Source of the DNA: an uncultured Desulfobacteraceae bacterium
GTDB lineage: Bacteria > Desulfobacterota > Desulfobacteria > Desulfobacterales > Desulfatirhabdiaceae
Length of the DNA stretch: 35,046 nucleotides
Assembly (NCBI GenBank): GCA_903953895.1
Contig: CAJBLH010000153.1
Coordinates: forward strand, 1 to 35,046
Direction of reading: 5' to 3'
The position numbers and the translations under genes were made by a program. A model generated the notes under the pieces. That model was not told the DNA's origin. It worked only from the letters and a program-made list of their open reading frames with translations, and ran no database searches. Positions within the stretch are counted from its first letter, which is position 1. Every line of letters starts with the position of its first letter. Below, one piece after another: positions 1-35,046 of the stretch.

Positions 1-54
1 AGCGACAATAAATGGTAGGCGCTCGGCACACGGAATTTTCACAGGTTCCTCCCA

Positions 55-699
55 ATGTTTCAGGAAAAAGACGGTGTACCAAACTATTATTTCACAAATT
101 TCCTAAAATGTCCTGAACTATTTTTCGAAAACTCAAGTAACTACCATATCGTAAAAAGCGGCAAATCCTGCCAAATAATCCGAAATAAACAAATTACTTC
201 CGCTACCATATACGCTTACGACGCAAATAAGGACATCTGTCTTCTTGAATGGGTGAAACAATCGATTGAACTGGAAAAAAAGAAAGACCGGCGGGGGATG
301 ATCGATTTGGGAAAGGAATGGACGAAAGCCGAGCCGGAATCTGAGGAAGCCTGGCATAAACTTGGGGTAAGTTATTTCGAAATTGAACAGTACGACAATG
401 CCATCGACACATTTAAAAATGCCTTGCGCATCGATCCGGAATTAGCCTCTGCCTGCTTCAACCTTGGTTCGGTGTATATCAATCTTAAACAGTATGACCA
501 TGCAATTGAAGCTTACAAAGAGGCTTTGCGAATTAATCCGGAAGATACCCCTGCCTTGCACAACATCGCACTCGCTTATTATTCTACTGGCAATCTAGCA
601 GCCGCTATGAATGCCATAGAGGAGCTGAGGCGTTTCGACCCGGCAAGAGCCGACAAACTTTTCAATTTTATAACAACATCAAAAAGTGTGAATAATTAA
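55..699 (+). pseudogene. TPR protein with a remnant of a trypsin-like (S1C) protease domain; probably internally deleted
   Basis: The protein has 214 residues. Residues about 97-195 form roughly three tetratricopeptide repeats (AWHKLGVSYFEIEQYDNAIDTF, then two similar units), normally a protein-binding scaffold. Residues 30-65 look like the His-to-Asp part of a DegP/trypsin-2 protease: His31 in YHIVKSG and Asp60 in NKDICLLE are 29 residues apart, close to the usual spacing of S1C enzymes. The GNSGG-type serine segment is absent, because the protease-like stretch passes directly into the pre-TPR linker (EWVKQSIELEKK). The N-terminal strands before the histidine are also not recognisable. The frame is open only from base 19, after a stop at 16-18, and no clear Shine-Dalgarno precedes the ATG. 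I infer a protease-TPR gene that lost an internal segment in frame and possibly its true 5' end. It could still make a small TPR protein. Confidence 0.55.
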
Positions 700-763
700 G
701 CGAGTTATGCCCGTGACCCTCAAGCCCATACGAAAGTTTCAATAACTTCGGAAAGGAACCAAC

Positions 764-1294
764 ATGCTGCAAAAATTGTGTTTCATTTTGGGATGTTTCA
801 TTCTGGCTTTTCCATTACCGGCACAGAGTTTTGACTGCAACAATCCGGATTTCGGCGCCCGCTTCGCAGATCTGAACAAAGAGGGATATTTTATCAAATA
901 TATGGAGAAAAGTGGAATATCCTATTACAACTATACCGGTCCATGCCGCATGGAGATACATCATCATGTCAGCCCTTCGATGTTTTTTGCCTTTATCGAT
1001 AACCAGTTGTATGCGCGGATCGTCACGATACCGGAAAATAAGGGTCAATTCGAGGATATCCGAGACAGAATGGAAAAAAATGTACCCAAGAATGTCGGCA
1101 CCCAGCCCTATTCCATGAAACTGGACGGTAACTGGTGGGTATATCAATGGTTCAATGAAAAAGATAATCTGAAATACAAAGTAAAAATACACGGCAAGAC
1201 GAATGAAGGCAAAAGCGTATGCTACTTTGAACCACTTCGGGCTAAGCTGCCGAACCTAAATGAAAACGATGATCCGATATCGCTGAATCCATGA
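764..1294 (+). CDS. Secreted protein of unknown function
   Basis: The protein has 176 residues. Its first 22 or so residues form a classical signal peptide (hydrophobic run after MLQK, cleavage likely after PAQS), so the product should be periplasmic or secreted. Three cysteines (Cys25, one in TGPCRMEIHHH and one in SVCYFEP) could form a disulfide. An MEIHHHVSPS stretch is rich in histidine, and the middle of the protein is rich in aromatic residues (WWVYQWF). I do not recognise the family. The start is supported by GGAAAGGA about 8 bases before the ATG. It ends 9 bases from the end of the convergent RND permease gene, with no obvious terminator between them. Confidence 0.7.
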   Translation: MLQKLCFILGCFILAFPLPAQSFDCNNPDFGARFADLNKEGYFIKYMEKSGISYYNYTGPCRMEIHHHVSPSMFFAFIDNQLYARIVTIPENKGQFEDIRDRMEKNVPKNVGTQPYSMKLDGNWWVYQWFNEKDNLKYKVKIHGKTNEGKSVCYFEPLRAKLPNLNENDDPISLNP

Positions 1295-1303
1295 TTCAAT
1301 CAT

Positions 1304-4300
1304 TTACACAGCTTCATGCACCCTGCTGGCAAATAAGGATTGAACCTTATTTTTCAGGATATCCAGATAAATGTAGTAAACCGGCGTGATATATAGCGTC
1401 AGCAACTGCGAAAAAATCAGCCCGCCCACGACAGCCAACCCCAGCGGCCGCCGGGATTCCGCACCGGCGCCAAACCCGATGGCAATGGGCAGTGTCCCCA
1501 TGATGGCGGCCATGGTGGTCATCATGATGGGCCTGAAACGGACCAGACATCCCTCGACAATGGCGTCCCGGGGGCTTTTGTTGTCGTTGCGCTCGGCTTC
1601 CAGCGCGAAATCGATCATCATGATGGCGTTTTTCTTCACGATCCCGATCAGCATGATAATCCCCACAAAAGCATAGAGACTGAGATCCACCTTGAAAATA
1701 TACAATGTCAGCAGTGCGCCGAATCCGGCCGAAGGCAGGCCCGACAGAATGGTCAGCGGGTGGATGAAACTTTCGTAAAGAATCCCCAGCACGATGTAGA
1801 TCACCAGAATGGCCATGACCAACAGCCCCATCATGCCCTTGAAAGAGGATTGAAACGCCTGGGCCGTCCCCTGGAAATTGCCACTGATGGTTGCCGGAAG
1901 AAATGTATGGGTGAAGCCTTCGACTTCGGAGACCGCATCTCCCAAAGAGACATCGGGGTTGAGATTGAATGAAATGGTAACCGATGGAAACTGCCCGGAA
2001 TGATTGACCGACAGCGGCCCTACCCCGGGGGTGAGTGTTGCCACCGTATCCAGCGGCACCAGATTTCCGCCGGAAGACCGGATATACAGCAGGGAAAGGC
2101 TCGACGGTTCTCTTTGATACTGGGGCAGCAGTTCCAGAATGACCTGATAACTGTCGGTCGGCGCATAAATCGTTGATACCTGGTTGGAACCATAGGCGTT
2201 TTGAAGTGCGGTTTCGATCTGATTGGCCGTAATTCCCAGAGAGGATGCCTTGTCCCGGTTGATCTCGATGCGGATTTCCGGGTTGTCCATCTGTAAATCA
2301 CTGTTCACATCCTGGATCGTGGTCATGTCCTTCATCCGTTTCTTGAGAAGGACGGCATGGCGGTAGAGTTCGGCGGTATCCGGCCCCTGCAGCGTGTATT
2401 GATACAACCCCTTGGTGGTGCGGCCGCCAATGTTGATGGGAGGCGGATTCATCAAATACGTCTGGATACCGGGTACTTTCGCCAGTTTGGGACGCAGTTT
2501 CCGGATCAGTTCATCGGCGCTTTCTTTTCGTTCTTTGCGGGGTTTAAGCCGCATGAAAAATCTTCCGGTATTCCCGGAAGCATTCGGCCCCCCTGCCCCC
2601 ACGGATGACATATAGGTTTCAATGGCCGGTTCGGCGGCCAGAATTTCGTGCAGCGCAGACTGATGACGCACCATCGAATCAAACGAAATATCCTGGGAAG
2701 CCTCGGTAATTCCCAATAGCTGTCCGATGTCTTCACTTGGCAAAAATCCCTTGGGACTCATGCGGAACAACTGAATGGTGGCCAGCAGAACCAGAACAGA
2801 GATCAGAAAGGTCAGCCAGTGAAACCGGAGCGCCGCTTTCAAGGTTTTGTTGTAAACCCAGAGCATGCCGTTGAAAAAAGATTCCATGGCCATGTACAGC
2901 CGGCCGTGACGCATTTCCCGTTTGGGCCTTAAAAACAGACTGCACAGCATGGGGGTCAGACTCAGCGAGACAAAACCGGAAAGAAGAATCGCCACGGAAA
3001 TGACCAGTGAAAATTCCCGGAACAGTCGGCCGACAATCCCGCCCATGAACAGCACCGGAAGAAAGACCGCAGCCAGGGAAATGGTCATGGAAATGATGGT
3101 GAAGCTGATTTCTTTGGAACCATCCAGCGCCGCCTGAAGCACCCCCTTGCCCATCTCGAGATGCCGCACGATATTCTCCAGCATCACGATGGCATCATCC
3201 ACCACAAACCCGACCGCAAGCGTCAGCGCCATCAGGGAGAGATTATCCACACTGAATCCCATCAACTGCATGGCCGCAAACGTAACGACGATCGACATGG
3301 GAAGCGCCATGCTCGGAATGATGGTGGCGGACAGACTTCGCAGAAAGAGAAAAATCACCAGGATGACCAGGATGATGGTCAGCAGCAAGGTGAATTTGAC
3401 ATCATCGACCGACTCGCGGATGGACTCGGAACGGTCGTTCATGACCGACAGTTGAACTGCTGCCGGAAGCTGTTTTTCGAATACGGGCAGCAGGTTCCGG
3501 ATTTCGTTGACAACAGCGACGGTGTTGGTGCCGGGCTGGCGCTGAACGGCCAGAACGATCGAACGGACATTGTTTCGCCAGGTAATGGTTTTATCGCTTT
3601 CAACACTGTCGAGGACACGGCCGATCTCTTCGAGACGCACCGGGGAACCGTTCTGCCACGAGACAATCAAGGGGCGGTAACTCTTGGCGTCCATCAGTCG
3701 GCCGCTGGCCTGGATATTGAATGCCTGATGCTCTCCGTAGAGTGTTCCAGTCGGCAGATTGACATTGCTCTGCGTAACGGCTTTGGCCACTTCATCGATA
3801 CCGATTTCCCGGGACGCCATGGCTTTGGGATCGAGCTGAATGCGCACCGCATATTTTTTTGCGCCATATACCAGCACCTGCGCCACCCCGTTCAACATGG
3901 ATATCCGCTGCGCGATCATGGTGTCCGCATATTCATTCACAACAGATAGCGGCAATGTGGGCGATGACAGCGCCAGATTGAAAATCGGCGCATCCGCCGG
4001 GTTGACCTTCTGATAAGTCGGGGGGGTGGGCATATCCGGGGGCAGTTTCCGGGCTGCTTTGGCTATGGCGGATTGAACGTCCTGGGCGGCGGCATCGATA
4101 CTTCTGTCGAGGCTGAACTGAATCGTTATCCGGGTAATCCCCAGGGTGCTGGACGAGGACATGGAGTCGATACCGGCAATGGTCGAGAACTCCCGCTCCA
4201 GCGGGGTCGCCACACTGGAGGCCATGGTATCCGGATTGGCGCCGGGCAGTCTGGCCGTTACCTGAATCGTTGGGAAATCCACATTCGGCAGATCGCTGAC

Positions 4301-4399
4301 CGGCAGGATTCGATATGCCATCACGCCGAAAACGAGCAGGCCAGCCATGACCAGGGTGGTCATGACCGGCCTGTTGATGAAGAGTTCGGCAATATTCAT
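1304..4399 (-). CDS. RND multidrug efflux permease, HAE1 family (MdtB/MdtC/AcrB-like)
   Basis: This is an inner-membrane proton-driven pump of 1031 residues, the usual HAE1 length. The N-terminus (FINRPVMTTLVMAGLLVFG) is TM1. Large periplasmic loops follow TM1 and TM7. The TM4 proton-relay pair Asp401-Asp402 is in VGFVVDDAIVMLENI, and the TM10 lysine is in GIVKKNAIMMIDFALE. The early segment PNVDFPTIQVTARLPGANP is typical of the MdtB/MdtC branch. Its start codon overlaps the stop of the upstream adaptor gene by 4 bases, so the two are translationally coupled and should form one pump. No outer-membrane channel gene lies next to the pair. The nearest, at 28097-29551, belongs to a MacAB-type operon. 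The substrate cannot be predicted from sequence. Confidence 0.95.
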   Translation of the reverse strand: MNIAELFINRPVMTTLVMAGLLVFGVMAYRILPVSDLPNVDFPTIQVTARLPGANPDTMASSVATPLEREFSTIAGIDSMSSSSTLGITRITIQFSLDRSIDAAAQDVQSAIAKAARKLPPDMPTPPTYQKVNPADAPIFNLALSSPTLPLSVVNEYADTMIAQRISMLNGVAQVLVYGAKKYAVRIQLDPKAMASREIGIDEVAKAVTQSNVNLPTGTLYGEHQAFNIQASGRLMDAKSYRPLIVSWQNGSPVRLEEIGRVLDSVESDKTITWRNNVRSIVLAVQRQPGTNTVAVVNEIRNLLPVFEKQLPAAVQLSVMNDRSESIRESVDDVKFTLLLTIILVILVIFLFLRSLSATIIPSMALPMSIVVTFAAMQLMGFSVDNLSLMALTLAVGFVVDDAIVMLENIVRHLEMGKGVLQAALDGSKEISFTIISMTISLAAVFLPVLFMGGIVGRLFREFSLVISVAILLSGFVSLSLTPMLCSLFLRPKREMRHGRLYMAMESFFNGMLWVYNKTLKAALRFHWLTFLISVLVLLATIQLFRMSPKGFLPSEDIGQLLGITEASQDISFDSMVRHQSALHEILAAEPAIETYMSSVGAGGPNASGNTGRFFMRLKPRKERKESADELIRKLRPKLAKVPGIQTYLMNPPPINIGGRTTKGLYQYTLQGPDTAELYRHAVLLKKRMKDMTTIQDVNSDLQMDNPEIRIEINRDKASSLGITANQIETALQNAYGSNQVSTIYAPTDSYQVILELLPQYQREPSSLSLLYIRSSGGNLVPLDTVATLTPGVGPLSVNHSGQFPSVTISFNLNPDVSLGDAVSEVEGFTHTFLPATISGNFQGTAQAFQSSFKGMMGLLVMAILVIYIVLGILYESFIHPLTILSGLPSAGFGALLTLYIFKVDLSLYAFVGIIMLIGIVKKNAIMMIDFALEAERNDNKSPRDAIVEGCLVRFRPIMMTTMAAIMGTLPIAIGFGAGAESRRPLGLAVVGGLIFSQLLTLYITPVYYIYLDILKNKVQSLFASRVHEAV

Positions 4400-5601
4400 G
4401 ATTTCGCCTCGGGAGCGACGGCCTGAGCTGGATCGGCTTGCGGTTTCAAGTCAGACGAAATTTCAACGCTTGCCCCGGGGATCAATCGCAGATGACCGTC
4501 TGTCACGACCTGCTCACCCGCCGCAAGACCGCTTTCAACCACGGTTTCCCCGCCATAAGACTTGCCGATTTTGACTGGTTTCAATTGAACCGTTTTTTCG
4601 GAAGTGACAACAAACACGAACAGCCCGTTCTCACCGGTCTGAACAGCCTGAGTCGGAACCGTTACCACATTTTCAAGGATACCCAAGGTCAGGGCGACAT
4701 TTACGAACTGACCGGGCCACAGCCGTCTGGCCGTATTGTCGAAAGTGCCTTTCAGCCGGATCGTTCCGGTTTTGGAATCCACGGTATTGTCAACAAACGT
4801 CAGTTTACCTTTTTCAATTTCGGACGTCGATCCATCCGGCAGGGCCTGAACACCCAGATTCTGGCCTTTCATCCGCCCCATAATCTGTGACAGATATGCC
4901 TCCGGTACAGTGAACGTCACATAAATGGGCTGCATTTGCTCGATGACGACCATGGATTTATTGTCGTCATTGGCTTTGATCATATTCCCCTGATCGATCA
5001 GAATCGTTCCGGTTCGACCGGATAACGGGGAATATATGGATGTATAGCCAAGCTGAATCATTGCATTTTCAACGACTGCCTCATCCGCGGTCACCGTCGC
5101 CTGAAGAGAACTGAGGTTGGACCGGATCTGATCGAATTGTTCCCGACTGATGAATCCACCTTGAACCAGATTTTCGTATCGCCGGTTATCCGCTTCAGCC
5201 TTTTCCGTCAGGGCTTTGTCTTTTTCCAGGCGGGCTTTTGCTTCCCGAAGTGCGGCCTCCAGGGGGCGGGAATCGATGGTAAACAGCAGCGCCCCTTTTT
5301 CAACCTCCTGCCCTTCCTTGAAATGAATTTTTTGCAACTCCCCGGTAACTCTCGACTTGATAGCAACCGTGGCATAGGACTCGACACTTCCGATAGCCCG
5401 GACTTCAATTGGAATGTTCTTTTGAACCGCCTGAGCTGCCAGCACCGGAACCGGAACCGGACGTTTTGCAGCCGCTGCCTGGCTGCGCGGATCCGGCTTG
5501 CCGACCGATGCTTCCGGCACCTGAGATGAACACCCGGTTATCGTCATAACGACACAACTGATCAGCCATATTGAAATATTTCGGAAATATGCCTTAAACA
5601 T
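4396..5601 (-). CDS. RND periplasmic adaptor lipoprotein (membrane fusion protein, MdtA-like)
   Basis: The protein has 401 residues. An N-terminal hydrophobic segment ends in the lipobox TITGC (Cys24), so it should be a lipid-anchored periplasmic subunit. Typical MFP order follows: lipoyl/barrel-sandwich half (GSVESYATVAIKSRVTGEL), an alpha-hairpin of about 80 residues rich in Ala, Glu and Lys (LREAKARLEKDKALTEKAEAD), the second lipoyl half (YSPLSGRTGTILIDQGNMI), a beta-barrel, and a membrane-proximal domain. It links the RND permease to an outer-membrane channel. It overlaps the permease gene by 4 bases. The 104 bases separating it from the upstream dapA-like gene show no clear terminator, so read-through from that gene is possible. 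Confidence 0.93.
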   Translation of the reverse strand: MFKAYFRNISIWLISCVVMTITGCSSQVPEASVGKPDPRSQAAAAKRPVPVPVLAAQAVQKNIPIEVRAIGSVESYATVAIKSRVTGELQKIHFKEGQEVEKGALLFTIDSRPLEAALREAKARLEKDKALTEKAEADNRRYENLVQGGFISREQFDQIRSNLSSLQATVTADEAVVENAMIQLGYTSIYSPLSGRTGTILIDQGNMIKANDDNKSMVVIEQMQPIYVTFTVPEAYLSQIMGRMKGQNLGVQALPDGSTSEIEKGKLTFVDNTVDSKTGTIRLKGTFDNTARRLWPGQFVNVALTLGILENVVTVPTQAVQTGENGLFVFVVTSEKTVQLKPVKIGKSYGGETVVESGLAAGEQVVTDGHLRLIPGASVEISSDLKPQADPAQAVAPEAKS

Positions 5602-5705
5602 AAGGGGCCCCCGTTGAAAACATTAAAAAAAGTGAATTCAGATGAACGCCCGCATTCCGAGAATTTTCAGATGCTGAAACAGATTTGATAACAGGCGCAG
5701 AGCCA

Positions 5706-6740
5706 TCAATAGCTGTCGTAGGCCAGGCCTTTCCATGAATCGGGTGAAGTTAACCGCTCATCGATATCGACGCCGAAAAAATCAGCCACGGGTTTGAGTA
5801 TCTCGGGGTTGACTTTCTGAACAGTTCTGGCGGCACTCAGGATTTTTTCAAGCCCTTTTTGCGTAATTTTCCCCATGGGCCTGCGGCATCCACCGGAAGG
5901 CATTCCCAGAATCGCCATCAAGGTTTTGATGGCAAGCGGATTTCTGGCGCGGCATAGCACCTCGCCATAAGGTGTTGACTCAAGGGTTTTAACGGTAACC
6001 AGGTCAAATAGGGGGTCAAGGGCTTCTTTCAATTTTCGGGCTTCGGCATTGTTTTTCTGATTCAGCAGGCGAACCATTAACGACACGGCTGCCGGCGCCA
6101 CATTGGATACCACGGATATCACACCTCCGGCCAAAATGCCGACGTCCGTCATCATGTCAAAGGTCAACCCATCATCGCCGGATAAAATGGAATAGTCCGG
6201 GCCGCATAATTTTCGGGTCAGACGCATGTTGTCAAGATTTCCGGTGGCTTCCTTGACGGTTGATACATTGGGATGCGCCCTGAATGCAATGGCCAGGTCT
6301 TGCGGCAGCAGTTGCGTACCGGTTCGGCCAGGAATCACGTAGGGGATCACCTGGGTATCGGGAAATGCAGACGCCACCGGCTCTAAATATTCCTTACGAA
6401 TTTCAAGAGAACTCGGGCCGTTATAATAGGGATCCACCAGCAGCAGGGCATCCACGCCAAGGCCTGCGGCATGGCGGGATGCTTCAATCGCTTCAGCGGT
6501 ATTGTTGCTGCCGGTACCTGCAATGCAAAGACATTTCCCTTTTGTAGCAGCGGCAATCAACTGCGTTACCAGGTGATGTTCCTCCCAGCTTAAAGCCGGA
6601 CTTTCCCCTGTCGTACCGACAGCCAAAACGCCGGTAATGCCCCCTGAAATCTGAAAGCTGACTAATTTTTCAATGCCTTCGGTGTCCACCGTCTCCCCCT
6701 TGAAAGGGGTGATCAAGGCCGTATAACTACCGGTTTTCAT
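5706..6740 (-). CDS. dapA: DapA-family aldolase (4-hydroxy-tetrahydrodipicolinate synthase-like) with C-terminal extension
   Basis: This is a class I aldolase of the DHDPS/NAL superfamily. DapA condenses pyruvate with aspartate semialdehyde in the first committed step of lysine/diaminopimelate synthesis. All catalytic positions are visible: Thr43-Thr44 in GTTGES, Tyr106 in DPYYNGP, Tyr134 and Arg139 in PYVIPGRTG, and the Schiff-base Lys163 in TVKEATGNL. It has 344 residues against about 292 for typical DapA. The extra length is a C-terminal tail after the helical domain, containing GGCRRPMGK and ending KGLAYDSY. A strong AGGAGG lies 7 bases before the ATG, inside the intergenic gap after the phosphatase gene 8 bases upstream. 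Another pyruvate-dependent lyase specificity is possible, but the retained arginine favours DapA. Confidence 0.85.
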   Translation of the reverse strand: MKTGSYTALITPFKGETVDTEGIEKLVSFQISGGITGVLAVGTTGESPALSWEEHHLVTQLIAAATKGKCLCIAGTGSNNTAEAIEASRHAAGLGVDALLLVDPYYNGPSSLEIRKEYLEPVASAFPDTQVIPYVIPGRTGTQLLPQDLAIAFRAHPNVSTVKEATGNLDNMRLTRKLCGPDYSILSGDDGLTFDMMTDVGILAGGVISVVSNVAPAAVSLMVRLLNQKNNAEARKLKEALDPLFDLVTVKTLESTPYGEVLCRARNPLAIKTLMAILGMPSGGCRRPMGKITQKGLEKILSAARTVQKVNPEILKPVADFFGVDIDERLTSPDSWKGLAYDSY

Positions 6741-6748
6741 ATAACCTC

Positions 6749-7759
6749 CTATATTTGTGATAAGGGATCAGTGGTCAATGATCCTTTTTTTCTGGAAATT
6801 CCCAGAATGCTGACATCATCTTGAATTGGAAATCCGTCGCCGAATGCCGTCATGGCAACATGAATGCCGTTGACCATTTCTTCCATGGGCCTGTGATGAA
6901 ACGAACGCGCAGCATGGGTGAACCGATCTTTACCGAATCTTTCCAGCCGCGAATTCATGAAATCCGTAACCCCGTCCGTGTACAGCAGCAGTTTGTCTCC
7001 TTTATACAGCGTTTCTTCCTGTTGTTCAAACGGAACCATGCCGCCAAGTCCGATAACGGTTCCGCCTTTTTTGAGCTTTTCGATACCGCCGTCACTGCGA
7101 AACAACAGCGCCGGCATATGACCGGCATTACAGATGGCAAAGCCGCCATCGCGCACATCCAGCACGATATAGATCATGGAAAAAAATTTATCGAACCGCT
7201 CCAGCGGATATTCACGGTCGAGAAGTTCCATGACTTCTCTGGGGCTGGTAATGTTGCAACCGGAAGTGGACGTCGGATTTTTCCGCACCACCAGGCCGGT
7301 ATGGGGAAGCAGCATCTGAGACACCGATACGGTCACCAGTGCTGCCGGAACGCCGTGACCGCTGACATCCAGCATATAAATCCCGAGATGATGTTCATCC
7401 AGCATGAATATGTTGAACACATCCCCACCGATTGTCTCGGAAGGTAGAAATCGCCATGCGATATCCAGATTCGAAATTCTGGGAAGGGTTACGGGAAGCA
7501 GACTTTTCTGTATTCCTGCCGCTGCCCGCAAATCTTCATCCATCCGTTCCTGGCGCTCGGATAGCTGTCGATTCAAGTCAGTCAGTTTTCGTTGGGCAAC
7601 GGAATATTTTGTTACCAGATCTTTAAGGAATCGGTTTTGCAACCGATTGTCGTGGAGCATCGCTCGGCATTGCAGAATTTCCTGCACACATCCGGTTGCG
7701 TTCAAGGCGGACCTGCGACGATCCCTGAAGGGAAAAGACGGCATATACGGCAGCCTCAC
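6749..7759 (-). CDS. SpoIIE/RsbU-type PP2C serine/threonine phosphatase with N-terminal coiled coil
   Basis: The protein has 336 residues. Residues about 35-85 form a charged coiled coil (LVTKYSVAQRKLTDLNRQLSERQERMDEDLRAA) leading into AAGIQKSLLP, the standard linker of RsbU/SpoIIE phosphatases. The PP2C core carries the metal-binding aspartates: Asp113 in GGDVF, Asp131 in DVSGHGVPAAL, Asp262 in LLYTDGVTD and Asp314/315 in IQDDVS. Such enzymes dephosphorylate anti-sigma-antagonist (STAS) proteins in partner-switching pathways. No sensor domain is fused to it. Its start overlaps the stop of the upstream ODP-type gene by 4 bases, so that diiron protein is the probable sensory partner (inference). 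No STAS or HPK-like kinase gene is in the window. Confidence 0.9.
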   Translation of the reverse strand: MRLPYMPSFPFRDRRRSALNATGCVQEILQCRAMLHDNRLQNRFLKDLVTKYSVAQRKLTDLNRQLSERQERMDEDLRAAAGIQKSLLPVTLPRISNLDIAWRFLPSETIGGDVFNIFMLDEHHLGIYMLDVSGHGVPAALVTVSVSQMLLPHTGLVVRKNPTSTSGCNITSPREVMELLDREYPLERFDKFFSMIYIVLDVRDGGFAICNAGHMPALLFRSDGGIEKLKKGGTVIGLGGMVPFEQQEETLYKGDKLLLYTDGVTDFMNSRLERFGKDRFTHAARSFHHRPMEEMVNGIHVAMTAFGDGFPIQDDVSILGISRKKGSLTTDPLSQI

Positions 7760-8562
7760 AATATCCGATCGATGCCGACACCCTTCAGCGACATCAGCCG
7801 ACGGATGACCGTCTCGATATCCACGGAATCGGATAGAACACTGCCATGCTGAGGTGCGATCATGGATGCGGGAATGGTACGGATGACATCAAGTGCGTAA
7901 CGCAGCGCTTTTTCCGAGGTCATGATCAGTTGGTGAAATCTGAGAATTTCCGGAATCGGACAGTCGGGCGCGTTCTGAGTGCAGGGTGTCAGGTCCGGGC
8001 ATGTATGACATTCCGGGTTCAGAGATAAAAACAGCTTCCACCGGGTACCGTAACTGCCGAAAAGATCGCTGGTAAAGAGTACACGGGTTCGTGTGTCGAA
8101 TGTCACAAAACTGCCGGCGGAATGTGAATAAGGTGTGTTGAAAAACCGGAGTTTCCGTCCTGAAGAAAATACAAACTCGCTGTTGATGGCATCGTGGGAA
8201 AGCAGCCGTGAAGATATCGCATAATGCCGGATAAACATGTTGTTTTCTTTATGCGAAATGATTTTAAGGTCGGGGCGGTCGATGATATCTTCAAAATGGG
8301 CGACACTTCCGCACAAATCCGGATCATAATGCTGGTAAATCAGGGCGACGATCGATGATGCCGATATACCGGTTTCCAGAATTTTCATCATGACGGTCGG
8401 GAAATCGGGCCGGCTGCCACCATCGATAACCACCGACTCGTTGCCATCGACGATCAGATAGGGATTGCAGTGCAGCCCGGACAGGACATCGTAAAAACCG
8501 ACCCAGTAGATACCGTCGGCAATGGCAACGGCGGTGTTGTAATCCGGCTGTTGCGGCATCAT
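7756..8562 (-). CDS. ODP-type diiron metallo-beta-lactamase-fold protein (probable oxygen/redox sensor)
   Basis: The protein has 268 residues. The fold resembles the diiron domain of flavodiiron proteins and ODP sensors rather than a hydrolase. The first metal motif is His78-Tyr-Asp80-Pro-Asp82 (HYDPDLCG), followed by His147 (YSHSAG), Asp166 (TSDLFGS) and His239 (APQHG), giving the H-x-D/E-x-D...H...D...H ligand set. There is no flavodoxin domain, so it is unlikely to be a complete oxygen reductase. A cysteine group, C185-x2-C188-x5-C194-x6-C201, sits between the last two ligand regions and could bind an Fe-S cluster or zinc, or act as a thiol switch. Its stop overlaps the start of a SpoIIE phosphatase gene, which suggests an oxygen- or redox-controlled output. 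No good Shine-Dalgarno precedes the tandem ATG-ATG start. Confidence 0.8.
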   Translation of the reverse strand: MMPQQPDYNTAVAIADGIYWVGFYDVLSGLHCNPYLIVDGNESVVIDGGSRPDFPTVMMKILETGISASSIVALIYQHYDPDLCGSVAHFEDIIDRPDLKIISHKENNMFIRHYAISSRLLSHDAINSEFVFSSGRKLRFFNTPYSHSAGSFVTFDTRTRVLFTSDLFGSYGTRWKLFLSLNPECHTCPDLTPCTQNAPDCPIPEILRFHQLIMTSEKALRYALDVIRTIPASMIAPQHGSVLSDSVDIETVIRRLMSLKGVGIDRIL

Positions 8563-8604
8563 AAATTTTTCGAGTGGAGATACATGCGCCAGGCATTCAT
8601 CGGA

Positions 8605-9480
8605 TCAGGCATTTTCAGCGACCATGTCCATCAGATACTCTCCATACCCGTTTTTCATCATGTCGGAGGCCAGATTCTTGACCTGTTCACGGGAAATATA
8701 CCCCAGACGATAGGCGATTTCCTCGATACAGGAGATTTTCAACCCCTGCCGGTCCTGAATGACTTTAACATAGCTGGATGCCTGCTGCAGCGCCTCATGG
8801 GTTCCGGTATCCAGCCAGGCAAAGCCTCTTCCCAACAGCTCTACCTTCAGTTCTCCCCGGCGAAGATAATCGAGGTTTACATCCGTGATTTCCAGCTCTC
8901 CTCTGGCCGACGGCTTCAGATTTTCGGCAATGCGCACGACATCATTGTCATAGATATAAAGTCCGGGAACCGCATAATTGGATTTGGGTTTCTTCGGTTT
9001 TTCCTCGATGTCGATTACCGTTCCGTTATTATCGAATTCAACCACGCCGTAACGCTCGGGGTCTTTGACCAGATAACCGAATACCAGTCCGCCGCGGGTC
9101 AGTTTGACCGCCCGGTTCAGAATTTCCGAAAGATTGTGGCCATAAAAGATGTTATCTCCCAGAATCAGGCATACCGGATCACGCCCGATAAAGGATTTGC
9201 CGATGACAAATGCCTGGGCCAGTCCTTCGGGTCTGGGCTGCGCTGCATAGGATATGGAAATGCCGATTTGCGAGCCATCTCCAAGAAGCCGTTTGAACAG
9301 CGGCAGATCTTCGGGGGTTGAGATCAGCAGAATTTCGCGGATACCCGCCAGCATCAGCACAGAGAGCGGATAATATATCATGGGTTTGTCGTAAACCGGA
9401 AGCAGTTGTTTGCTGACCACACGGGTGATGGGATACAGCCGGGTGCCGGAACCACCGGCCAGAACGATGCCTTTCATCAT
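8605..9480 (-). CDS. rfbA: Glucose-1-phosphate thymidylyltransferase
   Basis: The enzyme makes dTDP-glucose from dTTP and glucose-1-phosphate, the first step toward dTDP-L-rhamnose for surface polysaccharide. The 291-residue length is the family norm. The nucleotide-binding signature [13 protein letters not shown] is at residues 8-19, with [17 protein letters not shown] after it, ILGDNIFYG for the Mg-binding aspartate, and [20 protein letters not shown] in the sugar pocket. The start is a tandem ATG-ATG with GGAG 8 bases upstream. It lies 94 bases downstream of manA on the same strand, so the two may be co-transcribed. The remaining rfbBCD genes are not in the window. Confidence 0.95.
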
Positions 9481-9574
9481 GAATCAACTCCACATTCAAA
9501 ATTGCAGTCAATAAAATTGGGGCGGGTTTCAAAGCAGCCCTTGCGGATGTGCGCACACTTCCTGAAAGCTATAT

Positions 9575-10819
9575 TTACGTTTCCGCCGAACGCATGTCAA
9601 GCATAAAGCCGGATGGACCCGGAACCGATGCTTTATAGCATACCCCGCTGCCATACAGACGATATTCCCCAACCGACGCCGAAACGATGACCGACATCCC
9701 TTTGTGGAGGTGAATCGGTTCATGGCCCAGTCCCCCGTCCACAACTACCTGTCCCTGGGTGCATAAAAGAATGTCGGCAGATCGATCCTTGTGGCTGATC
9801 CAGCACAATCCAGGAATCGGGGATATCATGGAAAGACTGAACTCCGCTGCAGGCGTTTGATAAACCCATTCCACATCATTGAGTGGATTCGGCAGAATAA
9901 CGGAAGGCAACTGTTCCTGAAAGGTCAGTGTCGTCAACAACTCCGGAACATCAAGATGCTTTTCCGTCAGACCGCCGCGTAGCACATTGTCTGAATTGGC
10001 CATCAATTCAATGCCAAGCCCTTCGAGATAAGCGTGGGGTTCGCCGGCAGCCAGAAAAAGAGCCTGCCCGGGTGACAGGCTGTACAGATTCAGGAGTGCG
10101 GGAAATAACGCTCCGATATCATTCGGATATTCATCATGGAGTCGCTGAACCCATGTAAATACGGGATCCGCATTTCCTTTGAAATATTCGGCTTTCGATA
10201 TGCCCTCGGCAATGGCCGCCAGTTTTTGTTCCACTGGCAGGGTCAACAGGGTTTGAAACAGGTGTTTCAAGCCGGTTGAATCCGGCTGTTTTTTGAGCAG
10301 GTCAATCTCGTTTTTAAGAACCTCTCCGCACAGAGCGCCCAGGTATGTGACAATCTCCGGAATTCGGCGGAAGCTGTTCATTCCCCAGAATTTGCTCAAC
10401 GCACAGATGCATTCGGGTTTATGATTGTCATCCTTGTAATTGCGATGGGGTGCTGTCAGCGGAATCCCCAGCCGATTTTCCCGCGCAAAACCTTCTTTTG
10501 CCTGATCCGCATTCGGATGGGCCTGAACGGAAAGTGGTCTGGCGGCTGCCAGCACTTTAAAAAGATAGGGCAGTTTTCCGCCGAATGTCTCCGCCGCCTT
10601 GTGTCCCAGCACCTCGGCTGGATGCGATTGGATGGCATCGAGCAACGACTCCCATTTCCCCTCATGGTAAACCTGCGACGGCGCCTTGGGGTGGGCCCCC
10701 ATCCACAACTCGGCCTGTGGCCGACCCGTCGCCGGCAGCCCGAGCAGTTCCGGAATATCCGCCAGCGACCCCCAGGCATAGTCCTGAACAGTATTTTTCA
10801 GGATTCCAATGGTCTTCAT
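9575..10819 (-). CDS. manA: Mannose-6-phosphate isomerase, class I
   Basis: This cytosolic zinc enzyme interconverts fructose-6-phosphate and mannose-6-phosphate and feeds GDP-mannose synthesis. It has 414 residues. Type I signatures are present: the N-terminal VQDYAWGS, ELWMGAHPKAPS, Gln99-x-His101 in VQAHPNADQAKEGF, and Glu136 in DDNHKPE, all zinc ligands, plus AGEPHAYLEG later. AAAGG 7 bases before the ATG supports the start. It is divergent from queE with only 65 bases between them, so the promoters of both genes must sit there. Confidence 0.95.
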   Translation of the reverse strand: MKTIGILKNTVQDYAWGSLADIPELLGLPATGRPQAELWMGAHPKAPSQVYHEGKWESLLDAIQSHPAEVLGHKAAETFGGKLPYLFKVLAAARPLSVQAHPNADQAKEGFARENRLGIPLTAPHRNYKDDNHKPECICALSKFWGMNSFRRIPEIVTYLGALCGEVLKNEIDLLKKQPDSTGLKHLFQTLLTLPVEQKLAAIAEGISKAEYFKGNADPVFTWVQRLHDEYPNDIGALFPALLNLYSLSPGQALFLAAGEPHAYLEGLGIELMANSDNVLRGGLTEKHLDVPELLTTLTFQEQLPSVILPNPLNDVEWVYQTPAAEFSLSMISPIPGLCWISHKDRSADILLCTQGQVVVDGGLGHEPIHLHKGMSVIVSASVGEYRLYGSGVCYKASVPGPSGFMLDMRSAET

Positions 10820-10884
10820 ACGTTACCTTTCTTCTTTACTTATCATGATCCGGCTGTTATAAAAATCGCATATCAGGGGGTATC
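10820..10884. promoter_or_regulatory. Short divergent promoter region between manA and queE
   Basis: The 65-base gap must serve both genes. It contains AT-rich hexamer-like stretches (TTTACTTATCATGAT, TTATAAAAATCG) and, at its right end, the queE Shine-Dalgarno AGGGGG 4 bases before the ATG. It is too short for a typical preQ1 or preQ1-II riboswitch plus promoter, and I see no such structure in it. Confidence 0.4.
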
Positions 10885-11532
10885 ATGCCGCTTAAAATCA
10901 ATGAAATATTTTACAGCATTCAAGGAGAATCCCTGTACGCCGGGCTGCCTTGTGTATTCATCCGCCTGACAGGGTGCAATCTCCGGTGCGCCTATTGTGA
11001 TACCCGATATGCCTATGATGACGGCACCGGCATGACGATACCCGATATCCTCAGACAGGTCGAAGGCTATCCAGCCGCAGCCATAGTGGAGATAACCGGC
11101 GGAGAGCCGCTGTTGCAGGAAGAAACACCGGCATTGGTCGATCGGCTTCTGGACCAGGGTCGGACGGTTTTGATGGAAACCAATGGCAGCCTCGATATTT
11201 CGCGGATAGACAGCCGCTGTATCCGGATCATGGATATCAAAAGCCCGTCTAGCCTCATGGAATCTTATAACGACCCGAACAATCTTCTGCGACTTGCGCC
11301 TCATGATCAAATCAAATTCATTATCGGAACACCCGGCGATTATACTTTCGCCCTGAATGTCATCAAAAGGCTGCCGCCCGACTTTCCCCGATCCAGCGTT
11401 CTGTTTTCCCCGGCTTTCGGTTCCGTATCCCCGGATCTTCTGGCCAGGTGGATATTACGGGATGGTATCGGCATCCGGCTTCACCTGCAACTTCATAAAC
11501 TGATCTGGCCAAATGTGGACAGAGGGGTTTAG
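10885..11532 (+). CDS. queE: 7-carboxy-7-deazaguanine synthase (radical SAM)
   Basis: QueE converts 6-carboxytetrahydropterin to 7-carboxy-7-deazaguanine, the radical-SAM step of queuosine precursor synthesis. The N-terminus [24 protein letters not shown] is diagnostic. The 4Fe-4S motif is the CxxxCxxC Cys31, Cys35, Cys38 (CNLRCAYCD), followed by ITGGEPLLQ (SAM binding) and METNGSLDI. It has 215 residues, the short family form. It is followed 14 bases later by queC, the next enzyme of the pathway, so the two form an operon. queD and queF are not in the window. Confidence 0.95.
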
Positions 11533-11546
11533 CAAAAAAGGAACAT

Positions 11547-12257
11547 ATGAATCGCCCTGAAAAAGCCGTGGTTCTTTCGAGCGGCGGCCTCGATTCCACA
11601 ACGGTGATCGCCATTGCCCAAAGCCAGGGATACGAGATTTACTGCCTCAGTTTCGATTATGGGCAGCGGCATGTCTTCGAACTGAAAGCCGCCGAACGCA
11701 TCGCCAAACGATTTCAAGTGGCAAAACACCTGGTCATCCATATCGATCTTCAAGCCATCGGCGGATCTGCACTGACCGACAATATCGACGTGCCCAAATC
11801 CAGAAGTCTGGAGACCATGTCATCGGAAATCCCCATTACCTATGTTCCAGCCCGCAATACCATTTTTTTGTCCTACGCGCTGGCCTGGGCGGAAGTCCTG
11901 CAATCCTCACATATCTTTATCGGCGTCAATGCCGTTGATTTCAGCGGCTATCCGGACTGCCGGCCGGAATTCATCACAGCCTTCGAACACCTGGCCAATC
12001 TGGCCACCCAAACCGGGGTGGAAGGCAGAACCCGGGTTCAGATCCATGCGCCCTTGATGTATCTGAACAAGGCCCAGATCATCGCCAAAGGTACTGAACT
12101 GGGAGTGGACTTTGGCATCACCCACAGTTGCTACGACCCATCAGTCGATGGCCTGGCCTGCGGCCGGTGCGACAGTTGCCTGCTGCGGAAAAAAGGATTC
12201 CTCGAAGCCGGCATGCCGGACCCCACGCGATATACTCAATACGAATCCCCTTTCTGA
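11547..12257 (+). CDS. queC: 7-cyano-7-deazaguanine (preQ0) synthase
   Basis: This ATP-dependent enzyme converts 7-carboxy-7-deazaguanine to preQ0. It has 236 residues. The PP-loop SGGLDSTT (residues 12-19) binds ATP. The C-terminal zinc site is Cys195, Cys205, Cys208 and Cys211 in HSCYDPS...[20 protein letters not shown] is 7 bases before the ATG. Its last 22 bases overlap the 3' end of the convergent DUF255 gene, so neither gene has room for its own terminator. Confidence 0.95.
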
Positions 12258-14065
12258 AGAACCGCCGCCAGCCCGGTCAGAAAAAACGTATGGGCAGAGG
12301 GTTGATGGGTCACAGTGCCTGAAAACGCCGTGGCGAGCTGCGTGGCCTGGTCCATCCAGCGTCTGTCTGATGTCAGATTGTACAAAGACGTCAGATTGAC
12401 CAGTGAAACTGAATTGGCGGATGGCATGGCCCCGTCGTAGAGTTCTTTGGGCCGGACAGGCAGCTCATTCGGATCGAGATTCATGAAATATCCGCCCGAA
12501 TCCCGATCCGGATAATCCGCATCGAGTAACCATTGAAGGTGGATGGCTTCGGTCAGCCACCGGGGATTGTCATCCGCCTGATACAAAGACAGCAGCCCGA
12601 AAATCATCCATGCATAATCATCGGCATACGCCGATATCCCAGCCTGGCCCTCCCGGTACCGGTGATACAGCAGGCCGTCGAAGTCACGCAGGGTTGTCAG
12701 AATGAAATTCACGGCTCGGGCCGCGGCTTCGGCATAATCGGATCTGTTCAATATCCGGGCTGCAATTGCCAGAGCCGCAACCATGAGTCCATTCCAGTCT
12801 GTCAGAACCTTGTCGTCTTTCAAGGGATGAACCCGTTGGCTGCGGACCGCAAAAAGCCGACGGCGGATTTCCTCCCATTCTTTCGCCAACTCCGATTCCG
12901 GAACCTGGAGGCGCCGGGCCCATTCAGACAGAGGCATTCCCATGTGAAGAATATTGACGCCGGACAGCGTACGGGTTGCCTCATCATAGAAATTGCCTTC
13001 TGGCGCAACATGCAGCAGCGTTTCCCAACGGGCGGAAAAATCCCCTAGAATCTGCCGAAATTCATCGATCGACCAGACATAAAATCGGCCCTCTTCTCCT
13101 TCACTGTCGGCATCTTCAGCCGTAAAAAAGGCGCCGGCTTCCGATGTCATGTCCCGCAGCACGTATGTGAAAATTTCCTCGGCCGTCTGCGCATAAACAG
13201 CGTTTCGGGTAATCCGAAAGGTTTCCAGACAAGCCAGCGCCATCAGCGCCTGGTCATAGAGCATTTTCTCGAAATGCGGCAGCAGCCACTGCTTGTCGGT
13301 CGAATACCGGTGAAACCCAAACCCGACATGATCCCAGATGCCGCCGGCCCGCATGTTCGAAAGTGTTGTTTCCACCATGTTCAGGGTTTCGGCATCCCCC
13401 TGACGCTCATGCTGCTGAAGCAAAAACAGCAGGCGGTGCGGAGATGGAAATTTGGGCGCAGGTTCAAAGCCGCCGAACCGGGGATCGAAACGCCGGGTGA
13501 TCTCGGCATGGGCGGCTTGTATCGGTGAATCGTTCAAAGACGGGGACGACTGGTATCTGAAGGACTTGGAGAGATGAGCCCCGATCTGCGATACCGCATC
13601 CAGAATCTTGCCTCGATTGGACTGCCACAGGGTCGTGATCTGCCCGCAGATATCCAGAACACCGGGCTGCCCGAACCGACTGCGCAGAGGAAGATAGGTC
13701 GCGGCAAAAAACGGCTGTTTGTCCGGGGTCAACAACACGGTCATGGGCCATCCCCCCCGGCCAGAAATCACATGGCAGGCCGCCATATAAACAGCATCGA
13801 TATCCGGACGCTCTTCCCGATCCACTTTGATGCAGACAAATGCCTCGTTCAAGGCCGCCGCTGCCTCGGCATTTTCAAACGATTCTTTTTCCATGACATG
13901 ACACCAGTGGCAGGTGGCATATCCGACAGACAGAAAAACGGGCTTCTCGGCTGCTTTGGCAAGGGAAAAGGCGGCATCCCCCCACGGGTACCAGTCTACC
14001 GGATTGTGGGCATGCTGCAACAGATAGGGACTTTTTTCGTGAATCAGGCGGTTGGTCGTTGGCAT
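12236..14065 (-). CDS. DUF255 thioredoxin-fold protein (YyaL/SPATA20 family)
   Basis: The protein has 609 residues from the chosen start. The N-terminal thioredoxin-like domain opens with [25 protein letters not shown] and has the redox-type motif Cys52-His-Trp-Cys55 ([16 protein letters not shown]). An alpha/alpha six-barrel of the glycosyl-hydrolase/epimerase kind follows (for example [15 protein letters not shown] and DNARWLTEA-like helices). The biochemical role of this family is not established. A longer frame begins at 14113, but that start overlaps the hicA-like gene by 35 bases. The ATG at 14065 has GAAAGAAG upstream and gives the N-terminus shared by the family, so I prefer it. Confidence 0.88.
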
Positions 14066-14078
14066 ATTTCTTCTTTCA

Positions 14079-14312
14079 TTACTCTGCTTGAAGAATTTTA
14101 AGGTATTCATCAACAGTCATTCCAATTGTTTTCATATTATTTCTGATTATGAATACAGGAACTTCACGATACTTAGGAATCACTACCGGTCGAAGCGCAC
14201 CGGGGTAATGATAAATCAGGTGATCCCCTTTTGTACGGACATACAAACAGCCAGCGGATTCAAAAATTCTGACCTGGGTATTGTAGTCGGTAGGCTTGAT
14301 AGCACGGATCAT
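14079..14312 (-). CDS. hicA: HicA-family toxin (mRNA interferase-like)
   Basis: The protein has 77 residues with the HicA/YcfA double-stranded RNA-binding-like layout: an N-terminal helix ([16 protein letters not shown]), the catalytic-type histidine in [18 protein letters not shown], and a C-terminal helix ([14 protein letters not shown]). HicA proteins cleave mRNA and are neutralised by HicB. Its ATG overlaps the stop of the upstream hicB-like gene by 4 bases, giving the antitoxin-first order that allows coupled expression. The DUF255 gene begins 13 bases after it. Confidence 0.8.
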
Positions 14313-14575
14313 ACCACTACTTCAATGGGAGTGAATCCAACAAGTTCTTTGTTGAGACAAAGCATATCTTGCGTCTGATCAAATCCGGCATCTTGAAGCA
14401 GTTTATCCAGAGTACCCATTTTTGCTGTTTCCGTAAGATGAATCAGGATTACTTCTTTCAAGTTTCTTTTGGCCTGTTCCACTGTCTCACCACAAGATGG
14501 AACATCCAATTCCGGACAATAAGCAACATACATATTCCCTTCCCGCCAAAGTTCTTCTGTGAGCCGAATTCTCAT
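14309..14575 (-). CDS. hicB: HicB-family antitoxin
   Basis: The protein has 88 residues from the ATG at 14575. The partially degraded RNase H-like HicB fold is recognisable from MYVAYCPELDVPSCGETVEQAKRNLKEVILIHL, the hallmark segment. An upstream TTG at 14596 also keeps the frame open, but GGAG lies 6 bases before the 14575 ATG, which decides the start. The tail FTPIEVVV has no separate DNA-binding domain, so autoregulation through this protein alone is uncertain. It is coupled to the hicA-like gene. Confidence 0.8.
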   Translation of the reverse strand: MRIRLTEELWREGNMYVAYCPELDVPSCGETVEQAKRNLKEVILIHLTETAKMGTLDKLLQDAGFDQTQDMLCLNKELVGFTPIEVVV

Positions 14576-14658
14576 ATTATCTCCATTAACCAACAAGCTG
14601 AATTATTATTGCGGTCAGGACTGTGAGTTGCATAAAACCAGTAAAATTCAACATACCG

Positions 14659-15501
14659 TCAATCATAGGAGAACACGCTGCCCACAGCCGCCACCGAAAA
14701 ACGCTCCTTGAAGTGCGCCCCCAACGCCACGGTTGCCGTCATGCCGGTACAATGACACACACCGACCTGCTCCACGCCGAAGGCTTCAAATCTCTTGATC
14801 ACGGCGGCAATTCGCTCCGGTGAAAAAAACATCAGATGGGTTCCACCCAGAATAGCCCGAAGTTTTCGAATCTTCAAGGTTTCCTCGATATGGTCCAGAA
14901 TGTTCAGCACTCCGGAATGGGCGCATCCGAGCAGCACGACTGGATCTGTGGTGGTTTCAATCAGCAGACTGGCGTCATCGCTGATGGGATCCGGAGAAAA
15001 GCCCTGTCCGTCCGGAATTACCAGTTGCGGGTCCTGAAAATCCTGATCCGGTTTGATGGGGACGCCGGTGACAAACCAGATGCCGTCTTCCATCCGACGG
15101 GTCTCTTCCACCCAGGTAAATTCGGCGCCCAGGGCCGTCAATTCTTCTTTTGACAGCGGGCTGCCGATATAGCGGGGTTCGCCGGCCGACATCCGGGGGG
15201 TTTTAAGGTGATGTCTGGTGAAAACCTCCGGATGGGCCACCACATTCACGGGCCCGGTTTCCTGAAGCGCGGTCTTCAATCCGCCGGTATGATCATAGTG
15301 GCCATGGCTGAGAAAAATACGGCCGACGCCTTTGAGGTTTTTTTCGAGCAGTTTCAGATTGAGAGAAAGACCAAGGCCGGAACCGGCATCGAACAGATAC
15401 CGTTTGTCTCCTCTTTCAATCAAGGTACTGAATCCATGCTCTCCGATAAAGCCGGGTCTGCCCACATAATTATCGCATAAAATGGTAACTGCCGTTTTCA
15501 A
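14659..15501 (-). CDS. Metallo-beta-lactamase-fold hydrolase (MJ0296/dihydropterin-type)
   Basis: The protein has 280 residues. It carries the dinuclear metal motif SHGHYDHTGGL (HxHxDH), later metal-ligand regions LLGCAHSGVLN and GVCHCTGM, and the N-terminal TILCDNYVGRPGFIGEHGFS typical of the family annotated as 7,8-dihydropterin-6-yl-methyl-4-(beta-D-ribofuranosyl)aminobenzene 5'-phosphate synthase. True substrates in bacteria are largely unknown. The start codon is TTG, supported by a perfect AGGAGG 4 bases upstream. No operon partner is evident. The HicBA pair follows after 83 bases. Confidence 0.85.
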   Translation of the reverse strand: MKTAVTILCDNYVGRPGFIGEHGFSTLIERGDKRYLFDAGSGLGLSLNLKLLEKNLKGVGRIFLSHGHYDHTGGLKTALQETGPVNVVAHPEVFTRHHLKTPRMSAGEPRYIGSPLSKEELTALGAEFTWVEETRRMEDGIWFVTGVPIKPDQDFQDPQLVIPDGQGFSPDPISDDASLLIETTTDPVVLLGCAHSGVLNILDHIEETLKIRKLRAILGGTHLMFFSPERIAAVIKRFEAFGVEQVGVCHCTGMTATVALGAHFKERFSVAAVGSVFSYD

Positions 15502-15934
15502 AATGCCTCCTGTGATCTTTGCAATGTGAATGGGTCATGCGAATACAGTCTCCCCTCTCTCTGGCTGGCAAGGGCAAGGCAATACGAATAAAATGAGTTG
15601 GTATCCTTCATTTCTCGCTTTACATTTTTATTGGATTGGGTCAATAAAAAAATCATATTGCGGATTTAAGATATCGCTTCCAAGATTTTGGTTATTGATC
15701 AGATCTTTCTCCCGGCCCATATGCCATATTGCCAGGTTTGGAAACGAAATTTGCGCGGTTGGAGTACGTGGCGGACAATCGCTTCAACATGTCCTACATG
15801 CGTCACACGGACCAAGGGTCTGCCCACAAACTGGGAACCGGACGTTATTATTGTGTGCCGGAGCTGAAAGTTGTTGATGGAAGTGTTGGCGGAATTTTGG
15901 CAAAGCCGGGTCAATTTTAATAAGCGTTAAAGGC
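15502..15934. other. 433-base gap without a convincing gene; possible gene fragment inside
   Basis: The left part (15502-15700) is AT-rich with no recognisable feature beyond the start region of the MBL gene. The right part (about 15708-15920, + strand) is open and resembles a piece of a protein, listed separately. I see no convincing rho-independent terminator for the minus operon that ends at 15935. Confidence 0.4.
15729..15920 (+). pseudogene. Possible fragment of a small protein gene
   Basis: A 63-codon frame begins PGLETKFARLEYVADNRF and continues NMSYMRHTDQ, which reads like a genuine conserved protein segment. The remainder (GSAHKLGTGRYYCVPELK) looks unrelated. No Shine-Dalgarno precedes the ATG, and the frame stays open a little upstream of it. 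It may be the stub of a degraded gene. I cannot name the family with confidence. Confidence 0.25.
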
Positions 15935-16315
15935 CTACAACGAATCGGGCATTTTCATGAAGGCCGCCAATGCATTCAGCAACCGTTCGGCGTCTTTTTC
16001 ATCGGAACGGGGTGGTAAACTGGCCAATACCCCCAGACCTTCCGATGCTTCATGGAAGGCTTCCGGAGAAAGCGAGCTGACCAGTGCAAGATGGGCCAGA
16101 GCGTTGACGCGAATCATGTCTTTGGCGATACTCAGGCCCGATCGATCGTCCAAATTTTCATCAATAATGATCATATCCATCAAACCGATTGCGGCGGATC
16201 GTGCGGCTTCTACGGAATTCGCCCAGATGACATCATATATTTTCTCAGCACTCAGACCCTTTGCCAGTTTGGAAAAATTATCGGCTTGTTGGGTAACAAT
16301 CAAAATTCTTTTCAT
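15935..16315 (-). CDS. Degenerate response-regulator receiver domain protein
   Basis: This is a single-domain protein of 126 residues with a CheY-like fold. Asp52 in MIIIDENLDDRSGL is at the phosphoacceptor position, and SS at 80-81 matches the conserved Ser/Thr. However, the acidic pair normally after beta-1 is replaced by TQQ (residues 8-10) and the conserved lysine after beta-5 is missing (SLPPRSDE), so normal phosphorylation chemistry is doubtful. The start chosen is the second of two adjacent ATGs, with AGGAG 5 to 6 bases upstream. It is the last gene of the minus operon with the NifU-like and ORP-like proteins, 72 bases after the former, with hairpins in that gap. It may be a protein-protein adaptor. 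Confidence 0.7.
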   Translation of the reverse strand: MKRILIVTQQADNFSKLAKGLSAEKIYDVIWANSVEAARSAAIGLMDMIIIDENLDDRSGLSIAKDMIRVNALAHLALVSSLSPEAFHEASEGLGVLASLPPRSDEKDAERLLNALAAFMKMPDSL

Positions 16316-16341
16316 CATTTCTCCTAAGTAAAGGCGGAAAA

Positions 16342-16389
16342 TCGGAGGATTCCGACTTCCCGCCCGCAATCGGCATTCGGACGCCGATT
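16342..16389 (-). other. Two hairpins between the NifU-like and receiver-like genes
   Basis: The first hairpin has arms TCGGA (342-346) and TCCGA (351-355) around a 4-base loop. The second has 7-base arms AATCGGC (16368-16374) and GCCGATT (16383-16389) around 8 bases, touching the NifU-like stop codon. No U-run follows either on the minus strand, so they look more like mRNA processing or stability elements than terminators. Confidence 0.45.
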
Positions 16390-16831
16390 ATCGCGTGTTT
16401 TTTTCTGAATTTCCCCATTCTTTCCGGTAATAATCTTCGATGGCTTCACCCAGCGTGTTCACCGCCAGGGATGCGCAATGCATGTGGTCTTCGGGTAAAC
16501 CGCCCAGTTCCGCAGCCACAGCCTCAGGTGTCACGCCCAAAGCCTCTTCCAGGCTTTTGCCGCTGACCAGTTGGCTTACGGCGCTGCCGCAGGCGACCGT
16601 ATAAATACAACCATGGGGAATCTGACCGATATTTAGGATCGTCAGATTCAGAATAGACAGGGAAATTTCAATGGAATCCCCGCAGACGCCGACACCGGTC
16701 GCCTTTCCCGCTGCTTTCGGTATGGCCCCCATATTCCGGGGTTGATTGGCATGCACATAAAACCGTTCGTCAAGCAGATGGGGTGGATGATCATTTCCCT
16801 TTTCAGGAAGCTTGCTCTCTCTTGTCATCAT
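16388..16831 (-). CDS. NifU/IscU-like iron-sulfur cluster scaffold protein
   Basis: The protein has 147 residues of the NifU_N/IscU fold. The cluster ligands are in place: Cys50-Gly-Asp52 (GVCGDSIEI), Cys75 (PHGCIYTV) and His118-Cys119 (MHCASLAVNTL), with an extra Cys81. The N-terminus is longer than in IscU and carries HVPR-type residues. IscU-like proteins assemble a 2Fe-2S or 4Fe-4S cluster for delivery to clients. No cysteine desulfurase gene is nearby. It sits 12 bases after the third NifX/ORP-like gene and may supply clusters to the ferredoxin-bearing ATPases encoded on the other arm (inference). GAGGCG lies before the ATG-ATG start. Confidence 0.85.
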   Translation of the reverse strand: MMTRESKLPEKGNDHPPHLLDERFYVHANQPRNMGAIPKAAGKATGVGVCGDSIEISLSILNLTILNIGQIPHGCIYTVACGSAVSQLVSGKSLEEALGVTPEAVAAELGGLPEDHMHCASLAVNTLGEAIEDYYRKEWGNSEKNTR

Positions 16832-16843
16832 CGCGCCTCGCTG

Positions 16844-17221
16844 TTAATGCGCACCGCCGCCGCAGGTATGTTCCTGAGAAAACTGCGGAAGCTTACCATC
16901 AAGTAGCGCCTGCACGGCATTTCCAACGGTCTGGAAGTCTCCGCCGAAATAAACCTGAATTCCCACCTGGTTAAACCCCATAAGCGGGCGAAATCCCATG
17001 CCGCCGGCGATCAGTTTGGCAGCGCCTTTACCGGCCAGATACTGGACAGGCGCCATGCACCCACCCTGTTGATGCGGAACATTGGGGATCACATCAACAT
17101 TCTTGACGGTGTTGTCTTCCACGGTAACCAGCGTATAGAGGTCACAGTGACCAAAATGTGCGCCCAACTGAGCGTCAAGTCCACCCGGCGCCGAGGAAGG
17201 GATAGCGATTAAAGTATTCAA
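16844..17221 (-). CDS. NifX/NifB-C family (dinitrogenase iron-molybdenum cofactor) protein, C-terminal CGGGxH tail
   Basis: The protein has 125 residues with the RNase H-like Nif cofactor-binding fold. The core reads IAIPS...GGLDAQLGAHFGHCDLYTLV, then HQQGGCMAPVQYLAGKGAAKLIAGGMGFRPLMGF. The tail QEHTCGGGAH ends in a Cys-Gly3-Ala-His metal-binding-like motif common in this subfamily. Relatives bind FeMo-co precursors or, in ORP, a Mo-Cu-S cluster. The start is TTG with AAGGAG 8 bases before it. The only nearby ATG is out of frame. It follows the second NifX/ORP-like gene after 121 bases, and that gap holds a small CAGGC/GCCTG stem without a U-run. Confidence 0.85.
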   Translation of the reverse strand: MNTLIAIPSSAPGGLDAQLGAHFGHCDLYTLVTVEDNTVKNVDVIPNVPHQQGGCMAPVQYLAGKGAAKLIAGGMGFRPLMGFNQVGIQVYFGGDFQTVGNAVQALLDGKLPQFSQEHTCGGGAH

Positions 17222-17342
17222 AATTCATTCTCCTTATTATCCATTTCAGTTGTCTTTGTTTCCAGGCTCGGTTCGGCCTGCATGAAATAATAACCGTACT
17301 TTCTTCAAACCTTAATTTTATTCGATTCAGATAAAGCATTTC

Positions 17343-17711
17343 TTATGCGCCATGGCCCATACTGTTTGGCTCTGAGGCCATGTCAACCTCGCCTGCCTTG
17401 AATTTGGCAATGGCCTGACGGACCGTCAGGTTCTCCAGATTCTGGCCGACTTGAATGCCTGCGGCGGACAGCGCCCGAAATGCCTTGGGTCCGACAGATC
17501 CTGTCAGAACCACGTTGGCTCCAGATCGGCAAACAGTTTCAGCCGCTTGTATGCCGGCTCCCTGGGCCATTGCCTGTGATGATCCGTTATCTACAAACCT
17601 GGATTCAAGGGTGTCCGGATCGATGATACAAAATCCGGCGGCACGGCCAAACCGGGGATCGATCAGCGAATCCAGACCTGGTTCTTCACAACTAACTGCA
17701 ATTTTTACCAT
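17343..17711 (-). CDS. ORP-like protein of the NifX/NifB-C family
   Basis: The protein has 122 residues. KIAVSCEEPGLDSLIDPRFGRAAGFCIIDPDTLE at the N-terminus and GAGIQAAETVCRSGANVVLTGSVGPKAFRALSAAGIQV in the middle are the pattern of orange protein (ORP) and related DIMC-domain proteins, which in Desulfovibrio gigas hold a Mo-Cu sulfide cluster non-covalently. Of the three family members in this operon it is the closest to the plain single-domain ORP form. GAGGAG lies 7 bases before the ATG. Its physiological function is not fully established even in well-studied relatives. Cluster binding here is inferred from the family. Confidence 0.85.
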   Translation of the reverse strand: MVKIAVSCEEPGLDSLIDPRFGRAAGFCIIDPDTLESRFVDNGSSQAMAQGAGIQAAETVCRSGANVVLTGSVGPKAFRALSAAGIQVGQNLENLTVRQAIAKFKAGEVDMASEPNSMGHGA

Positions 17712-17750
17712 AATATGCTCCTCTTTGAGTTCGAAAGCGGTACTCGCCGC

Positions 17751-18185
17751 TCAGTTGACACCTTGGCCGCCACGCGGATTCATACAACCGCCATGTCTGT
17801 TTGCACGATGCGCCTTATTTCCCAATGAATCTGTTCCGGACAACCGGTCTTTGCGGCATCCAGGCATGGTAAACGCCTCTTTTCTAAAATCACCGGAGAG
17901 CCATGCTTGAATGATTTCACAAATATCTCCTGCGACAAAAGAGACCACGCGAATATCATAAGCCGCTATCTGAGATAGCATTAACCGGGAAATGGCTCCG
18001 CAAACCAGCGTGTCAACGCCGAGACTAATCAGACAGCGAACTGTTTCAGAGCCCGAATTCGCAGGCAGTTTTTCATCTCTTTCACGGACTATGCGCCCGG
18101 ATTCAGCCTCAACCAGCCGGATATCTCTGGCTACATCAAATACCGGGGCGATTCGTTTGTTCCAGACTGCAAAAGCTGCTTTCAT
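17751..18185 (-). CDS. NifX/ORP-like protein with Cys/Arg/Gly-rich tail; first gene of the minus operon
   Basis: The protein has 144 residues. The DIMC fold begins MKAAFAVWNKRIAPVFDVARDIRLVEAE and continues TVRCLISLGVDTLVCGAISRLMLSQIAAYDIRVVSFVAGD. After about residue 107 a basic tail with spaced cysteines (MPGCRKDRL...RHGGCMNPRGG) follows and may bind metal or contact partners. AGGTGG is 7 bases before the ATG. A consensus sigma-54 promoter lies 43-57 bases upstream, so this gene leads the operon running to 15935. Confidence 0.85.
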   Translation of the reverse strand: MKAAFAVWNKRIAPVFDVARDIRLVEAESGRIVRERDEKLPANSGSETVRCLISLGVDTLVCGAISRLMLSQIAAYDIRVVSFVAGDICEIIQAWLSGDFRKEAFTMPGCRKDRLSGTDSLGNKAHRANRHGGCMNPRGGQGVN

Positions 18186-18227
18186 CTGTATCCACCTGAG
18201 TTTGTGAGTCTATGAGATGGACATTTT

Positions 18228-18242
18228 GCAAATATAGTGCCA
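18228..18242 (-). promoter_or_regulatory. Sigma-54 promoter of the minus operon
   Basis: On the minus strand the sequence is TGGCAC-TATAT-TTGC, an exact match to the sigma-54 -24/-12 consensus (GG and GC ten bases apart). The expected start of transcription is near 18216, about 30 bases before the first ATG. The sequence match is strong. Activity is inferred. Confidence 0.85.
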
Positions 18243-18269
18243 AATCATTATTAAAATAAAATAAAGATA

Positions 18270-18282
18270 TAACCAGTTGATA
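18270..18282 (-). promoter_or_regulatory. IHF-type binding site between promoter and activator sites
   Basis: The minus strand reads TATCAA-CTGG-TTA, matching the Escherichia coli consensus WATCAA-N4-TTR at every defined position. It lies between the minus sigma-54 promoter and the dyads at 18330-18378, the place where DNA bending would help an activator touch the polymerase. The surrounding 60 bases are very AT-rich. Confidence 0.6.
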
Positions 18283-18329
18283 TTAATTGATATAAAATGC
18301 TGATGCTGCATGGAGGGAGATGAAATTCA

Positions 18330-18345
18330 GTTGCTATATTGCTAT
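18330..18345. promoter_or_regulatory. Putative activator dyad 1 (GTTGC-N6-GCTAT)
   Basis: This is the first of three 16-base elements sharing GTNGC-N6-GC. The right arm is degenerate. It lies 88 bases upstream of the minus sigma-54 promoter and begins 33 bases (about three helical turns) from dyad 2. It is a likely enhancer site for the adjacent NtrC-type activator. Confidence 0.55.
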
Positions 18346-18362
18346 CCTTATCGGTTGAACAA

Positions 18363-18378
18363 GTAGCATTATTGCGAC
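18363..18378. promoter_or_regulatory. Putative activator dyad 2 (GTAGC-N6-GCGAC)
   Basis: This is the second copy. Its right arm GCGAC is identical to that of dyad 3, and the left arm differs from a perfect inverted repeat (GTCGC) at one base. It starts 137 bases, about 13 turns, before dyad 3. Confidence 0.6.
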
Positions 18379-18499
18379 TGATGTTTTATCGACCCGTCGG
18401 CTCATGCAAGCAGTTTAATCGGGTAAGGATCGGTGGAGCGATGCGCGGCTTTTCTGATTGCTTTGAGTCGTAATATCCATACGCTGCTGTTCATACAGG

Positions 18500-18515
18500 G
18501 TTGCAAATTTGCGAC
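18500..18515. promoter_or_regulatory. Putative activator dyad 3 (GTTGC-N6-GCGAC)
   Basis: This is the best copy. Its central ten bases GCAAATTTGC form a perfect palindrome and the full 16-mer is a near-perfect inverted repeat. It lies 74 bases upstream of the plus-strand sigma-54-like promoter, a normal enhancer distance. Confidence 0.65.
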
Positions 18516-18588
18516 AATATAATAACCGACAATCCGCCATATACCTTGTTAAGCTTAAAATTCAGGATATTATAAATAAATTCGGCGC

Positions 18589-18603
18589 TGGCATGTTAAA
18601 TGC
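18589..18603 (+). promoter_or_regulatory. Sigma-54-like promoter of the plus operon
   Basis: The sequence TGGCAT-GTTAA-ATGC has GG and GC at the required ten-base spacing, with two departures from TGGCAC-N5-TTGC. The predicted transcription start is near 18615, giving a leader of about 100 bases before the first ATG. Confidence 0.65.
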
Positions 18604-18613
18604 TTAATGACAA

Positions 18614-18627
18614 GAGCCAGGAGGCTC
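18614..18627 (+). other. Hairpin at the predicted 5' end of the plus operon mRNA
   Basis: Arms GAGCC (18614-18618) and GGCTC (18623-18627) close a 4-base AGGA loop. The hairpin starts at the expected +1 of the sigma-54-like promoter, so it could protect the 5' end of the transcript. Confidence 0.4.
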
Positions 18628-18716
18628 CGGTTGTAGAGAGGGGCCTAAAGACGGCGCTGGTCCAGGTTCAGGGGGCCGGTAAAGAAAATACTACGAATAA
18701 ATCAGGCAAGGAGTAA

Positions 18717-19607
18717 ATGATGATTATCAGTATAGCAAGCGGAAAGGGCGGTACGGGCAAGACAACGATCGCCACGAACCTGGCCGTTTCTCTTGGGGGC
18801 GATGTTCAACTTTTGGACTGCGACGTGGAGGAGCCCAATGCTTACCTCTTCATCCGACCCGAAATTCATGAAACCGTGATCATTAACACCCCGGTTCCCG
18901 AAGTGGATATGAAAAAGTGCAATCTTTGTGGCAAGTGTCGGGATATCTGCCAGTTCAAGGCGATTGTCATCATGAGCAAAACCGTCCTGCCTTTCCCTGA
19001 ACTCTGCCATAGTTGCGGCGGCTGCATGCGCGTCTGCCCTGAAAATGCCATCACGGAGACGGGTCGCGAAATCGGCGTCATCGAACGGAGCGGCAGAAAC
19101 GGGCTGGAATTTGTTCATGGGAAACTGCGGGTCGGCGAGGCCATGTCTCCCCCTTTGATTCGAAAAGTACGAGAATACGCAAGGCCCGGCGCCCTGACCA
19201 TTATCGATGCCCCTCCCGGAACGTCGTGCCCAGTTATCGCCGCCATGAAAGGGGCGGACTTTGTTCTTCTGGTAACCGAACCTACGCCTTTCGGTCTCCA
19301 CGACCTCAAACTTGCCGTGGGGGCCGTTAAAATCCTCGATATTCCCTGCGGACTGGTTATCAACCGCTCGGACATGGGCGATGACCGCGTCAGAGGGTAT
19401 GCAGAAGGCCTGGGAATGCCCATTTTGATGGAGATCCCTTTTGATCGAAAAATCGCTGAGGCCTATTCGCAGGGCGAAATGCTTGTGGAAGTGATGCCGG
19501 AATGGAAAGAAAGATTCCTGAATCTGCACCATCGGATTGCAGAAATCCTCTCTCAAACACCAACTCAGAATAATCCCGAGGAATCAAGGAAAAGAGACGT
19601 CTCATGA
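18717..19607 (+). CDS. MinD/Mrp-family P-loop ATPase with inserted 2x[4Fe-4S] ferredoxin domain (1)
   Basis: The protein has 296 residues. The deviant Walker A GKGGTGKTT (residues 9-17) and DCDVEEPN place it in the MinD/ParA/Mrp group. A ferredoxin module is inserted at residues 68-107: Cys68-x2-Cys71-x2-Cys74-x3-Cys78 and Cys97-x2-Cys100-x2-Cys103-x3-Cys107. The later IIDAPPGTSCPVIAAMKGADFVLLVTEPTPFG is the switch region. AAGGAG precedes two in-frame ATGs (18717 and 18720), and either may serve. It overlaps the next ATPase gene by 4 bases, so they likely form a pair. In Desulfovibrio vulgaris similar ATPases belong to the ORP complex. A role in cluster transfer or assembly is inference. Confidence 0.9.
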   Translation: MMIISIASGKGGTGKTTIATNLAVSLGGDVQLLDCDVEEPNAYLFIRPEIHETVIINTPVPEVDMKKCNLCGKCRDICQFKAIVIMSKTVLPFPELCHSCGGCMRVCPENAITETGREIGVIERSGRNGLEFVHGKLRVGEAMSPPLIRKVREYARPGALTIIDAPPGTSCPVIAAMKGADFVLLVTEPTPFGLHDLKLAVGAVKILDIPCGLVINRSDMGDDRVRGYAEGLGMPILMEIPFDRKIAEAYSQGEMLVEVMPEWKERFLNLHHRIAEILSQTPTQNNPEESRKRDVS

Positions 19608-20470
19608 AAGAACTGATCGTTATCAGCGGAAAAGGCGGAACCGGTAAAACAAGCCTGCTGGCCGCTTTTGCTTCCCTGGCTAAGGGGATGGTGCTTTGTG
19701 ACGCGGATGTGGACGCAGCGGACCTTCATCTGATCATGGATCCCCGGATTGTGGAGCGTCATGATTTTGAGTCCGGCCATACGGCGGTAATCAACCTGGA
19801 TCAGTGTACGCAATGCGGCTTGTGCCAGGGTAATTGCAAATGGAATGCCATCAGCGAAGCGTTTATTGTGGATCCCATTGCATGCGAGGGATGCGGGGTT
19901 TGCTATTATTTTTGCCCGGAGAAGGCCATCGCGTTTCCTCAGGATACATGCGGGGAGTGGTTTATTTCCGATACGCGGTTCGGGCCCATGGCGCATGCAA
20001 GACTGGGCATCGCCGAGGAAAATTCGGGCAAGCTTGTCAGCCTGATCAGACGGCAGGGCAAATTGCTTGGCGGAAAGAAAAACCTGGATCTGCTGTTAAC
20101 GGACGGCCCTCCAGGCATCGGTTGCCCGGTAATCGCCTCCCTTGGCGGAGCCACAGCAGCGCTCATCGTGACAGAGCCCACGATTTCGGGCAGGCACGAC
20201 ATGGAGCGGGTGGCGGAGTTGGCCGCCTTCTTCAGGGTCCCAGCCTTGGTCTGTATCAACAAATATGACCTCAATCCCGAAATGGGACAGGCCATCGAAG
20301 CATCTACGAAAGAAAAAAACATGACCGTCCTGGGCCGTATCCCTTTTGATCCGGTCTTTACAAAGGCAATGGTTCAGGGGAAAACGGTTATCGAATATGA
20401 TCCCCATTCTGATGGCGCGCTTGCGGTCAAAAATATATGGGAAGACCTGGCCCGGCATCTGGGGTTGTAA
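19604..20470 (+). CDS. MinD/Mrp-family P-loop ATPase with inserted 2x[4Fe-4S] ferredoxin domain (2)
   Basis: The protein has 288 residues and is a paralogue of the upstream gene. Walker A is GKGGTGKTS (residues 9-17) with CDADVDAADLHL after it. Cluster motifs are Cys68, Cys71, Cys74, Cys78 and Cys94, Cys97, Cys100, Cys104. TDGPPGIGCPVIASLGGATAALIVTEPTISG is the switch region. Its ATG overlaps the stop of the first ATPase (ATGA), which suggests stoichiometric synthesis and a heteromeric complex. Together with the NifU-like and ORP-like proteins of the divergent operon it probably acts in building or handling a metal-sulfur cofactor. Confidence 0.9.
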   Translation: MKELIVISGKGGTGKTSLLAAFASLAKGMVLCDADVDAADLHLIMDPRIVERHDFESGHTAVINLDQCTQCGLCQGNCKWNAISEAFIVDPIACEGCGVCYYFCPEKAIAFPQDTCGEWFISDTRFGPMAHARLGIAEENSGKLVSLIRRQGKLLGGKKNLDLLLTDGPPGIGCPVIASLGGATAALIVTEPTISGRHDMERVAELAAFFRVPALVCINKYDLNPEMGQAIEASTKEKNMTVLGRIPFDPVFTKAMVQGKTVIEYDPHSDGALAVKNIWEDLARHLGL

Positions 20471-20529
20471 TTCGAACAATTGATTGATTGATGTCGCCCG
20501 ATAAGGTCGGGAAAGAAAGGAGTGACAAA

Positions 20530-20820
20530 ATGCAAAATGAAGTGATTCAAAAACTCGGCTATGTAGCAGGGGAAATCGTGAAGGGCTATGCCGGAAAATC
20601 CACACAGCAAGGACAGGCAACCGGCAGAATATCGGAAAACGTAACGGATCTGATCATTGATCAGGTTATCAATGCTCTCGGCGGCGGTAGAAAAGCCGGC
20701 CAGGGTAGTGGTAGTGGTAGTGGAAAAGGTGGTGGCAGAGGTGGAAAGGGTTGCGGCGGTGGTGGTGGAAAGGGTGGCGGCGGTGGCGGTGGACGCGGAA
20801 CCGGTTGCAGCGGTGCTTGA
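20530..20820 (+). CDS. Small protein with Gly/Cys-rich low-complexity tail
   Basis: The protein has 96 residues. Residues 1-50 are amphipathic and helix-like (MQNEVIQKLGYVAGEIVKGY, then VTDLIIDQVINAL). Residues 51-96 are almost only Gly, Lys, Arg and Ser with Cys75 and Cys93. A start at 20488 is also open, but AAAGGAG lies 7 to 8 bases before the ATG at 20530. It is the third gene of the plus operon, 59 bases after the second ATPase. Its DNA is a run of GGTGGTGGA-like units, prone to slippage, so tail length may vary between strains. No family is recognised. The tail could be a flexible metal-binding or assembly segment. Confidence 0.75.
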   Translation: MQNEVIQKLGYVAGEIVKGYAGKSTQQGQATGRISENVTDLIIDQVINALGGGRKAGQGSGSGSGKGGGRGGKGCGGGGGKGGGGGGGRGTGCSGA

Positions 20821-20863
20821 TGCGGATAGCGACATGTGTATTTCATGTTACGCCTGATTGCCA

Positions 20864-20891
20864 GTAAGGGCGACCGGCCGGTCGCCCCTAC
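20864..20891. repeat. Perfect palindrome with flanks, REP-like element or bidirectional terminator
   Basis: The 10-base arms GGGCGACCGG and CCGGTCGCCC (20868-20887) are exact inverted complements, flanked by GTAA and CTAC that nearly extend the symmetry. It lies in the 79-base gap between the Gly-rich gene and the convergent regulator gene, so it could terminate both. From memory, similar GTAGGGGCGA-type palindromes are dispersed in many bacterial genomes. Only one copy is in this window. Confidence 0.6.
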
Positions 20892-20899
20892 ATCACCTG

Positions 20900-22285
20900 T
20901 CATGTCGGGATTCGGGTTCTCCCATCCCTTGACGGCAGGGAAAGACCCAGCCGCTTCATCTTTCGGAACAGGGTACTCTTGTGGATACCGAGCGAGCAGG
21001 CTGCAGCCAGACGGTTAAAATCCGCTTGCTCCAGGGCGTTTCGAATAACTTCGGCCTCCATCAGGTCCCTGGATGTCTGCATATCGGCGTGACATATCCT
21101 TGTCATGTAACGGGCCGACAGTTCTTCCGGTAAATGTTCGATAGCAATGACACCCTCGTTGCACAGGATAAAGGCGCGTTCGATTGCATTTTCCAGCTCG
21201 CGGATGTTTCCCGGCCAGTCATGGGCCATCAGCAGGGAAATCGCTTCGGGGGCGATCCCCCGGATGGTTTTTTGCTGAAGCCGGTTGAACCGGGCGATAA
21301 ATTGCTCCACCAGCAGTGGAATATCTTCCTTTCGCCGACGAAGCGGTGGCAGTTCGACACGGATGACATTCACGCGATAATACAAGTCCTCACGGAATAC
21401 ATGCTGGCGCACCAGTTCGGACAGATCCTTGTTGGTCGCAACAATTATTCTTGCGTTGGTGGTTTCGGATTGGGTTGCCCCCAGGGGTTCATAGGTTCGG
21501 TCCTGAAGCACCCGCAACAGTCGTACCTGAAACGCCGGGCTCACTTCAGCGATTTCATCCAGAAAAAGGGTTCCATTTTTGGCCATCGCAAAACGCCCCG
21601 GCTTGTCCTTTCCCGCACCTGTAAAGGCCCCTGCCTTATATCCGAAGAGTTCGGATTCCAGAAGGGTATCCGGCAAAGCGCCGCAATTGACGGCAATAAA
21701 GGGATTTTTGCTTTGGGGACTCAATGCGTGAATCGTTTTCGCCACCAGTTCCTTGCCGGTTCCGGTTTCGCCTAAAATCAGCACGGTACTGGGGCTGGCT
21801 GCGATGGCGGGGAGAACGTGAAAACACCTCTGCATCAGGGGACTGCGACTTGACATATCCCCGATATGAAAGCGCCCCTCCAGCTCCTGGCGCAGGGCTT
21901 CGACTTCGCTCAGATCCCGGAAAGTCTCCGCTCCGCCGATAATCTGTCCCTGACCATCCCGAAGGACTGCGGTGGAAACGCTGACCGGAATGCGGGTGCC
22001 TTCCGCGTCAATAATGTAACCGGATTGGCCGATGATCGCTTTGCGGTTTTTCAGGGTCCGCCGCAGTGCGCATTCGATTTCGCACATGCTGGAGCGGAAC
22101 ACTTCCGAGCAGAACCGGCCGATGGCTTCGCTGCGTGAAGTTTTGGTAATCTTCTCGGCCGCCCGATTAAACGAAGTGATGCGCCACTCCCGGTCCACTG
22201 TGAAAACACCATCTGAAATGCTTTCAAGGATGGCTTCGGTCGGTGTAAGCGGGCCGGGCGTTTTTGTCTTTTTAAGAACGTTCAT
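20900..22285 (-). CDS. Sigma-54-dependent transcriptional activator with Cys-containing PAS domain
   Basis: The protein has 461 residues. A PAS domain (about 15-130) holds Cys59, Cys68 and Cys72 in GRFCSEVFRSSMCEIECALRR. The AAA+ domain has Walker A GETGTGKE (172-179), an intact sigma-54 contact loop GAFTGA (219-224) and Walker B TLFLDEIAE. A Fis-type helix-turn-helix ends the protein (NRLAAACSLGIHKSTLFRKMKRLGL). There is no receiver domain, so it senses its signal directly, perhaps redox state or a metal through the PAS cysteines (inference). It is convergent with the plus ATPase operon and is the obvious candidate to bind the three dyads at 18330-18515 and activate both sigma-54 promoters. 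No strong Shine-Dalgarno is adjacent to the ATG. AGGAG lies 16 bases upstream. Confidence 0.92.
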   Translation of the reverse strand: MNVLKKTKTPGPLTPTEAILESISDGVFTVDREWRITSFNRAAEKITKTSRSEAIGRFCSEVFRSSMCEIECALRRTLKNRKAIIGQSGYIIDAEGTRIPVSVSTAVLRDGQGQIIGGAETFRDLSEVEALRQELEGRFHIGDMSSRSPLMQRCFHVLPAIAASPSTVLILGETGTGKELVAKTIHALSPQSKNPFIAVNCGALPDTLLESELFGYKAGAFTGAGKDKPGRFAMAKNGTLFLDEIAEVSPAFQVRLLRVLQDRTYEPLGATQSETTNARIIVATNKDLSELVRQHVFREDLYYRVNVIRVELPPLRRRKEDIPLLVEQFIARFNRLQQKTIRGIAPEAISLLMAHDWPGNIRELENAIERAFILCNEGVIAIEHLPEELSARYMTRICHADMQTSRDLMEAEVIRNALEQADFNRLAAACSLGIHKSTLFRKMKRLGLSLPSRDGRTRIPT

Positions 22286-22331
22286 CCTGTTGTATGAAGA
22301 CTCCTTCTACCGATAAAATCAATAGTTGCTT

Positions 22332-22514
22332 TCAATAAACGATCTTATGGAATTTGCCGTTTTCGAAAAAAGCGACAAGCGGCCGAAATGTCACTTGAAG
22401 ATCACCCACAACAGTTTCTTCCTTAAGTTTTTCGTCGGCAGCTCTGACCATGCTCCCCACATTGAAAAAAAAGACGCCTGCAACCAACCAAACGAGTACT
22501 TGCTTGATAATCAT
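22332..22514 (-). CDS. Small secreted or membrane-anchored protein downstream of cbiM
   Basis: The protein has 60 residues. A signal peptide or single membrane segment (IIKQVLVWLVAGVFFFNVGSMVRA, cleavage after VRAA likely) precedes a 35-residue charged part, VVGDLQVTFRPLVAFFENGKF. GAGG is 7 bases before the ATG. It begins 54 bases after the end of the metal permease gene and is probably co-transcribed, so it may be an accessory component of that transporter. It is too short to be NikL or a CbiN in full. The family is not recognised. Confidence 0.6.
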   Translation of the reverse strand: MIIKQVLVWLVAGVFFFNVGSMVRAADEKLKEETVVGDLQVTFRPLVAFFENGKFHKIVY

Positions 22515-22568
22515 TTCCGTCCTCTTAAATTCAAAGCTATGACCGGAATCGATGCAAAAAGCTCCAGA

Positions 22569-23642
22569 CTATCGGCTGTGCTGAAATTTTCGCACCCCAA
22601 AACCGATCAAACCTGAAAGCACCATTACCATCGCTCCTCCGATGAGGCCTGAAAAAGATGTTCCGGCGCTAACGTTTGGCCATTCTTCCTCTTTACCCTC
22701 TTCTGATCTGGCAACTTCACCCCCTTCGTGTGATTTGGCAGTTCCTGTCTTTTCTTCCGCTTTCTTGAAATTATAATCAGGCAAAAAGGCGGTTTTCTTC
22801 TGAAGCGCTCCAAGCAATGAATGGAGTCCCTTATCCGGGGCTTCGAGCTCTTCCTTGCCGGAAACGTGAGACATTGACCACTCTAGCCCATCCGGATTGG
22901 CAGAAGCAAACCAGGACAGAGCGCCTCCGGTGATGGCGGTAATCACGAGAAGCCCTGCAAGAACATTCTTGAGGGTGAAATACTCCACCGGCTTTGAAGT
23001 GGTAACTATTTCCAGGATTTCGGGGCGTGCCTTCCAAACAAAAGTCACCACGGCGGCGGTGACAAACCCCTCAACGATGCCTATGGCCAGGTGGATGGGC
23101 TGCATCAAGAGCGCAAAAGTACTGAAAGGCAGCTCTGAGATGCCTGAGAACAGGGTTTCCAGAACGACCCCAAAAGCCCCCATTTGCAGTCCTAAAATTG
23201 ACGCCGTCATGGCGCCAGCAAAAATGTACCGTTGAGTTGGTTTTTCACCGGCAATCTTTTTATAGATGAGAGGGTATGCGATGAAGCAAGGAAAAAAACC
23301 GAGGTTGAATATGTTACACCCCAGCGCCAAAAGGCCACCATCGGCAAAAAATAAAGCCTGAACCGTGAGGACCGACGCCATGGTTAAAAAGGCAGCGTAG
23401 GGTCCCATCAATATGGTGAGAATCATGCCTCCCCCGAGGTGGCCGCTCGATCCCGTAGCCGGAATCGTGAAATTGATCATCTGGGCCGCGAATATAAACG
23501 CCCCCAGCACCCCCATGAGTGGCACTTTGCTGTCATTGTTGTTTTCTTTGAGCTTCTTTGCGCTACAGGCAATCAGACCCGCAGTAGCTGCCCACATCGT
23601 ACCGCCCACAACCGGGGAAATCAGTGCGTCTGCCATGTGCAT
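22569..23642 (-). CDS. ECF-type cobalt/nickel transport permease, CbiM/NikM fused to a PDGLE (NikN-like) domain
   Basis: The protein has 357 residues. It begins MHMADALISPVVGG, whose N-terminal histidine region coordinates the metal in CbiM/NikM, followed by about seven membrane segments and SSGHLGGGMILTILMGPY. After about residue 225 comes a second module with NPDGLEWSMSHVSG and a final membrane helix, the PDGLE domain that replaces separate CbiN/NikN. A Lys/Glu-rich linker (KKAEEKTGTAKSHEGGEVAR) separates the parts. Energy-coupling CbiQ and CbiO genes are not adjacent. Nickel or cobalt cannot be told apart here. The ribosome site GGGAGG 9 bases before the ATG is part of a hairpin. Confidence 0.9.
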   Translation of the reverse strand: MHMADALISPVVGGTMWAATAGLIACSAKKLKENNNDSKVPLMGVLGAFIFAAQMINFTIPATGSSGHLGGGMILTILMGPYAAFLTMASVLTVQALFFADGGLLALGCNIFNLGFFPCFIAYPLIYKKIAGEKPTQRYIFAGAMTASILGLQMGAFGVVLETLFSGISELPFSTFALLMQPIHLAIGIVEGFVTAAVVTFVWKARPEILEIVTTSKPVEYFTLKNVLAGLLVITAITGGALSWFASANPDGLEWSMSHVSGKEELEAPDKGLHSLLGALQKKTAFLPDYNFKKAEEKTGTAKSHEGGEVARSEEGKEEEWPNVSAGTSFSGLIGGAMVMVLSGLIGFGVRKFQHSR

Positions 23643-23651
23643 GGAAAAAAT

Positions 23652-23665
23652 CCTCCCACCGGAGG
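23652..23665 (-). promoter_or_regulatory. Hairpin containing the cbiM-like ribosome binding site
   Basis: On the minus strand CCTCC (23665-23661) pairs with GGAGG (23656-23652) across a 4-base GGTG loop. The right arm is the Shine-Dalgarno itself, 9 bases before the ATG, so folding would limit translation initiation. Confidence 0.5.
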
Positions 23666-23756
23666 CATACTGCCATCCGTTTACTTAAAGGTTGTGCTAA
23701 AATCTATCACCCAGAACAATTTCCAGATGATAATTTCCCCGCCGGAGCGGGCTCTC

Positions 23757-23807
23757 AAAAAAACAAAAAAGGCCAGACAATGCCTTATAAAAGCAATGTT
23801 CTGGCCT
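23757..23807 (-). terminator. Rho-independent terminator-like hairpin in the cbiM leader
   Basis: Nine-base arms AAGGCCAGA (23768-23776) and TCTGGCCTT (23799-23807) pair, with further partial pairing inside (TGC with GCA). On the minus strand the hairpin is followed by TTTTTTGTTTTTT, a strong terminator tract. It lies 126 bases upstream of the cbiM-like start, with no minus-strand gene before it, so it is either a leader attenuator or the relic of a lost gene's terminator. Confidence 0.7.
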
Positions 23808-23927
23808 TCTTAACCGGATTTTAAATATGTGGATACGATTATTCTTTTTAGATCGAGGGCTTCATGCCCTTTAGCTTGTGTCTTCATACATAAATAGCCA
23901 TTCTGTGTCAACTTTTTTCTGCCATAG

Positions 23928-24344
23928 AGCCTTCCCGGTACTGGTTCAGTAGAGTTAAAACCTGAAATCAAAATGATTTCTATCGGCAATCCGCAAACCG
24001 TCCCCGCTGGGAAATACGCCCAGGAAGTATTCAGGCATTTCAAGATATGGGAAGGCGTCAGCAATAAACTGGTTCTTGCTGAAAATGTCCGGCAGGTTCT
24101 GGACTGTGTGACCAAAAACGAAGTGGATGCCGGTGTGGTTTATGCCACGGATGCCACTGTCCAGGCCGGCAGGATTAAAATTGTGGCGACATCGCCAACA
24201 GAAAGCCATAAACCCGTTGTCTATCCGGTTGCAGTAGTGAAAGGCTCGAAAAATGAGACGACGGCAAAAGCTTTCATCGCAATGCTTAAAGCGGATGATG
24301 GTATGCGCATTCTTAAGAAATTCGGGTTTGAAAGCGCCCAATAG
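23928..24344 (+). pseudogene. modA: 5'-truncated modA (molybdate-binding protein) remnant
   Basis: The open frame reads KPEIKMISIGNPQTVPAGKYAQEVFRHF and then VLDCVTKNEVDAGVVYATDATVQAGRIKIVATSP, which is the C-terminal half of ModA, the periplasmic molybdate/tungstate-binding protein. It ends normally (MLKADDGMRILKKFGFESAQ). The signal peptide and first lobe, roughly 110-120 residues, are missing. A stop at 23925-23927 closes the frame upstream. An ATG at 23973 exists but without a signal sequence, so the product could not act as a periplasmic binder. It is followed 11 bases later by a broken modB. Confidence 0.85.
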
Positions 24345-24355
24345 GCATATCGCTC

Positions 24356-24683
24356 ATGGACAGTTCAACCTTGTTTTCACTCCGGCTTTCCCTTCAGGTG
24401 GCGATTACAGCAACGATTCTGATGGTGCTGTTCGGCATTCCCGTTTCCTATTTTCTGGCCAGTAAAAAATTCAGGGGCAGGGAAATCATCGATATGCTCT
24501 TGACGCTGCCGCTGGTTTTGCCGCCCACGGTTACCGGCTATTATCTGATTATCCTTTTCGGCCGCAGCGGATATATCGGAAAGATTCTCTATCAGTGGAC
24601 CTATTGTCCTGCCAATGGCCAGAAAAGGAATCCTGGCCGGCGTCATCCTGTCTTTTGCCCGCGCGCTTTTCCTCCGGCTATGA
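24356..24683 (+). pseudogene. modB: modB (molybdate ABC permease) remnant with internal deletion and frameshift
   Basis: The first 82 or so codons read as ModB: LSLQVAITATILMVLFGIP, then LLTLPLVLPPTVTGYY and LIILFGRSGYIGKILYQWT. From about 24603 the match continues only in the next frame as IVLPMARKGILAGVILSFARAL, which in intact ModB lies about 65-75 residues further on. The frame then ends at a stop at 24681-24683 with the last membrane segments missing. This shows an internal deletion of roughly 200 bases with a frame change, plus loss of the 3' end. modC is absent. Confidence 0.85.
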
Positions 24684-24728
24684 ACAATAAGAATAATGCG
24701 GTTCAGATTATAGCCGAATTGAATTTGA

Positions 24729-24929
24729 CAGTTTTCTTCCCTTCATATAATTGTTGAGCCACTCCGCAAATCGATAAGCAGGCCTGCATGTTATCCGGAG
24801 CCCACACCGATCGACTATACGTTGAACGGCCATAAACCGAGCTTTTATAACCCTCCCCGGCTTTCTCCCATAGGGCGATGGGTTAAAGGAAAACGCAGTT
24901 TTGTGACCGTGCAACGTATATCTCCTTGA
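24729..24929 (+). pseudogene. Unidentified open remnant just upstream of selD
   Basis: A 66-codon open frame without a start codon reads in part PEPTPIDYTLNGHKPSFYNP and then PRLSPIGRWVKGKRSFVTVQ before a stop 28 bases ahead of selD. The composition looks like the C-terminus of a real protein. I cannot assign it to a family. It may be the last piece of a gene that once preceded selD in an operon and was cut by the same rearrangement that damaged modAB. Confidence 0.35.
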
Positions 24930-24956
24930 AAATTTGAAAGTGAAAAGGAAAGACAG

Positions 24957-26009
24957 ATGAAACTTTTCGGCAGAAAGAAGACGCTTACCGGGCTGGCGCG
25001 GACTTGCGGCTGAGCGGCGAAAATCGGTCCGACGGCTCTGTCGGATGCACTCAAAGGGTTCCCCTTGCCGACGGACCCCAACCTTCTCGTAGGCTTTGAG
25101 TCCAGCGACGATGCCGCGGTCTACCGCCTCAACGCCGATCTGGCGGTCATATCCACCGTCGATTTCATTACGCCGCCGGTGGACGACCCTGTCTGGTTTG
25201 GACGCATCGCCGCCGCCAATTCCCTCTCCGATGTTTACGCCATGGGAGGACGCCCCCTTACGGCGCTGAATCTGGTGATGTATCCCATGAAGAAGCTTGG
25301 GCCCGACATGCTGAGGGAAATTCTGCGCGGCGGCCATGAAAAAATCACGGAGGCCGGCGCCTCTCTGGCCGGCGGTCATTCTGTAGATGACGAGGAACCC
25401 AAATATGGTCTGTCCGTTACCGGAATCGTATCGCCGGATCGTATCCTGACCAACACGGGGGTTCGGCCCGGAGATGCCCTTATCCTCACCAAACCTCTGG
25501 GAACCGGGGTTCTTTTCAATGCCAACCGGTCCGGTAAACTGCCATGGAAAGAACTGGAAGCCATCCTTCCCGAAGTTGCGGCGCTGAACCACACCGCGCT
25601 TAAGACGGCCCTGAGTTTTGACGTTCATGGCTGTACGGATATCACTGGTTTCGGTATCTTAGGCCACTCACTGGAAATGGCCCGTGGCAGCGGTGTGCAG
25701 ATCGATCTGGTTTATGCGGATCTGCTTTTTTACGCTAATGCGGCAGACATGTACAGCAAGGGGGAAACCACCGGAAGCAACGCGGCAAACCGAAAACTGG
25801 TCGAAGCCCATCTGGAGGTCAAGGCCAGATTGTCCACAGCGCAAAAAGAGCTTCTTTTCGACCCGCAAACATCAGGAGGGCTGCTGTTATCCGTTCCGGC
25901 CGCCCAGGCCCGGCAACTGGTGGATGCACTTCGAACAGCCGGAGTTACACACGCCAATCTGATAGGAACGGCGTTGGAAACGTCACTGGCAGGCATCCGG
26001 GTGGTCTGA
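24957..26009 (+). CDS. selD: Selenide, water dikinase (selenophosphate synthetase), itself a selenocysteine protein
   Basis: SelD makes selenophosphate, the selenium donor for Sec-tRNA. The full protein has 350 residues, the family length, if the in-frame TGA at 25011-25013 is read as selenocysteine (residue 19) in LARTCG-U-AAKIGPTAL, the catalytic Cys/Sec site followed by the essential lysine. The rest is standard: GFESSDDAAVYRL, VDFITPPVDDP, MGGRPLTALNLV, LAGGHSVDDEEPKYG, TDITGFGILGHS and FDPQTSGGLL. AAAAGGAAA lies before the ATG at 24957. Calling the gene from the ATG at 25065 would remove the active site. A SECIS-like hairpin follows the TGA. The 3' end is convergent with an FtsB-like gene, 17 bases away. 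Confidence 0.93.
25028..25045 (+). promoter_or_regulatory. SECIS-like hairpin of selD
   Basis: Perfect 6-base arms TCCGAC and GTCGGA enclose the loop GGCTCT. The hairpin begins 14 bases after the TGA codon at 25011-25013. Bacterial SECIS elements sit immediately 3' of the UGA and carry a GG-U-type apical loop for SelB, so position and loop both fit. Confidence 0.7.
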
Positions 26010-26026
26010 TGGGCTGCGTCATCCAC

Positions 26027-26353
26027 TCATCTTTTTTCTGAACCCGGCGTGATATGGCTCATATTGATCACGATTTCTTTTTTGCCGATCAGCCCCAAAT
26101 CATGCCTGGCAACGGCCTCGATATAGGCAGTATCTTTCTTTAACCGTTCTATTTCATGATAGAGCTGCAGATTTTTCCGCTTGAGTTCGGCATGGGTGAC
26201 GATGATAGCCTGGCGTTCGGTTTTCATCAATTGGAGGTCGGAAATACCGTTATCACCCACAATGATCAGAAAAAAAGTAAACACGATCGCCATGACCGCA
26301 AAAACCATAACGATGCTTTGTCCGGCGCTGGGAAGGTTGTCTGAAAATTTCAT
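26027..26353 (-). CDS. FtsB/DivIC-like septum formation initiator protein
   Basis: The protein has 108 residues: a short cytoplasmic N-terminus, one membrane helix (SIVMVFAVMAIVFTFFLIIVG), then a periplasmic coiled coil (LMKTERQAIIVTHAELKRKNLQLYHEIERLKKD) and the conserved end YIEAVARHDLGLIGKKEIVI, where FtsB proteins show E-x-x-AR-x-x-LG-x. FtsB links FtsL and FtsQ in the divisome. No Shine-Dalgarno is obvious before the ATG. The MFS gene lies 41 bases upstream on the same strand. Confidence 0.85.
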   Translation of the reverse strand: MKFSDNLPSAGQSIVMVFAVMAIVFTFFLIIVGDNGISDLQLMKTERQAIIVTHAELKRKNLQLYHEIERLKKDTAYIEAVARHDLGLIGKKEIVINMSHITPGSEKR

Positions 26354-26394
26354 GCTATTTTCTATGACACAGTTCGGGCGATTCCGTCAAGATT

Positions 26395-27573
26395 TCATGA
26401 AATGGTTTCCTCCGGCAGCAGATAGATCAGCGCGATCGTCAGTACCGGTAGAACGGCGATTACATTCAGCACCGGTGCAATCGAGAACATATCCGCCAGT
26501 TTTCCCGTGATCGGTGTCAGAACGCCGCCGGTTCCCAGCGCAAACCCCATCATCAGGCTGGATGCCATGGATTTGCCCTTCGGCGCCAGTTTCTGGGCCA
26601 GGGCGACCCCAAGCGGGAGTGTGGCCAGTGCGAAGCTGCCGGTAATGAAGGTGTTCAGATAAAGCCAGTTCCCAGGCACATTCAGCATCAGATATATGGC
26701 AGGCGTTGTCAGCAGATGTGCGCCGTAAAACACCGGCTTGAAACCGATGCGATCCGAAAGGTGTCCGGCTATCAGCCCGCTGAACGCACCGGCAATGGTG
26801 AACAGGGATACGATCCCGCCGATGGAAATCAGAGAATATCCTTGTCTGGCGTAATGAACCGGAAGATAGGTCAGCAGCGACTGACTGACAAACGCCCGGG
26901 ACGCCATGATGAGCCAGATCAGCAGGATCGGCTTCCAGACCGACCCGAACACTTCACGGATGGACCCGATCAGCCCGAAATCCTTCAATCCTTCGCATTT
27001 CGGCGCCGGAACCGTAACGTACAGATAAACCAACGTCACCAGCCCCGGAATCATGGTGACGGGCATGGATGTCAACCCATACGTGGCTACAAACCAGGTG
27101 ATGAACATCGGGCCGACGCCGAATGCCAGGGTTCCTCCCATATTGAACACCGACAGGGAAAATCCGATATTGCGGCCGGAATACGTGGATATCATGCCGG
27201 CCACCGACGGATGAAACATGGAAGAGCCAATGGAGCCGCAGGCAACCAGTACTATCAGTATCCAGAAGGTCGGCGCAATTCCCATCAGGGAGGTCAGGGT
27301 AATGACCAGAAAAGGGCCGCCCAGTATGAATATCCGCGTTTTATAACGATCTGCGATATATCCGATAGGCGGCTGTACAACAAAAGCCAGGAAGCGGCTG
27401 ATTCCGGTGATGATGCCCACCTGGGTCAGGGTGAGTCCGAAATGGTCTACAAACACCGGCATCAGGGGGTTGATGAATGAGCTGTAAAAATCGCCTGTAA
27501 AATGAACCAATGTCAGGGCAAAAATCATTTTCAGGTTATTGTTTACAGATATGATGTTCATGGAACCGCACAT
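26395..27573 (-). CDS. MFS transporter, FSR (fosmidomycin-resistance-like) family
   Basis: The protein has 392 residues and twelve predicted membrane helices. The motif-A-like GYIADRYKTRIFILGG lies between TM2 and TM3, with a counterpart GHLSDRIGFKPVFYG in the second half. VHFTGDFYSSFINPLMPVF near the N-terminus and GSIGSSMFHPSVAGMIS are characteristic of the FSR subgroup. It probably exports a small molecule, and the substrate is unknown. An alternative start 12 bases downstream (MNIISVNNNLK) is possible. Neither start has a clear Shine-Dalgarno. Confidence 0.85.
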   Translation of the reverse strand: MCGSMNIISVNNNLKMIFALTLVHFTGDFYSSFINPLMPVFVDHFGLTLTQVGIITGISRFLAFVVQPPIGYIADRYKTRIFILGGPFLVITLTSLMGIAPTFWILIVLVACGSIGSSMFHPSVAGMISTYSGRNIGFSLSVFNMGGTLAFGVGPMFITWFVATYGLTSMPVTMIPGLVTLVYLYVTVPAPKCEGLKDFGLIGSIREVFGSVWKPILLIWLIMASRAFVSQSLLTYLPVHYARQGYSLISIGGIVSLFTIAGAFSGLIAGHLSDRIGFKPVFYGAHLLTTPAIYLMLNVPGNWLYLNTFITGSFALATLPLGVALAQKLAPKGKSMASSLMMGFALGTGGVLTPITGKLADMFSIAPVLNVIAVLPVLTIALIYLLPEETIS

Positions 27574-27727
27574 ATGAGATCATTGTTATTTTGCATTCGC
27601 TTATCCTGTCGATGGGATCGATGTCTCCGGCAAACACACATGGTATGCAGGAAGCTTTTGACTTTTTTCGTTTTCAGATTATCATACCCTACGATTATAT
27701 CAAGACGGAAAGGAACAACGAGTTACC

Positions 27728-28075
27728 ATGAACTGCATTGACGCCATCGAAGGAAGTTTCAAGTGTCTGGTTAACCGGTTTTATCAAGCTTATCTGGATG
27801 AAAGCCTGGATGACACGATGTATATCCGCAACATTCGCTCCGTGATCGAAGGCCTGGACGATTTTATTTCACACAACAAAGAGCTTCAGTTGATCGATGC
27901 GAAGATCCTGCGAAATGTTATTTACGGTTATGCCAGAGACAAGTGGCTGAAAAGCATTCGAGAGCCGGCCGGCAAGGAAACTTCACCGGTCGGAAAAAAT
28001 GTCGGCTCGGATCCGGATGAATATCACTTGTATTACTTTGATTATATTTACCATAATGGCATGTATCCACGGTAA
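27728..28075 (+). CDS. Small protein of unknown function
   Basis: The protein has 115 residues, is soluble, with helical N-terminal two thirds (AIEGSFKCLVNRFYQAYLDES, then IRNIRSVIEGLDDFISHNKE) and a tyrosine-rich end (YHLYYFDYIYHNGMYPR). No known motif is recognised. The nearest Shine-Dalgarno-like sequence, AAAGGAAC, is about 14 bases from the ATG, further than usual. It is divergent from the MFS gene and convergent with the efflux operon. The aromatic C-terminus is unusual enough to suggest a real gene. Confidence 0.55.
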   Translation: MNCIDAIEGSFKCLVNRFYQAYLDESLDDTMYIRNIRSVIEGLDDFISHNKELQLIDAKILRNVIYGYARDKWLKSIREPAGKETSPVGKNVGSDPDEYHLYYFDYIYHNGMYPR

Positions 28076-28096
28076 TCACCGCCTGTGCGTCGTATC

Positions 28097-29551
28097 TTAT
28101 CTGCTGCCATCCCATCCCCCACCCAGAGCCTTGTAGAGAGCCACCAGATTGGTGGAGACAGTACGCGTGCTTTGCACCAGGGCGTCTTCCGATGTATAGA
28201 GAGACCGCTGGGCGATGATTACGTTCAAATAATCGCTCTGGCCATGCCTGTAAAGCTCGGTTGAAAGAAATACCGCTTTGCGGTTGGCGGCCACGGCGGT
28301 TGAAAGCGCCTGATAATGTTCCCACTCCTTGATGGAGGCAATCAATGCATTATCGACTTCCTGAAGCGCAGTCAGCACGGTCTGCTGATAAAAAATCAAC
28401 GACTGCTCCTGAAGCGCTTTGTTCAGTTCGATATTGGACAGGGTTTTACCGGTATTGAAAATCTGCCAGTTAACCGAAGGGCCAAAGGACCAGAAACGAT
28501 TGGACCAGTTCAGCCAGGAATCGATGGCATTGCCTTGAAACCCTGCCGAACCGAACAGGGTGAATTTTGGAAACAGATCTGCAGTCGCTACACCGATGCG
28601 GGCGGTTGCCGCATGAATCCGGGCCTCGGCGCTGCGGATGTCTGGACGCCGCCGGAGAAGCTCTGAAGGAATGCCCACAGGAACTGCCGGCGGGGCTGCC
28701 GGAATCGGGGATGGGAGAGTCAATTCCGGCAGCAGGGCCCCGGGCTCCCGCGCGATCAAGAGGCTGAGACTGTAAATGGTCTGGTGGGCCGAAGACTCCA
28801 AGAGCGGTATCTGGGCTGCGGTGCTTGCCGCCAGAGCATCGGCGTTTACCGTATCCAGCGCACTGGACAAACCGGCCTGATATTTTTTTCGCGTCAGCTC
28901 GGCATTGTGCTGTTGGGCCGATAGATTGTTGCGGGCAATAAGAATCTGCTGCTGAAAACCACGAAGGGTGATGTAATTGATCGCGGTTTCTGCGGCCAGT
29001 GTTACCATTACGCTGTTTTGATCTTCCTCGGCCGATAGAAGATCGGCGTCCGCAGCTTCCACGCCGCGCCGGACACCTCCGAAAATATCCAGCTCCCAGG
29101 CAGCGTCAAAGCCCGTCTGATAGAGGTTTGCGATCACTCCGTCGGATGTAGCGGATTGACTTCCCAGCGTTCCTCCCATCGGCGTCTGGCTGCGCTGAAA
29201 CGAACCCCCGGCATTGACCACCGGCCCCAGCCCGGAAACCGAAATCCCCCTGACCGCCCGGGCCTGACGGATACGGGATTGGGCCAGTTTTAAATCCAGA
29301 TTCGACGCCATGGCTCTTTCCACCAGAGAGACCAGAACCGGATCATCGAAAGCCGTCCACCAACCAACCATGTCTGAAACCGTCGCGGGAACAGTCTCTG
29401 GAACCGGACTGGCCCACGTATCCGGAACAGGCATTTCGAGGGGCTGATAGTCGGGACCGACAGCGCAGCCGGCCCCTGCCATCAAGCAAACCATCAGAAC
29501 CAGACATGCACGAACCCGCATGAATGATCCGCCATGAACTATACCCATCAT
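28097..29551 (-). CDS. Outer-membrane efflux lipoprotein (TolC/OprM/NodT family)
   Basis: The protein has 484 residues from the chosen start. The signal peptide ends in the lipobox MAGAGC, and mature AVGPDYQPLEMPVPDTW is the classic N-terminus of the NodT group. Two long alpha-hairpin repeats follow (ARAVRGISVSGLGPVVNAGGSF... and ...LLRRRPDIRSAEARIHAATARIGVATADLFPKF). The frame is open up to 29713, but AGGAG lies 8 bases before the ATG at 29551, which decides the start. It is the last gene of the MacA-MacB-type operon and would provide its exit channel. Confidence 0.92.
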   Translation of the reverse strand: MMGIVHGGSFMRVRACLVLMVCLMAGAGCAVGPDYQPLEMPVPDTWASPVPETVPATVSDMVGWWTAFDDPVLVSLVERAMASNLDLKLAQSRIRQARAVRGISVSGLGPVVNAGGSFQRSQTPMGGTLGSQSATSDGVIANLYQTGFDAAWELDIFGGVRRGVEAADADLLSAEEDQNSVMVTLAAETAINYITLRGFQQQILIARNNLSAQQHNAELTRKKYQAGLSSALDTVNADALAASTAAQIPLLESSAHQTIYSLSLLIAREPGALLPELTLPSPIPAAPPAVPVGIPSELLRRRPDIRSAEARIHAATARIGVATADLFPKFTLFGSAGFQGNAIDSWLNWSNRFWSFGPSVNWQIFNTGKTLSNIELNKALQEQSLIFYQQTVLTALQEVDNALIASIKEWEHYQALSTAVAANRKAVFLSTELYRHGQSDYLNVIIAQRSLYTSEDALVQSTRTVSTNLVALYKALGGGWDGSR

Positions 29552-29585
29552 ACCGTCACTCCTTACAGCGCTTATTGCCGATTTC

Positions 29586-30959
29586 TCATTCATAGCGCAA
29601 GGCTTCGATCGGGTCGAGCCGGGATGCCCGCCATGCCGGATAATACCCAAAAATGATGCCCACAGCCGCAGAAACAAGCACCGCCGCGGCAATTGCACCC
29701 GGAGAATTTTCAACCGGCCAGTTTAGAAACAGCCGGACCAGTTGAGATCCGCCGTGTCCCAGCAGAATGCCCGCTCCGCCGCCGACCAGACACAGAACAA
29801 CCGATTCCACCAGAAACTGCCTGAGAATATCCCGCGCTCTGGCCCCGACCGCCATCCGCAGACCAATCTCGCGGGTTCTTTCGGTAACCGACACCAGCAT
29901 GATGTTCATGATCCCGACACCGCCGACCAGAAGGGAAATCAAGGCCACGCAGAGCAGGAGATTGGTCATCAGCTTCGTAGTGGACGAAAGGGTTTTGGTC
30001 ATTTCAGTCATGTCGCGGATGGTGAAATCTTCTGCTTCGTCTTGGCGGATTCGGTGTCTTTCGCGAAGAGTTGCCGTAATCTGCTCGATCGCCTCGGGAA
30101 TTTCTTCCGAGGTTGCCGCTGCCGTCAGTATCTGATCGATATTGGTGAATCGTACCGGCATGGGATTGTCTGCCGCCTGAATCTCCGATTTTACCGGATA
30201 CAGGCTCTGCTGGCTTCCGGGATAGAGCTTGCTGAGTGTATTCACCGTTGAAGATGTTTCCGATGTACTGCTGCTCTGGTTGGTCATGGTCAAGGTAGAA
30301 CCGGATATTCGATATTTGATGGTGGTCCACGGCGCTATCAGGATGTCATCCTGGTCTGACCCCATCATGTTGGCGCCTTTGGCTCCGAGTACACCGACCA
30401 CCCGAAAGGAAACATTCTTGATACGGATTTCCTTGCCGACAGGCGATTCGCCCTGAAAAAGCTCGCGGACAAGGGTCTGGCCCAGCATGCAGACTTTGTT
30501 GGCATTCAGCACATCGCGGTCGCTGAAAACTTCCCCTTCGGATAAATCCATCCAATCCCGCACCTCCAGAAAAGAGGGGGTTGTGCCGGCAATCGCTGAA
30601 GGCACCCAGTTCCGGTTGCCATAAACCACCTGGGTCCGTGCCCGGACCATGGGAGCGGCGCTGGAAACAGATGGGCATTCCCGTAAAATGGCTTCATAGT
30701 CTTGAGGGGTCAGGGTCATGACACTGCCGGAACCGAAACTGACCCCGCCGCTGGCTGCCGTACCGGGCAAAATCAGAATGGTGTTGGCGCCCATGCTGGC
30801 AATGGATTTCTTGATTGCCGAAGACGAACCATTTCCGATTTCCATCATGGCAATCACGGCTCCAACGCCGATGACGATGCCGAGTGTTGTCAGCAACGCC
30901 CGCATGGGATTTCGCCGGAGCGCCTGAAGTGCGGTTCGGACGGTTCGATGAATTGTCAT
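29586..30959 (-). CDS. MacB-type ABC transporter permease (separate from its ATPase)
   Basis: The protein has 457 residues. TM1 is in ALLTTLGIVIGVGAVIAMMEIG, then a periplasmic MacB_PCD domain of about 220 residues (MTLTPQDYEAILRECPSVSSAAPMVR onward). The C-terminal FtsX-like domain has three membrane segments (LLCVALISLLVGGVGIMNIMLVSVTERTREIGLRMAVGARARDIL) and ends YPAWRASRLDPIEALRYE. Its start overlaps the ATPase stop by 4 bases. In Escherichia coli MacB the ATPase and permease are fused. Here they are split, as in many bacteria. Confidence 0.92.
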   Translation of the reverse strand: MTIHRTVRTALQALRRNPMRALLTTLGIVIGVGAVIAMMEIGNGSSSAIKKSIASMGANTILILPGTAASGGVSFGSGSVMTLTPQDYEAILRECPSVSSAAPMVRARTQVVYGNRNWVPSAIAGTTPSFLEVRDWMDLSEGEVFSDRDVLNANKVCMLGQTLVRELFQGESPVGKEIRIKNVSFRVVGVLGAKGANMMGSDQDDILIAPWTTIKYRISGSTLTMTNQSSSTSETSSTVNTLSKLYPGSQQSLYPVKSEIQAADNPMPVRFTNIDQILTAAATSEEIPEAIEQITATLRERHRIRQDEAEDFTIRDMTEMTKTLSSTTKLMTNLLLCVALISLLVGGVGIMNIMLVSVTERTREIGLRMAVGARARDILRQFLVESVVLCLVGGGAGILLGHGGSQLVRLFLNWPVENSPGAIAAAVLVSAAVGIIFGYYPAWRASRLDPIEALRYE

Positions 30960-31708
30960 GAAATGTCTCCGGAATCAGAAATCCTGCCTGCGATAACAGC
31001 TTGGGGTTTCTGTTCGATCCGGTATCCGACATCATCGACGATGACTCCGTCGCTGATTCGGATGATCCGGTCGGCATGCTGGGCAACCATCGGATCATGG
31101 GTAACCAGAATGATCGTAATGCCGTCTTCGCGGTTCAATTCCTGAAACATCCGCAGCACTTCGCTGCTGGTGTTCGAATCCAGGTTGCCGGTCGGTTCGT
31201 CTGCAAAGAGGACTGGCGGGCGATTGATCAGGGCCCTGGCGATTGCCACCCGCTGCTGCTGGCCTCCGGAAAGCTGGGAAGGCTCGTGATCGAGCCTGTC
31301 GTCCAGACCTACGCGGCCAAGCATTTCGCGGCCCCGGCGACGTGCTTCTCTATCGGATATGGTATCGGTCGCATAGGACAGCGGCATGATGACATTCTCG
31401 AGCGCACTGGCCCGGGCAAGGAGATTGAAACTCTGAAATACAAAGCCCATGCTGCGGTTTCGCAAATTGGCCCGGTCATCTGCAGAGAACCGGCCGACCT
31501 CTTTCTGGTTCAACCAGTATTCTCCGGATGTGGGTCGATCCAGACATCCGAGGATATTCATCAGCGTGCTTTTCCCGGAACCGGACGTGCCCATCAGGGC
31601 CACAAGCTCGCCTGCGGCTATCTGCAAGGATACGCCTTTCAGCACCGGCACCCGCATATTGCCGATATGGTAGGTCTTGAATATCTGTTTGAGTTCGATG
31701 AGTGCCAT
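30956..31708 (-). CDS. MacB/LolD-type ABC transporter ATPase
   Basis: The protein has 250 residues. Walker [10 protein letters not shown] is at 40-48, the Q-loop at FVFQSFNLL, the signature LSGGQQQR at 146-153, Walker [13 protein letters not shown] with Asp170-Glu171, and the switch histidine in ILVTHDP. It powers the mechanotransmission exporter formed with the adjacent permease and adaptor. It begins 6 bases after the MacA-like gene. Confidence 0.94.
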
Positions 31709-31714
31709 AACGGG

Positions 31715-33064
31715 TTATCGTCCGCCGCCGCGGCCTCTTCCAAACTGCGGGATAAAGGGATTGGCGGTTCCGGCCGGGCCGGTTGACGGAGCCTGCAATC
31801 CCGTCACCACTTCCATGCCTTCCTTGAGACCCTCTCCCTTTACCGCAGTCATGGTTCCATCACTGAGCCCAGCTTTCACGCGCAGGGGCTCCACAAAATC
31901 TCCCCGGCGAATCCAAAGTGTCGCGCGCTTGCGGCCATCCGGATACGTTTTTTCGGGTTTTGCCGCGGCTTTCTGCTCCGCTTCCCGAGTGCCTTTGGCG
32001 CCCGACGCATCCACCGCCTGGCGAAACTCGGGGGCTATTCGATCCACCGGCGGGGTCCACCTGAGCGCAGCATTGGGAGACAGCAGAACGTCATCGATGC
32101 GATCGATTTCAAATTGCACATTGGCGGTCAGATAGGGCAGGAGCCGGCCGTTTGAATTGTCTGTAATGACTTCAACAATATATGTGATCACGTTCTGGCT
32201 CATGGAAGCGTTCAGCCGAACTTTGCCAACTTCTCCGCGATACGTTTCTCCGGGAAAGGCATCCACTGTGAAACTGACCGGCAGACCGGGCCGAATTTTG
32301 CCGATATCGGCTTCGTTGACAGCCACCCAGACCTGCATCCGCCTGAGGTCTTTGGCGATCAGAAACAGGCTGGGCGCATTGAGGCTCGACACAACTGTTT
32401 GACCGATATTGACCCGGCGGTCGATGATCACCCCTTTGACCGGTGACTTGATCGTACAGTAACCCAGATTCCGCCGCGCACGCCGGAGCAATGCCTCGGA
32501 CTGGGAAACCGCGGCCCTGGCCTGCGCGATTGCAGCCCTGCCCACGGCAACATTGGCCCGGGCCGTTTCATAACCCGCCTGGTAAGCATCGAAACTGGTA
32601 ACGGCCAGGGCTTCAGACGGGCCAAGCTTCTGCGCCCGTTCCCAGTCTCGCTGCGCCAGAACAAACTTGGCCTTGAGCTGCTCGATATCGGCCTCGGCAC
32701 GGGCCAGAGCCGCCTTGTTGATTTCAACCTGGGCAGCAGCCTGGGCTGCATCGGCTGCAAAGAGCGAGTCGTCGATCTGGGCCAGAATGGTGCCGACTTC
32801 GACGACAGATCCGTAATCAATAGGCTTTCCTGCCTTGTCCTGGCCGAATTTCAGAATTTGTCCGGCAATCTGCGCACCGATATCGATCACTTCCTCCGGC
32901 TCGACCGTTCCGGTGGCGCTGATGGACACCAGCAGATCACCGCGCGTGACCGCTGCAGTTCGATAGGAGATGGTCTGTTCATTTCCTTTACGCAGATACA
33001 GTACAACGGCTGCAACGACAAGTCCCAGTACAATGACCGTCATTACGGTTTTCTTATGCTTCAT
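31715..33064 (-). CDS. MacA-like periplasmic adaptor (HlyD/MFP family)
   Basis: The protein has 449 residues. One N-terminal membrane anchor (TVMTVIVLGLVVAAVVLYL) is followed by AAVTRGDLLVSISATGTVEPEEVIDIGAQIAGQI, the MacA-type first lipoyl half. A long Ala/Glu/Arg-rich hairpin, the second lipoyl half CTIKSPVKGVIIDRRVNIGQTV, a beta-barrel and a membrane-proximal domain come next. An insertion near 350-375 (GAKGTREAEQKAAAKPEKTY) is longer than usual, and the end is Gly/Arg-rich (QFGRGRGGGR). It heads the operon adaptor-ATPase-permease-channel. Confidence 0.92.
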   Translation of the reverse strand: MKHKKTVMTVIVLGLVVAAVVLYLRKGNEQTISYRTAAVTRGDLLVSISATGTVEPEEVIDIGAQIAGQILKFGQDKAGKPIDYGSVVEVGTILAQIDDSLFAADAAQAAAQVEINKAALARAEADIEQLKAKFVLAQRDWERAQKLGPSEALAVTSFDAYQAGYETARANVAVGRAAIAQARAAVSQSEALLRRARRNLGYCTIKSPVKGVIIDRRVNIGQTVVSSLNAPSLFLIAKDLRRMQVWVAVNEADIGKIRPGLPVSFTVDAFPGETYRGEVGKVRLNASMSQNVITYIVEVITDNSNGRLLPYLTANVQFEIDRIDDVLLSPNAALRWTPPVDRIAPEFRQAVDASGAKGTREAEQKAAAKPEKTYPDGRKRATLWIRRGDFVEPLRVKAGLSDGTMTAVKGEGLKEGMEVVTGLQAPSTGPAGTANPFIPQFGRGRGGGR

Positions 33065-33103
33065 GGCTCAACTTACTCCAAAGAATTATTCGATGATCGT
33101 TTA

Positions 33104-34189
33104 TTACAGCCATTTCTTTTTTCGGAAATAGCCCAGCATGGTAACAATCATGGCGATCATCACACCCCAGACCATGGCATATCCCCATCTCCATTTAAGT
33201 TCCGGCATGTAATCGAAATTCATGCCATATACCCCGGCAATGAAGGTAATGGGAATAAAGATTGTGGCGATGATGGTCAGCACCTTCATCACCTCGTTCA
33301 TGCGGTTGCTGACGCTGGATAGATAGATTTCCAGAAGGCTGGAGGCCAGTTCCCGATAATTCTCCAGCGTGTCCACCACCTGAATGATGTGATCATACAG
33401 ATCGCGGATATAAAACTGCGTTTTCTGCTGGATCAGGCCGGTTTCATTGCGAAGCATCGTGCTGATGACTTCGCGCAGGGGCCATACCATTTTTTTTAAA
33501 AGCAGCAGCTCCCGGCGCAGTCGGTGCATTCGCGGCAGGGTTTGCTGGGCATGGTCAGTCAGCAGCTCATCCTCCAGCGCCTCGATCCGCTCGCCGACCG
33601 CCTCGAGTACGGAAAAATAATGATCCACCACAGTATCCATCAGGGCATAGAGCAGATAATCGGGCCCCAAGCTCCGAATGCGGCCCAGGGCGCTGCGCAG
33701 ACGGATTCGTACAGGTTCAAAAATATCGGAGGGGCCTTCCTGTAAAGAGATGAGATAATTTTTTCCCAGGATAAAACTGAGCTGCTCTGCGGTGGATGTC
33801 TCATCCCCATCGCTCAAGGTGAACGCTTTCATGACGACAAAGAGCCCGTCTTCCAGCTCTTCCATTTTGGGCCGCTGATGTGTGTTGAGGATATCTTCGA
33901 GAAAAAGATGATGAATGCCATAGCATTGGCCAAGAGATTCGATAATGCCGGGGTTGTGCAGTCCGCCGACATGAATCCAGGTGGTGGATGGCAGCTCCCG
34001 GCAGGAAAGGCAGTCTTCGATGCAGTCTGCCTGTTTTTCTTCAAACCGGTCTTTGTCATAATTGCTGACCGTCAGCGCCACCGCATCGGTCTTCTGCTCT
34101 CCGACAAAAATCAACGCACCCGGGGGAAGCCCCAGTTTTTCCGAACGGTCGCGAACAGCTCCGATGGTCATGTTACATCCATCATACAT
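33104..34189 (-). CDS. corA: CorA magnesium/cobalt transporter
   Basis: The protein has 361 residues. A large cytoplasmic domain precedes two C-terminal membrane helices. The signature Gly322-Met323-Asn324 is in FIAGVYGMNFDYMPEL at the pore mouth, and the protein ends in the basic KKKWL. CorA forms a pentameric Mg2+ (Co2+, Ni2+) channel. The first ATG lacks a Shine-Dalgarno. The ATG 18 bases downstream (MTIGAVRDRSEK) is an alternative start and fits the family better. The MacA-like gene follows after 39 bases and may be read through. Confidence 0.93.
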   Translation of the reverse strand: MYDGCNMTIGAVRDRSEKLGLPPGALIFVGEQKTDAVALTVSNYDKDRFEEKQADCIEDCLSCRELPSTTWIHVGGLHNPGIIESLGQCYGIHHLFLEDILNTHQRPKMEELEDGLFVVMKAFTLSDGDETSTAEQLSFILGKNYLISLQEGPSDIFEPVRIRLRSALGRIRSLGPDYLLYALMDTVVDHYFSVLEAVGERIEALEDELLTDHAQQTLPRMHRLRRELLLLKKMVWPLREVISTMLRNETGLIQQKTQFYIRDLYDHIIQVVDTLENYRELASSLLEIYLSSVSNRMNEVMKVLTIIATIFIPITFIAGVYGMNFDYMPELKWRWGYAMVWGVMIAMIVTMLGYFRKKKWL

Positions 34190-34395
34190 TTTCGATCGAT
34201 AAAATTCCGGATCAGATTTCCAGCAGGACCAGACAGGTCACAGACTCTCTTTATGAACACGAATTACGATCGATAACGTAGTTCAAATGGGGAACATTGT
34301 CAATCTTGACTGAATTCTTTGCCCCCTGAATGGATTGCTCTGCACATACTGATAATGATCGCGATTTTTTTGTTGTTGTATCGCCAGATGGTCTC
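34190..34395. other. Gap between corA and the partial nuclease-like gene
   Basis: The stretch is 206 bases. On the minus strand it should hold the corA promoter. AT-rich blocks and an overlapping TCGATCGAT-like palindromic run occur near 34192-34202, but I can define no promoter or terminator with confidence. Confidence 0.3.
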
Positions 34396-35046
34396 TTATG
34401 CCCGTATCACGGTAATGGCCCTGCCGGCTTGTGTCATGGCGGACTCCGTAAATGTCCGCTCATGAATCCGGGGCTGACCGCTTCTGCGGTCGAAGATCAC
34501 CAGCCAGCCGATATTCAGAAACAACCCCCCCAAATATCCGTCGATCTGCTTCAGGCCGCTGGATAAGGGGTCCGGCTCGCCGTCCCGCCAGACTTTCAGC
34601 TCAATTGCAAGCGTTACGTCCCCATACCGGATGCAGACATCCATCCGGCCGCTGCCAATGGCATATTCCCGGTCGATGGTGCCACCGCCATTGACCACCC
34701 GGTGCATGAACGCCATCAGCACCAGGTGTGGTGCAATTTCATGGTAGGGCGCACTGCGCAGGAGGGGCTCCCCATGCTGACGCCAGAACAGAAGAAACGA
34801 CGCCAGCAGGGCTTGGGTATCCAGGCTGCCGTCGGGTTTCAGCCAGGTCGGTGAAATATGCGGCAACGAATCCTGTGGTGCTCCGGCCAGTACCCGGGGG
34901 ATCACCTCCCGGTATATCGGATTGGCAATGACCAGGCCGCCGGCGCCTTCCCGCCGGATCAGCCCCAGATCGATCACGTACTGGCGGTCGTCATCCGTGC
35001 CTTCGGTAATGATGCCGCCGGCCAGCATGGGCTCCACCACCCGCCG
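34396..35046 (-). CDS. C-terminal part of an AAA-like ATPase with PD-(D/E)XK nuclease domain (partial, runs off the window)
   Basis: Only the last 216 or so codons are present. The frame stays open to the window edge, and the methionines near it are internal. LVIANPIYREVIPRVLAG matches the region after the ATPase in AAA-like (PF14516-type) proteins. The C-terminal half has the restriction-endonuclease-like core: GSGRMDVCIRYGDVTLAIELKVW, with Asp and Glu-x-Lys in the usual spacing, then GLKQIDGYLGGL. Such proteins are common, often in multiple copies, and their function is unknown. No partner is visible. Confidence 0.75.
   Translation of the reverse strand, partial: RRVVEPMLAGGIITEGTDDDRQYVIDLGLIRREGAGGLVIANPIYREVIPRVLAGAPQDSLPHISPTWLKPDGSLDTQALLASFLLFWRQHGEPLLRSAPYHEIAPHLVLMAFMHRVVNGGGTIDREYAIGSGRMDVCIRYGDVTLAIELKVWRDGEPDPLSSGLKQIDGYLGGLFLNIGWLVIFDRRSGQPRIHERTFTESAMTQAGRAITVIRA

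Follow-up and report, generated by a model that had tools for sequence, protein, structure and literature searches.

The DNA analysed here (the window, a stretch of 35,046 nucleotides) belongs to genome G000, which comprises 5.47 Mb in 315 contigs and whose nearest named relatives, among the matches listed, are uncultured Desulfobacteraceae and Deltaproteobacteria metagenome bins. An intergenic region of 531 bp (18186-18716) parts two divergent gene sets and contains a predicted sigma-54 promoter for each. The minus-side set encodes three NifX-like proteins, a NifU_N protein, an unmatched small protein and a metallo-beta-lactamase-fold protein, and the plus-side set encodes a pair of MinD/Mrp-type ATPases that carry ferredoxin inserts, followed by a glycine-rich small protein. 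A PAS-AAA+-Fis activator gene lies past the plus operon and is convergent to it. The arrangement is similar to the orange-protein (ORP) cluster of D. vulgaris, a gene set specific to anaerobes (PMC3897727; PMC6345978). The genes are as follows.

14659-15501, minus strand: metallo-beta-lactamase-fold protein, presumed operon member from its position
15935-16369, minus strand: small protein without a Pfam match, presumed operon member from its position
16388-16831, minus strand: NifU_N scaffold-like protein (Pfam match)
16844-17221, minus strand: third NifX-like protein (Pfam match)
17343-17711, minus strand: second NifX-like protein (Pfam match)
17751-18185, minus strand: NifX-like protein, gene 1 of the minus operon (Pfam match, Nitro_FeMo-Co)
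18616-18716, plus strand: leader of the plus operon, what is left of the 3' part of a small glycine-rich gene, intact in the congeneric loci L100 and L144
18717-19607, plus strand: MinD/Mrp-type ATPase with a ferredoxin (Fer4) insert
19604-20470, plus strand: second MinD/Mrp-type ATPase with a ferredoxin insert
20488-20820, plus strand: small glycine-rich protein without a family match
20900-22285, minus strand: activator (enhancer-binding protein) with a PAS domain carrying three invariant cysteines, a sigma-54-activating AAA+ domain with GAFTGA, and a Fis-type HTH

The sigma-54 core-binding family has one match in G000, indicating one sigma-54 (RpoN) gene, and the HU/IHF family has nine, the ninth being marginal. 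A scan of 17900-18900 for sigma-70 promoters and terminators returned none above chance. The predicted control sites of the intergenic region are as follows.

18228-18242, minus strand: predicted sigma-54 promoter of the minus (NifX/NifU) operon, TGGCACTATATTTGC, with an expected start near 18216
18270-18282, minus strand: candidate IHF site of the initial annotation, TATCAA-CTGG-TTA, which matches the consensus WATCARNNNNTTR perfectly in the window only
18330-18345, no strand assigned: dyad 1, GTTGCTATATTGCTAT, predicted proximal activator site for the minus promoter, 109 bp from -12
18363-18378, no strand assigned: dyad 2, GTAGCATTATTGCGAC, predicted distal activator site for the minus promoter, 142 bp from -12
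18467-18482, no strand assigned: degenerate dyad, 33 bp distal to dyad 3, suggestive only
18500-18515, no strand assigned: dyad 3, GTTGCAAATTTGCGAC, predicted proximal activator site for the plus promoter, 95 bp from -12
18560-18572, plus strand: candidate IHF site with one mismatch, between dyad 3 and the plus promoter, a weak motif whose specified bases are the same in four genomes
18589-18603, plus strand: predicted sigma-54 promoter of the plus (MinD) operon, TGGCATGTTAAATGC, with an expected start near 18615

Both sigma-54 promoters and all three dyads (18330, 18363 and 18500) named in the initial annotation were found where it had placed them. The minus promoter, TGGCAC-TATAT-TTGC, fits TGGCAC-N5-TTGC exactly, and the plus promoter, TGGCAT-GTTAA-ATGC, deviates from the consensus in both of its elements (TGGCAT and ATGC). 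The sigma-54 pattern occurs three times in the whole window compared to 0.61 expected, and the third match, at 19836, falls within the second MinD-like gene. The dyad pattern of the initial annotation gave five strand matches in 35 kb, solely at the three dyads and within 186 bp, although a window-wide count of five is unremarkable, being reached in 7 of 100 shuffles (mean 2.17). Against the form GTNGC-N6-GCNAC, dyad 1 has one mismatch in the window.

We compared the window with three congeneric sequences, L099 (genome G132), L100 (G146, of which L145 is the same contig) and L144, in a four-way alignment. Of the 24 positions that define the dyads, one is variable, at the final base of dyad 1, and of the 20 promoter core positions none is (0 of 10 in each promoter), compared to 98 of 330 background positions in 18205-18611, a background that excludes 24 inner dyad positions (5 vary) and nine IHF core positions (1 varies). 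For dyads and promoters together (1 of 44 versus 98 of 330) the Fisher p is ≈1e-5, and for the dyads alone it is 0.003, values to be read with the caveat that the four sequences are closely related and that much of the intergenic region is conserved anyway. All 16 positions of dyad 3 are invariant in the four genomes, and in L144 the centre of dyad 1 is changed with both half-sites kept. The dyads thus passed the test on which the initial annotation had staked them: they are conserved in three close relatives, with half-sites that stay constant while the spacers change.

Several other congeneric loci, L040, L101 and L132-L134 (genomes G096, G147, G148 and G149), have the activator without a NifX-like or MinD1-like gene on the stretches read, where the stretch read in G096 was the 16 kb around the activator of a 32-kb contig. 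G096 has its orp genes on another contig, with dyad and promoter kept. The first NifX-like protein has no match in G147-G149.

In the 5.47 Mb of the genome there are 10 places with the strict palindrome GTHGC-N6-GCDAC, two of them in this region, compared to 120 matches per strand for the same pattern read backwards. The other eight all fall inside stop-to-stop frames 100 or more codons long, and none has a sigma-54-like site (≤2 mismatches) within 220 bp. We therefore rejected the strict palindrome as a pointer to a wider regulon. A pattern made from dyads 2 and 3 and searched with one mismatch finds only those two dyads in the genome, partly by construction (reversed control, three per strand). 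A small ORF within the enhancer, which starts at ATG 18310 and has a frame running through dyad 1, was likewise rejected, as its ATG is missing in L100 and L144.

We took the best 80 listed relatives of the activator and set aside seven congeneric ones, leaving 73 loci. Relatives of 61-75% identity adjoin ORP-type genes far beyond the order; the best 80 include records filed as Nitrospirae, Acidobacteria, Aminicenantes and Verrucomicrobia (many are metagenome bins, with labels as filed) and two named strains, Vibrio albus E4404 and Pontiella sulfatireligans F21. The analysis used those 57 of the 73 loci in which a gene for a FeMo-Co-domain protein lies no more than 700 bp from the activator gene and on its strand; the other 16 have no such gene. 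A perfect GTNGC-N6-GCNAC dyad, located between the activator gene and the NifX-like gene, is present in 43 of the 57 loci (dinucleotide shuffle mean 0.24, largest 2), and a dyad within one mismatch in 53 (shuffle mean 4.65, largest 10). The four loci without a dyad within one mismatch are L171, L200, L203 and L207. A sigma-54 promoter within one mismatch accompanies 38 of the 57 (shuffle mean 0.26). An order-level set of 39 loci, which partly overlaps the first and includes one paralogous pair from the window's own genome, has a dyad within one mismatch in 34 and a perfect one in 20 (shuffle means 1.9 and 0.07); 29 further activator matches at this level, some congeneric and some second copies, were without a qualifying FeMo-Co gene. 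When the activator gene is remote or on the other strand, a perfect dyad is still found upstream of the operon in L101, L051, L080 and L174; operons apart from the activator in L058, L068 and L085 have no perfect dyad. At the divergent locus L194, which has a pair of sigma-54-like promoters, there is no dyad even when two mismatches are allowed.

In the 57 loci, 43 of 44 dyad pairs are spaced 31-34 bp apart, 29 of them at 33 bp (the outlier is at 67), and in the order-level set 17 of 19 pairs are at 32-33 bp. The 33-bp spacing of dyads 1 and 2, which the initial annotation had pointed out, is thus real and conserved elsewhere. Taking the dyad centre and the -12 GC as end points, we measured distances in the 55 loci with a promoter within two mismatches. 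A dyad lies at 106-112 bp in 39 of these, at 139-145 bp in 37, and at 92-98 bp in nine, and a proximal and a distal dyad are both present in 41 of the 57 regions. The modal distances are ≈109 and ≈142 bp, and those of the minus promoter in the window are exactly 109 and 142. For 49 proximal dyads, the distance to the promoter gave a Rayleigh R of 0.60 for helical phase, a value that is uninformative because the loci are related.

In NtrC/NifA-type systems, dyads upstream of -24/-12 promoters are bound by an AAA+ activator, with possible bending of the DNA by IHF. By its sequence features the control region is of this sigma-54/enhancer-binding-protein kind, with predicted -24/-12 promoters, a GAFTGA activator, conserved dyads at enhancer distance and possibly an IHF bend. 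It differs from NtrC/NifA-type systems in that the activator is a one-component PAS protein with three invariant cysteines and in that the 31-34 bp pairing of dyads holds over a large taxonomic distance.

Co-occurrence alone is no proof that the linked activator reads the dyads, since a paralogue could bind them in place of the protein encoded at 20900-22285. We consider as the best evidence here the linked change of recognition helix and palindrome at one and the same place. We sampled a second order around a Desulfomicrobium bin, which we take to belong to the Desulfovibrionales, and pooled these loci with the best-80 loci to classify activators by HTH. Two main classes emerged; 13 activators of unclear class were counted apart, seven of them with a perfect GTNGC dyad. 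H-class proteins have the helix H-K-S/T-T-L-F-R and mostly GAFTGA, and the window activator, with GAFTGA and HKSTLFR, is one of them. D-class proteins, all from the second order, have K-D-T-L-R-R and GAFTDA. Within 400 bp downstream of the activator gene, a perfect GTNGC dyad is present in 57 of 95 H-class loci (best-80 plus second order; reversed control, 1) and in none of 32 D-class loci; upstream of the activator gene it is present in none of the 95 H-class loci. A different palindrome, GRCG-N7-CGYC, is perfect in 22 of the 32 D-class loci (reversed control, 1) compared to 6 of the 95 H-class loci (control, 5). This palindrome was derived from five loci, without which the D-class count is 18 of 27. 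It is also found upstream of the D-class activator gene in 12 of 32 loci (control, 3). When one mismatch is allowed it does not discriminate (31 of 32 D-class loci with a reversed control of 22 of 32, and 44 of 95 H-class loci with a control of 59), so that only perfect matches were used. For D-class sites within one mismatch, the commonest spacing is 31-32 bp (14 pairs), and a smaller cluster of seven lies at 48 bp. The PAS motif C-x8-C-x3-C is present in every activator classified by HTH, and its three cysteines are invariant in all 81 window-class proteins aligned.

The classes also differ in taxonomy, which is not fully separable from the helix; perfect-dyad H-class loci occur in the second order too. 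That dyad type follows recognition-helix class agrees with the proposal of the initial annotation that the activator at 20900-22285 reads the dyads, and on this comparison the dyads are likely upstream activating sites with the linked activator as their reader. If the dyads belonged instead to a different regulator, such as a repressor or nucleoid protein, and the linked activator used other sites, it would be hard to see why they lie within narrow distance ranges upstream of sigma-54 promoters and change in type with the HTH class of the linked activator. Other enhancer-binding proteins do occur near some orp loci, and beside two D-class loci a GTNGC dyad pair 32 bp apart lies behind a second, different enhancer-binding protein (L286:10038-10085 and L295:10417-10464), which implies that more than one protein may read the code. 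Weighing these points, we regard a different regulator as very improbable. With the sites, their conservation, positions and spacing, and the co-variation of dyad type with recognition helix observed, we hold with considerable confidence that this is the control region of an ORP-type Fe-S/metal-cluster gene set in two divergent operons, predicted to be driven by the activator at 20900-22285 through the dyads.

The initial annotation had described three helically phased dyads from which one activator serves both operons. We rejected a single array of phased dyads: the positions relative to each promoter fit two enhancers better, because dyads 1 and 2 occupy the modal places for the minus promoter and dyad 3 a less common place for the plus promoter. 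The 137-bp spacing between dyads 2 and 3 given in the initial annotation holds in the window and L099 and is 136 bp in L100 and L144. The degenerate dyad at 18467, absent from the initial annotation, has mismatches at three of eight positions in the window and L144 and at two of eight in L099 and L100, and is possibly the decayed partner of dyad 3. Of the listed loci beyond the genus, 37 show a NifX-like gene together with a first MinD-like gene; in 35 of them, all but L194 and L215, the MinD-like gene comes after the NifX-like one in the same orientation. A perfect dyad within 450 bp upstream of the first MinD-like gene is found in one of the 37, L188. The plus promoter and dyad 3 hence look like an addition in this genus.

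An alternative is that the activator drives the minus promoter alone, with the plus promoter and dyad 3 being remnants and the MinD operon being transcribed mainly from another promoter. The off-consensus plus promoter (TGGCAT, ATGC), the decayed distal dyad and the truncated first small gene would all suit such remnants. In L100 and L144, a glycine-rich small protein starting MPN(R/K)DGTGP is encoded immediately before the first MinD-like gene, and in the window and L099 this leader gene is without its 5' part and its remainder is not open in frame. Against decay of these sites, four genomes agree at all 10 positions of the plus promoter core and at all 16 of dyad 3, and we consider the alternative unlikely, preferring activation of both promoters.

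The mechanism that we propose is as follows. The activator encoded at 20900-22285 would bind the inverted repeats GTNGC-N6-GCNAC, and would probably be oligomerised on the dyad pair whose 33-bp spacing, about three helical turns, presents one face of the DNA. This pair would serve the minus sigma-54 promoter, and dyad 3, with its decayed partner 33 bp away, would serve the plus promoter; one oligomer could serve both. From these sites the activator would loop to sigma-54 RNA polymerase and open both promoters with ATP, its sensing presumably passing through the PAS cysteines. The minus enhancer, in its usual place between activator gene and NifX-like gene, would be ancestral, and the plus promoter with dyad 3 the apparent later addition in the genus.

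The IHF site of the initial annotation is present in position and sequence at 18270-18282, but its core is TATCAT in all three relatives, so that the perfect consensus is lost there, and a perfect consensus is present in none of 52 spacers of related loci in the best-80 set (shuffle mean 0.36). The site as originally described is thus not supported. In the window the consensus has five matches compared to 2.74 expected, and since 11 of 100 shuffles reach five, it is by itself not above chance. Sites with one mismatch are in modest excess, in 14 of the 52 spacers compared to 7.24 (sd 2.1; largest of 100 shuffles, 11).

These data bear on a stricter version of the proposal, that the region works as the initial annotation says and that bending by IHF through 18270-18282 is essential. 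The perfect match to WATCARNNNNTTR in the window and the excess of one-mismatch sites speak for it, as does the available text of PMC3897727, in which the D. vulgaris orp promoters need IHF in an E. coli reconstitution. The absence of a perfect match from the relatives and related spacers speaks against it, as does the statement of the same text that in D. vulgaris itself orp expression showed no significant change when DVU0396 was lost (PMC3897727). In addition, spacer 18243-18329 is 75% A+T, compared to 68% in the other spacer and 48% in the window, and might bend unaided. We judge an essential role for 18270-18282 doubtful, though well worth entertaining. Its action at the D. vulgaris orp promoters (PMC3897727) keeps IHF plausible at this locus, and the bend might be made by IHF or by the A/T-rich DNA itself. 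One D-class locus, L285, contains a match to one of the two published D. vulgaris 13-base IHF sequences that were searched (three are published).

The general plan, divergent orp operons with sigma-54 and one activator, is already known from D. vulgaris, and the activator class, enhancer code and layout differ here. The initial annotation drew no connection to known ORP regulation. According to the available texts, orange-protein genes occur in many anaerobes and their role is unsettled, with putative functions in cell division and Fe-S biogenesis (PMC6345978; PMC3897727). The available text on D. vulgaris Hildenborough describes divergent orp operons with sigma-54, DVU2106 and IHF, and palindromic activator sites at -131 and -88 from the start sites (PMC3897727). 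As far as that text goes, the window shares with this system its gene content (divergent operons of FeMo-Co-domain and ferredoxin-MinD proteins), two opposed sigma-54 operons, a linked sigma-54 activator and upstream palindromes. Site distances are ≈90-130 bp from the starts in D. vulgaris by the same text and 109/142 and 95 bp from -12 in the window, figures with different reference points. The activators are of different class: the window protein has GAFTGA and HKSTLFR, and DVU2106 has a GAFTDA loop, as given in a table in the available part of PMC4641369. The KDTLRR helix occurs in GAFTDA proteins of the same setting and is ascribed to DVU2106 from these D-class proteins, which are 46-54% identical to the window activator. 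The palindromes differ accordingly, GTNGC-N6-GCNAC in the window and GRCG-N7-CGYC in D-class loci. In layout, the window promoters share one 531-bp region with the activator beyond the plus operon, whereas DVU2106 lies between the operons by published locus tags. No MrpORP (Orp9) fusion protein was found over the cut-off of 450 in ten proteins scanned (best, 55.3 bits). The enhancer code GTNGC-N6-GCNAC has no account in the literature searched, a scope outside which lay most subscription papers, the 2011 founding paper and RegPrecise; the available parts of PMC2725144 and PMC12316311 contain none.

We also advance a broader and distinctly tentative model, which we think somewhat more apt to fail than to hold in full. 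One activator family (C-x8-C-x3-C PAS, AAA+, H-class HTH) with one code, two dyads 32-33 bp apart, would govern ORP-type gene sets under many phyla; a sister class would have exchanged helix and palindrome but retained the cysteines and roughly the same spacing; a metal or Fe-S cluster would be bound by these cysteines; and the module would have been re-used in this genus to split one operon into a divergent pair. If we infer correctly that the PAS cysteines hold such a cluster, the supply of the operon's own product would be the signal. Given a defined enhancer code, with helix and palindrome swapped naturally between the two activator classes, one could look for the regulon in any genome, and the three invariant PAS cysteines (81 of 81) make the signal of the activator testable.

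Three further observations concern related loci. An ORP-type cluster that includes both the activator and a dyad is present in a Vibrio (L213, Vibrio albus E4404), which suggests horizontal spread. The D-class loci L285, L286 and L295 encode, at the place of the leader gene, a protein starting MPGF(D/N)G, which may be the counterpart of Orp5. Finally, the window's own genome has a second activator of ≈50% identity beside another NifX-like gene (L131, G000:C13:46000-60000), with a one-mismatch dyad between the two genes.
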